Origin: Asaia lannensis NBRC 102526
GTDB lineage: Bacteria > Pseudomonadota > Alphaproteobacteria > Acetobacterales > Acetobacteraceae
NCBI RefSeq assembly: GCF_024054035.1
Contig: NZ_JAMXQU010000001.1
Coordinates: forward strand, 372,001-436,000
DNA length: 64,000 bases
Direction: 5' to 3'
Below the pieces are notes generated by a model that worked only from the letters and a program-made list of their open reading frames with translations, was not told the origin of the DNA and searched no databases. Within the stretch, counting starts at the first letter, position 1. Each line of letters begins with the position of its first letter. Of the stretch, positions 1 to 64,000 are shown one piece after another. Made by a program: the position numbers and the translations under genes.

Positions 1-633
1 CCAGCGATAATCGGCAAGGCTGTAGGCAAGGGGCGCGCCATAAGCGCGTATCGCTTCATGCAGGCGTCTTGGGGGCGCGTTGTGTTCATAGATGTAGTCG
101 CCCAGGAAGGCGACGAGATCTGGTCTGTCATCTGCCATACGATCATAGGCAGCGTAATAGCCGAACTCGTAATGCGCACATGAGGCAATTCCTAGTCTCA
201 GCGAGTCGATGCGTTGCGAACGTCGCGGTAGGGATACGGTCCGTCCGACCGGTGACGCACAGCCACGGGCAAGAAAGCGGTACCAGTAGGGACGGCCAGC
301 CGCCGGCAGGCGAGGCACGACATGAATGGAATAGCCAGCCTCTTTTCGTGCAATCGTATGACCTGAGGCTACGAGACCGGTCATGTCGGGATTGAGTGCG
401 ATTTCCCAGATCACCGGTACCGCCTCAGGAAGATCGGGTTCCGCTCCAAATACGAGCGGCAGTGTACCAAGGCGCGTCCAGATCACGACGCTATCGGTAT
501 CGGGGTCGCCGCTCGCGACCCCGAATGGAAAACATGAGGTGCCCTGGTCTAGGCTTGTTGCCCGCACCAGAGAGGGTTTGGCTATGCAGAGCGAGGCACC
601 GAGGCCTAGAGCGGTACGTCTTGGAAGGAGCAT
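1..633 (-). CDS. phoD: Alkaline phosphatase D (PhoD-like), C-terminus cut by window edge
   Basis: This is a partial gene of about 211 codons that runs off the left edge. The start at 633 opens with LPRRTALGLG, a twin-arginine signal core followed by a hydrophobic stretch, so export by Tat is expected. Residues about 37-55 read FGVASGDPDTDSVVIWTRL, the hallmark of the PhoD N-terminal domain, and FLGDYIYE near residue 183 supplies the first metal-site residues of the phosphodiesterase domain. The rest of the active site lies outside the window. The gene begins 89 bp after the TonB-receptor stop on the same strand, so the two are probably co-transcribed. PhoD enzymes release phosphate from phosphoesters in the periplasm. 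The family call is firm; the substrate is unknown. Confidence 0.88.
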   Translation of the reverse strand, partial: MLLPRRTALGLGASLCIAKPSLVRATSLDQGTSCFPFGVASGDPDTDSVVIWTRLGTLPLVFGAEPDLPEAVPVIWEIALNPDMTGLVASGHTIARKEAGYSIHVVPRLPAAGRPYWYRFLARGCASPVGRTVSLPRRSQRIDSLRLGIASCAHYEFGYYAAYDRMADDRPDLVAFLGDYIYEHNAPPRRLHEAIRAYGAPLAYSLADYRW

Positions 634-722
634 GAGTCGCGCCTTTTGTTTTGCCCCGACCGGGCGAGAAAACGGGTGTCTGGATATGAGAGGGCGGCGG
701 GTCCCCTCACGGAGTGGGAAGG

Positions 723-3002
723 TCACAAATCGCCTCGAACGCGCAGGAGCCAAGTGGCGGGCATACCTGCAAGTGCAATATTATCACCACTGATGAAGCG
801 CCCGCGTGTCACATCATATTGTTTGTCTGTGATGTTTCGTCCGATCGCCTCGACCTTCCAATGACCCTTGCGTGGCGCGAAGGCGATGTAGCCACCCCAT
901 AAAGTATATCCAGCCAGATCGTTGATAGGGGTTAGAAAGCGTAGCGAGGTCCGTAGGCTGTAATCGAGCCCTCCCGTCAGGTCGTAACGCCCGAGGCGCC
1001 ATGTATAATCGACTGACCCATTGGCCGTGAAACTCGGTACCGAGATTTTCTGTCCAGCGGCATCGCTCATGATGCCCTGCCAAAGTCCATCCACCTTGAC
1101 GACCTTGGTGATCGTGCTGAATTTGTCGTAGGCGCCAGTAACATAAGCGCCGGATTGAGCGATGCGTAATCTTTCGATCGGCGACCACTCGACCTCATAT
1201 TCGCCGCCGTATTCGTGTGATCTGGGTGCATTCACATAAACGCCGATTGCACCGCTGATCGGACTCACGGTCTGCGATTGAACCTGACGGTTGAAATAAT
1301 CGTAGTAGAAAAAATCTGCGTTGATCTTCAGATTGTACTCTGGCAACACAAGCTTGTTGCCAAGTTCGAAAGCATAGAGATTCTCAGGCTTGAACGGCGT
1401 CGACATATCACGAGCGTTGCTGGTGTTGTAAACAGTGTAGCCGCCCGATTTTATGCCTTTACTGAAGGTAAAATAAAGCATATCGCGAGAAAACGGTGTG
1501 TATTGCAGGATAAAACGCGCAGACGGAAGCGTGTAGGACAGGCTGCGCTTGTCAACGATATTGTTTGGGTTGGTTACAATATTATTGACGATGTAATGCG
1601 CATAGAGGTTATTCAGGTCACGTTTTTCATGCTCGATGCGAACCCCTCCCACAATTTGGAAAGCATGTGTGACGTGATAGGTGGCCTGACCGAAACCGCT
1701 GATCGTATTCACGACCTGAGAATAGCGTACATCGCCATTGGTCTTGTTGAGATCGACAAAGCCGGACTGATAGCGGTCGTTGAGCCACTGATAGCCATAG
1801 AAAACACCGCCGATCCATTCGAGGCGGCTCTTGCTGTTCGAAGAGACGCGGAATTCCTCCGATACGACATTGGCACGTGTCCTGAATGAAACGTCGGCGA
1901 TCGCCTTCGATGATCCGTCGAAATTGTTATATTCGTTGCGTTTCATGTTATCGAAGCTCGTCAGGTTCACGAGTGTGATCCTGCGCAGCTTCTTTTGCAC
2001 TCTGAAATTAAGCCCGCCCATATCGAGATGGCTGTAGGGCGTAGCACCCGGTGTAATGCCTATCTGGTCGGCGAAGGACTGTGATGTCCCCCATAAGGTC
2101 TGGTAACGGTCGGGTGAAACCGGGATCGGATTGGTTGTGCTCAGTGCAGTGATAGGCGACCAAGGATGGACGCCTGTTCCATCGGAGCGATCGCGATTAC
2201 CATGCAAATTGAAAAGGATTTGCCAACTTTCGTCCGGATGAAAATCCATGAGGAGACGGGCTGCCCCACGATTGGCGTCGCCAAGCCATTCTCGTTTTTC
2301 TGGATTGTACTGCCATGCGCCGCCTTGCTGTGTCTGACCGGCCAGTCGGACGCTTAGCTTCTCGTTGATCGGTCCGGAAATATAACCATCTACGGTTGCG
2401 GCATTGAAACGCCCGTCCTGCGCCGCAATTCCTGCCTGGAAACTGTCGGTTGGCCGATTTGTGATATAATTGATCGCACCGCCCGTCGTGTTGCGTCCAT
2501 AGAGCGTTCCTTGAGGGCCTCTCAGAACTTCTACGCGCGCCATGTCGAACATCTGCCCATTGGTTCCAAGTGGAACGGGATTGGAGACCTCATCGACGTA
2601 GATGCCGACTGTCGGGGAGTTGTTGCTCGAATACCCGCTGAACCCGACGCCGCGAATGGTGTAGGTGAATTGTCCGCTGCCGTAGGAGGGCTGGATCTGC
2701 AACGACGGGGTAACATATTGCAGGTCGAAAACGGAAGTAATGTTCCGGTTTTCCAAGGTTTTGGCGCTTACCACACTGATTGAGGTGGGGACTGTCTGCG
2801 CCGTTTGCGTTTTACGGTCTGCCGTCACAAGAATGGACTCGATTCGTCCATCCTTGTGCGGCGCTATGGGTTTCGCTGCTGCTGTTGTCTTGTCGGGAAT
2901 GGTGCGCTTGGCTTTTAGTGGTGCCGCGGATGGGGTGAGCGGGAAAAACGCTACTGTCAGTGTTGCGCACAGAATTCCGGCGCGCATATCCAGATATGTC
3001 AT
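723..3002 (-). CDS. TonB-dependent outer-membrane receptor
   Basis: The 759-residue protein is the usual size for the family. A signal peptide spans about residues 1-27. A TonB-box-like ESILVTA is near residue 55, followed by the plug domain (about 60-170) with the typical VEVLRGPQGTLYGRNTTGG motif. The remainder is beta-strand-rich barrel with the late DLAGYTLWGGYIAF and the terminal RVRGDL. It would import a scarce ligand across the outer membrane using TonB energy. The ligand cannot be told from sequence. The downstream PhoD phosphatase suggests a phosphate ester, while the Fur-like palindrome upstream would suggest iron. The start at 3002 is taken because the signal peptide follows directly; MRAGILC six codons in is an alternative. 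Confidence 0.93.
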   Translation of the reverse strand: MTYLDMRAGILCATLTVAFFPLTPSAAPLKAKRTIPDKTTAAAKPIAPHKDGRIESILVTADRKTQTAQTVPTSISVVSAKTLENRNITSVFDLQYVTPSLQIQPSYGSGQFTYTIRGVGFSGYSSNNSPTVGIYVDEVSNPVPLGTNGQMFDMARVEVLRGPQGTLYGRNTTGGAINYITNRPTDSFQAGIAAQDGRFNAATVDGYISGPINEKLSVRLAGQTQQGGAWQYNPEKREWLGDANRGAARLLMDFHPDESWQILFNLHGNRDRSDGTGVHPWSPITALSTTNPIPVSPDRYQTLWGTSQSFADQIGITPGATPYSHLDMGGLNFRVQKKLRRITLVNLTSFDNMKRNEYNNFDGSSKAIADVSFRTRANVVSEEFRVSSNSKSRLEWIGGVFYGYQWLNDRYQSGFVDLNKTNGDVRYSQVVNTISGFGQATYHVTHAFQIVGGVRIEHEKRDLNNLYAHYIVNNIVTNPNNIVDKRSLSYTLPSARFILQYTPFSRDMLYFTFSKGIKSGGYTVYNTSNARDMSTPFKPENLYAFELGNKLVLPEYNLKINADFFYYDYFNRQVQSQTVSPISGAIGVYVNAPRSHEYGGEYEVEWSPIERLRIAQSGAYVTGAYDKFSTITKVVKVDGLWQGIMSDAAGQKISVPSFTANGSVDYTWRLGRYDLTGGLDYSLRTSLRFLTPINDLAGYTLWGGYIAFAPRKGHWKVEAIGRNITDKQYDVTRGRFISGDNIALAGMPATWLLRVRGDL

Positions 3003-3339
3003 GATCCGTATAGTCCGTTGTGAATTACGGAACTACGATAAATATAATTTCTATATATTATTGTGATATTGAAAAGAAATTATCGTTTCCTTTCATTTCA
3101 AGTAGTAAATATCATCATAAACACGGTATACTTCATAAATGACACGAGCCCCCAAAAGAGCCTGCGTCAGAAAAAATATGCATGCGTATGCGTTAATGAG
3201 AATAATTCTTATCTATAAATAACAAGAGATGTTTGTGAGGCGCTGGATCTGATAAGAAAGTTCAATAAGAACTGCCGGGAACCCCAGCGTGCAGGAATCA
3301 TTATGACTGTATTATCTGCACATCCCGGAGTGATTTCTC
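3003..3339. other. AT-rich divergent intergenic region
   Basis: This 337-bp stretch separates the TonB receptor (minus) from the catalase (plus). It is markedly more AT-rich than its surroundings and must hold both promoters. I see no open reading frame worth calling. The one clear element is the inverted repeat at 3197-3211, listed separately. The catalase ribosome-binding site is the CCCGGAG just before 3340. Confidence 0.7.
3197..3211. promoter_or_regulatory. Fur-box-like inverted repeat
   Basis: TGAGAATAATTCTTA is a near-perfect 7-1-7 palindrome that matches the classical Fur 7-1-7 consensus (TGATAAT-N-ATTATCA) at 12 of 14 positions. It lies about 130 bp before the catalase start and 195 bp before the receptor start. 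A Fur-family repressor (Fur, Mur or PerR type) is the natural candidate. Binding is inferred only. Confidence 0.5.
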
Positions 3340-4800
3340 ATGTCTGACGACCATATCAAACCCACGACGACCGATGCCGGCGCCCCCGTTGCCAGTACCG
3401 AGTATTCTCTGAGCGTCGGTGCTGATGGTCCGATTGTGCTGCACGATCACTATCTGATCGAGCAGATGGCGACCTTCAATCGTGAGATGATCCCGGATCG
3501 TCAGCCTCATGCAAAGGGCGGTGGCGCGTTCGGTCATTTCGAGGTCACGCATGATGTCAGCGCCTACACAAAGGCGAAATTCCTGCAGAAAGGACAGAAA
3601 ACCGAGGTTGTTGCGCGATTTTCGGAAGTGGCAATCGAATCTGGTGGTGCGGATACGCTGCGCGACCCTCGTGGGTTTGCGCTGAAATTCTACACCGATG
3701 AGGGTAATTTTGACATGGTGGGTAACAACACCCCCGTGTTCTTCATGCGCGATCCGATGAAATTCCAGCATTTCATCCACTCGCAAAAGCGCCGCGCCGA
3801 TAATGGTCTGCGCGATAACGATATGCAGTGGGATTTCTGGACTCTTACGCCTGAATCGGCGCATCAGGTTACATGGCTGATGGGTGATCGCGGTATTCCT
3901 GAGAGCTGGCGTCACATGGATGGTTTCTCCAGCCATACCTATATGTGGGTCAACGAGGCAGGCGAGCGCTTCTGGGTCAAATATCACTTCAAGACCGATC
4001 AGGGCATCAAGTGCCTGACACAGGACCAGGCCGACAAGCTGGCTGGCAGCGACCCCGACTACCATCGTCGTGATCTCTATGAAGCCATCAAGCGCGGTGA
4101 AAATCCGAGCTGGACGCTCAAGATGCAGATCATGCCCTATGAGGATGCCAAGACCTATCGCATCAATCCGTTCGATCTCACCAAGGTCTGGTCGCAGAGC
4201 GAATATCCGCTGATCGAAGTGGGAAAGCTCACGCTCGACCGTAATCCGACCGACTTCTTCGCACAGATCGAGCAGGTGGCATTCGAGCCGAACAACTACG
4301 TGCCGGGCACGGGGCTTTCGCCTGACAAGATGCTTCTGGCACGGTCGTTCGCCTATGCAGACGCACATCGCGCCCGTCTCGGGGTGAATTACAAGCAGAT
4401 ACCGGTCAATGCACCGAAATGTCCGGTACACTCCTATTCCAAGGGTGGAGCCATGCGCTCGAAGCTGGCAACGGATCCGGTATATACGCCCAATTCCAAG
4501 GGTGGACCGGTGGCCGATGCTCAGCGTTTCCCTGAAGATGCGGTATGGGCGGCCGATGGCGAATTCGTGCGCGCGGCGTACACACTGCGCCCGGATGACG
4601 ACGATTACAGCCAGGCCAATACACTGGTGAACAAGGTGATGGACGATGCCGCCCGTGAGCGCCTGGTGCAGAATGCCGCAGGTCATATTCTGGGTGGCGT
4701 TGAAGAACCGGTTCTGTCGCGCGTGTTCGAATACTGGTCGAATGTCGATGAAAAGATCGGCCAGCGTATCCGTGAGGCCGTGCTTTCGCAGAAGAAATAA
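3340..4800 (+). CDS. katA: Catalase (small-subunit, heme)
   Basis: The 486-residue length fits a small-subunit monofunctional catalase, which converts hydrogen peroxide to water and oxygen. The catalytic histidine sits in [14 protein letters not shown] (about residue 57), the active-site asparagine in [12 protein letters not shown] (about 130), and the proximal heme tyrosine in [16 protein letters not shown] (about 340). No signal peptide is present, so the enzyme is cytoplasmic. It stands alone, divergent from the TonB receptor and closed by a strong terminator. The start is supported by CCCGGAG upstream. Catalase is expected in a strictly aerobic, peroxide-producing acetic acid bacterium. 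Confidence 0.96.
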
Positions 4801-4848
4801 AAGACCAGCCCGGGACGGTCTGGATGCCCTCTGTAAACAAGGGCAGTG

Positions 4849-4877
4849 AGGGGAGCCGAAAGGCTCCCCTTTTTTTT
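4849..4877 (+). terminator. Rho-independent terminator of the catalase gene
   Basis: A perfect 9-bp stem (AGGGGAGCC / GGCTCCCCT) closes on a GAAA tetraloop and runs into a T-tract. It sits about 50 bp after the katA stop. Confidence 0.93.
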
Positions 4878-5009
4878 GATTGCGGCGTTCCGAACACCGA
4901 TGCCGGAAGATCGATCTCTCAGGATCGATGCTTATGCCTGTCGGGGGCAGGGCATTTGGAATTGATACGCGTGGAGGCGCCCGCGCGACGCCCTGCCTCC
5001 ATCCGGCAC

Positions 5010-6086
5010 TCAGTCCAGATAGGCTGCGCGCAGGGCTGCGATCTGGGTCGGGCCAATCGCGAGTTTCTGCGACATATAGGCGTCGATGGAACCATACTGC
5101 TTTCTGATCGACGCAAATGCGGCTTCGAGATAGGCTGGATCGGAATCGAGCATGGCGCTCATTGCTGGTGAGGCTGCCATGGCGCCGCCATTCTGATGAT
5201 CGCTCATGGCTGCCTTGAAGCTGGGCGTGAGATGAGCACGCAGCAGATCGCCGCTCATCGCATAATCGGCCAGAATGGTTTTCTCAGGCACGCCAAGGGC
5301 GTAAAGAATCAGAGCCGAGGCGAACCCTGTGCGGTCCTTGCCGGCAGTGCAATGGGTCAGGGTCGGTGTCTGATGAGCCAGAAGGCGTGCGAAAAGCGCC
5401 TTCAGCTCAGGCGCATAGTAATCGGGCATCCGGGCATAAAAGCTCTCCATCAGGTCTTTCGCCTGCGCCGTGTCCATTTTCGCCAGTCGTGTGCGGTCGG
5501 TCATGTCTGCGGGCAGGGTCGGCTTTTCTGAAGGGAAGAAAGCAGGTGCAGGTCCCTGCCAATGTGTGGGCTGCTTGTTCTGTTCGGCCTGGGTACGCAG
5601 GTCGGTCACGCTCCTGATACCGAGCGTATCGACAAACCCGTAATCGGCTGTGGTCAGACCGCCCGGCGCAGCAGAGCGATAGAATTCGCCCCAGCGCACA
5701 TGATGATGATCCGCCGTTTCGTAACCGCCCATATCGCGGAAATTGGCTACGCCTTCGAGGGGCAGAAGGCGGTTCGAAACCCAGACACCCTTGGCGCCGC
5801 CAACCGGTCTGATCAGAAAATAGACACGATGGACGCCCGGAAAAGGAGAAATCACGCGCAAGGCATGAGCCGTGACCTGTTTCTGCACGGAGACCATGCC
5901 AGCCTCCTGCGGCGCCAGCGCAGCGAATATATCGACGGTGCCCAGAGATGCGGGCCAGTCGATTGTGTATTGCGGTACCATGGTCATCTCGACCGTGGCC
6001 GCCTCATTCGTTGTGGCCTGGGCGGGATAAGCCGAGGCCAGGGCCGTGGCCGAAATCAGGGCAAAAATCGTCTTTTTCAGAAACAT
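5010..6086 (-). CDS. Secreted tyrosine-protein phosphatase (Y_phosphatase3 type)
   Basis: The 358-residue protein starts with the signal peptide MFLKKTIFALISATALASA. The phosphatase domain runs from about residue 120 with NFRDMGGY and DLRT and ends with the P-loop HCTAGKDRTG near residue 245, a complete CX5R cysteine phosphatase signature. This family dephosphorylates phosphotyrosine or lipid phosphates. The N-terminal ~110 residues look like an accessory beta domain. It is monocistronic, divergent from the YafY regulator. The substrate is unknown; a periplasmic role follows from the signal peptide. Confidence 0.88.
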   Translation of the reverse strand: MFLKKTIFALISATALASAYPAQATTNEAATVEMTMVPQYTIDWPASLGTVDIFAALAPQEAGMVSVQKQVTAHALRVISPFPGVHRVYFLIRPVGGAKGVWVSNRLLPLEGVANFRDMGGYETADHHHVRWGEFYRSAAPGGLTTADYGFVDTLGIRSVTDLRTQAEQNKQPTHWQGPAPAFFPSEKPTLPADMTDRTRLAKMDTAQAKDLMESFYARMPDYYAPELKALFARLLAHQTPTLTHCTAGKDRTGFASALILYALGVPEKTILADYAMSGDLLRAHLTPSFKAAMSDHQNGGAMAASPAMSAMLDSDPAYLEAAFASIRKQYGSIDAYMSQKLAIGPTQIAALRAAYLD

Positions 6087-6400
6087 GGTCTCTCAATCTC
6101 TTCAATACCGCGCCTTATGGAGCGGAATAATAGCCCGGCCGCTTTGTGGAGGGCAGAACGGCCATTCCCTTATCTGTGCCTTCTTTCCTGACGGAAGGAT
6201 GCAGTCTTTCTGCATCACAGGGACGACCGGTGGAAAACAAGACATGGAGAGAATGGTCGTCTGACCGGGATGACGCGACAGGAGACAGGAATTGCCTGAT
6301 TGGAACCCTGTGGATAGTGAATTTTTTCTTTCAGGATTGCTGTCAGTTCGGGTGATCATGAGATGATATCTTTTGTTGTGCGACGCGCAGAGGCCAATAC
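6087..6400. other. Divergent intergenic region
   Basis: This 314-bp gap lies between the secreted phosphatase and the YafY-type regulator. It contains a small perfect inverted repeat (GATGCAG, 5-nt loop, CTGCATC) at 6198-6216, which could be an operator. No gene, RNA or terminator was recognised. Confidence 0.5.
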
Positions 6401-7105
6401 ATGTCCAGATCGTCCAGACTTCTTGAATTGCTTCGCCTGTTGCGCGGGTATCGTCATCCGGTCACGGCCGGGAGTCTTGCGGAGAAGCTCGGCATAAGCA
6501 AACGGTCGCTTTATCGCGACATCGTGTCCCTGCAGGCCATGGGTGCGCCGGTAAGGGGGGAGGCGGGCGTGGGCTACGTGCTTGAGGCAGGCTTTGTACT
6601 CCCACCGCTCATGTTCACATTCGAGGAAATCGAGGCACTGGCTCTGGGAGCGGATTTCGTCATATCCAATACGGATCCCGGTCTCAGGATGGCTGCACGT
6701 GATGCTTTGGCGCGTATTGCCGCTGTCCTTCCGGCGCCACTGCGTGAGGGGCTGGAACACGCCCCGCTTATGGTGGGGCCGCCGTCAGCGGTTCCCGAGG
6801 ATGCTGTCAATCCGATCGTGCTGCGCAAGGCCATAAGAGATGAGGTCGTCGTTCTGATCGACTACAGGGACGGGCAAGGGGCGGTGACACAGAGGCTGAT
6901 CTGGCCTTTTGCCATGGCCTATTTCGAGAAAGCGCATATTCTTGTTGCCTGGTGCGCCCTTAGGGAAGGTTTTCGCCATTTTCGTCTGGACCGTCTTGAA
7001 GGGTTCATGGTCACGGGCAGACGCTTTCCCCAGCGACGACAGACGCTTCTGAAAAAATGGCATGAGGAGCGGGCATTGGAAGACGGTCATGCGTTATTTC
7101 TCTGA
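6401..7105 (+). CDS. YafY-family transcriptional regulator (HTH + WYL)
   Basis: The 234 residues comprise an N-terminal winged helix-turn-helix (about 1-60; SLAEKLGISKRSLYRDI is the helix-turn-helix) and a C-terminal WYL-type sensor domain (about 130-210; RLIWPFAMAYFEKAHILVAW). WYL proteins bind small ligands or nucleic acid and control nearby genes. The next gene is a VOC protein, a pairing often seen with YafY regulators, so that gene is a plausible target. The 114 bp between them hold an inverted repeat of GCGCGCTG at 7141-7175. Confidence 0.9.
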   Translation: MSRSSRLLELLRLLRGYRHPVTAGSLAEKLGISKRSLYRDIVSLQAMGAPVRGEAGVGYVLEAGFVLPPLMFTFEEIEALALGADFVISNTDPGLRMAARDALARIAAVLPAPLREGLEHAPLMVGPPSAVPEDAVNPIVLRKAIRDEVVVLIDYRDGQGAVTQRLIWPFAMAYFEKAHILVAWCALREGFRHFRLDRLEGFMVTGRRFPQRRQTLLKKWHEERALEDGHALFL

Positions 7106-7140
7106 CGCGCCTCCTTGTACTGTCCCCACGCGATGCAGAC

Positions 7141-7175
7141 GCGCGCTGCTGCTGACAGAAACTGACACAGCGCGC
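7141..7175. repeat. Inverted repeat between regulator and VOC gene
   Basis: Arms GCGCGCTG and CAGCGCGC are separated by 19 nt. The repeat could be a hairpin ending the regulator transcript (no T-tract follows) or an operator for the downstream VOC gene. Confidence 0.4.
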
Positions 7176-7219
7176 GGTCATGATGCTCCTGTCACAAACA
7201 GATAGGATAATGGCGTATC

Positions 7220-7603
7220 ATGATCGATAGTCTTCTCGTCACGCTTTACGTGCGCAATGTTATATTGAGCGCAGATTTCTATTCAGCCTTGCTCGACCGG
7301 AAGCCGGTCCATCAATCGGAAAACTACGCCCAGTTCGATCTGGGAATGCATGCCCGCCTTGGGCTCTGGCGGCAAGGTGACGTGGTTCCCCGTTATGATC
7401 CGTTACCCGACAACAAATGCCTGTGTCGTAATGAGATCGATTTCCCTGTCGAGACGCGCGAGGCGGTGGATGCATTGTTTATGCGCTGGAAGACGCACGG
7501 CGTTCCGATCGTCGAGGCGCCGACAGAGCACGAATTCGGCTATGGTTTTCTGATCAGCGATCCCGATGGTCATCGCCTGCGTGTTCTTTCCCCTCCGGGC
7601 TGA
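7220..7603 (+). CDS. VOC (glyoxalase/bleomycin-resistance/dioxygenase) family protein
   Basis: The 127-residue protein has the paired beta-alpha-beta-beta-beta layout of the vicinal oxygen chelate fold. It opens with LYVRNVILSADFYSALLDRKPV and ends with the typical YGFLISDPDGHRLRVLSP. These proteins bind a metal or a hydrophobic ligand; roles range from glyoxalase to resistance proteins. The first metal-ligand position is not an obvious histidine, so enzymatic activity is unproven. It follows the YafY regulator on the same strand and is convergent with the LacI gene, only 7 bp away. Confidence 0.85.
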   Translation: MIDSLLVTLYVRNVILSADFYSALLDRKPVHQSENYAQFDLGMHARLGLWRQGDVVPRYDPLPDNKCLCRNEIDFPVETREAVDALFMRWKTHGVPIVEAPTEHEFGYGFLISDPDGHRLRVLSPPG

Positions 7604-7610
7604 ATGGGGT

Positions 7611-8666
7611 TCAGTCGAGATTTTCCGACGTGACCAGCCTGAATTTCGGCGCATCGAAACCGATCAGGGCGGGAATGATACCCAGTTTCTGAAGGCATAG
7701 ATGCAGGGCAAGCCCCGCCTGGGCTTCGGGTGTCTGATCGATGGCAAAATCCATCGTGCCGTCGATCAGGCAGCCTCGGGTGACGTCATTGACCTCATGC
7801 CCCACCCAGCTGAGCCTGCGCCTAGTATGACGGCGCAACACATCGCCGATACGCAGATTATCGCCGCCCGCAGTGTAAAGACCGACCAGATCCGGAATCT
7901 CCTCGATCGCCCGATGCACAAGCCTTGCCGCTTCCTCGGGGTCGTCACGGTCGAAAAAAACCTCGCGCAATTCCGGACAGTCCCGTGCGCTGTCGGCAAG
8001 GTAGGACGAGAACCCTTCGATACGCTCGCGGTGATTGGCATAGGCCATGGAGTGACAGAGCGCGATAACCGCCCCCTTGCCAGTAGCAGGCATGTGCGGC
8101 GCCAGACTACGTGTGAGGCAAAGGGCTGCGGTGCGTCCTGCTGCGTAATTATCGATCCCGATATAGGGAAGATCGGGCAGGTTGCGCGTCATGATCTGGA
8201 TGACGGGCATGTTCCGGCTCGCGACCTCGCGCAAAGCGTCGAGAATGTCCGGATGGGACGGGCATGCCAGAATGAGCGCAGCACGCGGATAGGACGCCTG
8301 TTTTATACGCGCGACAAAATCGGCAGTATCGTTCTCACGTACGAAGCTGCGATGAATCTGGATATCCTTGCCCAGCGATCCGGCGAGAGCGGCAAAAGCC
8401 CGGTTCAGACGGGAATAGAAGAGGGTTTCAGGGCGTACCAGCAACACATCTATGTGCAGCACCCCCCGATGCAGGCCTGGCAGAGTGGGGAAGTAATCGA
8501 GATCGCGCGCAACGGTCAGAATGCGTCGGCAGGTTTCGGGCCTGACATTTCCACGATTGTTCAGGGCGCGCTCGACCGTCGCCGTTCCCACGCCAGCAAG
8601 CGCTGCAATATCCCTGAGTGTTGCCCGCTTTTTGCGGCCGGTTTCCGTAACGATGTCATCCAGCAT
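7611..8666 (-). CDS. LacI-family transcriptional regulator
   Basis: About 351 residues with the N-terminal LacI helix-turn-helix (TLRDIAALAGVGTATVERAL) followed by a periplasmic-binding-protein-like sensor domain (YIGIDNYAAGRTAA; TAGGDNLRIG). It is divergent from the three-subunit dehydrogenase operon and is its likely regulator. Longer starts at 8687 and 8681 are possible. I prefer 8666 because AGGCAGGA sits 4 bp before it and nothing similar precedes 8687. An inverted repeat at 8687-8705 lies just upstream. The effector is unknown, probably a sugar or sugar acid. Confidence 0.9.
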   Translation of the reverse strand: MLDDIVTETGRKKRATLRDIAALAGVGTATVERALNNRGNVRPETCRRILTVARDLDYFPTLPGLHRGVLHIDVLLVRPETLFYSRLNRAFAALAGSLGKDIQIHRSFVRENDTADFVARIKQASYPRAALILACPSHPDILDALREVASRNMPVIQIMTRNLPDLPYIGIDNYAAGRTAALCLTRSLAPHMPATGKGAVIALCHSMAYANHRERIEGFSSYLADSARDCPELREVFFDRDDPEEAARLVHRAIEEIPDLVGLYTAGGDNLRIGDVLRRHTRRRLSWVGHEVNDVTRGCLIDGTMDFAIDQTPEAQAGLALHLCLQKLGIIPALIGFDAPKFRLVTSENLD

Positions 8667-8686
8667 GTTATCCTGCCTCATCTTCA

Positions 8687-8705
8687 TGATGAGATCAGAT
8701 CATCA
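8687..8705. promoter_or_regulatory. Possible LacI operator
   Basis: TGATGA and TCATCA form perfect arms around GATCAGA, just upstream of the LacI start and about 220 bp before the dehydrogenase operon. The position would suit autoregulation. This is inferred from symmetry and place only. Confidence 0.35.
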
Positions 8706-8924
8706 AGATGATCGTCCCCGTCCCATCTGTCGCTCTAGACTAGCGACGATCGGTGCAATTGCCCGATCAAACAGGTGTGACGTCACGCACGGGTCAGGAC
8801 TGGCCCGAAACGTCGCACGCCGAAAACAGACGGTTCTTATGCGAACCGGAAAACGACGAGCGGCAGAATGATGAGCCCGAGAGCGACAAGTCGAGAAATT
8901 ACAGGCCAAAACCAGACAGGCGTC

Positions 8925-9521
8925 ATGGCACAGACGACGAGACGGCAATTTCTGGGCTGGGGTGTTGCCATGCTTCCCCTGCTGGCCGTCCCCGCACTGC
9001 CAGGCCGGGGCCATGCCGCACCTCGGTTATCCCTGTCCTGCCCGCAGGATTTCATTCATGTGTCATCCGTTCTCACGGGACACAGGGATCTGGACCCTGC
9101 GCTCGCACCGCGTGTCTGGTCTGGTCTGGTATCGAAAGACGATGGCTTTCCTGCGCGCTACGCAATGCTGTGCAAGGCGCTTGCCGCGCATGAAATCTGC
9201 AGCTGGCCCGATTATGCAGCATCCGGGCTGAAAGCGCACAAGGCTCTGCATGATGTAGCCGTCGGGATTGTCGGGGCCTGGTATCTCGGTCGTGTCGGCC
9301 CCATGCTGCCCCGTTCCGAAACAGGCACGCCTGCCTTCATAACCTATGAAGGGGCGATGATGTGGCGGCCCACGCTCGATGTGACCGTCATTCCGAGCTA
9401 TGCGCGCGGCGGCCCCGGATTCTGGGCACTGCCCCCATCGCCGAGCGCGCCGGTCATCAGCGCACCAGTCATTCATGAAACAACGACCCTTAGCCCTGCA
9501 CAGAACGGACACCTATTCTGA
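8925..9521 (+). CDS. GMC dehydrogenase small subunit (Tat-exported, gluconate-2-dehydrogenase subunit 3 type)
   Basis: The 198-residue protein begins MAQTTRRQFLGWG, a twin-arginine signal, so the assembled dehydrogenase is carried to the periplasm in folded form. This start is chosen over an earlier in-frame ATG at 8868 because the Tat motif then lies at the N-terminus. The mature part matches the small subunit of flavin-dependent sorbitol, gluconate and 2-ketogluconate dehydrogenases (late motif GGPGFWALPP). Its stop overlaps the start of the large subunit by one base (TGATG), which indicates translational coupling. It serves as chaperone and export partner of the flavoprotein. Confidence 0.9.
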   Translation: MAQTTRRQFLGWGVAMLPLLAVPALPGRGHAAPRLSLSCPQDFIHVSSVLTGHRDLDPALAPRVWSGLVSKDDGFPARYAMLCKALAAHEICSWPDYAASGLKAHKALHDVAVGIVGAWYLGRVGPMLPRSETGTPAFITYEGAMMWRPTLDVTVIPSYARGGPGFWALPPSPSAPVISAPVIHETTTLSPAQNGHLF

Positions 9522-11131
9522 TGGCGCATTCGGATTATGATGCCGACGTGATTATTGTCGGCTCCGGTGTGATCGGCAGCCTTGCTGCCCATCATCTCGC
9601 GAAAAACGGCAAATCGGTCGTCATGCTCGAAGCCGGGACCAAGGTGCCGCGCTGGAAAATTCTCGACAGCTTTCGTGAATGCGGCAATGTGAGCACCGAT
9701 GCGGGCAATCGTAACCAGCCCTATCCCAACGAGCCCTGGGCTCCGAGTTCGTTCGTACCGGATTACATCACCAATCACGGCCCGATCGAGTATGTGCCCG
9801 GTATGCTGCGTATGGTGGGGGGTACAACCTGGCACTGGGGCGGTGCCTGCTGGCGTCTTCTGCCGAATGATTTCCATCTGAAAACGCTTTATGGCGTCGG
9901 ACGCGACTGGCCGATCTCCTATGACGATCTGGAGCCTTTCTATCATCTGGCCGAAATCGAGATGGGCGTATCGGGTGATGACAGCGCCGATTACAGCGGC
10001 AAGGGTGGTGCGCCTTTTCCACCGCGTCAGGCCCCTTTTCCCGTCAGGCCACAGGCGCTCGGTTATTTCAGCCAGCGTTTTCGGGACCGTGTCGCGGTAG
10101 GGGGTTATCCGTTCACCTATCAGCCCAATGGGCGCGCGACCGACCCTTATGAAGACCGACCGGCCTGCGTGGGCAATAACAACTGCTCGCCCATCTGTCC
10201 TATCGGCGCACAATATAGCGGCGACCGTCACGCCACCAAGGCGGAGCGCGCCGGGGCAAAGCTCATCACCGACGCCACGGTATATCGTCTGGAAAAAACC
10301 CCTGATGGCAAGCGTATTGCAGCCGTGCATTATTACACGCCCGAAAAGCGCTCCGTGCGCCTGAGCGCACGTATGGTGATGGTTGCAGCGCATGCGCTCG
10401 AAACACCGCGTCTCATGCTGCTTTCAGATGTCGGTAATTCGTCTGGCATGGTGGGGCGCAATCTGATGGATCATAATGCGTTTTCACTGGCCATGATCGC
10501 AGACGAGCCCATGTGGTCGGGGCGCGGGCCGGTGCAGCAGGGCGATGTGCTCAAATGGCGCGATGGCGCATTCAGGCGTCATCATGGCTGTATCCGTCAT
10601 GAGGTCGGCAATTTCGTCGGCAATGTCCAGATTACCGAGCGTCTGCTGTCACAGGGAGTTATCGGCCCTGAGCTGGACGAGAAAATCAGGCATATGGCGG
10701 CACGCTGGGTCTTCATGGACTCCAATATCGAAATGCTGCCCGAGCCGACCAACCGCATGACGCTGAGCCGCACGAAGCGTGATTTCTACGGTCTGCCGCT
10801 GATGGATATCTATTACGATGTCAATAATTATGCCCGTGCAGCCGGTGATGTGATCCGGCAGGATTATGCCGATTTCATCAGATTGCTGGGGGGTGAGGTT
10901 TTCGACCAGAACCTTTCGGTATGGGAAAACCGCGATCATCCCATGGGTACGGTGATCATGGGTAACGACCCGCATGAGTCGGTGGTTAACCATGAGGGGC
11001 GCAGTCACGATCACGATAATCTCTTTATCGCGACCACGGGGATCATGCCGGCGGCCTCAGTCGTCAATCCCACGCTGACAGGGTGTGCGCTGTCATTGCG
11101 TTCGGCCTCGATCATGCTGAAGGAGATCTGA
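9521..11131 (+). CDS. GMC-family FAD dehydrogenase, large catalytic subunit
   Basis: This 536-residue flavoprotein has the FAD-binding motif DVIIVGSGVIGS near residue 12, the GMC substrate motif GGTTWHWGG near 105, and a cysteine cluster CVGNNNCSPICPIGAQY near 216-232 that binds a 3Fe-4S centre in related dehydrogenases. The catalytic pair is the histidine in DHPMGT (about 472) and the asparagine in VVNPTLTG (about 516). It oxidises a sugar, polyol or sugar acid in the periplasm and passes electrons to the cytochrome subunit and ubiquinone. Gluconate, 2-ketogluconate and sorbitol are all possible substrates; the sequence alone does not decide. It has no signal of its own and relies on the Tat small subunit. 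Confidence 0.92.
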   Translation: MAHSDYDADVIIVGSGVIGSLAAHHLAKNGKSVVMLEAGTKVPRWKILDSFRECGNVSTDAGNRNQPYPNEPWAPSSFVPDYITNHGPIEYVPGMLRMVGGTTWHWGGACWRLLPNDFHLKTLYGVGRDWPISYDDLEPFYHLAEIEMGVSGDDSADYSGKGGAPFPPRQAPFPVRPQALGYFSQRFRDRVAVGGYPFTYQPNGRATDPYEDRPACVGNNNCSPICPIGAQYSGDRHATKAERAGAKLITDATVYRLEKTPDGKRIAAVHYYTPEKRSVRLSARMVMVAAHALETPRLMLLSDVGNSSGMVGRNLMDHNAFSLAMIADEPMWSGRGPVQQGDVLKWRDGAFRRHHGCIRHEVGNFVGNVQITERLLSQGVIGPELDEKIRHMAARWVFMDSNIEMLPEPTNRMTLSRTKRDFYGLPLMDIYYDVNNYARAAGDVIRQDYADFIRLLGGEVFDQNLSVWENRDHPMGTVIMGNDPHESVVNHEGRSHDHDNLFIATTGIMPAASVVNPTLTGCALSLRSASIMLKEI

Positions 11132-11134
11132 GCG

Positions 11135-12559
11135 ATGATACGACGCGCAGTTCTTTGCCTGTTAGGTGTGAGTGCCTGTTCGTTCGGCCTGCTCGCCATG
11201 ACCGTCTCGTCTGCGGCATTGGCCGATGACAGGGCGTTGCTGGAGAAAGGGGTCTATCTGGCACGCGCCGCCGATTGCGTAGCCTGCCATACGAAGCCCG
11301 GAGGCGCTGCCTATGCAGGCGGCTATGGCATACAGACCCCTATGGGGATTATCTACTCCACCAATATCACCCCCTCCAGAACGAACGGGATAGGCAGCTG
11401 GTCGGAGGCCGATTTCGCGCGTGCCGTGCGTCGTGGCGTCTCGGCGGACGGGCATCACCTTTATCCCGCCATGCCCTACGATTCCTACGCTGCCATGACG
11501 GATGAGGATATTCATGCGCTTTATGTCTATCTTGGCAGTTCCGTTGCGCCGGTCGACAGCCCTGCCGGGCCGGTTACCGCGCTACGCTTTCCCTATAATT
11601 TTCGCGGGCTGATGCGCGTCTGGAACTGGCTCTATCTGGATCGGACGGCCTTTGCCGCGCATGAAGGAGAGACGGCGGAGCAGGCCAGGGGGCGCTATCT
11701 GGTCGATGCCGTGGCGCATTGCGGAACCTGTCATACGCCGCGCAATATCATGATGGCCGCAAAATCGGGACACAAGCTGGAGGGGGCTCAACTGGGCGGG
11801 TGGTACGCGCCCGATATTGCAGCAGGCAGGAACGCTCCTCTTGCGCCGTGGAGCGATGAGGAAATTCGCGCCTATCTGCGTAACGGTCATGTGCGCGACA
11901 AGGGTGTTGCCGCAGGCCCGATGGGTGAGGCTGTCGAACACTCTCTACGCTTTCTCAACGATCGTGATCTGGCAGCCATTACGGCCTATCTGCGTGCGCA
12001 GCAGCGCCCTGCGCAGCCCGGTAAGGCAGAGCGATCCATAACCGAAACCGCGCGCGTCTATGAGGTCGACTCCCGTGCAGATCGCTCGACAAGGGCTCAG
12101 GCACGACAGGAGCGAGACGCCCGGCCCGGTCCCTATGCGGACAGACGCAATTATCGCGATATCGATGGCGGTGCGGCGCTGTACATGGCGGCCTGCGCAT
12201 CGTGCCATCAGCTCGACGGACGCGGCACACCGGATGATTTCTATCCTTCGCTGCGCTCCAGCCGTACGGTGCGAACATCGCGTCCCGATAATCTGGTGAT
12301 GACCATCCTGGCCGGCGTTCATCGTGACGGTGCGGATGGGCCAGCGCGTATGCCAGCCTTCCGGCACGACCTGACCGATCATCAGATTGCCGTTCTGGTC
12401 CGTTTCGTTACTTCGCAGTTTGCTCAAGCGCCCCTGATGCCCGACGATCACGCGATCGCTGCCATACGCAAATTCGATACGGCCGACTTTCCGGCGCGTG
12501 CGGGTTCGGCACAACCGGCTTCGGCACAATCTGCCATGAAAGAGGGACTGCCGGAATAA
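11135..12559 (+). CDS. Triheme cytochrome c subunit of the GMC dehydrogenase
   Basis: The 474-residue protein has a signal peptide (residues 1-30, ending SAALA) and three heme c motifs: CVACH (about 48), CGTCH (about 197) and CASCH (about 353). It takes electrons from the large subunit and delivers them to ubiquinone at the membrane, feeding the terminal oxidase. It follows the large subunit by 3 bp. A charged, Arg-rich segment of about 45 residues lies before the third heme domain (around residues 300-345). Its stop codon falls inside a 14-bp tandem repeat. Confidence 0.93.
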   Translation: MIRRAVLCLLGVSACSFGLLAMTVSSAALADDRALLEKGVYLARAADCVACHTKPGGAAYAGGYGIQTPMGIIYSTNITPSRTNGIGSWSEADFARAVRRGVSADGHHLYPAMPYDSYAAMTDEDIHALYVYLGSSVAPVDSPAGPVTALRFPYNFRGLMRVWNWLYLDRTAFAAHEGETAEQARGRYLVDAVAHCGTCHTPRNIMMAAKSGHKLEGAQLGGWYAPDIAAGRNAPLAPWSDEEIRAYLRNGHVRDKGVAAGPMGEAVEHSLRFLNDRDLAAITAYLRAQQRPAQPGKAERSITETARVYEVDSRADRSTRAQARQERDARPGPYADRRNYRDIDGGAALYMAACASCHQLDGRGTPDDFYPSLRSSRTVRTSRPDNLVMTILAGVHRDGADGPARMPAFRHDLTDHQIAVLVRFVTSQFAQAPLMPDDHAIAAIRKFDTADFPARAGSAQPASAQSAMKEGLPE

Positions 12560-12609
12560 ACAGAGCCGAATAAACAGATCCGGATAAACGGCTCTGGATG
12601 AACGCCTCT
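12554..12609 (+). repeat. Four imperfect 14-bp tandem repeats over the cytochrome c stop codon
   Basis: Units are GAATAAACAGAGCC, GAATAAACAGATCC, GGATAAACGGCTCT and GGATGAACGCCTCT, head to tail. The first unit contains the TAA stop of the cytochrome gene. Arms CAGAGCCG and CGGCTCTG inside the array (12561-12596) can also pair as a hairpin and may help end the transcript. Confidence 0.8.
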
Positions 12610-12681
12610 GGGGCAGGTCAGCCCCGGGCGGGAAGGAACACCGTATGCCAGATCCTGAACGGTCGATGCACCGTCAGCAGA

Positions 12682-13695
12682 TCAGACAGTCTCTCTCGTA
12701 TGGACCGATAGCGGAATAATCGGTCCGTCGAGCGGGGCCGGGCTGCGACCTAGATAATGGCTGAGTGTGGACAGTGCAGTGCGTGCCTCAAGCATCGGAT
12801 TCTGGTCCAGAACCAAATCGATCGTTCCCGATCGGAGCAGGGCCGACCGGTGAGGCGTCAACTCATGGGTGATGAAAACGATCCTGTCAGCCAGACCGAG
12901 CTTTTCGAGCACGCGTGCGATGGCATCGGCCCCGGTCGAGAAATGATAGATGCCAATAATATCCCTGTGTGCCTGCAGAAGTTCATGAATGACATCGGCA
13001 GCACGGTCGTCATTTTCATGACATTCGAGCGCAGGCGTGGCGTGCAACGCATGATAGCGCTCGTCCAGCGCTTTCATGAAACCGGCATAGCGTTGCTGAT
13101 GGCCGATATAATGCATGGTGCCTGCAATCAGCGCGACGCGCCCTTCGCGCGGGCCGAGCAGACGGCCCATCATGTCTGCCGCAATACGCCCGGCCCGATA
13201 ATTATCCGACCCGATATAGGCGAGCCGTTCCGGTGCGGTGATGTCCGAGGCGATGGTAACCACAGGCAGTTTCTTGCCTGCAACGGTAACTGCCTGACGA
13301 ATGGCAGGATGATCGGGCAGGCACAGGATCAGACCGTCATAGTCGCGTGACAGGCTGGCGATGAGCGTAGCCGCCCGCTCCGGGTGCCCGATTGCGGCAT
13401 GATGCTCGAAACAGGCAATGTTCTGTTCGCGATAGGCTGGCATGATCTGACGAAAGGCATCCTGCAAGGCCGCATGAAACGGATTGCCGGGTGGCTGCGT
13501 GACAACCGCGATACGCGCCAGTCGCGCGTGAAGGGCAACGAGCTTGCGCCCGTCTCCCAGCTCCCGTGCGGCTTTGAGCACCACGCGCTCCTTATCGAGG
13601 CGCACGCCGCCACGCCCGTTGATGACACGATCGACCGTCGCAGTCGAAACCCCCGAATAGCGGGCGATGTCCTGAATAGTGGCACGCTGGGACAT
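12682..13695 (-). CDS. LacI-family transcriptional regulator of the inositol-type cluster
   Basis: This 337-residue protein has the LacI helix-turn-helix (TIQDIARYSGVSTATVDRVI) and a sugar-binding sensor domain (YIGSDNYRAGRIAADMMG; IVFITHELTPHRSALL). GGAG lies 6 bp before the start. It is divergent from the IolE-like and Gfo/Idh/MocA genes and probably represses them until an inositol- or sugar-like effector binds. It resembles the LacI protein at 7611-8666 in layout but is not a close copy. Confidence 0.9.
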   Translation of the reverse strand: MSQRATIQDIARYSGVSTATVDRVINGRGGVRLDKERVVLKAARELGDGRKLVALHARLARIAVVTQPPGNPFHAALQDAFRQIMPAYREQNIACFEHHAAIGHPERAATLIASLSRDYDGLILCLPDHPAIRQAVTVAGKKLPVVTIASDITAPERLAYIGSDNYRAGRIAADMMGRLLGPREGRVALIAGTMHYIGHQQRYAGFMKALDERYHALHATPALECHENDDRAADVIHELLQAHRDIIGIYHFSTGADAIARVLEKLGLADRIVFITHELTPHRSALLRSGTIDLVLDQNPMLEARTALSTLSHYLGRSPAPLDGPIIPLSVHTRETV

Positions 13696-13746
13696 GGATT
13701 CTCCAACGGGAATGTGATGTTGAAAATGTTATCTATCTCATGTCGA

Positions 13747-13762
13747 TGATGCGAACACATCA
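13747..13762. promoter_or_regulatory. Possible LacI operator before the inositol-type operon
   Basis: TGATG and CATCA flank a 6-nt spacer in the divergent promoter region, 52 bp from the LacI start and 122 bp from the IolE-like start. The half-sites are short, so this is a weak candidate. Confidence 0.25.
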
Positions 13763-13883
13763 AATCTCTGCGTGTTGCCTCTGCCTGCGCGCCCTAGCCT
13801 GAACGCATCAATCGCTGATTTCCGTGACGGGCCATGGCGAATGACTGCCCGTCATCGAATTGCGGATCATCAAGGGATGGATC

Positions 13884-14819
13884 ATGGGACCGACAGATAA
13901 AATAACGGGGCTGCCGCAAGGCGTGAGGCTGGGATGCAGCCCGCTTTCCTGGACCAATGACGTGCTTGAGGATCTGGGTGACGACACCCCGCTGGACCGG
14001 TGTCTGCGCGAGATCGCAGCCGCCGGGTATGAGGGGACGGAGCTGGGGCGAAAATATCCGCGAAATGCCGAGGATCTTGCCCCTCTGCTCGCCGCCCATG
14101 ATCTGTCTCTGGCGTCGGGTTGGTATTCCGGGCGTCTCGCAGAGCGTTCGGTAGAAGAGGAAAGCGAGGATGTCGCAAGCCATGCGCAGCTTTTGCGTGC
14201 GATGGCCTGCAAGGTGATGGTCTATGGCGAATGCGGTGCCATGACGCCTTCTCCTGCACCGCTGGATGAGCCCATGTCACGACGTATGGTGCTGACGCGC
14301 GATGCCATGAGAGCCTATGCCACGCGTCTCAGTGCTTTCGACGCATGGCTGCGCACGCGTTATGGCATCAGGCTGGCCTATCACCATCATCTCATGATGG
14401 TGGCCGAGAATTTTCAGGAGATCTGCCAGATCTTCGATGCGCTCTCCAGCGATGTAGGCCTGCTGCTCGACACGGGTCACGCCATGGCTGCCGGGTTCGA
14501 TTATCGACGGCTGATCGACCGTTATGGCAATCGCATCTGTCATATCCATCTGAAAGACGTGCGCCCCGCCATACTGGAGCGCGTGCGCGGGCAGGATATG
14601 AGCTTCAATGCCGCCGTGCGTGCGGGGATGTTCACTGTGCCGGGCGATGGCTGCATCGATTTCACCCCTCTGGCCGGTTTCGTGCGCCAAAGCGGCTATC
14701 AGGGCTGGATGGTGGTCGAAGCCGAGCAGGACCCTGCCATGGCACCGCCTCTGGCCGCAGTAAAACGCGGGCGCGACGTGATCGAGGCCTGTTTCACCCA
14801 CGCTCTGACGACCGTTTGA
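13884..14819 (+). CDS. iolE: Inosose dehydratase-like sugar isomerase/epimerase (IolE family)
   Basis: The 311-residue TIM-barrel protein begins MGPTDKITGL. This ATG is preferred to 13860 because AAGGGATGG lies directly before it. Family signatures are PLSWTND (about 22-28), GTELGRKYP, LLDTGHAMAAG, CHIHLKDV and VVEAEQDP; the acidic and histidine residues in these motifs are the expected metal ligands. IolE removes water from 2-keto-myo-inositol. The gene heads a run of four genes with three oxidoreductases, which fits inositol or inosose conversion. No iolB, iolC or iolD is in the window, so the exact reaction is inferred. Confidence 0.82.
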   Translation: MGPTDKITGLPQGVRLGCSPLSWTNDVLEDLGDDTPLDRCLREIAAAGYEGTELGRKYPRNAEDLAPLLAAHDLSLASGWYSGRLAERSVEEESEDVASHAQLLRAMACKVMVYGECGAMTPSPAPLDEPMSRRMVLTRDAMRAYATRLSAFDAWLRTRYGIRLAYHHHLMMVAENFQEICQIFDALSSDVGLLLDTGHAMAAGFDYRRLIDRYGNRICHIHLKDVRPAILERVRGQDMSFNAAVRAGMFTVPGDGCIDFTPLAGFVRQSGYQGWMVVEAEQDPAMAPPLAAVKRGRDVIEACFTHALTTV

Positions 14820-14830
14820 GGAACGCCGAC

Positions 14831-16045
14831 ATGACGCAGAAATATCTTAATATCGGACTGATCGGTTCGGGCTTCATGGGGCAGGCTCATGCGGATGCCT
14901 ATCGGCGTGCCGCCATGCTGTATCGCGATCTTCCAGCGCTCCCCCGTTTGTCCATGCTGGCCGATGCGACGCCGGAACTGGCTGAAAAAGCGGCGCGTCG
15001 TTTCGGTTTTGAACGCTCGACAGGAGACTGGCGTATTCTCGTCAATGATCCTGCAATCGATGTGGTGGATATCACCTCGCCCAACCTGTTTCACAAGGAA
15101 ATGGCACTGGCGGCCATTGCTGCGGGCAAGCATGTCTATTGCGAAAAGCCACTCGCCCTGAGTGCTGCGGATGCCGCAGAGATGACGCGTGCTGCCGAAA
15201 AGGCAGGCGTCAAAACCATGGTGGCGTTCAACAACGTCAAGACCCCCGCAGCCCTTTATGCGAAGCAGATTATCGCGCGTGGCGATATCGGACGACCCAC
15301 GCGGTTTCGCGCCTGGTTCGATCAGGGATTTTATAACGACCCGTCTTTGCCTTTTTCCTGGCGCCTCAAGCGTGCCGAAGCCGGATCAGGCGCATTGGGC
15401 GATCTGGGCTCGCATGTCATCGCTGTCGGTCAGTACCTCATGGGCGATGTGACGGCCACGATTGCCCAAAGCCAGACGGCTTTCAAACAAAGGCCGGTCC
15501 CTGACGGGGGCTCCGGTTATGGTGCCACTGCCGGTAAGGACGCCATCTGGGCAGATGTCGAAAATGAAGACCAGATTCAGGCACTGGTCCAGTTCGCAAA
15601 CGGTGCAGGCGGTACGATAGAAGCCTCGCGTATCGCGGCAGGCAAGATTTTCGGTGTGTACTGGGAGGTTTCAGGCACTGAAGGCACACTCATCATGGAT
15701 GGGGAGCGCTTCAACGAACTCAAGCTCTTCCGTTTCGGTGACGACAAAGCGGATCGTGGCTTTCGCACGCTGCTTGTCGGGAGTCAGGTGCCGCAGTTTT
15801 CCGCCTTTTTCGGCTTCGATTTCGGCGGAGGCGGTCTGGGATATTTCGATGTGAAAGTCATCGAAGTGCACGACCTCATTACGGGCATCATGTCCGATCG
15901 GGATTGTTTTCCGTCATTCGGTTTCGGTCTGCGCAATCAGCAGATCATGGATGCGATGGAGGCATCGCTCCAGACGAGACACTGGGAGACGCTGCCGCAA
16001 GCCGAGTGCCTTGTCCGGGCTTCGCCGGACCTGTCTGCCGGATAA
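14831..16045 (+). CDS. Gfo/Idh/MocA family oxidoreductase (404 aa)
   Basis: The start at 14831, 11 bp after the IolE-like stop, opens with IGLIGSGFMGQAHADAY, a Rossmann NAD(P)-binding motif. EKPLALS (about residue 106) is the family's EKP motif with the catalytic lysine, and GSGALGDLGSHVIAVGQYL near 190 carries the usual C-terminal domain signature. These enzymes oxidise or reduce a ring hydroxyl of inositols or sugars. At 404 residues it is longer than the typical IolG (about 330) and closer to scyllo-inositol or glycoside dehydrogenases of the family. It belongs to the same operon as its neighbours. Confidence 0.87.
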   Translation: MTQKYLNIGLIGSGFMGQAHADAYRRAAMLYRDLPALPRLSMLADATPELAEKAARRFGFERSTGDWRILVNDPAIDVVDITSPNLFHKEMALAAIAAGKHVYCEKPLALSAADAAEMTRAAEKAGVKTMVAFNNVKTPAALYAKQIIARGDIGRPTRFRAWFDQGFYNDPSLPFSWRLKRAEAGSGALGDLGSHVIAVGQYLMGDVTATIAQSQTAFKQRPVPDGGSGYGATAGKDAIWADVENEDQIQALVQFANGAGGTIEASRIAAGKIFGVYWEVSGTEGTLIMDGERFNELKLFRFGDDKADRGFRTLLVGSQVPQFSAFFGFDFGGGGLGYFDVKVIEVHDLITGIMSDRDCFPSFGFGLRNQQIMDAMEASLQTRHWETLPQAECLVRASPDLSAG

Positions 16046-16141
16046 CGGTTGCAGGGAAATCATATCGTCTCACGCGAGGGGCGGCATCAGTTTTTCATGC
16101 TCACCCGCCTTTATGCTCCCTCTTTTACAAGGAAGACACGG

Positions 16142-17158
16142 ATGACGTTTCCTTCCCGCCTGCCGGATCCTGTTCGTCTCGATCCCGCATCGGTGCCCTC
16201 ATTACGATGGGGTGTGATCGGACCTGGCTGGATTGCCGAGCGGTTCGTACGTTCGGTGCAGCGGTTTACCCAACAGAAAATCGTCGGTATCGAATCCCGT
16301 AACGGCGACCGTGCAGCGGCTTTCGCAAGGCAATTCGATATTCCCCATGCATTCGATGGCGCCATGAGCGGTCATCCGGAAATCGACGCGCTTTATATCG
16401 CCACCCCCCATCCGTTTCATGCAGCAATGGCCAGACGTGGGCTGGAAGCGGGCAAGCCTGTCCTGGTGGAAAAACCGATCTGTGTTTCGGCGGAGGAAAC
16501 GGCGGATCTCATCGGATGCGCCAGAAAATACGACGTTTTCCTTATGGAGGCATACTGGACGGATTTTCTGCCCAAGTTCTCCGTGCTGCGCAAAACACTG
16601 GCCGATGGCCTTATTGGCGACATCACGACCGTTCTGGCCGATCACGGCGAATTCTTTCCTCCCGATCATCGTATCTTGCGTGCCGATCTCGGCGGTGGTC
16701 CGATGCTTGATCTGGGAACCTATGTCGTGGGTCTCGCAACAGGCGTTCTGGGGCGCCCGGATCATGTGGTAGCGCAGTCCGTTCCTGCTGCGAGCGGCGT
16801 GGATGGCCAGACCGGTATGGTGCTGCACTATAAAGGCGGAGCACAGGCCGTACTTCATACGACGCTTCTGTCGCATACGCCCTGTGAAGCCACGATTGGC
16901 GGGCGACGTGGCATGATTACCCTGCCGGGAAAATTCTATACGCCCGGGCCTTTCACGGTCACTGCCAACGATCTGAAAACGCGTCTGGTCTTCGAAGAGC
17001 CCTGCTCGTCCTATGACGGGCTGCATTATCAGGTCGAGCATATGGCCTGGTGTATCGGTCAGGGGCTCAGAGAGTCGCCGATCAGGCCGCTCTCTGCCTC
17101 TCTCATGGCCATGGAAACCATGGACCGTGCCCGTATTGCCGGTCGCGAGACACGATGA
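16142..17158 (+). CDS. Gfo/Idh/MocA family oxidoreductase (338 aa, dihydrodiol dehydrogenase-like)
   Basis: Start MTFPSRLPD at 16142 is chosen over 16049 because AAGGAAG precedes it and the Rossmann motif WGVIGPGWIAERF then lies at about residue 20. EKPICVS supplies the family lysine, and GGGPMLDLGTYVVGL matches the subgroup related to dihydrodiol and xylose dehydrogenases. The substrate is unknown. It is the second of three oxidoreductases in the cluster, separated from the first by a 96-bp gap. Confidence 0.87.
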   Translation: MTFPSRLPDPVRLDPASVPSLRWGVIGPGWIAERFVRSVQRFTQQKIVGIESRNGDRAAAFARQFDIPHAFDGAMSGHPEIDALYIATPHPFHAAMARRGLEAGKPVLVEKPICVSAEETADLIGCARKYDVFLMEAYWTDFLPKFSVLRKTLADGLIGDITTVLADHGEFFPPDHRILRADLGGGPMLDLGTYVVGLATGVLGRPDHVVAQSVPAASGVDGQTGMVLHYKGGAQAVLHTTLLSHTPCEATIGGRRGMITLPGKFYTPGPFTVTANDLKTRLVFEEPCSSYDGLHYQVEHMAWCIGQGLRESPIRPLSASLMAMETMDRARIAGRETR

Positions 17159-17180
17159 AAGCCATTTCTGGAGAGATATC

Positions 17181-18182
17181 ATGACACGTCTCGCTCTTTT
17201 CGGCGCAGGTCGTATCGGTCAGGTGCATGCCCGCAATCTCATGACCATGCCCGATATGAAGCTTGTCGCTATCGCCGATCCGGTTGCGTCTCCAGCGCGT
17301 GAAGACCTGCTGACGCGCAGTCAGGCACGCCTGGATGACGCGGAGTCGATTTTTTCAGATCCTGACATCGACGCCTATCTCATTGCCAGCCCGACCGACA
17401 CACATGCGCCCCTGCTGCGCCGGGCGGCTGGCACAGGTAAGCCGGTTTTCTGCGAAAAGCCGATCAGTCTGGACTTCAGACAGGTCGTGGATGTGGCGGA
17501 AGCGTTTTCCCGCACCGACACACGAATCATGCTGGGTTTTCAGCGTCGTTATGACCCCGATTTCATGCAGGTCAGAGAGGAAATCCGCTCGGGACGTTCG
17601 GGAAGGGTACAGCATATCGTCATGCATACGCGCGATCCTTCACCGCCGCCTGTAAGTTACGTCAAATCCTCAGGCGGCTTGTTTCGCGATCAGGCGATCC
17701 ATGATTTCGATATGACGCGTTATCTTCTGGGTGAGGAAATCACCAGTGTTTTCGCTACCGGAAACTGTCTGATCGCACCCGAAATAGGTGAGGCTGGCGA
17801 TATCGATACCGCCATGATGACGCTGCGTTCGGAAAGCGGGTCTCTGGTCCAGATGATCAACGCCCGTCATGCGGCGTTCGGCTACGATCAGCGCCTTGAA
17901 GCTGTTTGCGCGGAGCGCGTTTTCTATGTGGCTAATCACCCCGCCCATCATCTTGTCAGTGCCGATGCGCGTGGTTTCACGTCTTCTGGCCCCATAAGCG
18001 ATTTCATCGCGCGTTTTGCACAGGCCTATCGTGCGGAGATGGAGGCGTTTCGTGACATGATCGTGCAAGGCCGCCCACCGCTTGCCACGCTGCGTGATGG
18101 TGTGGAGGCGCAGAGACTGGCAGAGGCCGCAGCGCTCTCGCTGAAAACCGGCAGGCCTGTCGATGTCGCATCTGTCCGGTAA
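17181..18182 (+). CDS. iolG: Inositol 2-dehydrogenase-like oxidoreductase (IolG)
   Basis: The 333-residue length is standard for IolG. The Rossmann motif LALFGAGRIGQVHARN is at the N-terminus, CEKPISLD carries the conserved lysine near residue 92, GFQRRYDPDF near 120 and FRDQAIHDFDMTRYL near 170 match the IolG catalytic Asp-His region. GGAGAG lies before the ATG. It would oxidise myo-inositol to 2-keto-myo-inositol with NAD, the substrate of the IolE-like enzyme at the head of the same operon. Confidence 0.88.
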   Translation: MTRLALFGAGRIGQVHARNLMTMPDMKLVAIADPVASPAREDLLTRSQARLDDAESIFSDPDIDAYLIASPTDTHAPLLRRAAGTGKPVFCEKPISLDFRQVVDVAEAFSRTDTRIMLGFQRRYDPDFMQVREEIRSGRSGRVQHIVMHTRDPSPPPVSYVKSSGGLFRDQAIHDFDMTRYLLGEEITSVFATGNCLIAPEIGEAGDIDTAMMTLRSESGSLVQMINARHAAFGYDQRLEAVCAERVFYVANHPAHHLVSADARGFTSSGPISDFIARFAQAYRAEMEAFRDMIVQGRPPLATLRDGVEAQRLAEAAALSLKTGRPVDVASVR

Positions 18183-18252
18183 AAGCGCATAAGACGCTCT
18201 GAATAGGCCCTTGATGATATTCCCGAACGCACCCGTTTCATGAATGCTGCAC

Positions 18253-18282
18253 ATAGGTTCTAGAATAATTCATGCTCTAATC
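18253..18282. promoter_or_regulatory. LysR-type operator motif, copy A
   Basis: ATAGGTTC, 16 nt, CTAATC. The same two blocks at the same spacing recur at 20401-20430 next to the LysR gene. This copy lies 64 bp before the carboxymuconolactone-decarboxylase-like gene, the place of an activator site. Confidence 0.5.
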
Positions 18283-18346
18283 CTGCACCGTATTCAGGGC
18301 TTAGTCTTCTCGCCAGACAGAATGAAAAGCGAGGAGAGCCCCGAAC

Positions 18347-18700
18347 ATGGCCGAGCTTGATCAGACACCCCGGCATTCCACCACAGCACAACAGGCTTTT
18401 GGCGATATCGCCCCCGATCTCGCACGCTATACCGATCGCGTCCTTTTCGACGATGTCTGGGCTCGTCCCGGGCTGACGCCGCGCGATCGCTGCATGGTTA
18501 CCGTTACCTGCCTGATTGCGCTTTATCGCGGCAATGAGCTGGGATTTCACCTGCGCAAGGCGCTCGATACGGGCGTGAGTGAAAGCGAAATCATCGAGAT
18601 CATCACGCATCTGGCCTTTTACTCCGGCTGGCCCACGGCCTCGACGGCGCTTGGCATTGCACGGCAGGTCTTTGAGGACAAAAAGGAGACGACACGATGA
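18347..18700 (+). CDS. Carboxymuconolactone decarboxylase-like (AhpD fold) protein
   Basis: The 117-residue all-helical protein carries the family core [16 protein letters not shown] through [10 protein letters not shown] and ends with [15 protein letters not shown]. The peroxidatic CxxC of AhpD is absent, so it is closer to the gamma-carboxymuconolactone decarboxylase branch, many members of which have no known reaction. Its stop overlaps the start of the SDR gene, so the two are translated together. Confidence 0.88.
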
Positions 18701-19437
18701 ACCAGCCAGTTTCAGGTAAAGTGGTGGTTATCACCGGGGCAAGCAGCGGGCTGGGTGAGGCAGTCGCGCGTCGTCTTGCCGCAGAAGGGGCCAGTCTCGT
18801 TCTGGGGGCACGGCGTCTCGACAGGCTTGAAGCCCTGGCGGATTCCCTGTCGATCGGGCGCGATGCCGTCAAAAAAACGGATGTCAGCCGCAGCGCCGAG
18901 GTGCAGGCCCTGGTCGATCACGCCATTGCGCTGCATGGGCGTGTGGATGTGCTGATCAACAATGCCGGTCTGATGCCCCATTCGCCTCTTGAAAAGCGAT
19001 GTATCGAAGATTGGGATCGTATGATCGACGTCAATCTGAAAGGGACGCTTTATGGCATCGCGGCCGTGTTGCCGCAGATGCAGAAGCAGAAGAGCGGCCA
19101 TATCATCAATGTGTCTTCAGTTGCCGGTCACAAGGTCGGGCCGGGAGGGGCCGTCTACTCTGCCACGAAAACGGCTGTTCGTGTTCTGTCAGAGGGACTG
19201 CGGCAGGAGGTCAAACCCTATAATATCCGGACGACCGTGATTTCGCCCGGTGCTGTGGCGACGGAGCTGACAGAGAGTATTACCGATCCGGATACGGCGA
19301 AATCGATGAAGGAATTCTACAGGGATTACGCCATTTCTCCCGATTCCTTTGCCTCATCTGTTCTGTTCGCCATGAGCCAACCGGCGGATGTGGATATCAA
19401 TGAAATCCTCTTCCGTCCTACGGCCCAGACATACTGA
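18697..19437 (+). CDS. Short-chain dehydrogenase/reductase (classical SDR)
   Basis: The 246-residue protein has all classical SDR landmarks: the cofactor motif GASSGLGEA (about 15), NNAG (about 88), catalytic serine in NVSSVAG and the YSATK active site (about 153). Cofactor choice is not certain; the Arg-Arg in LGARRLDR suggests NADP. Its ATG overlaps the preceding stop. With the cupin and aldo/keto reductase nearby it forms a LysR-controlled carbonyl-metabolism group. Confidence 0.9.
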
Positions 19438-19488
19438 TGCACTCACGCACGCACATACTGGCGATAGCGCAAGCGGGTGGATGCCGCG

Positions 19489-20385
19489 TCATGGAGCCCG
19501 ATAGCGCAACGCCTCGACCAGCAACCGAAAGGCAGCCGAGGCATTGCGGCGGCTCGGATAATACAGGTGATAACCGGGGAAGGGGGGACACCAGTCCTCC
19601 AGCACGCGGATCAGTAATCCCGAGGCGACAGACTCCATGATCTGATCTTCCATGACACAGGCCAGACCGAAGCCGTCGAGCGCTGCCTGCCGCAGCATGG
19701 AGGCACTGTTGAACGTCAGAGGGCCTTCGGGGCGCACACGCAGGCTGCGACGGCCTTTTTCAAGCTCCCAGGCATAGATTGCTCCAGAGCTGGGCATGCG
19801 CAGGCGCAGGCAATGATGGTGCGACAGTTCCTGTGGCGTGCGCGGCATTGCGCATCTGGAGAAATAGGCAGGTGAGCCGACGACGGCCATGCGCAAAGGA
19901 GGCCCGATGGGCACGGCGATCATGTCGCGCGCGATGGTCTCTTCCAGACGTACGCCCGCGTCGAAACGTTCGGCGACGATATCGGTCAGGCCTGCATCCA
20001 GAGCCAGCTCGACCTGTATGTCAGGGTAATCGGGTAGCAGGCGTTTCAGAGCCGGCCAGATCAGTGTGGTTGCGGCATGTTCCGACGTGGTGAGGCGTAT
20101 CGTACCGGAGGGGCGTTCGGACAGCTCGCTCAGCGAGGCGATCTCACTGTCGATACTGTCGAATGCCGGTAGAAGCGTCTGTAAAAGGCGTTCGCCCGCT
20201 TCCGTGGCCGATACGCGGCGCGTGGTCCGTGTCAGAAGGCGAACCCCGAGACGCGTTTCAAGCCGTCTGATCGTATGGCTCAGCGCCGATTGCGAGGTGT
20301 TCAGGCGTGCGGCCGCACGTGTGAAACTCTGCTCCTCTGCCACGGCGACAAAGGCATTCAGATCGACCAGATCGTCGCGCTGCAT
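19489..20385 (-). CDS. LysR-family transcriptional regulator
   Basis: The 298 residues comprise an N-terminal winged helix (DLNAFVAVAEEQSFTRAA; LNTSQSALSHTIRRLE) and a substrate-binding regulatory domain from about residue 90. It is convergent with the SDR gene and divergent from the cupin gene. The motif at 20401-20430 begins 16 bp before its start and recurs before the 18347 operon, so it likely controls both and itself. The last residues resemble the subgroup that regulates SDR and aldo/keto reductase genes (FPGYHLYYPSRRNAS). Confidence 0.92.
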   Translation of the reverse strand: MQRDDLVDLNAFVAVAEEQSFTRAAARLNTSQSALSHTIRRLETRLGVRLLTRTTRRVSATEAGERLLQTLLPAFDSIDSEIASLSELSERPSGTIRLTTSEHAATTLIWPALKRLLPDYPDIQVELALDAGLTDIVAERFDAGVRLEETIARDMIAVPIGPPLRMAVVGSPAYFSRCAMPRTPQELSHHHCLRLRMPSSGAIYAWELEKGRRSLRVRPEGPLTFNSASMLRQAALDGFGLACVMEDQIMESVASGLLIRVLEDWCPPFPGYHLYYPSRRNASAAFRLLVEALRYRAP

Positions 20386-20400
20386 TCATGAAATCCCGAT

Positions 20401-20430
20401 ATAGGTTCGTGCGGATTATACGCGCTAATC
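20401..20430. promoter_or_regulatory. LysR-type operator motif, copy B
   Basis: ATAGGTTC is followed by GATTA-N7-TAATC, an interrupted palindrome that fits the LysR T-N11-A pattern. It sits between the LysR gene (16 bp away) and the cupin gene (about 90 bp away) and is matched by the site at 18253-18282. Confidence 0.55.
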
Positions 20431-20519
20431 ATCCTGCCCCGTAAATGGTTTTCTGGCGTTCATGATCATGCCTCTGCTTGCGAAAGCGTGCAGGGGCATG
20501 ACCGACAGGGAGACAGCTC

Positions 20520-20930
20520 ATGAAGATCACACGCGCAGGAAGCTTTGCCTCTGCGCAGGGGCGGCAGGAATGGTTTACCGGCAAGGTGCGGATCGATGCC
20601 CCTTTTGCGGGGAGTGGCGTCCTGGCCTGTGCGACGGTCACTTTCGAGCCCGGTGCGCGCACGGCATGGCACAGCCACCCGCTGGGGCAGACAATTCTGA
20701 TCCAGTCCGGACTGGGTTGGGTGCAACGCGAAGGCGAGGCGATCGAACAGGTGAGGCCGGGCGATCTCGTCTTTTTCGAACCCGGTGAACGCCACTGGCA
20801 CGGTGCGTCATCCGCCTGCGCCATGAGTCATATCGCCATTACCGAAAGCCTTGAGGGCGTGTCGACCACCTGGATGGAACACGTGAGCGACGCAGATTAT
20901 CGGCTCACGGGCGATACCGGCCCGCAATAA
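20520..20930 (+). CDS. Small cupin protein
   Basis: The 136-residue single-domain cupin shows the first motif TAWHSHPLGQTILIQSGLGW (metal histidines H58 and H60, then Gln) and the second motif PGDLVFFEPGERHWHGA with its histidine. It matches the subgroup that includes (R)-hydroxynitrile lyase-like and carboxymuconolactone-associated cupins. It is divergent from the LysR gene and probably under its control. Enzymatic activity is not proven. Confidence 0.88.
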   Translation: MKITRAGSFASAQGRQEWFTGKVRIDAPFAGSGVLACATVTFEPGARTAWHSHPLGQTILIQSGLGWVQREGEAIEQVRPGDLVFFEPGERHWHGASSACAMSHIAITESLEGVSTTWMEHVSDADYRLTGDTGPQ

Positions 20931-21020
20931 AAACGATGGCGAGACCCGTGCGGAACCGGGAGACGGGATTGCACGCGCATTTGCATGTCAGAAAAACGAA
21001 TTTTTAACGAAATGAATTGA

Positions 21021-22016
<996 letters not shown>

Positions 22017-22122
22017 CCTGCCCGTGTCTCACACCTGTGTCTCAGGCGTCTGCTTCCTGCGCGCCTGGTGTCACGGGTCCGTTGCCCCGGCTTCGGCGCA
22101 AGGGGGTATCGCGCGGAATTTA

Positions 22123-22644
22123 TCATGTGGGGGTCTGTCCGAGCCGGTCGAGCAGATCGGCATGATGGGCACCCCAGCGATAGAGAAGCTCGATCGGCTC
22201 GATGAAGCGCTCTCCCAGAGGTGTCAGGCGGTATTCGACGACGGGGGGCATAACCTCCAGAACGACACGTTCGATCAGGCCGTATTGCTGCAGATCGCGC
22301 AGGGTTTGCGTCATCATTTTCTTGGACAGACCGGGAATATTCCGTTGCAGGGCGCCGGGGCGCGCAGCACCGCCCATCAGATGCACGGCATGCAAGATCA
22401 TGGTTACCCATTTGCCGGAAAACAGACGCAGCAACCGGCGTGGGGCACAATCCTCGGTGAAGGGAGCCTGCTTCAGAACTTCCGGCAGGGCAGGGAGCGT
22501 TTCTTCACAACGAACCTCGGAGGAAGCGACGGCGGGGCGTGTATCGGCAGGCAAGGTGGGTCCCTTCAGGTAACCGGGGCACGAAAAAGTGCCGGATTGT
22601 GTTTCCGGCGCTGTGTTGTCAGCTTCGGGCAAGACACAGAACAA
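22123..22644 (-). CDS. HxlR-family transcriptional regulator
   Basis: The HxlR winged helix is CAPRRLLRLFSGKWVTMILHAVH through SKKMMTQTLRDLQQYGLIER and YRLTPLG, ending at a family-typical position. The ATG at 22644 gives 173 residues with a long N-terminal extension and only 11 bp to the divergent gene. A TTG at 22554 preceded by GAAGGGA would give a 143-residue protein closer to family size and is a reasonable alternative. It probably controls the divergent PRISE-type gene in response to reactive carbonyls or similar stress. Confidence 0.85.
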   Translation of the reverse strand: MFCVLPEADNTAPETQSGTFSCPGYLKGPTLPADTRPAVASSEVRCEETLPALPEVLKQAPFTEDCAPRRLLRLFSGKWVTMILHAVHLMGGAARPGALQRNIPGLSKKMMTQTLRDLQQYGLIERVVLEVMPPVVEYRLTPLGERFIEPIELLYRWGAHHADLLDRLGQTPT

Positions 22645-22655
22645 GGAAATACCTC

Positions 22656-23720
22656 ATGGCGCATACAGCCCTGATTATCGGCGCGACAGGACTTGTCGGT
22701 CAGAATCTTGCCAATCGACTGGTAGCAGAAGGCTGGACGGTTTACGGCCTGGCACGACGTGTGGACTCTCTTCCCGAGACCGTTCTGCCGGTTAAAGCCG
22801 ATACCCTCGACCCGGCGTCGTTGCGTGAGGCATTGTCGGATATCGTGCCGAGCCATGTGTTTTTCACGACATGGACGCGGCGCGCGACCGAGCATGAAAA
22901 CTGCGTTGCCAATGCGGCCATGCTGCGCAATGTGTTCGATTGCCTGCCCCGCCCCGATGTGCTGGTTCATGCCGCACTTGTGACCGGGCTCAAGCATTAT
23001 CTCGGTCCGTTCGAGTCCTACGCAAAAGGGGCGCCTCCGATCACGCCTTTCCGTGAAACCATGGGGCGTCTGGATCTGGAAAACTTCTATTATGCGCAGG
23101 AAGATGTGCTGTTCGAGGCAGCGTCACGCCATGGTTTTTCATGGTCCGTACATCGTCCTCATACGGTCATCGGCTTTGCCACAGGCAACCTCATGAACAT
23201 GGGTACGACGCTGGCGGTCTACGCCTCTTTGTGCCGCGAGACCGGCATGCCGTTCGTCTTTCCCGGCTCACCCACGCAGTGGTCCTCACTGACCGATGTG
23301 ACGGATGCGCGTCAGCTTGCCAGCCAGATCCACTGGGCTTCGACCAACCCCGCCGGGCGGAATGAGGCCTTTAATATCGTCAATGGCGACGTGTTTCGCT
23401 GGCAGACGCTCTGGCCGGAACTGGCTGCATCGTTCGGCATCGAGGCCGCGCCCTATCCCGGTCAGGCGACTTCGCTCGAAGCCCTGTTCGAAGGCAAGGA
23501 GGCTGTCTGGGCCGGGATCGCCCGCAAATATGGTCTTGCAGAGCCCGATCTCAATCGTCTGGCCTCGCCCTGGCATACCGATGCCGATCTGGGGCGCCCT
23601 GTGGAATGCGTGACCGATATGAGCAAGAGCCGGGTTCTCGGCTTTACGGATTATCGCGAGACGCGTAGTTCATTTGCCGATCTGTTTGGCCTGTTGCGCT
23701 CGCGCAAGCTCATCCCCTGA
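22656..23720 (+). CDS. PRISE-type SDR (progesterone 5-beta-reductase/iridoid synthase-like)
   Basis: AAGGAAA precedes the ATG at 22656. The 354-residue protein has an extended-SDR cofactor motif LIIGATGLVGQNL, then the PRISE signatures HVFFTTWTR, HAALVTGLKHYLGPF, ENFYYAQEDVLF and WSVHRPHTVIGF. Members reduce activated enones with NADPH. Bacterial homologues are little studied. It is divergent from the HxlR regulator. Confidence 0.87.
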   Translation: MAHTALIIGATGLVGQNLANRLVAEGWTVYGLARRVDSLPETVLPVKADTLDPASLREALSDIVPSHVFFTTWTRRATEHENCVANAAMLRNVFDCLPRPDVLVHAALVTGLKHYLGPFESYAKGAPPITPFRETMGRLDLENFYYAQEDVLFEAASRHGFSWSVHRPHTVIGFATGNLMNMGTTLAVYASLCRETGMPFVFPGSPTQWSSLTDVTDARQLASQIHWASTNPAGRNEAFNIVNGDVFRWQTLWPELAASFGIEAAPYPGQATSLEALFEGKEAVWAGIARKYGLAEPDLNRLASPWHTDADLGRPVECVTDMSKSRVLGFTDYRETRSSFADLFGLLRSRKLIP

Positions 23721-23874
23721 GCACGGGGGTGTTCATCCCGGTGCTGTGCGATCCAAACCGCGTGGCACCGGAGCAGACGGGTCGTGCCGTCCCGGTAAAT
23801 CCGTACAGGTTCCCAAAATGCCCGTGAACCGCTATGGCTCGGCGCAGGGAATGATGCGTGGATGGAGGTGTGAC

Positions 23875-24513
23875 ATGACGACCGTAGCGAGACGTGGCGT
23901 CTGCCTTGTTATTTCGGCCCCTTCTGGCGCAGGAAAATCGACCATCGCAAATGCATTGCGTGCGGGCGATTCCAGCCTTGTCCATTCCGTATCGGTGACG
24001 ACACGCTCTCCCCGTCCGGGAGAGAAAGAGGGCGTGCATTATCATTTCCGGTCCATGGAGCAGTTTCGCGAGATGGCCGCACAGGGCGAGTTGCTGGAAT
24101 GGGCCGAAGTCTTCGGTCGTGGCTACGGCACGCCCCGCGCACCGGTCGAAGCGGCGCTCGCAAGCGGTCGCGACATGGTGTTCGATATCGACTGGCAGGG
24201 GCACCGCCTCTTGCGTGCTGCGCTGCCCGACGATGTGGTGAGCCTGTTCGTTCTGCCGCCTTCGATGAAGGAACTCGACCGGCGACTGCGTTCGCGGGCT
24301 TCGGATGCGGAGTCCGAAATCGACAAACGCATGGGGGCGGCACTTGCGGAGATTTCGCACTGGAGCGAATTCGACCATGTGATCATCAATGAGGAGCTGG
24401 ATCGCGCGGTGCGAGAGGCCCAGTCCATTCTTATTGCAGCACGGTTGAAAACGAGGCGTCAGCACGGCCTGGCTGCCCTGATGACCGAATACGAGGCCCA
24501 TCTCACGATCTGA
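23875..24513 (+). CDS. gmk: Guanylate kinase
   Basis: The 212-residue enzyme converts GMP and ATP to GDP and ADP. The P-loop is SAPSGAGKST (about 14-23), followed by the GMP-binding VTTRSPRPGEKEGVHYHF and the lid region. An upstream TGGAGGTG marks the start at 23875; longer in-frame starts lack it. It is an essential housekeeping gene standing alone between the PRISE gene and the transporter. Confidence 0.96.
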   Translation: MTTVARRGVCLVISAPSGAGKSTIANALRAGDSSLVHSVSVTTRSPRPGEKEGVHYHFRSMEQFREMAAQGELLEWAEVFGRGYGTPRAPVEAALASGRDMVFDIDWQGHRLLRAALPDDVVSLFVLPPSMKELDRRLRSRASDAESEIDKRMGAALAEISHWSEFDHVIINEELDRAVREAQSILIAARLKTRRQHGLAALMTEYEAHLTI

Positions 24514-24749
24514 TTACCTGTCGGATTATTCCCTGATAGCGCATTGCGATGGGTATTCTTTACCGCTCCGTTATCTTCGGGCTGCATGCGCTTTCGACCG
24601 TCTGTTGCCCTTACAAGGGATCGTCATTTCACGCGGGGCATGATTTCGTCTTTTCTCTGCCTGTCTGCTAGTTGCATTCTACGCCCGTCTCGTTTCGTTA
24701 ACGAAAAGGGGGTAGTCCATATCGGGTGACAAGAGAGCAAAGTGACATC

Positions 24750-26036
24750 ATGACGACAGAGCCGCCCTCACGCCGTCGTATCGCCAAGGCCGTCGGCCAG
24801 GTTGCGAGCGGCAACATGCTCGAAATGTACGATTTCATGGTGTTCGGCTATTATGCCGCCGATATCGGCAAGGCGTTTTTCCCTTCAGGCAATGCCCAGG
24901 CCGAGCTGATGTGGTCTTTTGCCACGTTCGGTGCCGGTTTTCTGATGCGCCCGCTCGGTGCGCTCGTGCTCGGTGCCTATGTCGATCGTATAGGGCGCCG
25001 CAAGGGGCTTATCCTGACGCTCACGCTCATGGCCATTGGCACCATGACGCTTGCCCTCACGCCCAGTTACAAGAGGATCGGTTTCCTCGCACCTCTTCTG
25101 GTGCTGCTCGGGCGCCTGATCCAGGGGTTCTCTGCCGGGGTGGAAGTCGGATCGAGCTCTGTCTACCTGTCTGAAATTGCGACAGAGAAAAACCGCGGTT
25201 TCATCGTGGCTTTCCAGTCCGCCTCCATCCAGCTTGCTGTCGTGCTGGCCGCGGCAATCGGTTTCGGACTGACATCCTTGCTGGGCGGTCCGGTCATGTC
25301 GGCCTGGGGGTGGCGTATTCCGCTTGCGCTGGGCTGCATGATCGTGCCCGTTCTCATATTCCTGCGACGCAATCTGCAGGAAACCGAGGCATTCGCCTCT
25401 CAGGCGACTCACCCCAGTATCGGGGAAATTGCGCTGTCTCTTTTGCGTAACTGGTATGTCGGGCTGATCGGTATTCTGACAGGCGTGATGAGCACGGTCT
25501 CGTTTTATGTGATTACGGCCTATTGCCCGGCTTTCGGTACACGCGTGCTGCATCTGGGGCGGCAGGATGCACTGCTGGTCACGCTTTGTGCGGGCCTTGC
25601 CAATCTTGTTCTGGTTCCGGTTTTCGGGCTGCTTTCCGACAGGATCGGTCGCAAGAAACTGCTGATCGGTTCGACGGCGCTCGTGCTGTGTTGTGCCTGG
25701 CCCATGATGAAATGGCTGGTGGCCGCGCCGAGTTTCGGCAGACTGCTTGGCGTCGAGCTGATGCTGGCTGTCTTCTATAGCGCCTATAACGGTGCAGCCA
25801 TCGTCTGGCTGACCGAAATCGTACCACCGCGTATCCGCACCACGGGATTCTCTTTGGCCTATAGTCTGGCCACCTGTATCGGCGGGTTCAGCCCGGTTAT
25901 CTGCACATGGTTGATTGCGTATACCAAAGACCACGCCATGCCTGCGCTGTGGCTATCCGCTGCGGCTCTCTGCGGGTTGCTGGCAGCCATCGTTTCACGA
26001 CCCTATGTCGAGCGTAATACGCGCCCTGTCGAATGA
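24750..26036 (+). CDS. MHS-family MFS transporter (citrate/dicarboxylate:H+ symporter-like)
   Basis: About 428 residues with twelve predicted membrane helices. The start MTTEPPSRRR is chosen over an upstream GTG at 24726. MHS signatures are ASGNMLEMYDFMVFGYYA in helix 1, the loop motif DRIGRRKGL, and GRLIQGFSAGVEVGSS. The family imports citrate, tricarballylate, alpha-ketoglutarate or related acids with protons. It sits next to the succinate dehydrogenase operon but on the opposite strand, with a shared terminator between them. Confidence 0.88.
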   Translation: MTTEPPSRRRIAKAVGQVASGNMLEMYDFMVFGYYAADIGKAFFPSGNAQAELMWSFATFGAGFLMRPLGALVLGAYVDRIGRRKGLILTLTLMAIGTMTLALTPSYKRIGFLAPLLVLLGRLIQGFSAGVEVGSSSVYLSEIATEKNRGFIVAFQSASIQLAVVLAAAIGFGLTSLLGGPVMSAWGWRIPLALGCMIVPVLIFLRRNLQETEAFASQATHPSIGEIALSLLRNWYVGLIGILTGVMSTVSFYVITAYCPAFGTRVLHLGRQDALLVTLCAGLANLVLVPVFGLLSDRIGRKKLLIGSTALVLCCAWPMMKWLVAAPSFGRLLGVELMLAVFYSAYNGAAIVWLTEIVPPRIRTTGFSLAYSLATCIGGFSPVICTWLIAYTKDHAMPALWLSAAALCGLLAAIVSRPYVERNTRPVE

Positions 26037-26069
26037 AGCTTGCCCAACGATGAGGCAAGCCTGAAACGG

Positions 26070-26098
26070 AAAAGGCCGGGAGAGTCTCCCGGCCTTTT
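26070..26098. terminator. Bidirectional rho-independent terminator
   Basis: A perfect 13-bp stem, AAAAGGCCGGGAG / CTCCCGGCCTTTT, closes on AGT. A-tract and T-tract flank both sides, so it can end both the transporter (plus) and sdhB (minus) transcripts, which converge here. Confidence 0.93.
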
Positions 26099-26125
26099 CG
26101 TATTTGTCCGACAGGAACGGCACGC

Positions 26126-26905
26126 CTATTCGCGTTCGACCTGCAGCTTCTTGATATTGGCGATGGCCTTGGCCGGGTTCAGCCCCTTGGGGCAGGTCTG
26201 GGTGCAGTTCATGATGGTGCGACAGCCATAGAGCTTCATGGAATCGTCCAGTGCTTCCAGACGTTCGCCCGTATGGTCGTCGCGGCTGTCCATGATCCAG
26301 CGATTGGCGGCAAGCAGGGTAGCCGGGCCGAGATAGCGATCGCCGTTCCACCAGTAGGAAGGACAGGACGTGCTGCAGCAGAAGCACAGAATGCACTCCC
26401 ACATGCCGTCCAGCTTTTCGCGTTCCTCGATGCTCTGCAAACGCTCGGTATCGGGCGGCGGCGGCGTATCGCTTTTCAGCCAGGGCTGGATGGATTCCAG
26501 CTGGGCATAGGCACCGTTCAGATTGGGCACCAGATCCTTCACCACTGGCATATGCGGCAGCGGGTTGATCTTGATAGTGCCCTTGATCGAGCTGATGGGC
26601 TTGAGACAGGCCAGCGTGTTCTCGCCATCGATATTCATGGCGCAGGACCCGCAGATTCCCTCGCGGCAGGAGCGTCGGAAGGTCAGCGTCGCGTCGATAT
26701 GGTCCTTGATATAGAGCAGCGCATCCAGAACCATCGGCCCGACCTTGTCGAGATCGAGTTCGTAGCTGTCGAGAGTCGGATTGGACTCGTCATCGGGCGA
26801 CCAGCGATAGACCTGAAAAATGGCCTTGTTCCTGGCATCGGCTGGGGCCGGATAGAATTTGCCGGGGCGGGTCGTGCTGTTTTTGGGCAGGCGGAGTTCA
26901 ACCAT
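26126..26905 (-). CDS. sdhB: Succinate dehydrogenase iron-sulfur subunit
   Basis: The 259-residue protein carries three iron-sulfur sites: [2Fe-2S] at [15 protein letters not shown], [4Fe-4S] at [15 protein letters not shown] and [3Fe-4S] at [17 protein letters not shown]. It passes electrons from SdhA to ubiquinone at the membrane. It is the last gene of sdhCDAB and ends 28 bp before the shared terminator. Confidence 0.97.
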
Positions 26906-26917
26906 GGTGAGGCTCCT

Positions 26918-28720
26918 TCAGTAAACACGTTTCTTGGGCGGGAAGACCTCGACGTCATCGGTCAGGGTCTGCATCCGCACCGGCCGGTAGAGCAGGCTCA
27001 CCGCACCGTCCTTATCGAGATAGGAGACGGTATGTTTCATCCAGTGCTCGTCATCGCGCTCGGGATAATCGTCATGCGCATGAGCACCACGCGTTTCATG
27101 GCGTGCATTGGCACTCTCGATGGTGACCGTGGCATTGGCCAGAAGATTGGCAAATTCCAGCGCCTCCATCAGGTCGCTGTTCCAGATCAGCGAACGGTCG
27201 GCGAGCCCCATATGCTGTGCGTCTTTCCAGAGTGCGCGAATTTTCTCGCAGCCTTCCGCAAGAGACTTGGTGTTGCGGAAAACAGCGGCATGGCTTTGCA
27301 TGATGCGCTGCAGACGCTCGCGAAGCTCCGCCACCGTGAACTTGCCCGACGCCTCGCGTATCCGGTCGAATTTCTCCAGAATGGCATCGCCAGCATCCTG
27401 GGGCAGGGGCGGTACCGGCACTGTCGGATCGATGATTTCGGCGGCGCGCTTGCCTGCCGCACGGCCGAACACGATCAGATCGAGCAGGGAGTTCGTGCCA
27501 AGGCGATTGGCGCCATGAACGGAAACGCAGGCGGCCTCGCCCACGGCCATCAGCCCGGGCACGACGGCCTCGGGGTTGTCTGCCGTGGGGCGCAGCACTT
27601 CGCCATGCAGATTGGTGGGCACACCGCCCATATTGTAATGGACCGTCGGCAGAACCGGGGCGGGTTCCTTGGTTACGTCCACACCGGCGAAGATGCGCGC
27701 GGTTTCGGAAATGCCCGGCAGACGCTGATGCAGCAGCTCGGGGCCGAGATGCTCCAGATGCAGCATGATATGGTCTTTTTTGGGACCACAGCCACGGCCT
27801 TCATTGATCTCGATGGTCATGGCGCGTGACACCACATCGCGCGAGGCAAGATCCTTGGCGGTGGGCGCATAACGCTCCATGAAGCGCTCGCCCTCGGAAT
27901 TGGTCAGATAGCCGCCTTCACCGCGGCAGCCTTCTGTCAGCAGGCAGCCCGCCGGAAAAATCCCGGTGGGGTGGAACTGCACGAATTCCATATCCTGTGT
28001 CGGCACGCCGGCACGCATGGCCAGACCGCCGCCATCGCCAGTGCAGGAATGGGCCGAAGTACAGCTCTGGAAGGCGCGCCCGTAGCCGCCCGTGGCAAGC
28101 ACGACCATCTTGGCATTGAAGCGATGAATCGACCCATCATCCAGACACCAGGCCACGATACCGCGGCAGGCTCCGTTTTCGTCCATGATCAGGTCGAGCA
28201 CGTAATACTCGACGAAGAAGTCGACGCGGTGCTTCAGGCATTGCTGATAAAGCGTATGCAGGATGGCATGGCCCGTGCGGTCGGCCGCGGCGCAGGCACG
28301 GGCCACAGGGGCCTTGCCGTATTCGCTCATATGGCCGCCGAACGGGCGCTGATAGATCTTGCCGTCTTCGGTGCGCGAGAAGGGCACACCGAAATGCTCC
28401 AGCTCCATCACCGCGCTCTCAGCCTCGCGGCACATGAATTCGATAGCGTCCTGATCGCCCAGCCAGTCCGACCCCTTGACGGTATCGTACATATGCCAGC
28501 GCCAGTTATCCTCGGACATGTTCCCCAACGAGGCACCGATGCCACCCTGTGCGGCAACCGTATGGCTGCGTGTGGGGAAGACCTTGGTGACACAGGCCGT
28601 GCGCAGACCGCCAGCCCCCATGCCCAGTGTGGCACGCAGCCCCGAGCCCCCGGCGCCAACGACGACCACGTCATAGGCATGATCGACAATGCGGTATTTT
28701 CTGGAGTTTTCCGCGCTCAT
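26918..28720 (-). CDS. sdhA: Succinate dehydrogenase flavoprotein subunit
   Basis: The 600-residue protein starts [10 protein letters not shown] at 28720, where its ATG overlaps the sdhD stop. The FAD motif is [13 protein letters not shown], the histidine that binds FAD covalently is in [12 protein letters not shown], and the substrate site has HPTGIF and the C-terminal RRRE-like [17 protein letters not shown]. It oxidises succinate to fumarate in the TCA cycle and respiratory chain. Confidence 0.97.
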
Positions 28721-29124
28721 TATCTGGCCTCCGTCGTGCGGGTCATGAGAATACGCGCCAGAGAGGCGCAACCGAGTGCGACGAAAAGCAGCGTGCTCAG
28801 GCGAATGATCAGGCGGAGCCAGACGCGACGCCAGCCGCGGGAGTAATCGGAGGCCACGACCTCAAGCCCGAGCTGTGCGTGACGCGCGGTCAGCGCAATG
28901 AGCAGACCGAGGGGGGCCGCATTCTGTACACGTCCCGCCCAGGCCAGAATGGCTTCGCGATCGCGCCCTGCAAGACGCAGGATCTGGGCGACACCCCAGA
29001 TGGAAAGCGGGCCGAGCAGCACGGCAGACACGCGTTCAGATGTCCAGTGTTCGGCCCCGTCGGGCAGACCGCCCAGACCTTTCGCGCGTGCCAGCGGCGT
29101 GCGCATGTCAGACAGGCGGCTCAT
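28720..29124 (-). CDS. sdhD: Succinate dehydrogenase membrane anchor subunit
   Basis: The 134-residue protein has three membrane segments. The motif [15 protein letters not shown] is the heme/quinone-side signature of SdhD. It overlaps sdhC upstream and sdhA downstream, so all are translated together. Confidence 0.92.
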
Positions 29125-29582
29125 GAGCGCATTCCCTTGCTGCGTGACCGCGAGAGCGCGACGAATGCCGCGACCAGCGTTACGGAAAGCCCTGCCGTCA
29201 CGAAAACGGAACGGCGGCCATCCTCATTGATTTCCTTCTTTTCGAAACGTGCACCGCTATCCCAGATCAGATGACGGATGCTGGCGACGAAATGGTAGAT
29301 CGTGGCGATGCCCCAGCCCAGAAACACCAGACGGCCGAGCGGGTGAGTCGCCACGCGCTGGGCGCGGACAAATGCGCGCGGCCCCTGTGCAAGCGCGGCG
29401 AGCCAGGCGACAGCCAGCCCGGCCCCGAGCGACGAGACGACGCCCGAAATACGGTTACCGATCGACAGCGCCATGGAGAGGCGAAAGCGATAGATGTCCA
29501 GATGGGGTGACATGGGACGTCTGATAGGCCGCCCCTGCGTGTCGGTGCCGTAATAGAACGCTTCACGTCCGTCGGAAGCCAT
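29121..29582 (-). CDS. sdhC: Succinate dehydrogenase cytochrome b556 subunit
   Basis: The start MASDGREAF at 29582, preceded by GAGG, gives 153 residues with three membrane helices. RPMSPHLDIYRF is the conserved N-terminal motif, and YHFVASIRHLIWD holds the axial heme histidine. It anchors the complex and binds ubiquinone with SdhD. First gene of the operon. Confidence 0.94.
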   Translation of the reverse strand: MASDGREAFYYGTDTQGRPIRRPMSPHLDIYRFRLSMALSIGNRISGVVSSLGAGLAVAWLAALAQGPRAFVRAQRVATHPLGRLVFLGWGIATIYHFVASIRHLIWDSGARFEKKEINEDGRRSVFVTAGLSVTLVAAFVALSRSRSKGMRS

Positions 29583-29829
29583 GGCGATACCTCGGAATTC
29601 TGTGTTCGGGCTATGCGATATATAACCCACATAGTCTCATTCCCATGGTTCGTCATGTGCATATTGATGTGAGAATTGGCACTGTTTTTGTCTTGTATTT
29701 CCGGCATTTGCGCCGTCCTGCGGTGAAATATGTCTCACCAAGGCGTGACCCTGTTTCAGGGGGGCGTTACGCCGCGCTGCGTGTTAGGACAGGATCAGTC
29801 TTCCCTGTCGCGTGCCAGAAGAGAGTTCA

Positions 29830-30963
29830 ATGTCCGACATGAGTCTCGCCCCGCTTCATTCAACGCAGAGTGGTGTGATGCGAACCTATCGACGCCTTGT
29901 CGATCAGGGAACGATAGAGGCCGATGCGGTTCAGAGCGATGCTGCGATGGCGCTCGATCGACTTGCCCAGGCGCTTCAGTCCCGTCATGAGGAAAAGAGC
30001 GGGATTCTGGCCCGGTTCACGAAGCGTCGTCCGGCACCCCTCAAGGGGATCTACCTCGTAGGGCAGGTTGGCCGGGGCAAGACCATGCTGATGGATCTCT
30101 TCTGCAGGGAAGTAGGTCTTGCGAAGAAACGCCGCATCCATTTTCATGTGTTCATGCAGGAAGTCCTGCGTGCCCTCCATAAGGGGCAGAGCCAGGGTGA
30201 CCGTAAGCAGGACCCCGTGCGCGAACTGGCGCAAAAGGTGCATGAGCAGAACGATCTTCTGTGCTTCGACGAATTCCAGATCAATGACATGTCCGATGCC
30301 GTGCTCGTGCTGCGTCTGCTGGATATGGTGATGGAACTCGGTACTGTGGTGGTGGCGACATCGAATACAGCGCCACCCGATCTGATGAAGCATCAGCCTC
30401 AGAACCGCATGACGATGCGTCCCTTTCTTGAGGCATTCGCCGCGCATATCACAGTTCTGACGCTCGACTCAGCCCGCGACTATCGCAGGGGTCGCGAACT
30501 GGACAAACAGACCTGGCTCGTGCCCGATTCAGAAGAGAACCGTGCGCATCTGCGTCAGAAATTCGAGACGCTGACCGAGGCGCAAGCGAAGCCCGGTTTC
30601 GTGGCCATAGGCTCGCGTCGTATCGCGGTGCTTGCCTGTCACGGCGAAACAGCGTGGTTCACTTTCAATTCACTCTGCGGCGAGGCACTCGGCCCTGCCG
30701 ATTATCTGGCTATCGCAAAGCGCTTTCGCACGCTTTTTATCGAGGGCGTTCCCGCCCTGGTGCCCGACCAGTACGACAAGGCGCGACGCTTCATCACATT
30801 GATCGATGTGATGTACGAAAATCATACGGCACTTTTCGCAACGGCCGCGGCTGAGCCGGAAGCGCTGTATCAGACAGGCGAAAATGCAACTGCTTTCGAA
30901 CGCACGGCATCGCGACTGGATGAGATGCGCTCGAATGGCTGGGTGCATGAGGTGGAAGGGTAA
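29830..30963 (+). CDS. zapE: AFG1-like ATPase (ZapE)
   Basis: The 377-residue P-loop ATPase starts MSDMSLAPL. Walker A is GQVGRGKTMLM, Walker B is LLCFDEFQINDM, and the C-terminal DQYDKARRFITLIDVMYE is typical. In other bacteria ZapE is a cell-division factor under low oxygen, and mitochondrial relatives take part in respiratory-complex turnover. It is divergent from sdhC, a common proximity in alphaproteobacteria. Confidence 0.93.
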   Translation: MSDMSLAPLHSTQSGVMRTYRRLVDQGTIEADAVQSDAAMALDRLAQALQSRHEEKSGILARFTKRRPAPLKGIYLVGQVGRGKTMLMDLFCREVGLAKKRRIHFHVFMQEVLRALHKGQSQGDRKQDPVRELAQKVHEQNDLLCFDEFQINDMSDAVLVLRLLDMVMELGTVVVATSNTAPPDLMKHQPQNRMTMRPFLEAFAAHITVLTLDSARDYRRGRELDKQTWLVPDSEENRAHLRQKFETLTEAQAKPGFVAIGSRRIAVLACHGETAWFTFNSLCGEALGPADYLAIAKRFRTLFIEGVPALVPDQYDKARRFITLIDVMYENHTALFATAAAEPEALYQTGENATAFERTASRLDEMRSNGWVHEVEG

Positions 30964-31388
30964 AAAGAGCCGCAAGCTCGCTTCCTCACAGGGCTTGCCG
31001 CGTAATGTCGTGCCACGTGATGTCTTGCGTCGTGCGAGAAGTCATGCGGATTGCCTGACTGCATCGGCTGACCACGCGACGTGGAGGGTGTGGTGGTGGC
31101 TGTCATGGATAGATGATCCGACGGCATTGCCTCATGCGGCGTGAGGCTGAACCGCGTTCCGACAGAAGGAACGTTTTCCGGGTGCTCTCAGGAAATTCGG
31201 TCTCTGCTCACCATGACGACCGATCGCAAGATCATGTTCCGGATTGTGTTCTGGCCGGTATTGCACGGAAATGCAGGTTTGAAAGGCTGGTAATTTGGTC
31301 TTTCCGTAAAAGCCTGCTGATATGCTTTTCCTGTGCAGGACCACAGGACCTGTCCCGATCCGATTTCAGCCTGTTCGATGAGGCGACG
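30964..31388. other. Intergenic region without recognised elements
   Basis: This 425-bp gap lies after zapE. A weak hairpin (GCCTCA / TGAGGC) is at 31129-31147. No terminator with a T-tract, RNA or convincing gene was found. In-frame codons upstream of the next gene extend to 31113, but the signal peptide at 31389 argues for the shorter protein. Confidence 0.5.
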
Positions 31389-32387
31389 ATGAAGCCGCTA
31401 CGCATAGTATTGTCCTGCCTCCTTGCCGGTATGGGGGTTGCGCATGCGGCTCCCGTCCCGGCCTACGATGCGACCCCGAGGCTGGGAATTGTCATTCCTA
31501 AACTGCCTGCCGATTATGGGTTGCTTCTGAATGCCCTGACGGCACGCGGGCACGTCTCTGACGGGGCATTCGACTTCCAGACAGGCGAGATAGACGGTGT
31601 GCCTGTCGTGATGATCGTGCAGCCCGCACCCGGCGAAGTGCTGCGTGCGATCGAGGCAACATCCATGTTGCACGATTTCAACGTGCGTGTGTTGCTCTAC
31701 CCCGGAACATCGGGAGGCCACCTGCCAAAGGGTGAGATGTCGATCGGCGATATCGTTCTGGGCGCCAGGAACGTCAATCACGGCAATTACTATCTGGCGC
31801 CTGACGGCCATATGGAGGGCGGCGAATTCAAGGATGCGGGGCCGGGCCAATCCTATACCGGCGCATTCCATGCCGATCCGGGCCTGCTGGCGATGCTGGC
31901 CTGTTCCGCAAAACGCGTCGCAACGCAGACAACCCTGCCGGCTTTTCTCGCTCCCGTTCGCAGCGACAGGCAACCGCAGATTTTCTATTACAGCATTCAG
32001 GGTACATCTGAGATCTGGTCCGACAATGTGGCGTATACCCAAGCCACGATGAAGGTCTTTCATGAGATAGACGAGGACGGGGACTGGTACTCGAATCTTG
32101 CAGCAACAGTCCTGCATGTTCCCTTCCTTGAAGTGTCTGTCATCTCAAACAGTATCTTCGCTTTTCCGGCACGTAAGCATGGCGTCCCTGAATCACCGGA
32201 AGGTCAGCCTGACTCGCACGTCGTGGCGCAGAGACTTTCGAACCGCATTCTGCTCGATCTGTTGAAGCATAAGGGTCAGGCCCTGCTTGCCGCCAAATTC
32301 AGGCCTGTCTCCCAACCGGTTTATCCCGAGAGCTATTTTCAGACACCTCACGATCCGCGCAACTTGCTGGACGGATGCGAACCTTGA
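31389..32387 (+). CDS. Secreted nucleoside phosphorylase/nucleosidase-like protein
   Basis: The 332-residue protein starts MKPLRIVLSCLLAGMGVAHA, a signal peptide ending at AHA. The body shows the phosphorylase/nucleosidase superfamily layout: LGIVIPKLPADYG near the N-terminus, LLYPGTSGGHLP, MSIGDIVLGARNVNHGNYY, and DGDWYSNLAATVLHVPFLEVSVISNS, matching the purine-recognition end of MTA/SAH nucleosidases. Members normally act in the cytoplasm, so export is unusual. It may salvage extracellular nucleosides or be a substrate-binding derivative. GAGG lies before the start. Confidence 0.72.
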   Translation: MKPLRIVLSCLLAGMGVAHAAPVPAYDATPRLGIVIPKLPADYGLLLNALTARGHVSDGAFDFQTGEIDGVPVVMIVQPAPGEVLRAIEATSMLHDFNVRVLLYPGTSGGHLPKGEMSIGDIVLGARNVNHGNYYLAPDGHMEGGEFKDAGPGQSYTGAFHADPGLLAMLACSAKRVATQTTLPAFLAPVRSDRQPQIFYYSIQGTSEIWSDNVAYTQATMKVFHEIDEDGDWYSNLAATVLHVPFLEVSVISNSIFAFPARKHGVPESPEGQPDSHVVAQRLSNRILLDLLKHKGQALLAAKFRPVSQPVYPESYFQTPHDPRNLLDGCEP

Positions 32388-32539
32388 TTTTCGTAGTGGT
32401 CTGTCATGATCGCGCGGCACAGCTCTTTTCTGGCTGATTGGATCATCGGGGATTTCCGATATGGCTGTCCCGATTCCAGATATCGTTCTGCACGCTGTCT
32501 TTTGATCCATGGCCCCGGGTGGGTGCGGATGTGGTATAG

Positions 32540-33037
32540 GATATGTCGCGTAGGCAAGCGGCCGCGCGCCTTGGTGCCAGCCCGATCTCGCCCCCACACG
32601 GCTGATCTTCATCGATGAAGCCTGGGTGTCGATCAGCATGGCGTGTCGTTATGGACGCTTTCGGTGCGGCCGGTGCCTGCGCTCCATTGTTCTGCACGAT
32701 TACGGAAAGACCACGACGCTCACCACAGGCCTGCGTCTGGCCGGCGTCTCGGCGCCAGATGTATTCCGGCGCCAACGTCGTCATGTACAATCTTGGCTCA
32801 TCAAGGGACTGGGTGTGCAAGGCCGGGATTGAGGTGGGCCGGGCCGGGCCGGGCTTCAGCCCTGTCGAGATGGGCTTCTCCAAGCTCACGGCCCATCTTG
32901 GCCGCGCTGCCGAACGCATCCGCAATGGACTTCGGAACAGGATCGGCCGCCTCATAGATCAGATCACGCCAGCTTCGTCACCGACGCTGGATACGAGCGT
33001 GAATGCGGAGAAAGCGCTCTGGTCTGGATGCCGGTAG
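32540..33037 (+). pseudogene. Decayed IS630-type transposase
   Basis: Translated pieces from two reading frames match an IS630 transposase. LIFIDEAWVS is the DDE-region motif, RYGRF through GLRLAGVSAPDV is the catalytic core in one frame (from 32602), and VVMYNLGS through FSPVEMGFSKL and GLRNRIGRLIDQITP is the C-terminal part in the +1-shifted frame. The segment that should hold the YSPDLNPIE loop is internally deleted, and no terminal inverted repeats were recognised. The remnant adjoins an AT-rich foreign-looking gene. Confidence 0.75.
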
Positions 33038-33269
33038 TCGGAAGGCAATTTAGACACTCTCAATGCTGGAATTTGTGTGAAAACCCGTACCCGGGATGGA
33101 ACGAGGTACACTGCATTCGTCTGCAAGATCTGTAAGTTTGGGGTAAGCTGCTTCTCTGGTTTATTTTATTAAAAACGGTCAATTTTTTAAGTAAAATACA
33201 CGTAAACAATATTGATTATCTATCAAATTTATATTTAATCTACAATAAAAAGCAAGAGGGTGCGTTGAC
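33038..33269. other. AT-rich leader before the Hint gene
   Basis: Base composition drops sharply from about 33130 onward, in contrast to the GC-rich IS remnant. Only the ribosome-binding AGAGGG before 33270 is clear. It may contain the promoter. Confidence 0.45.
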
Positions 33270-34736
33270 ATGATGCAAAGTCATGAATTTCCGTCAGAGC
33301 TGAAGACCAGCGACCTTCGGCCGGATACTTGGAGCACTTACAATATTTATACGAGTACAAAACCAAGTAATTCTGTAATTTTTGATGGGTGCAATGAAGC
33401 AATGCTTAATGCCCCTGTTGGTGGTACCGGTCAATCGACAACAGGTCTGGTTAATAATCCAATATATTTGTATGGTCGATTTTCTATAAAAATAAACCCG
33501 TCCAATTGCCTTAACACAACAATAATTTATGACGGTAACAAGACTATATTCAGTTATATACCTAATGGTGAAGATCATGGTATTACTTTCTGGATAGATG
33601 GAAACTTTTTTGATATAGCTTCGATCAACAAAAACGAGCCAATATCGATTAGTAATTTGGCTTCGTTCATGGGGCCATACGCACAACATATCGAATTTGA
33701 TGTATGTTATATGGCGGGAACACTGATCGAGACCCCTAAGGGTCAAGTGGCTATCGAAGCATTACAGATTGGGGATGATATCACCATCTTCGAAAACGAT
33801 ATCGGCCAGGTTAGGACTATCCGGGCCATCGGCTGCGGTCAGGCCAACGTCAAGCCCGGCTTGCCGGACGATCTGGCGGGTTGGCCGGTCCGGGTGTGTC
33901 GGGGCGCTCTGGCAGATAATCTGCCGTTCAAGGATATGCTGATCACAGCAGAGCATTGTCTGTATCTCAAGGGGTGCTTTGTACCGGTGCGTATGCTGGT
34001 GAACGGGCAGTCGATCTATTATGACAAGACGATTACCTCGTTCAATTACTACCATATCGAAACCGATCCGCATTCGGTTATCAAGGCAGATGGCGTGTTG
34101 AGCGAGACACTTCTGGATGAAGGTCACGAGCGTCGGCTCTATAACCCAATCCAGTCACTTCCTCAGCGTCTTGCTACGGACTGGTCTCACGCTGCTGCAC
34201 CGCTGAATACGGCACGCGATTTCGTCGAGCCATTGTTCAGGGAATTCCATGAACGTGCCGCAATGCTGGGCATGACCGGACAGGAAGCCCCTTTGCAGGT
34301 GATGTTCGATCATGGGCTGTATCTGATTACCGACAGGGGCGCACATCTCGAAGGTCAGATTGATGCGCGGGGCGTCATGCATTTTCCGCTCCCACATCAG
34401 GTGAAGTCGGTTCATCTGATGAGTCACGCCAGCAGACCCTGCGACGCGCTCGGTCCTTATATGGATGACCGGCGTCTGCTCGGTATTCTGGTCGGCGCGG
34501 TGACCATAGAAGAAGGCGGTGTTTCGACTCCTGTGCGGACTCATCAGGAGGCAGGATCCATGCCGGGTTGGCAGGATGAAAGCGCCGGCAACATGCGATG
34601 GACGAAAGGCAACGCCTTCCTGCCCTTACCCGAGCGTCGGCATGAGGGTGTATCCAGATTGTCGATAGAGGTTCTGGCAGGAGGGCCTTATGTTGTCGTG
34701 ACGTCACTTCCGTCGCTGGTAAGGCACTCTGCGTAA
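33270..34736 (+). CDS. Hint-domain protein with AT-rich N-terminal domain
   Basis: The 488-residue protein divides into three parts. Residues 1-150 have no recognised domain and are rich in Asn, Ile, Ser and Tyr, encoded by AT-rich DNA. From about 150 a Hint_2 (hedgehog/intein) domain starts with VCYMAGTLIETPKGQ and includes ITAEHCLYLKGCFVPVRMLV and YYHIETDPHS. A C-terminal region of about 200 residues ends with GPYMDDRRLLGILVG and FLPLPE; it is shared with the protein at 51362-52945. Hint domains can self-cleave; the cysteine and TxxH motif are present. No classical signal peptide is seen. Its function is unknown. Confidence 0.82.
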   Translation: MMQSHEFPSELKTSDLRPDTWSTYNIYTSTKPSNSVIFDGCNEAMLNAPVGGTGQSTTGLVNNPIYLYGRFSIKINPSNCLNTTIIYDGNKTIFSYIPNGEDHGITFWIDGNFFDIASINKNEPISISNLASFMGPYAQHIEFDVCYMAGTLIETPKGQVAIEALQIGDDITIFENDIGQVRTIRAIGCGQANVKPGLPDDLAGWPVRVCRGALADNLPFKDMLITAEHCLYLKGCFVPVRMLVNGQSIYYDKTITSFNYYHIETDPHSVIKADGVLSETLLDEGHERRLYNPIQSLPQRLATDWSHAAAPLNTARDFVEPLFREFHERAAMLGMTGQEAPLQVMFDHGLYLITDRGAHLEGQIDARGVMHFPLPHQVKSVHLMSHASRPCDALGPYMDDRRLLGILVGAVTIEEGGVSTPVRTHQEAGSMPGWQDESAGNMRWTKGNAFLPLPERRHEGVSRLSIEVLAGGPYVVVTSLPSLVRHSA

Positions 34737-34877
34737 GCGCCTGTCGTGGGCACTATTTATGGCCTCACATCGGCAGAAAAAGGCACGCCTCTGTGACGAA
34801 TAGCTCAGGGCGATTGGCGTTGCTGATGCGGGGCCGACAATTGGGTAGGCCTCGCCGGTCGAATGATTGACCCGGCG

Positions 34878-34912
34878 TCCCGGCTCTCATTGTATCGCTA
34901 TGAGAGCCGGGA
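34878..34912. terminator. Strong hairpin after the M3 peptidase
   Basis: A perfect 13-bp stem (TCCCGGCTCTCAT / ATGAGAGCCGGGA) with a 9-nt loop starts 8 bp beyond the peptidase stop. No T-tract follows on the minus strand, so it may stabilise the transcript end rather than terminate alone. It also lies between convergent genes. Confidence 0.65.
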
Positions 34913-34920
34913 GATATGTC

Positions 34921-37044
34921 TTACTTTGCGTCGGGCAGCAGGCCGCGATGGGCTAGCATCGGACCGATTTCGGGGTCCTTGCCGTAGAAGGCCTTGAACA
35001 TCGGGCCGTAATCCATGGTGTGACCCTTGGACAGGATCATGTCACGGAAGCGCTGGCCGTTTTCACGTGTCAGACCGCCATGGGACTGGAACCAGGAGAA
35101 CGCATCCTGATCGAGCATTTCGGTCCAGAGATAAGCGTAATATCCCGCCGAATAGCCATTGCCCCAGATATGCAGGAAATAGCTCGAACGATAGCGCGGC
35201 GGAACATTCGCAACATCGAGGCCGGTCTCGTTGAGGGCCTTGGCTTCGAACTGATCGACATCCTGACGCGGTGCGTCCGCCGGGAGGCCGTGCCATGACA
35301 TGTCGAGCTGGGCAGCAGCCACGATTTCACCCAGAGCATAGCCCTGGTTGAAATGGGCGGCTTTCTTGATCTTGGCGACCAGCTCGGCCGGCATCGGGGC
35401 GCCGGTCTTGTAATGACGGGCATAATGGGCGAACACCTTCGGGTCCATTGCCCAGTTCTCGTTAAACTGCGAAGGGAATTCGACGAAATCGCGCGCCACG
35501 GAGGTTCCCGAAAGCGTGGGGTAGGTCTGGCTTGCAAACAGACCATGCAGCGCATGACCGAATTCATGGAACATGGTCGTCACATCGTCTGACGTGATCA
35601 GCTGCGGCTGGCCGGGGGCGGCCTTCGTGAAGTTCGCGACATTATAGATGACGGGGCGCGTCTTGAGCAGGTCGCTCTGACCCACGAAATTCGACATCCA
35701 TGCGCCACCCGATTTGTTGTCGCGCTTGAAGTAGTCGAAATACATCAGACCGAGCGGCGAGCCGTCCTTGTCCTTGACCTCGAACACCATGACGTCGGGG
35801 TTGTAAACAGGGATGTCCTTGCGCGGCTCGAAGGTGATTCCATAAAGCTGGTTCGCTGCATAGAACACGCCATCGGTCAGCACGGTATGCAGCTCGAAAT
35901 ACGGCTTCACGTCGTTCTGGTTGAGGTCGAATTTCTGCTTGCGCACGCGCTCGGCATAGTAGTTCCAGTCCCACGGCTTGAGCGTGAAATTCTGGTGGTC
36001 CTCACCGATAGCCTTTTGCAGTTCGGCCGTTTCACGGTGCTGTTCGGCGGCTGTCGCCGGAACGAGCTGGTGGATGAAGCTGTTCACGGCTTCAGGCGTC
36101 TTGGCCATCTGGTCGTACAGCGTATAGGCGGCGTAGCTCTTGTAGCCGAACAGGGCAGCCTTTTCGGCGCGCAGCTGGGCAATCTCCGCGATCGTCTGGC
36201 GCGTGTCGTTGGCATCGCCCTTCTCGGCGCGCGTCCAGCTCTGGTTGAACAGCGCCTCACGGGTGGTGCGTTCGCTCAGCGAAGCGAGATCGGGCTGCTG
36301 CGTGGTGTTCTGAAGCGGCAGAACATATTTGCCGGTCAGCTTGCGGCCTTCGGCGGCTTTCTGTGCCGAGGCAATGGCCCCGTCATCGAGTCCGGCCAGC
36401 GCCTCTTTCTTGTCCACAACCAGAGCGCCTGCCTTGGCGCTGGCGATCAGCTTCTGGTTGTAGGTGGTTTCAAGCTTGGAAAGCTGGGTATTGATGGCGC
36501 GCAGCTTCTGCTGGTCAGTATGGTTCAGCTCGGCACCAGAATGCACGAATTGCTGGTAATACACCTCAAGCAGCATGGCCTGCTCGGCATTGAGGTTGAG
36601 CTTGGCGCGATTGTCGTAAAGCGTTTTCACACGATGGAAGAGCTTGGGATTGAGATAGATCTCGTCCTGATGCTGGCTGAGCCTTGGCGCTTCCTTGCTG
36701 TCGATGGCATCCATGGCGTCGTCCTTGTCCGCCGAATAGACACCGTAGAACACGTTCTGCGTTCGGTTGAGCAGCTGGCCCGAACGCTCCATGGCGACAA
36801 TGGTGTTGTCGAATGTCGGCGCAGCCTTGTTATTGGCAATCGCCTGCATCTCTTTCAGCTGATCGGCCATGCCCTTTTCGAAGGCCGGCACATAATCGCT
36901 GTCCTTGATCTTGTCGAAGGGCGGTGCCTGATAGGGCAGCGTGCTCGCCTGGAACAGTGGATTGGCCGGTGCTGCAAGTGCCGTGGAAGAGAGAAGGGGA
37001 AGCGCAACAGCAGCAAGCGCTGCAGCGTGTCTGAAAACGGGCAT
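34921..37044 (-). CDS. dcp: M3-family peptidyl-dipeptidase (Dcp-like), exported
   Basis: The start MPVFRHAAALAAVALP at 37044, with AGGA upstream, places a signal peptide (about residues 1-25) first; a longer frame to 37107 is less likely. The 707-residue mature enzyme has the zinc site MFHEFGHALHG and the downstream glutamate region EFPSQFNENW that define M3 peptidases. It removes C-terminal dipeptides from oligopeptides, here probably in the periplasm. It is followed by the hairpin at 34878-34912. Confidence 0.93.
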   Translation of the reverse strand: MPVFRHAAALAAVALPLLSSTALAAPANPLFQASTLPYQAPPFDKIKDSDYVPAFEKGMADQLKEMQAIANNKAAPTFDNTIVAMERSGQLLNRTQNVFYGVYSADKDDAMDAIDSKEAPRLSQHQDEIYLNPKLFHRVKTLYDNRAKLNLNAEQAMLLEVYYQQFVHSGAELNHTDQQKLRAINTQLSKLETTYNQKLIASAKAGALVVDKKEALAGLDDGAIASAQKAAEGRKLTGKYVLPLQNTTQQPDLASLSERTTREALFNQSWTRAEKGDANDTRQTIAEIAQLRAEKAALFGYKSYAAYTLYDQMAKTPEAVNSFIHQLVPATAAEQHRETAELQKAIGEDHQNFTLKPWDWNYYAERVRKQKFDLNQNDVKPYFELHTVLTDGVFYAANQLYGITFEPRKDIPVYNPDVMVFEVKDKDGSPLGLMYFDYFKRDNKSGGAWMSNFVGQSDLLKTRPVIYNVANFTKAAPGQPQLITSDDVTTMFHEFGHALHGLFASQTYPTLSGTSVARDFVEFPSQFNENWAMDPKVFAHYARHYKTGAPMPAELVAKIKKAAHFNQGYALGEIVAAAQLDMSWHGLPADAPRQDVDQFEAKALNETGLDVANVPPRYRSSYFLHIWGNGYSAGYYAYLWTEMLDQDAFSWFQSHGGLTRENGQRFRDMILSKGHTMDYGPMFKAFYGKDPEIGPMLAHRGLLPDAK

Positions 37045-37139
37045 GAACAAGGATCCTACGATCGTAACATGATGCGTTACCGTAGGAAGGAAATGACGGA
37101 GCGTCAAACCGGCTGTAACATATTCCGGCCCCGTATCGC

Positions 37140-37757
37140 TCAGCCCTGCTGATCGGTCTGCTCTTGCGCGGGCTCATCCAGCATTCGGACCGCCCCACCC
37201 CTGAGCAGATCCTGCAATGCACCCTGTATGGTTTCCGAGCGGGAAAGCGGGACGGACAGCGTCAGACCAGCCCCCGTTTCGTCGAAGCTGCATTCTTCCT
37301 GTGTGGCGTCCCAATCGGACAGGCGGGCCTGAATGATCGGCAGCAGGCTGAACGTGGCATGAAACCCGAGGCGTTGCATCGGCACGATCTCGACCGCTTC
37401 TCCCTGTTTCAGGCAGGAAGCTGCAGCCCCTCCATAAGCCCTGACCAGCCCGCCCGCGCCCAGTTTGATGCCGCCGAACCAGCGCACCACGATAACGGCA
37501 ACGCGGTCGAATTCCTGTGAATCGATAGCCTGCAAGATAGGTCGCCCTGCCGTTCCGCCCGGTTCGCCGTCGTCGAAGCTGCGATACCGCCCCCCGATGC
37601 GCCACGCCCAGCAATTATGCGTGGCATCGGCAACGCTCACACGGTCGAAAAATTCCCGCGCATCCTCTTCACGGGCAATCGGTGCGGCATGGACACGGAA
37701 CAGGCTTTTCTTGACCACCGTATCCAGCTGCGTTTCCGCCACGAGTGTTCGGGTCAT
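37140..37757 (-). CDS. YigZ/IMPACT-family protein
   Basis: The 205-residue protein has the UPF0029/IMPACT N-terminal domain with the signature DDGEPGGTAGRPIL and VIVVRWFGGIKLGAGGLVRAYG, followed by a shorter C-terminal domain. Bacterial YigZ is a conserved cytoplasmic protein linked to translation or peptide metabolism but its reaction is not settled. It lies 95 bp before the M3 peptidase gene on the same strand. Confidence 0.92.
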   Translation of the reverse strand: MTRTLVAETQLDTVVKKSLFRVHAAPIAREEDAREFFDRVSVADATHNCWAWRIGGRYRSFDDGEPGGTAGRPILQAIDSQEFDRVAVIVVRWFGGIKLGAGGLVRAYGGAAASCLKQGEAVEIVPMQRLGFHATFSLLPIIQARLSDWDATQEECSFDETGAGLTLSVPLSRSETIQGALQDLLRGGAVRMLDEPAQEQTDQQG

Positions 37758-38092
37758 GTACCTGTGTCCTGCCTTGCCCTTTGCGGGTTTCGTTGTGCGG
37801 TTGATTCAGTTCAGGAAGCAGGGCTGGCCGGGTTTTGCAAGGCTGGAGTGAGGCGAGGTGCTGCCCTGCGCGTTTCCAAAGAGCTCTCGTCCCTGGGAAA
37901 CGCGCATTGTGGTGACATTGCTTCTGTCGCCAGGGAACGACGAGCAAGAGAGCAAAAAGACCAGAACACCAGAAGGGATGAGAGAGATAAGCCCTTGCCG
38001 GGACGCGGAGGAGAGCCCTGCAACAAATGTCCCGCCAGAATGACCGTGCCCTGTAAGCTCTCTTTCCCTCAACGGAAAATGGCGACGGGCGC
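37758..38092. other. Intergenic region without recognised elements
   Basis: This 335-bp gap lies between radA and the YigZ gene, both on the minus strand. Short open frames on both strands have no recognisable features. No hairpin terminator or RNA was identified. Confidence 0.5.
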
Positions 38093-39475
38093 TTATTCGT
38101 CCAGTGGCTGGAACAACTCCACCAGATCGTTCAGATGACCGATTTCCTTCAGTGCCAGTCCTTCGGGCGGCTTGGGGCGTGCGCCACCACTGGCAACGCG
38201 ACGGGGCAGGATCGCCTGAGCGAAACCGAGTTTCTGCGCTTCCTTGAGGCGCAGATCGGTTTGCGACACCTGACGCACCTCGCCTGAGAGGCCGACTTCG
38301 CCAAAATAGGTCGAGCCCGACGAGGTCGGAACGCCTGTCGCGGCAGAAATCAGTGCAGCAGCCACAGCCATATCGCAGGCGGGCTCGCTGATACGCAGAC
38401 CACCTGCGATATTCAGATGCACATCCATTCCGGCCATTTTCAGTCCGCAGCGGGCTTCAAGAACAGCCAGCAGCATGTTGAGCCGCGCTGTTTCCCATCC
38501 GACCACGGCGCGTCTTGCCGCGCCTTCACCAGCCTTTGGCGAAACGAGCGCCTGAATTTCGAGAAGGACGGGGCGCGTGCCTTCCATGCCTGCAAAGACG
38601 GCAGATCCTGCGATATTGCCGCGTCTTTCCGCAAGAAACAGCGCGGAGGGATTGGGCACTTCGGTCAGTCCCGTATCGGTCATGGCGAACACGCCAATCT
38701 CGTCTGTCGCCCCGAAGCGGTTCTTGGCAGCGCGCAGAATGCGGAACTGGTGCCCGCGATCGCCTTCGAAATACATGACGGCGTCGACCATATGTTCAAG
38801 CACGCGCGGGCCTGCCAATGCGCCTTCCTTGGTGACGTGCCCGACGAGAATGAGCGAGAACCCGACTGTCTTGGCCAGACGGATCAGCTCGAAGGCACAG
38901 GCGCGCACCTGCGCCACCGAACCCGGCGCGCTTTCGATGGTCTCAAGCCACATGGTCTGGATGGAATCGATCACCACCACATGATGTTCGCGGTCCTGCT
39001 CCAGAGAGCCTGCAATTTCGGACACGTTGATACTGGCGGCCAGATCGAGCGTTGGGGCGTCGAGTTTCAGACGGCGTGCGCGCAGGCGTATCTGATCGAC
39101 TGCCTCTTCACCCGAGACGTAAAGAACGCGCTGTCCGGCCTTGGCGAGGGCACAGGTGGCCTGAAGCAGCAGGGTGGATTTGCCGATCCCGGGATCGCCC
39201 CCTACCAGCACGACCGATGCGGGGACCAGTCCGCCACCGAGCACGCGGTCGAATTCGGCAATCGAGGTCTCGATGCGCGGCGGCGGTGTCAGGTCGCCAT
39301 CCAGATGCATGAGCGTGAGCCGACCTGCACGCTTGCGCGTTTCGCGATTGGTAGGCTCTACCGCTTCTTCAACAATGGTATTCCACTCACCACAGGCGTC
39401 GCAGCGCCCCGACCATTTGCTGGTAACTGCGCCGCAGGCCTGACAGACGAAACGGGCTGTGGGACGCTTGGCCAT
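38093..39475 (-). CDS. radA: DNA repair protein RadA
   Basis: The 460-residue protein has the N-terminal zinc motif CQACGAVTSKWSGRCDACGEW, the Walker A GGDPGIGKSTLLL (about 95-108), the RadA-specific KNRFGATDEIGVF (about 255) and a C-terminal Lon-like domain. RadA is a RecA-like ATPase/helicase that promotes branch migration in recombinational repair. It is complete and of normal length. Two inverted repeats lie upstream. Confidence 0.97.
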   Translation of the reverse strand: MAKRPTARFVCQACGAVTSKWSGRCDACGEWNTIVEEAVEPTNRETRKRAGRLTLMHLDGDLTPPPRIETSIAEFDRVLGGGLVPASVVLVGGDPGIGKSTLLLQATCALAKAGQRVLYVSGEEAVDQIRLRARRLKLDAPTLDLAASINVSEIAGSLEQDREHHVVVIDSIQTMWLETIESAPGSVAQVRACAFELIRLAKTVGFSLILVGHVTKEGALAGPRVLEHMVDAVMYFEGDRGHQFRILRAAKNRFGATDEIGVFAMTDTGLTEVPNPSALFLAERRGNIAGSAVFAGMEGTRPVLLEIQALVSPKAGEGAARRAVVGWETARLNMLLAVLEARCGLKMAGMDVHLNIAGGLRISEPACDMAVAAALISAATGVPTSSGSTYFGEVGLSGEVRQVSQTDLRLKEAQKLGFAQAILPRRVASGGARPKPPEGLALKEIGHLNDLVELFQPLDE

Positions 39476-39543
39476 AGATCTGTCTTCCAGTCAGGGGGTC
39501 TGGCAGAAAGATAGGGCAGGCGGTGAAACATAACAAGAACAAG

Positions 39544-39576
39544 GCATCTTCTTTTTCTGGCAGAAAAAGAAGATGC
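39544..39576. repeat. Perfect AT-rich palindrome
   Basis: GCATCTTCTTTTTCT and its exact complement flank GGC, a 15-bp stem. It lies 69 bp before the radA start in the gap after mlaF. No T-tract terminator follows on either strand. With the neighbouring hairpin at 39647 it may be a dispersed palindromic element. Confidence 0.75.
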
Positions 39577-39646
39577 AAGACTTTTAGCCGCTTGGGGTCT
39601 TTAAAACCGTGCGTGTTCTAAAACCTCAATTAGAAAAGGTTTTTTG

Positions 39647-39668
39647 GTTCTTTTCTGCAAAAAAGAAC
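39647..39668. repeat. Second AT-rich hairpin in the same gap
   Basis: GTTCTTTT and AAAAGAAC enclose CTGCAA, followed by CGCC. It is just past the mlaF stop (minus strand) and may act as its transcript end. Confidence 0.6.
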
Positions 39669-39685
39669 GCCTCTTCCTCACCGGC

Positions 39686-40474
39686 CTAGCACCGTAGCTC
39701 CATCTTGATCGGGCCATCCGTGCGTCCATGGGTGAACTGATCGACCATTGCGTTCCCGCTATGCATCAGTTCGGATGCCAGACCCTGCCAGACCAGTTTG
39801 CCATGATAGAGCATGGCAGCGCGATCGCCGATACGCTGGGCCGAGGCCATGTCATGGGTGATGGCAATGGCGGTCGAACCGAGACGCTTGACGCAATCCA
39901 CGATCAGTTCGTCGATCACGGCACCCATGATCGGGTCGAGACCCGTCGTCGGCTCGTCGAAAAACAGGATCTTGGGTGTGCCTGCAATGGCGCGCGCAAG
40001 CCCCACACGTTTCTGCATGCCGCCCGAAAGCTCGGATGGAGCCAGTGCGCCGACAGAAGGGTCGAGGCCGACCTGCTTGAGAATATCGCCAGCCTGATCG
40101 CGTGCCTGCGCCTTTGTCAGCCTGTGCGACTTGCCACGCCCTTTGGCGCGCAGGCCGAACACGATGTTATCGGCAACGGTCATGCTGTCGAAAAGGGCGG
40201 CGTTCTGGAACAACATGCCGATCTGCTCGATCAGGATTTCCTGTCGCGCGGGCGACGCGGTCAGAAGGTCCTCGCCATCAATCTCGATCGAGCCGGAATC
40301 CGGGGTGATCAGCCCGAGAATGCAGCGCAGGAGTACGGATTTTCCGCTACCCGATCCGCCGATGATGACCATCGATGTTCCGGCTTCGACATCGAGATCG
40401 ATGCCGTCCAGCACGGTCTTGGAGCCGAAGGATTTGGTCAGGCCGCGAATGCGGATCTTGGGCAGGGCGCTCAT
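39686..40474 (-). CDS. mlaF: ABC transporter ATPase MlaF (phospholipid transport)
   Basis: The 262-residue ATPase has Walker A GGSGSGKSVLLR, signature ELSGGMQKRVGLARAI and Walker B ILFFDEPTTGLDP. The MlaF-type C-terminus includes MVDQFTHGRTDGPI. Its start overlaps the stop of mlaE, so both are made together. Mla moves phospholipids between the outer and inner membranes. The periplasmic substrate-binding partners MlaD and MlaC are not adjacent. Confidence 0.93.
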   Translation of the reverse strand: MSALPKIRIRGLTKSFGSKTVLDGIDLDVEAGTSMVIIGGSGSGKSVLLRCILGLITPDSGSIEIDGEDLLTASPARQEILIEQIGMLFQNAALFDSMTVADNIVFGLRAKGRGKSHRLTKAQARDQAGDILKQVGLDPSVGALAPSELSGGMQKRVGLARAIAGTPKILFFDEPTTGLDPIMGAVIDELIVDCVKRLGSTAIAITHDMASAQRIGDRAAMLYHGKLVWQGLASELMHSGNAMVDQFTHGRTDGPIKMELRC

Positions 40475-41256
40475 GAGGCGAAGAACAGATCCGTCAGGAG
40501 GTAATCGAAAGCCAGAAGCAGGATGGAGGCTGCCACGACGGCGGCGGTTGTGGCAGAGCCCACGCCTTCAGCACCGCCACGGCTGGTATAGCCGTGATAG
40601 CAGCCCATCAGACTGATGATGAAACCGAAGACTGCAGCCTTGGCGAGCCCGACCAGCACGTCGAGCGGCTTGAGCGCATTGAAGGTTGCGACGATGTAGT
40701 TCTGCGGGTCGAAACCGAGCTTCGAGACCGAGACGGTAAAGCCACCCAGCACACCGAGAATATCGGCAACCAGCACCAGAAACGGCAGAGCCAGCGTGCC
40801 GGCCAGAAGGCGCGGCGTCACCAGATATCTCATCGGATCGGTAGAAAGCGTGCGTAGCGCGTCGATCTGGTCGGTCACGCGCATGGTGCCGATTTCGGCA
40901 GACATGGCAGCGCCCACACGTCCGGCGACCATCAGCCCGGCCAGCACAGGTCCGAGCTCACGGACGACGGCAAGCACCACAATGCCCGCAATCGCACTTT
41001 GCACATGATATTGCGCAAAGCCCGCATAGGACTGAAGGGCGATCACGCCACCGGAGAAAATGGCGGTGAGTGCCACGACGGGCAGCGAATAGAAGGCAAT
41101 CTCGATCAGACTGCTGAAAAACACACCCCAGTAAAAGGGCGGTCGAACGAGATTCGAAAGACCGGCCAAAGCAAACAGAGTGAGAGCGCCGGCCTTGCGT
41201 GCGATACCGAGAAAGGCACGCCCGATGGCTGCGACAGGATCGAGGATAAAATTCAC
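40471..41256 (-). CDS. mlaE: ABC transporter permease MlaE
   Basis: The 261-residue membrane protein has five or six hydrophobic segments and the family core MVAGRVGAAMSAEIGTMRVT (about 120-140), continuing into IDALRTLSTDPMRYLV. It is the lipid-binding permease for MlaF. It lies just upstream of mlaF with a 4-bp overlap and 106 bp downstream of the last psp-locus gene. Confidence 0.93.
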   Translation of the reverse strand: MNFILDPVAAIGRAFLGIARKAGALTLFALAGLSNLVRPPFYWGVFFSSLIEIAFYSLPVVALTAIFSGGVIALQSYAGFAQYHVQSAIAGIVVLAVVRELGPVLAGLMVAGRVGAAMSAEIGTMRVTDQIDALRTLSTDPMRYLVTPRLLAGTLALPFLVLVADILGVLGGFTVSVSKLGFDPQNYIVATFNALKPLDVLVGLAKAAVFGFIISLMGCYHGYTSRGGAEGVGSATTAAVVAASILLLAFDYLLTDLFFAS

Positions 41257-41362
41257 GGTCAGCCGCCGCCATCAGGGAAATTCATGTCTCAAGCCCTAGC
41301 CTGACTGAAGCGTTACGTCAAAGCCCCAATCGGGTGCCGGGGATACGCTTCGCAGCGCCCGA

Positions 41363-42778
41363 TCAGTCGTGCCGCCGGTCCAGATCGCGAAATTGGGTGT
41401 GCAGATGGAAATCGCGTGACGTGACGCAGGTTTCGACCGCGCCGACGCGCCTGTCCAGCCTTTGCAGGCGCTCTGTCAGATCCAGCAGTTGCGGGAGCTG
41501 CGTTTGCGGCATGGGGGCGGTCACCTTTGCCATGAGCGACATCAGAAAGGGCTCGACCTTGCGCGCAAGAGCCGGGTTGTGGCGATACAGCAGAGCGATG
41601 AGCCGGGGGATGATGCGTCGGCGCATGAGGGCTATGGCCAGCACCGCAAGAGCGATCACGCCCGAGATGATCCCATTGCGGTCCGGAAGTATGTCGAATG
41701 TCACGCTCGCCGTCATTGTCGATGGTTTGGCCGATGGTTTAGCCGATGTATGATGCATGCTGCCCGATGATGTGGCGGGGGCTGCAGGTATCTCGGGAGG
41801 CTCAGGCGGTTCTGGCGGGTCAGGTATCTCAGCCGTTTCAGCCGACGGGGTATGCACGCTGTTCTGGCTCATGTGCCGGAGTGCGTCGAAATCGATGACC
41901 GTGCCGTCCGGCTTGATCATGCGGTGGCTGTTGATACGCGTGCCATCGGGCAGACGCATATCGTCGCGTGTGACGCTGGTGCCGTCCTGGCTGTTGCGCC
42001 CTCTGATTTTGCCGGTGAACACCTCGCCATGGCGAGCAGGCAGGCTGATGATGATCCTGCCGCTGGCACTGGAGTGGGTATGCTCGGTTTCCAGCACCTG
42101 ATGCACGCGTATGTCGCCCGAGGCGCTGGTGCGCAGCGTCGCGTTGTTGGCAACACCGTCGAAAACAGCGTCTCCCGGTCCCGAAAGGCTCACGGCAAGC
42201 TGGTCGATCGTTCCGTCATCGATAATGACATCGCCGGGTCCGGTTGTGCCAATCACCACGGAATTGGCCGTCGCCTTGGTCACGCGCGCAGTGCCGGGAC
42301 CCGAAAACGCGAAAATTCCTGGCCCTGTCAGGGTGCCGAGTTTGAGGTCGCCGGGACCGCTGCCGCGATAGAGCAGGGCGGTGGCATTATCGATGCTGAT
42401 TGTGCCACGACCCTGACGGGCGGAAACCGGACCGTTCACCCAGTCAATGGCAAGGCTGTCATAATTTGTGGCGGTAGAGACGATGGCCGCACCCTCGCGC
42501 AGCTGCACAGTCGCATCCTCACCGCAAGCGCTGCCGGTGAGCCACGCCTCATGACGACCCGCCTGAAAGGACAGACCTGAGGGCACCTCCTGCATATCGG
42601 CATTCTGCAGAAGCGCACCTGCCCCCTGAATGTGAATTCTGGCCGCACATCCCGTATCGATATGCAAAGTATAGGGCGCATTGGAGAGCGCAGCTTCCGG
42701 GCTGCTTGGAAGGCTCGTTTCGGCCAGAGCGGGCGATATGGTCAGGGCCAGAAAAAAGCCCAGACTGAAGCGGCTCAT
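41363..42778 (-). CDS. Exported beta-solenoid protein with TM and PspB-like tail (psp locus, gene 5)
   Basis: AAAGGACA precedes the start at 42778; the 471-residue protein begins with a signal peptide (MSRFSLGFFLALTISPALA). Residues about 60-300 are repetitive and strand-rich, resembling the GIN/DUF2807/DUF4097 (toastrack) superfamily. A proline-rich linker (PEPPEPPEIP) leads to a transmembrane helix (IISGVIALAVLAIALM) and a cytoplasmic tail with RLQRLDRRVGAVE and CVTSRDFHLHTQFRDL. The tail is nearly identical to that of the next gene and resembles the end of PspB. A role in envelope-stress sensing is inferred from context. Confidence 0.75.
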   Translation of the reverse strand: MSRFSLGFFLALTISPALAETSLPSSPEAALSNAPYTLHIDTGCAARIHIQGAGALLQNADMQEVPSGLSFQAGRHEAWLTGSACGEDATVQLREGAAIVSTATNYDSLAIDWVNGPVSARQGRGTISIDNATALLYRGSGPGDLKLGTLTGPGIFAFSGPGTARVTKATANSVVIGTTGPGDVIIDDGTIDQLAVSLSGPGDAVFDGVANNATLRTSASGDIRVHQVLETEHTHSSASGRIIISLPARHGEVFTGKIRGRNSQDGTSVTRDDMRLPDGTRINSHRMIKPDGTVIDFDALRHMSQNSVHTPSAETAEIPDPPEPPEPPEIPAAPATSSGSMHHTSAKPSAKPSTMTASVTFDILPDRNGIISGVIALAVLAIALMRRRIIPRLIALLYRHNPALARKVEPFLMSLMAKVTAPMPQTQLPQLLDLTERLQRLDRRVGAVETCVTSRDFHLHTQFRDLDRRHD

Positions 42779-42887
42779 GAAACATGTCCTTTGTCTGCCC
42801 GATTGCTGAGCCAGCCTGTCCGTGCAGGTTCGGCATCTGGCTGTCGGGTCAAGCGATCGTTCAGGGCGATGGCCAAACGGGGCGCTG

Positions 42888-44048
42888 TCACCCGTGTCGC
42901 CTTGCAAGGTGCTGGAATTCGCGATGCAGATGGAAATCGCGCGAGGTTACGCATTGCTCTACATGGCCCACGCGCTGATCGAGGCGCTGAAGTCGTGCCT
43001 GTAATGCGACAAGATCGGGATGATCGGAGGGAGTGTTGTCCGGCATTGCGGTCGCAGCACGCATGCCGCGCGGCAGCAATGCCGTGAGGCGCCGCCGGAA
43101 CGCCACGAGCAGAATGACAAGCAGCCCGATGCGCCAGACCCATTTTCTGCCATGACCGGATGGGCTGACATCGGCGGTATCTCCATCGTCATCGTCGAAT
43201 GCGGTGACGGATCCGTCGGGGCGTATGAGGTTATGCGAGGTAATGATCGTGCCATCCGGCAGGGTCAGGATGGGGCGGGTTGCAGAATGGTGAGAGGGTT
43301 TTCCGCCTCCATGACGCAGCGAAATCGAGGCGGGAGACTGCGCATCCTGACGGATTTCTCCCGTGACTTCGTTGACGGAAATACCGCCGTAACCGCTGGC
43401 CGTCAGATCGGCCGTGCGGGCTGTCCCGCCAAAAGCGATATGTCCCGAACCATGAACATGGGCGTCGAGCGCGCCGATCGATCCGGCACTCAGGTCGATG
43501 CCGCCAAATCCATCGACGCGTGCGCTCAGGCTCGGTGAATCGACACGGGCGATAATGCTGTTGCCGCTTCCTGCCAGAATGAGCTTTCCCGGGCCGTTCA
43601 GCCAGCCCAGCTTGAGGCTGCCGAAACCGTGCATGTTCAGGTCGAGCGCGGTAGCCTGATCGATGGTGATGTTGGTGCTGCCGCTCTCGTTCAGGGAGAC
43701 GGGGCCGTTCACGCCGCTGATATTCAGTGATCCGTAGCCCCGCATCCGGGCGATGATCGCTGTACCCGGTCGGACATGCAGTGTCGGGCCCGTGTCGCAG
43801 CGCTCGCCTTGCAGCGTGGCGTCATGACCTGAACTGGTGAAGGTCAGACCCGTATCCTGCCGGTCGAGTGTGACAGCTTCTTTCTGGTCTGGGGTGCCCT
43901 GGATGCTGATGGTGGAAGAACATGCGGTATCGAGGCGAAGCGTATAGGGCGCGTCGTCGAGGATGGCCTGAGTCGTGTCCGGGCTGGCAAGGGCCGTAAC
44001 AGGCATCAGACCGCAGAAAACGAAAAGGCTCAGGCGCAGCTGGATCAC
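42888..44048 (-). CDS. Exported beta-solenoid protein with TM and PspB-like tail (psp locus, gene 4)
   Basis: The 386-residue protein starts with a signal peptide (MIQLRLSLFVFCGLMPVTALA). Its strand-rich repeat region (about 30-240) again resembles the GIN/DUF2807/DUF4097 superfamily. A transmembrane helix (WRIGLLVILLVAF, about 305) precedes the tail RLQRLDQRVGHVE, CVTSRDFHLHREFQHL. Its ATG overlaps the preceding stop by ATGA. It and the next gene are paralogues; the pair may have arisen by duplication. Confidence 0.77.
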   Translation of the reverse strand: MIQLRLSLFVFCGLMPVTALASPDTTQAILDDAPYTLRLDTACSSTISIQGTPDQKEAVTLDRQDTGLTFTSSGHDATLQGERCDTGPTLHVRPGTAIIARMRGYGSLNISGVNGPVSLNESGSTNITIDQATALDLNMHGFGSLKLGWLNGPGKLILAGSGNSIIARVDSPSLSARVDGFGGIDLSAGSIGALDAHVHGSGHIAFGGTARTADLTASGYGGISVNEVTGEIRQDAQSPASISLRHGGGKPSHHSATRPILTLPDGTIITSHNLIRPDGSVTAFDDDDGDTADVSPSGHGRKWVWRIGLLVILLVAFRRRLTALLPRGMRAATAMPDNTPSDHPDLVALQARLQRLDQRVGHVEQCVTSRDFHLHREFQHLARRHG

Positions 44049-45559
44049 CTCGGTTGATCTCCCTTGACACTCGGCATGGCCGTATTCCCGGCAGGAGGGG
44101 TGCTTGGTGTGGTGGATGGGCTGCTGCTGGCAGAGGTTCCGGTCGCTGGCGAACCCTGAGGCGCGCGGCCAACGGATGTCTGTCCGTCAGCAGGAGCGAT
44201 AGGCGCGCTGCCGTTCCCTACGTCCGTCTTGCTGGATGAGGACGGGGCAGAAGGGGCATCGGGCATGGCCGGACGCGTGACCGGCTGGGCGGTCTGTGCC
44301 GGATCTGTTGCGGGAGGAATCGGGGGGCCAAGGGGCACCGACGCCGCGCCCGATATCGATGGCGCAGTGCTCTGCGGTCTCGTTTCCTGCGGCAAGGTAG
44401 CCTGGGGAGATGAGGACTGTGCGGGTTGTCCTGTCCCTGCCGGTGCAACGCTGGTCTGTGCGTTTCCGTTGGCAGACGGAGTCCCGGCTGTCGTCGCAGG
44501 GGGCGCTGCTGTGGCAGATCCTGTACGGGATGCGGCAGTTGCTCCCACAGTGCCCTGAGATGCGGCGTTTTCTGTCGCTGCGCTTTGGGACAGCGCGCCC
44601 TGGGAGGTTACGCCCTGGGAGGTTACGCCCTGGGAGGTTGTGCTCTGGGAGGTTGCGCTTGGGGACATTGCACCAGCGGAGGCAGAAGGGCCTGCAGCTG
44701 CGCCGGGCGTTGCGGGAGCCGAAGGCGAGGGGGCGGGCGTTGCAGCAACGGGACCGACCTGCACATTGCCCGTGCGTGTCAGAGCGCCGCTCACTGTGGG
44801 GATTGCCACAAGCCCGGTTCCATTGGCTGAGACGGTGGCCGTATTGGCACTTCCCCCCAGTCGGGCGCTGGCAGCATTTTCGACCATCAGCGTCAGGACG
44901 TCGAACCGTCCATCCGTGACAGTCAGATGGCTGGTTTCGGAAAGCTGCGCAGAAAATGCGTCGAGATCGGCATGATCGACGACAAGCCCCGAAGCCCCCG
45001 TCTCGACCACCTGAGCAGCACGATTGAGGTTGGCGATATGGACCTGTTCGGTTCCGCGCAGGCTCAGATCGAGCGACTGGACGGTATCGGCATCGAGCTG
45101 ACCGGCCTCAAGGCTTGCTTCCAGCGAGGCCAGCGTGCCGTGAATGACGATATGCGTGTCGTGGCTGTCATGGATCAGCACCCCGACATTGGGGGCCACC
45201 AGAATGGACACGCGGGCATTGGGCGCGCAGGTCCGGCTGGTAATCAGAACCTTGGACGATCCCTGTGTCTTGCCTGTGCGCATGGTCAGATGCGCCCCGC
45301 CAGAAGGCGAGCTGTCAATCGACACGCCATCGCTCATGGCCGGATCGACCATGATCTCGAAACGCCCGAGACAGGGAACGCTCAGATCGAGATCCTCGGC
45401 ATCCATCACGACCTGCGGGCCGGCATGGGGCGGCGCAGCCAGAGCGGCGGTGCCCAGCCCGGTTCCAGCCCCGGCAATACCGGACAGAAGCAGGGCTGCA
45501 AGAGCAATGCGGCGGCCGTGAGAGCGGGAGGGGCGGCGAAACAGACAGGCTGACATCAT
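44045..45559 (-). CDS. Exported beta-solenoid protein with low-complexity C-terminus (psp locus, gene 3)
   Basis: The 504-residue protein carries a signal (RRIALAALLLSGIAGAGTGL) and the same kind of strand-rich domain as its two neighbours over about residues 45-240. From about residue 245 it is a long Ala/Ser/Thr/Pro/Gln-rich region, including repeated TSQGV units encoded by a 15-bp tandem repeat. It has no obvious transmembrane tail, unlike its paralogues. It overlaps pspB upstream and the gene-4 protein downstream, so it is part of the psp operon. Confidence 0.72.
   Translation of the reverse strand: MMSACLFRRPSRSHGRRIALAALLLSGIAGAGTGLGTAALAAPPHAGPQVVMDAEDLDLSVPCLGRFEIMVDPAMSDGVSIDSSPSGGAHLTMRTGKTQGSSKVLITSRTCAPNARVSILVAPNVGVLIHDSHDTHIVIHGTLASLEASLEAGQLDADTVQSLDLSLRGTEQVHIANLNRAAQVVETGASGLVVDHADLDAFSAQLSETSHLTVTDGRFDVLTLMVENAASARLGGSANTATVSANGTGLVAIPTVSGALTRTGNVQVGPVAATPAPSPSAPATPGAAAGPSASAGAMSPSATSQSTTSQGVTSQGVTSQGALSQSAATENAASQGTVGATAASRTGSATAAPPATTAGTPSANGNAQTSVAPAGTGQPAQSSSPQATLPQETRPQSTAPSISGAASVPLGPPIPPATDPAQTAQPVTRPAMPDAPSAPSSSSKTDVGNGSAPIAPADGQTSVGRAPQGSPATGTSASSSPSTTPSTPPAGNTAMPSVKGDQPR
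44596..44670 (-). repeat. 15-bp tandem repeats coding for TSQGV-like units
   Basis: Five head-to-tail units: three nearly identical CGCCCTGGGAGGTTA and two diverged copies. They encode the Ser-Gln-Gly-Val-Thr stretch of the gene-3 protein. The copy number is likely to vary between strains by slippage. Confidence 0.8.
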
Positions 45560-45810
45560 GAGAAGCTCCGCGTCCTCCAGCCCGGCACATCCTCATCCAG
45601 AATGCGCTCCAGCTGGTCGACACGTTCTTCGAGTCTGCGTGCCTGCACGTGAGCCATGTTCAGCGCGGCGAGATCGGATTCCTGCAACTTGCTGGCTGTT
45701 GCCTTCGCGCGAGAGCGAATGGTCACGATATACATGATCATGACGAAGGGCATGACAACCGCCGCGAGTCCGATCAGGTCTCCCAGACTGCTTCCCGAAC
45801 CATGGCTCAT
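45556..45810 (-). CDS. pspB: Phage shock protein B-like membrane protein
   Basis: The 84-residue protein has one membrane helix (IGLAAVVMPFVMIMYIV) followed by a coiled-coil tail with RLEERVDQLERILDEDVPGWR, matching the PspB ending LESILDAEHPNWR. PspB helps relay inner-membrane stress to PspA. It lies 40 bp after pspA and overlaps the next gene. No separate PspC is present in the window. Confidence 0.85.
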   Translation of the reverse strand: MSHGSGSSLGDLIGLAAVVMPFVMIMYIVTIRSRAKATASKLQESDLAALNMAHVQARRLEERVDQLERILDEDVPGWRTRSFS

Positions 45811-45850
45811 GGTAGTTTATCCTTGCCTGTAACGCGTTTCATGCCCGCAC

Positions 45851-46537
45851 TCATCCCTGACGGCTCCTGATTCTGGCGCGCAGGGCCTCGAGTTCGTTTT
45901 CAACTGCCATGTCGGTCTCGAGGCTGGCGAGTTCTTCCTGCAGGCTCGGTTGGCGTGTGCCACCCGGACCGCGCCCCAGATCGTAGGCTTCGGCCTTCCC
46001 CTCAAGGGCGTCAAGCGCACGCTCGACCTGCTCGAAGCGGTTGAACGCATTTTCGACCCGCGTGTCATACAGGCGCTCGCGTGTCTTGATGCGATTGGTC
46101 GCAGCCTTGTGGCGCAGCGAAAGCGATTTCTCGCGGGATTTCGCGTCGGCCAGCTTGGCCTGCAGCTTGCCGATATCGTCATGCTGCTGGTCAAGGCTTT
46201 CATTGACCTGGGCAATCTGCTGCTCGAGCGATTTGCGTGACTGCTCTATCGTGGCCTTGGCTGCAAGCGCCCCCTTGGCCAGATCCTCGCGATCACGGGT
46301 CAGGGCAAGCTCTGCCTTGCGCAGCCATTCATCCTCTTCCTGCACCATGGTGCGTGCGCGGCGCTCGAGCCCCTTGCGCTCGGCAATCATGGTGACAGCC
46401 TGACTGCGTACCTCGACCAGCGTGTCTTCCATTTCCTGGATGATCAGCCGGATCATTTTCTCCGGATCTTCGGCGCTGGCCAGTATGGCGTTGAGGTTGG
46501 AGTTCACAATATCCGCAAGGCGGGAAAAGATACCCAT
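45851..46537 (-). CDS. pspA: Phage shock protein A (PspA/IM30)
   Basis: The 228-residue protein begins MGIFSRLADIVNSNLNAIL at 46537, which gives the canonical PspA N-terminal amphipathic helix; longer frames are rejected. The rest is a long coiled coil (LIIQEMEDTLVEVRSQAV onward) of usual size. PspA binds stressed inner membrane and represses PspF. It is divergent from pspF and leads the operon of pspB and three solenoid genes. Confidence 0.95.
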   Translation of the reverse strand: MGIFSRLADIVNSNLNAILASAEDPEKMIRLIIQEMEDTLVEVRSQAVTMIAERKGLERRARTMVQEEDEWLRKAELALTRDREDLAKGALAAKATIEQSRKSLEQQIAQVNESLDQQHDDIGKLQAKLADAKSREKSLSLRHKAATNRIKTRERLYDTRVENAFNRFEQVERALDALEGKAEAYDLGRGPGGTRQPSLQEELASLETDMAVENELEALRARIRSRQG

Positions 46538-46670
46538 GTAACGATCTTTCTTTGCTGGAACGAATTTAACAGGAAATCGGGGCAGGAGAACACAGGCTTC
46601 TCTTGCAAGCGTAACGATCCGGGGTGAAAGATAGAATTTCTGCAACACCGCGAACGAGACTGGCCATAAA

Positions 46671-47759
46671 ATGGCGCGATCTGCCAGAAACGAAGAAAAC
46701 CCGACACCGATCGGACAATCTCCTGCGTTTCTGGAGATGCTCGACCATATTTCGCGCCTTGCCCCGCTCGATCGGCCTGCGCTGATCATCGGCGAGCGCG
46801 GTACGGGCAAGGAACTGGTGGCGGCCCGGTTGGCTCTGCTCTCGCCACGATGGGACAAGCCGCTCATCAAACTCAACTGTGCGGCTCTGCCCGATACGTT
46901 GCTCGACAGTGAGCTGTTCGGTCATGAGGCCGGGGCGTTCACGGGGGCACAGCGCCGCAGACTCTCCCGTTTCGAGCAGGCCCATGGCGGCACGCTGTTT
47001 CTCGATGAAATCGCCTCGGCCTCCATGGCGGTGCAGGAGAAACTGCTGCGCGTCATCGAATATGGCAGTTTCGAGCGTGTGGGCGGCAACGAGACGATCC
47101 ATGTGGATGTGCGCATTATCGGCGCCACCAATGCCGATCTGCCCGACATGGCACGCAGGGGTGATTTCCGTGCCGATCTGCTCGACCGCCTTGCTTTCGA
47201 TGTGGTTATGCTGCCACCGCTTCGTGCCCGTCAGGAAGATATCCCGATCCTGTGCGAGCATTTCGCGACCCGTATGACGGCAGGTCTGGGGCGCAAGCTC
47301 TTTGCCGGGTTCACCGACCGCGCCCGCGACAGGCTCATGCGCTATGACTGGCCCGGCAATGTGCGTGAGCTGCGCAACGTCGTCGAGCGCAGCGTCTATC
47401 GTATGGAGCGGCCCGAACGCCCTCTGGACGATATCGTATTCGATCCCTTCCGCAACGGGCCCGACTGGCTGAGGCCGCTGGCCAGCCGCGATCCGGATCC
47501 CGTTCCGGCGCCTGCGCGTGAAGCTCCAGCCACGCCCGTTATGCCGCCGACTGCGGCTTTGCCCGAGGGGCTGAATTTTACCGAGGCCACGCGCGCCTAT
47601 GAACGTAGCCTGCTCGAAACCGCCCTGCGCGATGCCCGCTTCAACCAGAAACAGGCCGCCACGGCTCTGGGTCTGACCTATTACCAGCTCAGACATCTGC
47701 TCCGTCAGCATGGGCTGGCCGATCGCAATGCGCGAAAGGCGATCGAACCGGGAGAGTGA
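46671..47759 (+). CDS. pspF: PspF-type sigma-54-dependent activator
   Basis: The 362-residue AAA+ activator has Walker A IGERGTGKE, the sigma-54-contact motif GAFTGA, Walker B GGTLFLDEIA, and the C-terminal helix-turn-helix NQKQAATALGLTYYQLRHLL. It has no N-terminal receiver domain, as in PspF. It should drive pspA transcription from a sigma-54 promoter and be held off by PspA. No standard GG-N10-GC promoter was found in the 133 bp between it and pspA. Confidence 0.92.
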   Translation: MARSARNEENPTPIGQSPAFLEMLDHISRLAPLDRPALIIGERGTGKELVAARLALLSPRWDKPLIKLNCAALPDTLLDSELFGHEAGAFTGAQRRRLSRFEQAHGGTLFLDEIASASMAVQEKLLRVIEYGSFERVGGNETIHVDVRIIGATNADLPDMARRGDFRADLLDRLAFDVVMLPPLRARQEDIPILCEHFATRMTAGLGRKLFAGFTDRARDRLMRYDWPGNVRELRNVVERSVYRMERPERPLDDIVFDPFRNGPDWLRPLASRDPDPVPAPAREAPATPVMPPTAALPEGLNFTEATRAYERSLLETALRDARFNQKQAATALGLTYYQLRHLLRQHGLADRNARKAIEPGE

Positions 47760-48304
47760 GGAAAGCGGAAATCTGGTCATGCAGGTGTTCTTGCAAAAAA
47801 CATGCCAAAGTAATTGTACCTGAGATATGTCCGCGTTTATCTCATTATATATGGCGTAAATCACCATAAATTGAGAGAAAGTGCCTCCGGTATGCCGGTG
47901 CGATCAATGCATCGGAAGATGCGCGAGCATGCACCCTGACAGGGCGTTTTTTCGCGGGGGCCACGGTCAGGGTGCGAAGCTGAACGTACCGCGCTGCTTT
48001 TCTGATGGACGGCGTGGATAAGCTGTTGCCCGGAGTTCGGCATCGTTCTCGCCTCAAGGCATGTGAATGCCCTGCCGGATCGGCTGCATTGCTTTGGTGC
48101 GTTTTCCTGAAGCGTGCGATCCGGGCATCGTGCGAGGGGCAGAACAGGCGTGAAACGCATCCTTATTGCCACAATGGATGACCATAAGGACATGAATGCG
48201 CGTTTGCGTTGACGCGACGATCATTCGTCCGCAAAAGAGCACCTCCACAGTCTGAATGCCCGCCAAGGCGCAACCAATTTGTGCGCCGGAGGCGCTGTTT
48301 CATC
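47760..48304. other. Intergenic region with hairpins before the DEAD-box gene
   Basis: This 545-bp stretch contains an AT-rich segment (47800-47880), a 10-bp inverted repeat (GCACCCTGAC / GTCAGGGTGC, 25-nt loop) at 47931-47975, and a structured leader just before the helicase (listed separately). No gene or tRNA was recognised. A non-coding RNA is possible but not shown. Confidence 0.5.
48238..48296 (+). promoter_or_regulatory. Leader that could mask the helicase ribosome site
   Basis: AGCACCTCC (48238-48246) can pair with the ribosome-binding GGAGGCGCT (48288-48296, one mismatch). Inside the loop GGCGCA and TGCGCC form a second perfect stem. Such a fold would hide the helicase Shine-Dalgarno. 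It is a reading of the sequence, not a predicted free energy. Confidence 0.4.
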
Positions 48305-49594
48305 ATGACCATGACATTCGACGAACTGGCGCTCGCGCCTGCTATTCTCAAGGCGCTGGACGAGGCTGGCTACAAGACGCCCACGCCGATCCAGGCGCAA
48401 TCCATCCCCCTGCTGCTGCAAGGCCGTGATCTGCTGGGCATGGCCCAGACGGGAACGGGCAAGACCGCTTCCTTCGCGCTGCCCCTTCTTCATCGCCTGG
48501 CCGCTGACCCACGTCCCGCGCCGAAAAACGGGGCCCGTGTTCTTGTTCTGGCGCCCACGCGTGAACTCGTCAGCCAGATTGCCGATGGGTTTGAGGCATT
48601 CGGTCGCCATCTCGATTTCAGCGTGACCACGATCTTCGGGGGTGTCAGCCAGTTTCATCAGGTCAATGCGCTGAAGGAAGGCGTCGATATTCTTGTCGCA
48701 GCCCCCGGTCGTTTGCTGGATCTGATCGAGCAGGGGCTTTGCGACCTGTCGACCCTCGAAGCTCTTGTGCTGGATGAGGCAGACCAGATGCTCGATATGG
48801 GCTTTGCCAAGCCAATCGAGCAGATCGTTGCTGCAACCCCGGTTGAGCGCCACACGATCCTCTTTTCCGCAACCATGCCGAAATCCATTGCGGCATTGGT
48901 AGACAGCCTGCTGCGCGATCCGGCGAAGGTGGAAATCGCCCCGCCTTCTACCACGGTCGATCGTATCGAGCAGACGGTCATGTTTCTCGATGCAGAGCAC
49001 AAGAAGGCCGCCCTGCTATCGCTTCTCAGCGCCCCCGATGTCGGACAGGCTGTCGTGTTCACGCTTCAGAAGAACATCGCCAATGAGGTCTGCTCTCATA
49101 TTACCGAAGCGGGCATCACGGCCGAAGCCCTGCACGGCAACAAGTCGCAGGGTCAGCGCGAACGGGCACTCGAAGCATTCCGCGAAGGTCGTGCACGGGT
49201 TCTCGTCGCCACAGATATCGCCGCACGCGGTATCGACGTCGATACGGTGACGCATGTGGTCAATCACGATCTGCCCAGCCTGCCTGAGGCATATGTTCAT
49301 CGCATTGGCCGTACGGGCCGCGCAGGACGTAGCGGGCGGGCCATCACCCTGTGCGATGCCGAGCAGCGCGCCTGGCTGCACGATGTGGAGCGCACGATCG
49401 GACGCGCACTGACAGTGCATGAAAATCACGAATGGCATTGCGAGAAAGCACGCCATTCCACGGCACGCGCACCGGTGCTCGGCGGTGGCCCGGTCAAGCA
49501 GGTCAAGGTGCCGAAAATACGCGAGCGCAAGATCTGGACCGATGAAGAAAAGGCTGCAGCTCGTGCCGCTGCCATGGCCAAACGCGCAATCTGA
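48305..49594 (+). CDS. DEAD-box RNA helicase (RhlE-like)
   Basis: The start at 48305 (ATG; another ATG at 48311) follows GGAGG. The 429-residue helicase has the Q motif TPTPIQAQSIP, motif I AQTGTGKTASF, PTRELV, VLDEADQMLDMGF, FSATMP and HRIGRTGRAGRSG in order. It unwinds RNA duplexes, often in cold-adaptation or ribosome assembly. The basic C-tail after about 375 ends EKAAARAAAMAKRAI. It is followed by a 17-bp hairpin. Confidence 0.95.
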   Translation: MTMTFDELALAPAILKALDEAGYKTPTPIQAQSIPLLLQGRDLLGMAQTGTGKTASFALPLLHRLAADPRPAPKNGARVLVLAPTRELVSQIADGFEAFGRHLDFSVTTIFGGVSQFHQVNALKEGVDILVAAPGRLLDLIEQGLCDLSTLEALVLDEADQMLDMGFAKPIEQIVAATPVERHTILFSATMPKSIAALVDSLLRDPAKVEIAPPSTTVDRIEQTVMFLDAEHKKAALLSLLSAPDVGQAVVFTLQKNIANEVCSHITEAGITAEALHGNKSQGQRERALEAFREGRARVLVATDIAARGIDVDTVTHVVNHDLPSLPEAYVHRIGRTGRAGRSGRAITLCDAEQRAWLHDVERTIGRALTVHENHEWHCEKARHSTARAPVLGGGPVKQVKVPKIRERKIWTDEEKAAARAAAMAKRAI

Positions 49595-49604
49595 GCCGTT
49601 TTAC

Positions 49605-49641
49605 TTGTGCATGGCAGAGGCAACGCCTCTGCCATGCACAA
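49605..49641. terminator. 17-bp perfect hairpin after the helicase
   Basis: TTGTGCATGGCAGAGGC and its exact complement flank AAC. It starts 10 bp after the helicase stop but has no T-tract, so it may protect the 3' end. Its right arm overlaps the start of the tandem repeat. Confidence 0.65.
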
Positions 49642-49705
49642 CTCTGGCTCCCACACAACTCTGGCTCCCACACAACTCTGGCTCCCACACAACTCTGGCT
49701 CGTAC
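49638..49705. repeat. 17-bp tandem repeat, four copies
   Basis: Unit ACAACTCTGGCTCCCAC; three perfect copies and a fourth ending CGTAC. No spacer variation, so it is not a CRISPR array. The array lies between the helicase and ugd genes, which are convergent. Confidence 0.9.
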
Positions 49706-49809
49706 CGTGTCATAAACGTCGGTACAGAAGCCTGATCGACCCGGGGGCGGTGACGTCAGGGCGCTGACCTCACCCTAGCTGACCTCACCTTATTGGTGGC
49801 CGGGACCTT

Positions 49810-51135
49810 TCAGGGGCGACCGATCGAGCGATAGGTGAAACCTGCCTCACGCAGGGCTGCCGGATCCCAGATATTGCGGAAATCGGCGATCACCGTGCCA
49901 CGCATGGCAGCTTTCAGCTTGGAAGGCGCGATAGCCCGGAACTCGTTCCATTCCGTCAGGACGACAAGCGCATCGGCACCCGTTGCAGCATCCTGTGCGG
50001 AGCTGGCGTAGATCACGCTTTCGGGCAGAAGGGGGCGGGCGGCTTTCATACCTTCCGGGTCGAACGCCTGTACGGTCGCCCCTTCTTCTGTCAGGCGCTG
50101 GATGAGAGGCAGCGACGAGGCTTCACGCATGTCGTCGGTGTCGGGTTTGAATGTCAGACCCAGAATGGCGATGGTCTTGCCTCGAACGGTTCCACCGCAC
50201 AGCGCGATGACACGTTCTGCCATGGCCGATTTGCGCGCTTCGTTGATCGACACCGTTGCCTCGACAAGCAGGGACGGGCTGCCTGCATCGCGTGCGATGG
50301 CTGTCAGTGCGCGCGTATCCTTGGGAAAGCACGATCCGCCATAGCCGGGGCCAGCATGCAGGAACTTGCGTCCGATGCGCTGATCGAGCCCCATGCCCCG
50401 AGCCACATCATGAATATTGCCGCCGACTTTCTCGCAGAGATCGGCCATTTCGTTGATGAATGTCACTTTCATCGCGAGAAACGCATTGGCGGCATATTTG
50501 GTCAGTTCGGCTGTTTCGAGCCCGGTCATGACGATGGGGGTCTCGATCAGGTAGAGCGGACGATAGAGCTGACGCATGATGGCATTGGCCGTCTCGCCCT
50601 TGTCGGCGCCGGTGTCATCAATTCCGATGATCACGCGATCCGGACGCATGAAATCGCCTATGGCGTTGCCCTCACGCAGGAATTCCGGGTTGGAAGCCAC
50701 ACTGAAGGTCAGATCGGGGCGTTCCTCGCGCAGAATACGCGCGACTTCGCGGCCTGTGCCGACAGGAACGGTGGATTTGGTCACGACCAGCAGGCCTTTT
50801 GGGGCGTGGCGGGCAATCTGGCGCGTGGCTTCATAGACATAGGTCAGATCTGCATGACCGTCCCCGCGTCGTGTCGGGGTGCCGACTGCAATGAAAACCG
50901 CATCGACCTGTGCGATCGCGGTCGACAGATCATCGGTAAAGCTGAGGCGACCGGCAGCGACATTGGCCGAGACGATCTTGTCGAGACCTGGCTCGTAAAT
51001 GGGGATGGATCCCGCCCTCAGGGCCGTCAGCTTGTCCTGATCGGCCTCGACAATCACCACCTCGGTGCCGAATTCCGCAAAACAGGCACCGGACACCAGC
51101 CCGACATAACCGCCGCCAATCATCGCTATGCGCAT
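49810..51135 (-). CDS. ugd: UDP-glucose 6-dehydrogenase
   Basis: The 441-residue enzyme oxidises UDP-glucose to UDP-glucuronate with NAD. The Rossmann motif IGGGYVGLVSGACF is at the N-terminus, and the catalytic cysteine is in GPGYGGSCFPKDT (about residue 260). The central and C-terminal UDP-binding domains are complete. It feeds exopolysaccharide or capsule synthesis. It stands alone, 226 bp downstream of the Hint operon on the same strand. Confidence 0.95.
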   Translation of the reverse strand: MRIAMIGGGYVGLVSGACFAEFGTEVVIVEADQDKLTALRAGSIPIYEPGLDKIVSANVAAGRLSFTDDLSTAIAQVDAVFIAVGTPTRRGDGHADLTYVYEATRQIARHAPKGLLVVTKSTVPVGTGREVARILREERPDLTFSVASNPEFLREGNAIGDFMRPDRVIIGIDDTGADKGETANAIMRQLYRPLYLIETPIVMTGLETAELTKYAANAFLAMKVTFINEMADLCEKVGGNIHDVARGMGLDQRIGRKFLHAGPGYGGSCFPKDTRALTAIARDAGSPSLLVEATVSINEARKSAMAERVIALCGGTVRGKTIAILGLTFKPDTDDMREASSLPLIQRLTEEGATVQAFDPEGMKAARPLLPESVIYASSAQDAATGADALVVLTEWNEFRAIAPSKLKAAMRGTVIADFRNIWDPAALREAGFTYRSIGRP

Positions 51136-51361
51136 GATCTATCCAATCCTATCCGAACACTCGTTTGTGCAGGGCGTAGCTCAAACGCCCGCAGGGATAA
51201 AGCGCTGGTGCCAGAACATGTCGAACCGGATCCGGCAGGGCCGGGATCAATGGCACGAATATGAGCCCGGAGTTCAGATGGAAATCATGATTTGAGGGCG
51301 GGATCTGACGGGTGCTGAACCGGTCCATGCCTGGCGTGCCCAAGGCCATGTCGCAGCGATC

Positions 51362-52945
51362 TCAGTGCGCTGCATTCAGCTGTTCGATCTCCAGTTTCAG
51401 CATTCTGGGCGCGTCATGATCCTGAGGCAGCGGGAGGAGGCCGGATGTGGTGGTCCAGCGTATATGACTGTTCTCAAGGGCACTCCAGCCGCCGAGGAGC
51501 GGAGATGTCAGATGATCGTCAAGACGCCTCGTATCGCCCCGATCGGTGATCTTCACCTGACCGATGAGCACGCCGAGATCGCGCCGGTCATCCACATAGG
51601 GTCCGATAGCCTGATCGGGGCGAGTGGTCTGTGTCGTGATATAGACGTGGTCGATATCCGAGGGGATCATGAATACCGCATAAGGGCCGTTCTGTTCCGT
51701 ACGGGCGATGATCCTGCCGTTCGGGGTTGTCAGCACGAAAGGGGCCTGCGGTGCAGGCTGTTCTTGCTGGACCATATAGCCAAGCTGCCCGGCACGCTCT
51801 GTCAGTTCGCGCCAGATTTTTTCTACCACCGGACGCTCGACCATGAGGGGGTAGGCCCGCTCGCGCGGCGGTTCGGTATCGCTGCTGCCGTGCGTGCCGA
51901 AAAGAAGACTGTTGGTGCCTCGGTAGTAGCTCTCCGCCCTGAGGTTCTCGGCATAGAGCAGGGCGTGATTTTCGACCTCGAGATGGTAGTAGGTATATTC
52001 CCTGATGGTGCGATCGTAGAAAATCGATCCGCCATTGACGAGCATACGCACCGGCACGAGGCTGTTCTGCACAAAGACGCAGTGTTCTGGCGTGACCAGA
52101 AGATCCCTCAACGGCTCTCCCGCCCCGAAGGCATTTCGTCTGATCCGGACAAGAAAGGCTTCGTCGGGTTGTGCGCCACGCAGGGTGATCTTTCGGCTTC
52201 CGGCCCAGATGACGGTCTGCACGCCACGGTCGGTGACGACCGTATCGCCTGTCCCGATGGTTTCGACCGGCCTTTTGCCGGAGGGCGTGAGGATCAGCGT
52301 CCCTTTGGCGAAGCACACCGAAATGATAAGGCCGCTACTGCCATCGCTCGAGAGCTTGTAGCCGGGAATGGAGCCATTGATCACGATGGTTCCGTTGGTT
52401 GTATAGATGATCATGCGCGAGGATTGCAGATCGACGCTGATGATCGTTTTGGGATCGAGATCGGTAATATCGATCGTGAACCCCTGAGCGCTGCCGTTGA
52501 TGGTCAGGTTCTGCAATTCGGCCGTGTTGGTCACGAGTTTTGACCCGGCGGCGATCTGAACAGTCAGGGGGCCTGTATTGAGCACGGTCGCTACCGCCCC
52601 GCCCGAAAGAGAGAGGGTCGAATTGCTTGCTGTGGTGACCTTTGCGCTGCTCCCGATGGTGATCGTTCCGCCCGAAATCGCAAAAGTACCGTTGATACTG
52701 CCGGAATTGATGAGCGATGTTCCTCCGCTCATGGTGAGAGGGCCAAGGCTTCCCCCGGCCAGAATGAGCGTGCCTGAATAGACAGTGACATTGGTGAGCG
52801 TCGATCCGGTGTTGGCGGTTACGCGCCCGCCCCCCACGGTTATGTTGTTGCCCTGCCCACCGCTATTGGCCGTCAGCGTATCGCTCGAGGCAATCACGAC
52901 GTCATTGGCGGCGCTGGTGGTTCCATCGATAACGTAGTCGGTCAT
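51362..52945 (-). CDS. Beta-solenoid plus Hint-domain protein (gene 4 of ACP/KAS operon)
   Basis: The 527-residue protein has an N-terminal repetitive strand-rich region (about 1-130; GSINGTFAISGGTITIGS) like autotransporter passenger repeats, then to residue 210 a less regular stretch. The Hint_2 domain begins with VCFAKGTLILTPSGKRPVE and includes VTPEHCVFVQNSLVPVRML and YYHLEVENHA. The C-terminal part carries GPYVDDRRDLGVLIG and LLPLPQ, shared with the protein at 33270-34736. No signal peptide is apparent. Its ATG overlaps the preceding gene. Self-cleavage or covalent attachment by the Hint domain is possible but not shown. Confidence 0.8.
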   Translation of the reverse strand: MTDYVIDGTTSAANDVVIASSDTLTANSGGQGNNITVGGGRVTANTGSTLTNVTVYSGTLILAGGSLGPLTMSGGTSLINSGSINGTFAISGGTITIGSSAKVTTASNSTLSLSGGAVATVLNTGPLTVQIAAGSKLVTNTAELQNLTINGSAQGFTIDITDLDPKTIISVDLQSSRMIIYTTNGTIVINGSIPGYKLSSDGSSGLIISVCFAKGTLILTPSGKRPVETIGTGDTVVTDRGVQTVIWAGSRKITLRGAQPDEAFLVRIRRNAFGAGEPLRDLLVTPEHCVFVQNSLVPVRMLVNGGSIFYDRTIREYTYYHLEVENHALLYAENLRAESYYRGTNSLLFGTHGSSDTEPPRERAYPLMVERPVVEKIWRELTERAGQLGYMVQQEQPAPQAPFVLTTPNGRIIARTEQNGPYAVFMIPSDIDHVYITTQTTRPDQAIGPYVDDRRDLGVLIGQVKITDRGDTRRLDDHLTSPLLGGWSALENSHIRWTTTSGLLPLPQDHDAPRMLKLEIEQLNAAH

Positions 52946-53799
52946 CGGTATGTCTCCTCGTTGCCGGCGACCAGCGTTGTTTTTTCCTGCATGCCGGAAG
53001 GCATTCGGGAAACCAGCGGTTCACAGGCGAACAGGCTGAGCAATATGCTGCGAAATGCCCTGAAAAAACGCATCGCCCTTAATCCGCCCAGTTCGGCGGC
53101 TGCACGATCATCCATGCGGGACAGATCCTCCAGCGAGATAATCGATGAGCCGATGACCATATGATCTTTCAGAAGCGTCACCGTATAATCGAGTCCTTCA
53201 AGGCGTATGGGCCAGCGTTGGAGGTCGATTTCATCCCACCGGCTTCCCATCATGACGGCGTGCGACAGATCGACACCGCTGAAAGACGCCGAGGCAATGT
53301 CGCAATCGCAGAAACTCGTCTCGTGACAATCGGCACCGCATAAGCGGGTGCCTGCAAGAAGCGCACCCTGGAACTGTGCCCGTGCAAGCGCCGCACCGGA
53401 TAGATTGGCTCCACGCAGGTCGGCACCGACGACTAACGCTGCGATCGCAGAAGCCCCGCAGAGCTGGGCCCCCATAAGGGAGGCATGGGAAAGGTCAGCA
53501 TTTTCGAGATCGGCCCCATAAAGCAGGGCCCCATCGAGCTGGCAGTGACGCAGGTCGGCTCCTCTGAGGCTGCATCGTGTCAGATCGGCATTGCGCAAGT
53601 CGCATCCGGCAAGCGCAGCACCGTCGAAATTGCCACTGACGAGGGGGAGCCCGCGCGCGAGGGCAATCTGCAGGGCATCTGCACGCAGGACGGAATCGGG
53701 CTTCTCTCTTTCTTCTTCATCGAAAGGCAGGCTCCACAGAACCGATGCATTGATTGCGTGTCTGATCGCGTAATTCCAGCTGCTTCTCGACACGATCAA
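52942..53799 (-). CDS. Pentapeptide-repeat protein (gene 3 of ACP/KAS operon)
   Basis: The 285-residue protein has about 25 pentapeptide repeats of the A(D/N)LxX type from residue 58 to 185 (CDLRNADLTRCSLRGADLRH), which fold as a right-handed four-sided solenoid. The N-terminal 55 residues include a helix; the C-terminal 100 carry an amphipathic segment (FFRAFRSILLSLF) that might associate with membrane. It overlaps both neighbours by ATGA. Other pentapeptide proteins bind gyrase or act in secretion systems; no specific role can be given here. Confidence 0.82.
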   Translation of the reverse strand: MIVSRSSWNYAIRHAINASVLWSLPFDEEEREKPDSVLRADALQIALARGLPLVSGNFDGAALAGCDLRNADLTRCSLRGADLRHCQLDGALLYGADLENADLSHASLMGAQLCGASAIAALVVGADLRGANLSGAALARAQFQGALLAGTRLCGADCHETSFCDCDIASASFSGVDLSHAVMMGSRWDEIDLQRWPIRLEGLDYTVTLLKDHMVIGSSIISLEDLSRMDDRAAAELGGLRAMRFFRAFRSILLSLFACEPLVSRMPSGMQEKTTLVAGNEETYR

Positions 53800-55055
53800 A
53801 CCTCCTTCCCGATGGCAAGGCAGCCATTGACCCCGCCGAACCCGAAACTGTTGAGCATGAATGTCGACAAGGGACGCTTCACCGGCTCGACCGGTAGATG
53901 AAAACGACTCAAACGGCTGGGAGTGACCAGATTGGTGTTTGGTGGAACTATGTCATGCCGAAGCGCTTCGAGGCCGAGCACGGCCTGCAATGCGCCGGAT
54001 GCTCCCAGGAGATGACCGGTCAGTCCCTTGCTCGATGACACGAACAGGGGTCGCTCCGCATCGCGGTCGCCGAAAACCTGCTCGATGGCATCGAGTTCCA
54101 CATCGTCTCCGTGCGGGGTGCCGGTCGCATGGGCGTTGATCCAGTCGATATCGTTGGGCTGCCAGCCTGCATCGCGCAGGGCTGCGCGCATCGCGGCAAC
54201 CGGACCAGCGCCCGAGGGCTCCGGGGCGACCAGGTCTCCCGCATCGGCGCTCTGACCGAACCCGACCACTTCGCCCAGAATGGGTGCGTTGCGACGATGT
54301 GCGTGATCGTGCTCTTCGAGTACGACGACAGCGGCCCCTTCAGACAGGACAAAGCCTGTGCGACCGACATCCCATGGGCGGCTGATTTGCCGGGCGGAAA
54401 GGGACTCGTCATGGCCGAGCGCGCGCAAATTGTCGAAAACCTTGATACCGGCTGCGTTGACAGGCGCTTCGGTGCCACCGGCCACCATGATATCGTTATA
54501 TCCGTCCCGTATGGCCCTGAAGGCCTGCCCTATGGTCAGGGTTCCGGTCGCACAGGCGCCGCTTGCACTATAGGCGCCTCCTCTGAAACCGTGCCGTGCC
54601 GATACGGAGGCTGAGCAGCTGTTTGTGAGAACGCCCGGCAGGTAGAAAACGGTTTTCTCCTGCTCCATACGTTTGGCGGCTTCGACAATTGTATTCAGTC
54701 CGCCAATGCCCGAGCCGATGATGACGCCGATATCGCGACGTGCGGCTTCGGAAAGCCTGTCGATCCCGGCCTGTCCGATGGCCTCTTCGGCCGCCACGAT
54801 CCCGAGCAGGATGAAGCGATCCAGTCTGTGACGTTCCTTTCTCGTGAGCAGGCGCTCATAAAGGCCTTCCAGACGATCGGGCACCCGGCCTACGCAGAAC
54901 CGGGTACTGGCCCGGTCGTAAAGAAATCGCTCGATTTCCAGATTTGCGGTGCCGGACAAAAGGGCGTTCCAGTTTTCAGCGGCCCCCAGACCCAGAGGAG
55001 ATACCGCACCCGCACCCGTAATGACCACGCGCCGACGGCTGCGTGCAGGGGTCAT
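53796..55055 (-). CDS. Beta-ketoacyl-ACP synthase (KAS I/II type; gene 2 of operon)
   Basis: The start at 55055 overlaps the ACP stop by ATGA, giving 419 residues; a longer frame into the ACP gene is rejected. It begins RRRVVITGAGAVSPLGLG. The catalytic Cys is in ASGACATGTLTIG, the two histidines in NAHATGTPHGDD and SSSKGLTGHLLGAS, so the C-H-H triad is intact and condensing activity is expected. It would elongate an acyl chain held on the preceding ACP. FabF proper is usually linked to fabD/fabG/acpP, so this looks like a specialised copy. Confidence 0.9.
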   Translation of the reverse strand: MTPARSRRRVVITGAGAVSPLGLGAAENWNALLSGTANLEIERFLYDRASTRFCVGRVPDRLEGLYERLLTRKERHRLDRFILLGIVAAEEAIGQAGIDRLSEAARRDIGVIIGSGIGGLNTIVEAAKRMEQEKTVFYLPGVLTNSCSASVSARHGFRGGAYSASGACATGTLTIGQAFRAIRDGYNDIMVAGGTEAPVNAAGIKVFDNLRALGHDESLSARQISRPWDVGRTGFVLSEGAAVVVLEEHDHAHRRNAPILGEVVGFGQSADAGDLVAPEPSGAGPVAAMRAALRDAGWQPNDIDWINAHATGTPHGDDVELDAIEQVFGDRDAERPLFVSSSKGLTGHLLGASGALQAVLGLEALRHDIVPPNTNLVTPSRLSRFHLPVEPVKRPLSTFMLNSFGFGGVNGCLAIGKEV

Positions 55056-55375
55056 GTTTTTACCATGGGTGCCGTAGCAGGAAGATCCTGCGTGGGGGCG
55101 TATGAGCGTTCCGTAACAATCGCTATGCAATCGGCAACAGTTTTGACGCGGGAAAGGTCGACATTCTGCAGATCGATGTGGAAGGTCTCTTCAAAGGCGA
55201 AGGCGAGCTGTACGACATCGAAACTGTCGGCGCCCAGGGTGTCGGCCAGCTGACTGTCTTTGGGTAGCGCAGCGACATCCTGCCCGAAATGCTCTGCGAT
55301 TATGCGGACCACGGTGTCATCGACAGATACTGTGTGGATGGTGTCTTCATGCATCGCTGGCTTATCGGTTGCCAT
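55052..55375 (-). CDS. Dedicated acyl carrier protein (gene 1 of operon)
   Basis: The 107-residue protein starts at 55375 with AGGAAGG upstream. The acyl-carrier core is VVRIIAEHFGQDVAALPKD, then LGADSFDVVQLAFAFEETF with Ser in the GADSF motif that takes the 4'-phosphopantetheine arm. The N- and C-terminal extensions make it longer than housekeeping AcpP (about 80 residues), a sign of a specialised carrier. Its partner synthase follows with a 4-bp overlap. Confidence 0.9.
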   Translation of the reverse strand: MATDKPAMHEDTIHTVSVDDTVVRIIAEHFGQDVAALPKDSQLADTLGADSFDVVQLAFAFEETFHIDLQNVDLSRVKTVADCIAIVTERSYAPTQDLPATAPMVKT

Positions 55376-55822
55376 GTCGAATCGGCCTTCCTGACGAGGC
55401 TAAATTTTGCGTAACACTATTGTGATATCCCCCGCAGCATAAGACCAGATAATTCTGGCTATAATTTTCTTTAGGGTTCGCAGCTTATGGCGTGCCCTCC
55501 AGGCTGTATCGGTGCCAGATGCCTATCGCGAGGGCGGCCCTGGCCTGACGAAAATCCATGACAATCGATGCCGCCCTGACTGGCCCTCGCGCGCGCAAAG
55601 ATGAGGGGAGACGTTGTCCGTCCGGTCTCTGCCATCACGAATGCCATGTTCCCCGGGCCGATTGCCGGTCGCTGCATGACGTGGTTGCCGCCATGCCACG
55701 AAAACGTCGGTTGCCTTTCGCTGGCGAGAGGAAGAGAATTGACCGATACGCCAGACAGATACGCTCTTCTCCGATACTGTTTTTGCCATAGAACGGCACA
55801 GCGCTCTCTGCGGTAGCGCAGA
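55376..55822. other. Divergent region between the ACP operon and an efflux gene
   Basis: This 447-bp gap must contain the promoter of the four-gene operon on the minus strand. The stretch at 55400-55490 is AT-rich compared with its surroundings and is the likely place. Short open frames show nothing recognisable. No operator or RNA was identified. Confidence 0.5.
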
Positions 55823-57109
55823 ATGCACCGGGTTTCTCTCGTGTCTCGATGGCCAAGACTGAATGGACCCGGTTTCCCCGTGCTGACCTCTTCGCCTCAT
55901 CCTGCCATACGCTTCTCGACAGGGCAGATCATCCTGCTCGGGCTCGTAAGCACGATCGGTCCGATCTCGACCGATATGTATCTCCCGGCTTTTCCACAGC
56001 TCGAACACGATCTGGGGCAGGGGCCCGGCTCGGCACAGCTCACGCTGGCCGCCTGGTTTATCGGTCTGTCCATCGGTCAGTTCTGTCTGGGTCCCCTGTC
56101 GGACCGTTTCGGGCGACACAAGCCCATGGTGGTGGGGCTGGCCATTTATGTCGTCGCCACGATCGCTCTGGCGACGACCAGTTCATACTGGTCCTTCTGT
56201 CTGCTTCGTCTGGTGGCGGCTCTGGGGGGGGCCATCACCAGCGTCATTCCGCGGGCCATCGTGCGCGATGTGGCCACAGGGCACGAGGCGGTACGTCTCA
56301 TGTCCCAGCTCACACTCGTTTTCGGCGTGGGACCTATACTGGCTCCGACGCTTGGAAGCGTTTTTCTGGCTTTTGGAAGCTGGCGTCTGATCTTCTGGGC
56401 AGGTGCCGTGGCAGCCGCCTTGCTGGCGGGGCTGTGGCTTGCGGTGATGCCGGAAACCCTGCCGGTGGAACGGCGCTATGCCCTGCCGCCGGTGGAAATC
56501 CTGCGCCGTTATGTCAGCCTCGTGCGTGAGCCGGTCTTCATGTCCTCTGCCACGCTGTCGAGTTTCAGCACTTTCGTGATGTTTGCCTATCTGTCGAACG
56601 CACCGCTTCTGTTCGAGCATCTGCTCGGTTTTACCCCGCGCGCCTTTGCCATTTTCTTCGGCATCAATGCGGGCGGGTTCATTCTGGCCACGCAGATCAA
56701 TGGCAGACTCTCGCATAAATTCGCTTTTACGTCGGTCATGCAATACGGGCTGGCCGCCTGTCTCGTTTCAGGATTGATCCTGCTGGCCGTGAGTCTCAGC
56801 CATGTTGTGGGGCAGAATGATCCCTGGCCTTTATGCGCCCTGATCATCACCACCACATTCACGCTTGGCTTTATCGGCCCCAATGCCAATGTGCTGGCAC
56901 TGACCCATCATGGGCATCAGGCAGGGGCAGCATCGGCGCTGCTCGGCACCATGGCCTTTGCCATCGGCGGTTCGAGCGGCATTCTCATGGCATTATTGCC
57001 ACCGACACGGCTCAGTTCGACGGCTTTCGGTATGCTTGCCGGTATTTGCGGCATGGTGCTCTGCAATTTCTGGCGCCGTGCCGCCGAGAAACGTCAGAAA
57101 AACACCTGA
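55823..57109 (+). CDS. Bcr/CflA-type multidrug efflux MFS transporter
   Basis: About 428 residues and twelve membrane helices. The family motif STDMYLPAFPQLEHDL is at about residue 50, GPLSDRFGRHKP near 95, and VIPRAIVRDV near 145. These pumps expel drugs such as bicyclomycin, or sugars and amino acids, using the proton gradient. The exact start is uncertain; GTG at 55880 is possible, but no ribosome site is clear for either. Convergent with the AroE-like gene. Confidence 0.88.
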   Translation: MHRVSLVSRWPRLNGPGFPVLTSSPHPAIRFSTGQIILLGLVSTIGPISTDMYLPAFPQLEHDLGQGPGSAQLTLAAWFIGLSIGQFCLGPLSDRFGRHKPMVVGLAIYVVATIALATTSSYWSFCLLRLVAALGGAITSVIPRAIVRDVATGHEAVRLMSQLTLVFGVGPILAPTLGSVFLAFGSWRLIFWAGAVAAALLAGLWLAVMPETLPVERRYALPPVEILRRYVSLVREPVFMSSATLSSFSTFVMFAYLSNAPLLFEHLLGFTPRAFAIFFGINAGGFILATQINGRLSHKFAFTSVMQYGLAACLVSGLILLAVSLSHVVGQNDPWPLCALIITTTFTLGFIGPNANVLALTHHGHQAGAASALLGTMAFAIGGSSGILMALLPPTRLSSTAFGMLAGICGMVLCNFWRRAAEKRQKNT

Positions 57110-57277
57110 CTTCGCTGCGTGTGAGCAAAATTCAGGCGAAAGTGGCGTCCAGAGGCGATTAGCCGCCCCTGGCACCCGGTGATCGTCGCTGTTCCGTTTT
57201 CCCGCGCCGGTAAGCCCTTTTCATAGGCTGGCAAGGCAGGCAGTGCGGAAAAGGAATGCTGGCAACGGTCTGCTGTG

Positions 57278-58135
57278 TCAGTCCTGCGCACCGAAAATAA
57301 CGGCGAGTGTTTTCTCCATGATGTCGGGAGAGAGTTTTGCACCGAGCACCAGTTCGGCGCCGATAATGCCCTGATTGACGAGCATGCCCAGCCCGTCGAG
57401 TGTCTGACAGCCCTGCGCTTTCGCCTCGCGCAGAAGCTTCGTCATAGGGGGATTGGGAATCACGTCTGCCACGATCGTCGCATTGGAAAGGCTGGATGTC
57501 TCGATAGCGGGGATGGCTTCCGCATCGCCAAGACCTATGGACGTGGCGTTGATCAGAACATCCGTGCCTTTTGGCACATCGAGTGCGCCCTCCCATGAGA
57601 TGGCATGAGCCTGTGCATCGCTGTTCTGCGTGAGAAGCTCGGCAATCGCTTTCGCTTTCTCGGGGCTGCGATTGGCGATGGTGATTCTGGCAGCGCCAGC
57701 CAGAGCAAGTTCCACTGCAATGGCGCGCGCTGCGCCACCAGCGCCAAGGATCACGATCGTTTTGCCTTTCGGGTCCGTCACCTTGCGCAGTGAGGCCAGA
57801 AAGCCTTTTCCGTCTGTGTTGTTGCCGGTCAGTCTGCCGTCACGGATCTGCACGCAATTGACGGCACCGATGATTTTTGCCGATTCCGCGATCTCGTCGA
57901 GATGCTCCAGAACAGCAATCTTGTGCGGAATCGAGCAGTTGAATCCGGCCCACTCCATGGCTTTTGCCCCGGCAATCGCCGCAGCAAGATTGTCCGGCTT
58001 TACGTCGCAATTGATGTAGCGGGCGTCGATCCCCGCCTTGGCATAGCCTGCCTCCATCATCGCGACGGTCGGATTCTTGGCACAGGGTGTGGAAAAAGAA
58101 CCGGTCAGGATCGAGCGGAAGGAACGGTCTGTCAT
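57278..58135 (-). CDS. Shikimate/quinate dehydrogenase-like protein (AroE family)
   Basis: CAGGAG precedes the ATG at 58135 (285 residues). The catalytic lysine-aspartate pair is in SIPHKIAV and GNNTDGKGF, and the nucleotide-binding motif is ILGAGGAARAI. The substrate loop reads GSFSTPCAKNPT rather than the usual SxSP..HN, so the substrate may not be shikimate. Location between a LacI regulator and a secreted cupin suggests a catabolic dehydrogenase, and an 18-bp palindrome upstream suggests specific regulation. Confidence 0.85.
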   Translation of the reverse strand: MTDRSFRSILTGSFSTPCAKNPTVAMMEAGYAKAGIDARYINCDVKPDNLAAAIAGAKAMEWAGFNCSIPHKIAVLEHLDEIAESAKIIGAVNCVQIRDGRLTGNNTDGKGFLASLRKVTDPKGKTIVILGAGGAARAIAVELALAGAARITIANRSPEKAKAIAELLTQNSDAQAHAISWEGALDVPKGTDVLINATSIGLGDAEAIPAIETSSLSNATIVADVIPNPPMTKLLREAKAQGCQTLDGLGMLVNQGIIGAELVLGAKLSPDIMEKTLAVIFGAQD

Positions 58136-58183
58136 GGGGTACACTCCTGAGAGACAGTCGACCCTGCAACGGGCCGTTGTCAT

Positions 58184-58201
58184 TTTGCATAGCTATGCAA
58201 A
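58184..58201. promoter_or_regulatory. Perfect 18-bp palindrome before the AroE-like gene
   Basis: TTTGCATAGCTATGCAAA lies 48 bp before the AroE-like start, in the 129-bp gap after the LacI gene. The fully symmetric form is what a LacI dimer would bind. The LacI gene next to it is the likely owner. Confidence 0.65.
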
Positions 58202-58264
58202 CAACGCATCGAATGGCAAGGGTTTCATTGAAAACCGTATTTTGAGTCCGTGCGGGGCCGCTTA

Positions 58265-59269
58265 TCAGCGGCGAGACGTACTGCGACGAAGAACGAGGTC
58301 GGCCTCGATCACATGCGTTTCCGAAAGACGGTTTTCCGGCGCTGCGAGCGAGCGCGTCAGGATATCCAGAGCAGTCGCCACCAGCCGGTCCGGTCTCTGG
58401 TCGAAGCTGCTCAGCTGATAGGCGTTCCATGCTGCCTGGGGGATATTGTCGTAACCGATGACGACCATGTCCTGCGGGCAGGAGAAACCTGTGATCTCAC
58501 CGATGGCGTCCAGTGCCCCACATCCCATGAGATCGTTGCTGGCGAATAATCCATCGGGCCTGTGTCCAGCGAGAAGTGCGCATGTGAGGGCATCGTACGA
58601 CGCTCGGTAATCGTCCTCGCCATACAGCTTCATGACCGTCAGGCCGAAGGCTGCGCAGCCCTCTTCAAAACCCGCAAAGCGCTCGCGCGATGCGGCATTC
58701 GCTGCAGGTCCGGCCATGAAGCAGGGGCGCGTTACCCCAAGCTCGTGCATCAGGTGTGCCGAGCGCAGTCCTGAGTTGCGGTTGCTGGATTGTACGGATG
58801 AGATACCCGGCCCCGTCAGGGCAGAGTTGAAACAGATCACCGGTATGTTGAGCGCGGAGAGGGCTCTAGCCGTTTCTTCCGTACCGATTGCCAGTGCCGC
58901 GATGAGCGCATCGACACGATATCCGGCAAGTTTGTCGATGGCCGCATCGAGTGTCACATCGTCCATCACCTGAACCAGCATGACCTGAAATCCGGCATCG
59001 CGAATACCCGATGACAGACGTTCGAGTGCCGAGCCGTAGACCGGGTTACGCAAGCCGCCAACAATGATGCCGATCATTCCCGACCGACCTGTCAGCATGA
59101 TGGAGGGAATGCGATTGGGACGGTAGTTCAGTTCTTCGGCAGCCCTGAAGACGCGCTCACGCGTCGCTGGGGCAATGCTTGCGGAGGTGGAGAAAGCCCG
59201 CGATACGGCCGATTGGGAGACGCCCGCATGACGGGCAACATCGACAGAAGTGATCACACGCTTGGTCAT
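58265..59269 (-). CDS. LacI-family transcriptional regulator
   Basis: The 334-residue protein has the LacI helix-turn-helix (SVDVARHAGVSQSAVSRAF) and hinge SIMLTGRSGMIGIIVGG, followed by a sugar-binding domain (LFASNDLMGCGALDAIGE; VIGYDNIPQAAW). It is transcribed toward the AroE-like gene, with the palindrome at 58184-58201 between them. It resembles regulators of gluconate/idonate or ketoacid catabolism. Confidence 0.9.
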   Translation of the reverse strand: MTKRVITSVDVARHAGVSQSAVSRAFSTSASIAPATRERVFRAAEELNYRPNRIPSIMLTGRSGMIGIIVGGLRNPVYGSALERLSSGIRDAGFQVMLVQVMDDVTLDAAIDKLAGYRVDALIAALAIGTEETARALSALNIPVICFNSALTGPGISSVQSSNRNSGLRSAHLMHELGVTRPCFMAGPAANAASRERFAGFEEGCAAFGLTVMKLYGEDDYRASYDALTCALLAGHRPDGLFASNDLMGCGALDAIGEITGFSCPQDMVVIGYDNIPQAAWNAYQLSSFDQRPDRLVATALDILTRSLAAPENRLSETHVIEADLVLRRSTSRR

Positions 59270-59325
59270 GTTGCCATCATGACACGAACCGGTGTTTCAG
59301 GGCGACCCCGGCGCGGCAGACAACC

Positions 59326-59346
59326 CTCGCATTGCATGAATGCGAG
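59326..59346. repeat. Inverted repeat between cupin and LacI gene
   Basis: CTCGCATT and AATGCGAG flank GCATG. It lies 57 bp before the LacI start and 66 bp after the cupin stop on the same strand, so it could be an autoregulatory operator or a hairpin ending the cupin transcript. The TTGCAT in its centre also occurs in the palindrome at 58184. Confidence 0.45.
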
Positions 59347-59411
59347 ACGGTATCGGGGGTAGCCCGGGTTCCCGTTCGGGGCGGGCGACCGACGATTCAG
59401 TGACCGGTTGT

Positions 59412-59945
59412 TCAGTAATAACGGCAGGGCCTGTTTCGCTCGGGCGGATTGGCCGACTGGATGACAAGCAGCGTTACCTCATCGTCACCGACATTGCCTG
59501 CATCGTGGCCTTTTTTGCCCTTGTAGGGTCCGTCTGCCATCGGGCGGACATCCTGATCCTCACCAAACAGGATATCTCCCGGACCCATTTCAGCGCGTGT
59601 GCCGTCCATGGCGCGCACCCACCAGCGACCTTTGAGCGGCACAATCCATTGTGGCCTGGGGTCGGGATGCCATGCCCCGTTCCAGTGTCTTGGCTGCACG
59701 GTCATCATGACCGTCGCCGTTTGAGGAGACATCGGGTCCTGCCATTGCGGCCCGGCAGGTGGAGACATGCTTTTGAGGAAGAAATTCGAGACCGGGCAAC
59801 GGGCGATGTGGCTCACGCCCTGATCGTCAGTCCACAGATGCTGATAGCTGCGCAGCGGCTTTTCAGGCGCTTTCTCGGCTGCCTGAGTCAAGAATGCTGC
59901 AGCAAGAAAGGCGATGAGAAGGGGAAGCGGCCACAAATATTTCAT
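59412..59945 (-). CDS. Secreted cupin-like protein
   Basis: The 177-residue protein starts at 59945 (MKYLWPLPLLIAFLAAAFLT, a signal peptide). The core PQWIVPLKGRWWVRAMDG and MGPGDILFGEDQ resembles a single cupin domain, but the classical first-motif histidines are partly replaced (WHPDPRPQW). Its role is unknown; a periplasmic sugar- or metal-binding job is possible. It is upstream of the LacI gene on the same strand. Confidence 0.68.
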   Translation of the reverse strand: MKYLWPLPLLIAFLAAAFLTQAAEKAPEKPLRSYQHLWTDDQGVSHIARCPVSNFFLKSMSPPAGPQWQDPMSPQTATVMMTVQPRHWNGAWHPDPRPQWIVPLKGRWWVRAMDGTRAEMGPGDILFGEDQDVRPMADGPYKGKKGHDAGNVGDDEVTLLVIQSANPPERNRPCRYY

Positions 59946-60032
59946 CGATTCGGCTCTCGACAATCAGCATGGAGGGGGGTCACATCCTTTTGATTACGCG
60001 TCTATCCTGAAATCGTTCCGGGGCCATTAACG

Positions 60033-60851
60033 GTGATCAGATTTATTGCGGTCGTCATTGGCCTGGCCATTGCGGCCTATCTGGCCTCGGCAGCCTTTCT
60101 TTATTTCCGGCAGGATCGACTGGTCTTTCCAGCCGAGACAACGCCGCTGGCCGACCCTGCAACGCTGATTCCAGGCGCGCGTATGGTCGTGCTGCATACG
60201 CAGGACGGACTTGACCTCAAGGCCTATTATCGCCCCCCTGAGGGCGATGGCCCCGTCATTCTCTATCTGCATGGCAATGCCGGATCGATCATGACGAGAG
60301 CGCAGCGTTTCAAATTGATGGCGCAGGGCGATACGGGGCTTCTGGCCGTCGAATACCGTGGCTATGCAGGCAATCCCGGCGCCCCTAGCGAAGCTGGGCT
60401 CGTCAGCGACGCAGCTGCCGGGATGGGATATCTCGGAACGCACGGCATCGAGGCCGGGCGGATCGTGATCTATGGCGAGTCTCTGGGCACGAATGTGGCT
60501 GTGCAGACGGCGCTGCGTTTCCCCTCAGCAGGAACCGTGCTCGATGCGCCCTATACCAGCATCGCCGATGTTGCCGCATCGCGTTATCCGATCATGCCCG
60601 TTCGTCTGCTGCTGAGAAACCGGTTCGATACGCTTGGGCGTATCGCTGCATTGAAAACGCCGCTTCTGGTCATGCGCACCCTTCAGGACCGTACCGTACC
60701 GCCGGCAGAAAGCCTTGCCGTCTATGAGGCAGCACCGGAACCGAAGACCATATGGACGACACAACAGGGAACCCATTCGACCCTGATCGAGAACGGGGGA
60801 CTGGCGGTTCTGCGTGCCTTTATCCGGCGCGTCTGCCCGCCATCGCCCTGA
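60033..60851 (+). CDS. Membrane-anchored alpha/beta hydrolase (BEM46/YfhR-like)
   Basis: The start appears to be GTG at 60033. The 272-residue protein begins with a single membrane helix (IRFIAVVIGLAIAAYLASAAF), so the catalytic part is probably periplasmic. LYLHGNAGS is the oxyanion loop, YGESLGTN the nucleophile elbow, and late Asp (LQDRTVPP) and His (GTHSTLIE) complete the triad. The substrate is unknown. Confidence 0.87.
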   Translation: MIRFIAVVIGLAIAAYLASAAFLYFRQDRLVFPAETTPLADPATLIPGARMVVLHTQDGLDLKAYYRPPEGDGPVILYLHGNAGSIMTRAQRFKLMAQGDTGLLAVEYRGYAGNPGAPSEAGLVSDAAAGMGYLGTHGIEAGRIVIYGESLGTNVAVQTALRFPSAGTVLDAPYTSIADVAASRYPIMPVRLLLRNRFDTLGRIAALKTPLLVMRTLQDRTVPPAESLAVYEAAPEPKTIWTTQQGTHSTLIENGGLAVLRAFIRRVCPPSP

Positions 60852-60897
60852 TCCCACCGAGCTGCCGTCTGACAGGTCGATAATCGTCCGTGGCAGC

Positions 60898-62364
60898 TCA
60901 GCCGATGGATTTCAGAGCCGGATAGAGCGCACGGTAGCGTGCATAGGCTGCGCGATAGGGACCGGTCAGGCTCTCGTCCGGCACGATGGAGGCGATACGT
61001 TCCGGAGGCAGGCAGACCGCGCTGACATCCTCCGATGTCACGGCGATACGGGCGAGGCGTGCTGCACCGAAAGCGCCACCCTGCTCCCCGTTTGCCAGAT
61101 GATGCAGGGTAATGCCGAGCACGCTTGCGAGAATGGATGTCCAGAGCGGACTGCGCGACCCGCCGCCGATCACATCGGCCTCGCTGATGACAGTGCCCGA
61201 TTCAGCCAGTCCCTCCAGCGCGTCGCGAAATGAGAAAGCGACACCCTCCAGCACGGCCTGTGTCATCTGCGCACGTGTCGTATCCTGTGTCAGCCCGACA
61301 AAACCGCCCCGTACGGTCCCGTCATTATGCGGTGTGCGTTCGCCCGAGAGATAGGGCGCAAAAAGGACGGGTGAGGGGGATTGTGGGCTTTCCGGCAGTT
61401 CGGCGAGCAGGGTTTTTTCATCGAGGCCCGTAACACGCGACCACCAGGCGAGAGAGGCGGCAGCGGAAAGCGTGACACCCATCTGATGCCACTGACCGGG
61501 CACAGCATGGCAGAAGGAGTGGATGGCATGATTGCCGCCCGGATGAAAGCTGTCGGTGGTTACCCATACCACCCCTGACGTGCCCAGAGACAGAAAAGCA
61601 TCGCCTGTGTGAATGGCGCCGAGCCCGACCGCGCCTGCGGCATTATCGCCCGCCCCGCCGGCAAAAACGGGTGCCTCGACCATGCCCCATCGTGCAGCGA
61701 GATCGGCGTCGAGACGCCCGGCAGGGGCCGTGCCCTCACACAGCTCGGGCATGGATGCGAGACGCAGCCCGGATGCTTCGAGCGCGGCATCGGACCAAAG
61801 GCGCCGACCTGTATCGAGCCAGAGCGAGCCTGAAGCATCGGACATGTCCTCGATCAGGGCGCCCGTCATACGAAAGCGCAGCCATGCCTTGGGCAGGACG
61901 ACATGTGTGACCCTGGCGAAAATGTCGGGCTCATGGCGTGCCACCCACATCACTTTGGGTGCGGTGAATCCGGGCATGGCAATATTGCCCGTAATCTGTC
62001 GGCAGAGTGGAAAACGGTGCTCGAAAAGCGAGCATTCCGACTCGGCGCGCGTGTCGTTCCAGAGCAGGCAGGGGCGCAGGACTTCGCCTTGTGCATCCAG
62101 CAGCACGGCGCCGTGCTGCTGCCCCGAAAGGCCAATGCCCCGCACCTGCGCAAGCGCCTCCGGATGAGAACCGTGCAGGGCGTCCAGAGCACGAAGCGTG
62201 GCATGGTACCAGTCTTGGGGTGCCTGCTCGCTCCAGCCCGGATGCGGGCGGCTGACATCGAGTTTTTCGGTATGGGAGGCGATGATGCTTTGTGCCCCGT
62301 CAACCAGAACCGCCTTGATTCCCGAAGTGCCGAGATCGATGCCGAGATACGTACCGGAAGTCAT
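60898..62364 (-). CDS. xylB: Xylulokinase
   Basis: The start at 62364 with AAGGCG upstream gives 488 residues, the standard length. The FGGY-kinase motifs are GIDLGTSGIKAVLVD at the N-terminus, GLSGQQHGAVLLD, WNDTRAESE, GAGDNAAGAVGLG with the catalytic aspartate, and IGGGSRSPLW. It phosphorylates D-xylulose to enter the pentose phosphate pathway, the main sugar route in acetic acid bacteria. No xylose isomerase or transporter is in the window, so xylulose probably comes from arabitol or xylitol oxidation. Confidence 0.92.
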   Translation of the reverse strand: MTSGTYLGIDLGTSGIKAVLVDGAQSIIASHTEKLDVSRPHPGWSEQAPQDWYHATLRALDALHGSHPEALAQVRGIGLSGQQHGAVLLDAQGEVLRPCLLWNDTRAESECSLFEHRFPLCRQITGNIAMPGFTAPKVMWVARHEPDIFARVTHVVLPKAWLRFRMTGALIEDMSDASGSLWLDTGRRLWSDAALEASGLRLASMPELCEGTAPAGRLDADLAARWGMVEAPVFAGGAGDNAAGAVGLGAIHTGDAFLSLGTSGVVWVTTDSFHPGGNHAIHSFCHAVPGQWHQMGVTLSAAASLAWWSRVTGLDEKTLLAELPESPQSPSPVLFAPYLSGERTPHNDGTVRGGFVGLTQDTTRAQMTQAVLEGVAFSFRDALEGLAESGTVISEADVIGGGSRSPLWTSILASVLGITLHHLANGEQGGAFGAARLARIAVTSEDVSAVCLPPERIASIVPDESLTGPYRAAYARYRALYPALKSIG

Positions 62365-62765
62365 GGATGCTGCGCCTTGCTGTGGATGCTGCGTGGTGTG
62401 GACATGAGCCCGCCTTCTGCCGGTCTGTCTGTATCCGGCGGCTCGTCTGGCTGATTTAGAGAGGTGCCGGTCCCTGTCGGGTGTCGGTCCATGAGGGCCC
62501 GGTTCAGAATGCTGCAAAGAGGTGGATGAGGCGATCAGACACGGTGAGCGGCCCTGAAGTCGCGTCACAATCGGGTGAAATCATGGTGCTGCAGGACGAT
62601 ATGGGGCAACAATCCCTGCAAAGCCTGTCTCGTCATCCCCAGTATCAGGGTTTGTCCATATGTGCGGACGGTGTAGGCATGGCGGTCGTTCCTGTCTATG
62701 TTCGTGCCCCTATTGGATGGTCGAACAGACGCATGACATAAGCCCGACGGGCTAAGGGAGAGATG
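62365..62765. other. Divergent intergenic region
   Basis: This 401-bp gap holds the promoters of xylB and odhB. A short hairpin (AGCCCGACGGGCT) lies just before the odhB ribosome site. No operator or gene was recognised. Confidence 0.5.
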
Positions 62766-64000
62766 ATGTCGGTCGAGATCAGGGTGCCGGTTCTTGGTGA
62801 AAGCGTCACCTCGGCAACAATTACCCGCTGGCTCAAGCAACCCGGACAGGCAGTTGCCGCCGATGAGCCCGTCGTCGAACTGGAAACGGACAAGATCAGC
62901 GTTGAGGTGCCTGCGCCTCAGGCCGGCGTGCTGGGTCACGATCTCGTGGCCGCAGGGGCTGAAGTGGCCGTCGGCAGCGTGCTCGGCACGCTCGATCCGT
63001 CCGGAACGCCCACCGCTACGCCCGATAAACCATCGGACAAGGCTAAGCCTGCCGCGGCGGCATCGTCTTCAGGCTCTGCTACGCCGTCTCCGGCTCCTGC
63101 GAAGGGAACCGATACGTCACAGCGCGAAGCCATGCCCGCCGCTGCGCGCCTCATGGCCGAGGAGCATATTGCGCCCGAGACGATCGGTCAGGCGACAGGG
63201 CTCGATGGTCGTATCACCAAGGGGGATGTGATCGCCGAGATGGCTCGCCCCCGTCAGCCATCGCAGAATCCTGCTGAAGCAAAGTCAGCTTCACCGGTGT
63301 CTGCTCCATCGGCACCTGCCGCGCCGGCAGCGTCGCCTGCTGTTGCGAGTGCACTTGCGGCTCTTCAGGGGCAGACGGAGCAGGATAGCCGCGAGCAGCG
63401 CGTGCCCATGACAAGGCTGCGCCAGACGATCGCGAGACGCCTGAAAGACGCGCAGAACACCGCGGCCATTCTCACCACCTTCAATGAAGTGGATATGAGC
63501 GCGGCCAAGGCACTGCGTGCCGAATATCGCGAGATTTTCGAGAAGAAGCACGGCGTGAAACTGGGCTTCATGTCCATTTTCGCACGCGCCTGCATCAAGG
63601 CGCTTCAGGAATTTCCTGCCATCAATGCCACGATCGACGGCGACGAGATCGTTTATCGCCGTTTCGTCAATCTCGGCATCGCGGTCGGGAGCGAACGCGG
63701 ACTCGTCGTGCCTGTTCTGCATGACGCCGACCAGATGAGCTTTGCCGATCTCGAGCGCAACATCAACGATTACGGCAAGCGCGCACGCGCCGGTACGCTG
63801 AAGCTCGATGAGCTGTCGCGCGGCACGTTCTCGATCACCAATGGTGGCGTGTTCGGCTCACTTCTTTCCACGCCCATCCTCAACCCGCCTCAATCGGGTA
63901 TTCTGGGCATGCATGCCATCCAGGACCGACCGGTTGCCGTCGATGGTCAGGTTGTGATCCGTCCCATGATGTATGTTGCGCTGTCCTACGATCACCGCAT
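62766..64000 (+). CDS. odhB: Dihydrolipoyl succinyltransferase (E2 of 2-oxoglutarate dehydrogenase), cut at right edge
   Basis: At least 411 codons are visible, the usual protein being about 410-430. The ATG at 62766 has GGGAG 5 bp before it; one at 62763 is also in frame. A lipoyl domain at the N-terminus has the attachment lysine in [15 protein letters not shown] peripheral subunit-binding domain follows ([17 protein letters not shown]), then the catalytic domain from [15 protein letters not shown]. The sequence ends at SYDHRI, just short of the DG of the catalytic His-Asp motif. It transfers succinyl groups to CoA in the TCA cycle. The partners odhA and lpd are expected nearby outside the window. 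Confidence 0.95.

Follow-up and report, generated by a model that had tools for sequence, protein, structure and literature searches.

Four consecutive genes on the minus strand of the window, the 64,000-nt stretch of Asaia lannensis DNA that was analyzed, encode an acyl carrier protein (ACP), a beta-ketoacyl-ACP synthase (KAS), a pentapeptide-repeat protein (PRP) and a Hint protein. An earlier note had described these genes as a four-gene unit, and both the order of the open reading frames and the Pfam families of the products agree with that description. The features are as follows, with positions counted from the start of the window:

55052..55375, minus strand: ACP gene (107 aa); DSF attachment motif with Ser51; PP-binding domain PF00550 (Pfam, 8.6e-8)
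53796..55055, minus strand: FabF-type KAS gene (419 aa); C168-H309-H348 and K343; assigned by Pfam and NF005589
52942..53793, minus strand: PRP gene; PF00805 (1.3e-28); short N-terminal domain, solenoid and C-terminal domain
51362..52945, minus strand: gene for the Hint protein (527 aa), consisting of an adhesin-type beta-solenoid, a Hint_2 domain (PF13403, 8.6e-38) and a C-terminal domain
52331..52945, minus strand: solenoid part of the Hint protein (residues 1-205), with likeness to the TibA and Antigen 43 passengers
51917..52330, minus strand: Hint_2 domain (residues ~206-343; Pfam match 210-343), with Cys211 and T285-P-E-H288
51365..51916, minus strand: C-terminal domain of the Hint protein (residues 344-527), from an alignment of module Hint proteins; pLDDT mostly <60
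51212..55830, no strand: interval between ugd and an MFS gene in which the module lies; no module there in 8/8 other Asaia genomes

The chief argument first offered for a unit was a run of three 4-bp ATGA overlaps. Those at 55052-55055 and 52942-52945 are present, while the third, at 53796-53799, reads TTGA. This TTG start of the PRP gene (53799) lies only 2 nt past an AAGGAGG sequence, whereas 7 nt separate the same AAGGAGG from a GTG at 53793; the PRP would have 285 aa from the TTG and 283 aa from the GTG. Given this spacing, GTG 53793 is the likely start, and the KAS/PRP junction is likely a 2-nt gap with no overlap. Junctions in relatives were taken from open reading frame coordinates, using the first start codon. 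The ACP/KAS overlap is the only one kept among them, being found in 4/4 loci including the window. The KAS and PRP genes are separated by gaps of 16, 20 and 23 nt at three of the four other junctions, with a 4-bp overlap at the fourth (G006), and the PRP and Hint genes by 27-155 nt in four of five cases, the fifth varying with the start chosen. The argument from three ATGA overlaps is weakened by these data. Moreover, ATGA overlaps alone are frequent in bacterial operons, and co-conservation of the genes is therefore the stronger evidence for a module.

The KAS matches both halves of the ketoacyl-synthase family in Pfam (N-terminal, 1e-42; C-terminal, 1.6e-32) and the FabF-type model NF005589 above its cut-off (4.5e-118). 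Its match to the TIGR03150 fabF equivalog (1.1e-119, 399.8 bits) is under the cut-off of 493.75, which does not class it as a housekeeping FabF. The claim of an intact C-H-H triad holds: C168, H309 and H348 are present in a FabF-type fold, together with K343, and all four residues are invariant in an alignment of four module KAS proteins. In a phylogenetic tree, the module KAS proteins are set apart from six housekeeping FabF proteins of the same genomes (support 95/100); the row for the window carried a long-branch warning, and this tree does not settle the order of the window relative to G006, G008 and G078. The ACP is one of seven PP-binding matches genome-wide, and its ADSFD motif, serine included, is identical in 4/4 aligned module ACPs.

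The catalytic residues of the Hint protein, Cys211 together with T285 and H288 of a TxxH motif, are invariant across five aligned module Hint proteins. TxxH is also a motif of the Hedgehog Hint domain. Inspection of the alignment by eye found no His-Asn at the end of the Hint_2 domain in the module proteins, and the residue preceding the cysteine is Val, Ala or Ser, the Gly of Hedgehog being missing. The solenoid profile resembles the passengers of TibA (7.3e-5) and Antigen 43 (0.0075), which are self-associating autotransporter passengers. A structural model built from a 3-row alignment has a mean pLDDT of 56.6, with only the solenoid usable: a beta-solenoid is confidently predicted at residues ~20-140, and the Hint and C-terminal parts are of low confidence. 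A Foldseek search with this model returned nothing at E 0.001, the list being headed by an intein together with an intein-like domain from bacteria, and a scan of viral sequences using the Hint alignment yielded three weak, fragmentary matches. The module Hint proteins (six, plus one orphan) form a single clade (100/99) apart from 30 other Hint_2 proteins. Within the Hint tree, the window falls outside the group of G006/G008 and G078 (98/90), contrary to genus kinship, which suggests that the module was transferred.

The PRP was modeled with a mean pLDDT of 73. A profile of its C-terminal domain matched one of 385 class genomes, that of the window itself. Searches with the PRP as a whole were dominated by generic pentapeptide repeats; these made up nearly all of the matches in a protein search of 60 relatives (matches in 27) and most of those in a scan of a contig collection, where at least one true relative was among the matches listed.

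A sample of 397 family genomes was screened for the PRP at a threshold of E 1e-30. All four carriers, three Asaia and one member of a second genus, have the ACP, KAS, PRP and Hint genes together and in the same order, and a fifth genome retains decayed remnants of the module genes, also together. Beyond these, no carrier turned up among 397 genomes sampled from the family and 395 from the order. Modules lie at three different chromosomal sites, and all eight other Asaia genomes have, at the site used in the window, 329-1128 bp with none of the four genes. An extra, fifth gene in G006 and G008 was considered as a degenerate Hint gene, which is not claimed (hhalign probability 10.8%). As a control, up to 10 kb on each side of 79 other pentapeptide loci was searched at 1e-5, and 0/79 had a KAS, ACP or Hint match nearby. 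Chance adjacency is ruled out because the grouping recurs at three sites and the control loci lack it.

In the second genus, the carrier is apparently a psyllid symbiont with a reduced genome, and the module is amplified to one ACP, two KAS, six PRP and three Hint genes. This genus also has a lone module-type Hint gene (L217). There are two PRPs for each of the three Hint genes, and the KAS and ACP genes are common to them, pointing to the PRP and Hint protein as a specific pair. Comparison of Hint 1 and Hint 2 of this genus showed that the C-terminal part is near-identical (91-100% DNA identity per 90-base step), and that the two share just half or so of their solenoid DNA.

The co-occurrence in one order that the earlier note had proposed to look for was thus found in all PRP carriers and, with recurrence at three sites and joint remnants in a fifth genome, supports its claim of a single pathway. 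Separation of the genes in relatives, or a lack of co-conservation of the PRP and Hint genes with the ACP-KAS pair, which the note had named as counter-evidence, is absent except for the orphan Hint gene. As judged from the sequences, the KAS and Hint proteins are module-specific lineages, and all four genes are co-inherited with their catalytic residues retained. The four-gene module is self-contained; it has changed sites and has probably crossed from one genus to another.

A second, independent tie of Hint proteins to acyl-chain synthesis comes from another locus. In 9/9 Asaia genomes, a different pair of Hint_2 genes lies directly upstream, on the same strand, of genes for an AMP-binding enzyme and a reducing type I polyketide synthase (PKS) with KS-AT-DH-ER-KR-ACP domains. 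A DNA-level search of the genome of the window picked up a KAS relative next to one tandem pair of Hint genes, at what proved to be this locus, and 17 of 19 other Hint_2 places had no ACP, KAS or PRP relative within the stretches compared. Like the module Hint proteins, the Hint proteins of the PKS locus and the other Asaia Hint_2 solenoid proteins have the Hint_2 domain and the C-terminal region, and at the PKS locus they are likewise joined with KS and ACP domains. Unlike the module proteins, the other Asaia Hint_2 proteins fall outside the module Hint clade, and the PKS locus differs from the module in having a multidomain synthase, in having no PRP in the stretches tested, and in being fixed in the genus.

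We tentatively favor, at somewhat less than even chances, a model in which the adhesin-like Hint protein, partnered by the PRP, receives an acyl chain made by the ACP-KAS pair. The ACP and KAS, aided by cellular FabD, FabG, FabZ and FabI, would build a chain separate from bulk lipid synthesis, and its acyl group would then be put to use on the Hint protein with its adhesin-like beta-solenoid. By one route, the thioester of the Hint cysteine would lead to an acyl group on the new C-terminus of the solenoid, if the chain has a nucleophile such as a 3-hydroxyl; by another, the acyl group would be placed on a side chain of the Hint protein. The PRP, a solenoid too, would be a partner or chaperone specific to its own Hint protein. 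The pathway would yield an adhesin, lipid-modified and either displayed on the surface or secreted, that might serve in association with insects or plants. The chemical model in the earlier note, which drew on the thioester common to Hint proteins and ACPs, has a gap: the Hint thioester and the acyl-ACP thioester are both electrophiles, and a nucleophile is therefore required, such as a 3-hydroxyacyl group or a free phosphopantetheine thiol.

Use of an acyl chain on the Hint protein is consistent with the co-inheritance of the genes, the kept catalytic residues, the distinct Hint and KAS lineages and the independent link at the PKS locus. Several observations argue against it: the module has no acyltransferase and no secretion gene, most other Hint_2 places lack ACP, KAS or PRP relatives, the second genus has the orphan Hint gene, and the Gly that precedes the cysteine in Hedgehog is replaced by Val, Ala or Ser in the module Hint proteins. 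The model also does not account for export: inspection by eye recognized neither a signal peptide nor a barrel domain, and the type VI secretion system (T6SS) sheath gene (TssC/VipB, PF05943) was found in 0/6 genomes, with a positive E. coli control. No thioesterase domain is listed in the PKS of the Hint-Hint locus.

Hedgehog proteins, as outlined in PMC5874633, consist of a displayed N-terminal domain, a Hint domain and a further C-terminal region. The module Hint protein resembles them in having an N-terminal domain suited to display, a Hint domain with Cys and TxxH, a C-terminal region and no C-terminal His-Asn. It differs in belonging to the bacterial Hint_2 family and in lacking the Gly before the cysteine, and an adduct-recognition role of its C-terminal domain is putative. 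A bacterial counterpart of Hedgehog lipidation is conceivable but improbable; here, a chain from the ACP-KAS pair, or from an AMP-binding enzyme and PKS, would supply the nucleophile that resolves the Hint thioester, the solenoid would be freed with a C-terminal lipid, the PRP would play the part of a template or a chaperone, and the module in its four-gene form would be mobile among acetic acid bacteria.

An unlikely alternative is a lipid branch in which the ACP-KAS pair makes an unusual fatty acid for an envelope lipid or polysaccharide, and the PRP and Hint genes are merely co-regulated in the same niche. NodF and NodE are a known ACP and FabF-like KAS pair that makes a special acyl chain. 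The module resembles them in its dedicated ACP-KAS pair, with an intact triad and a 4-bp overlap in 4/4 loci, and ugd lies beside the module in the window, with a phosphoglucomutase gene near the module in G006 and G008 (from reading of translations). However, the module has no NodA-like acyltransferase and is tied instead to a PRP and a Hint protein; no acyltransferase or lipid gene is among the four Pfam-scanned genes or was seen by eye inside the modules of relatives, although an acyltransferase encoded elsewhere could act in trans. Moreover, ugd is retained in the eight Asaia genomes without a module at this site, and the Hint clade and PRP pairs are bound to the module.

PRPs act as resistance genes in biosynthetic operons such as the speirobactin operon, as outlined in PMC12406682. 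By analogy, the ACP-KAS pair might produce or tailor a toxic metabolite, aimed at topoisomerase or at some other target, with the PRP protecting the cell as AlbG, McbG and MfpA/Qnr do and the Hint protein as a linked adhesin or delivery protein. MfpA, QnrB1 and a McbG-like protein are among the solved structures that match the PRP, those matching by fold include MfpA, QnrB1 and AlbG (2xt2), and the module PRP shares with these proteins a pentapeptide solenoid in what may be a biosynthetic locus. However, the top matches are designed or natural generic pentapeptide solenoids, and the module PRP differs from the resistance proteins in its extra end domains, its co-duplication with the Hint gene and the lack of a uniform DNA-like charge; net charges of nine PRP solenoids range from -9 to +1, leaving a Qnr-like DNA mimic a weak candidate. 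Genes for an NRPS, a PKS, export or tailoring are likewise missing from the module, and duplication tracks the Hint gene (two PRPs each), not the KAS. This alternative is distinctly unlikely.

T6SS accessory loci, as outlined in PMC13373197 and PMC11883445, employ the DUF2169 protein TvpA, the pentapeptide protein TvpB and the thiolase-like PRK06147 protein TvpD for spikes. These small conserved clusters resemble the module in that a PRP or KAS-fold protein serves a secreted protein, and by analogy the module KAS and PRP might be non-enzymatic, stabilizing or loading the secreted solenoid protein. In the systems outlined there, TvpD and TvpB mark different classes, whereas the module KAS is FabF-type, with its own ACP and retained catalytic residues, and matches PRK06147 far more weakly (4.8e-9; 35.9 bits, cut-off 342) than NF005589. 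TssC is absent from all six genomes, and Pfam found no DUF2169, DUF4150/PAAR or VgrG domain in the four window proteins. Membership of the Tvp systems proper is ruled out on these grounds, and a looser Tvp-like chaperone set is very improbable. The least probable alternative, with only a slight chance, is a polymorphic competition locus in which the PRPs would confer immunity to a secreted, toxin-like Hint protein; two diverging PRPs per Hint gene, and Hint 1 and Hint 2 differing mainly in the solenoid, would suit it, but it is the N-terminal solenoid that varies and not a C-terminal toxin domain, Pfam gave no toxin domain, PADLOC gave 0 matches for the four proteins at 0.01 (no known anti-phage defense system), and the ACP and KAS are left unexplained.

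The earlier note knew of no described system with these four families; among the papers listed by literature searches there was likewise none, nor any joining at least three of them. The novelty lies in the gene set; the mechanism is putative. If the acyl chain goes onto the Hint protein, the module would represent a bacterial lipidation route parallel to that of Hedgehog, and would provide a function for some orphan Hint_2 proteins, of which many are in acetic acid bacteria. The Hint-Hint-AMP-binding-PKS locus offers a second place where the idea of Hint acylation is testable. With an amplified module in the reduced genome of an apparent psyllid symbiont, a role for the module in association with insects can be asked.

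Four consecutive genes on the minus strand of the window, running from 55375 to 51362, bring together the acyl carrier protein (ACP), condensing enzyme (KAS), pentapeptide-repeat protein (PRP) and Hint families that the earlier note had placed in one run:

ACP: minus strand, first gene, 107 aa.
FabF-type ketoacyl-ACP synthase (KAS): minus strand, second gene, 419 aa.
PRP: minus strand, third gene, 283 aa counted from the likely GTG start.
Hint protein: minus strand, fourth gene, 527 aa; adhesin-like beta-solenoid, Hint_2 domain (PF13403) and C-terminal domain.

ATGA overlaps had been described at all three junctions; two are true ATGA, but the KAS/PRP junction reads TTGA. The better choice of PRP start is likely the GTG at 53793, which has AAGGAGG 7 nt upstream. 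The sole minus-strand terminator-like match in a terminator scan sits within the Hint gene. The module has a G+C content of 59.3%, similar to its surroundings, in a genome of 3.22 Mb on 27 contigs.

The module at the window site is an insertion. All eight other Asaia genomes have 329-1128 bp between the MFS gene and ugd, with none of the four genes in this stretch. Six of the eight carry mutually similar DNA there, unlike the module; two have only ~330 bp. Two of the eight stretches were inspected, and each contains an unrelated ORF of ~180-215 aa. The ugd-MFS interval (window 51212-55830; L185-L192 in the other genomes) is a variable spot among Asaia.

The same four families occur in the same order in two other Asaia genomes (G006, G008) and in a genome of a second genus (G078), apparently Ca. 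Kirkpatrickella diaphorinae (CP107052), described as an uncultivated endosymbiont of Diaphorina citri (PMC11493185). The module thus occupies three different sites (window; G006/G008; G078), with neighbours at the latter two named by reading translations. In G008 (L038), ACP, KAS, PRP and Hint genes are followed by a fifth gene, and the module lies between a phosphoglucomutase gene, with one extra ORF between, and cytochrome b561 and katG genes. G006 (L039) has the same order and neighbours without the extra ORF, and its KAS and Hint frames are broken in the assembly, through error or decay. G078 carries ACP-KAS-PRP-PRP-Hint, KAS-PRP-PRP-Hint and PRP-PRP-Hint, all within ~15 kb. The fifth gene, of ~259 aa, lies 3' of the Hint gene in G008 (L038:3499-4278) and G006 (L039:5853-6629) and overlaps it by 4 bp in G008; the G008 copy has no Pfam match and includes a weakly Hint-like stretch. 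In G157, a sister genome of G078 in the second genus, the module (L203) is decaying: KAS is down to a remnant of ~49 codons, and PRP and Hint survive as fragments spread over several frames. The ACP frame (92% identity) is still intact, which may reflect retained use of the ACP or recent loss.

In the samples searched, the module is found in few genomes. Among 397 family genomes, four matched the PRP profile at 1e-30 (the window's own genome G000, G006, G008, G078); among 395 order genomes, three matched it (G000, G078, G157). These two samples overlap, and both were drawn from larger groups. The PRP C-terminal domain alone matched only the window's own genome among 385 class genomes, a sample evidently without G006, G008 and G078. 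The module KAS profile at 1e-135 matched 2 of 150 order genomes (G000, G078). When KAS relatives were sought at 1e-30 in six genomes (G000, the Asaia genomes G005, G006 and G008, G078, G157), each had one housekeeping FabF, with a module KAS in addition in G000, G006, G008 and G078, and one more, distant KAS in G006.

The intact Cys-His-His triad claimed for the KAS held up: Cys168, His309 and His348, together with Lys343, are invariant in an alignment of four module KAS. The window ACP shares just 27-31% identity with the other module ACPs aligned, yet the motif ADSFD is the same in all four. A tree splits the module KAS (five rows, of which one is truncated) from six FabF with 95/100 support; one long-branched G006 KAS lands on the module side, and the program gives a long-branch warning. 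Residues 145-147 (window 54615-54623) are an invariant Asn-Ser-Cys in module KAS, giving them a second Cys at 147; the six FabF have Asn-Leu-Ile at this place. The difference could mark another kind of substrate pocket.

Cys211, T285 and H288 are invariant in an alignment of five module Hint proteins, and a profile of the solenoid has matches in the passengers of TibA and Antigen 43. Conservation is strongest in the Hint domain: between window and G008 it shows 61% identity, whereas the solenoid has 43% and the C-terminal part 32%. A Hint_2 tree was built from 37 proteins (six module, 18 others from the window genome, including window 33270-34736, and 13 from relatives), and its bootstrap had not fully settled. 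In it, the six module Hints and one G078 orphan form one clade (100/99) apart from the remaining 30; a clade of the six alone is rejected (p-AU 6e-65). Judged by sequence, the Hint and KAS members are module-specific. The orphan (L217:1231-2958) has no adjoining PRP, since all six G078 PRP matches sit in the module. G078 Hint 1 (L047:12047-13675) and Hint 2 (L048:4042-5667) share 91-100% DNA identity per 90-base step over roughly the last quarter and beyond it as far as a terminator-like hairpin. Across most of the solenoid the figure drops to 47-57%, a mosaic pattern suggestive of recombination or gene conversion.

The window genome has 20 Hint_2 matches above cut-off, one of them a second protein in the window (33270-34736, plus strand); the 11 Asaia and second-genus genomes counted have 9 to 27 apiece. 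A DNA-level search (E 0.01) around the other 19 places, with the window ACP, KAS and PRP as queries and covering 20 kb of the window plus 15 stretches elsewhere, each 7.8-19.5 kb long, found no ACP or PRP relatives and one KAS relative, adjoining a tandem Hint pair:

L072:8240-14755, L230:783-8690 (G000 contig C5, ~213,200-226,200): Hint-Hint-AMP-binding-PKS locus.

Two genes come directly after the pair on its strand, at gaps of 78 and 90 nt: one for an AMP-binding enzyme (490 aa, 1.5e-15), the other for a 2114-aa reducing type I PKS. The synthase combines ketosynthase, acyltransferase, dehydratase, enoylreductase-like, ketoreductase and carrier domains, and its domain list has no thioesterase. 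This order is kept in 9/9 Asaia genomes, with the synthase matched as pieces in several frames in G006 and G007. Together with the module, this locus means that Asaia Hint_2 genes adjoin acyl-building enzymes in two unlike settings.

In the largely open-access literature searched, no paper was found that joins a pentapeptide repeat to a Hint domain or a Hint domain to Acetobacteraceae, nothing relevant stood among the PRP/ACP/KAS matches listed, and no counterpart of the gene set emerged, in agreement with the earlier note. The nearest described parallel is the T6SS Tvp accessory set (PMC13373197, PMC11883445); the module is not a member, differing in all three of T6SS, DUF2169 and that set's own thiolase protein type.

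The module is a real, co-inherited, mobile four-gene unit, and the grouping of its genes is almost certainly functional. Because G078 has two PRPs per Hint and three Hints that share two KAS and one ACP, we infer that PRP and Hint form a specific pair, with ACP-KAS as a shared enzyme set. Lipid modification of the Hint protein, in which a dedicated acyl chain would be applied to it, is our leading guess at the mechanism, a tentative one whose chances we put somewhat below even.
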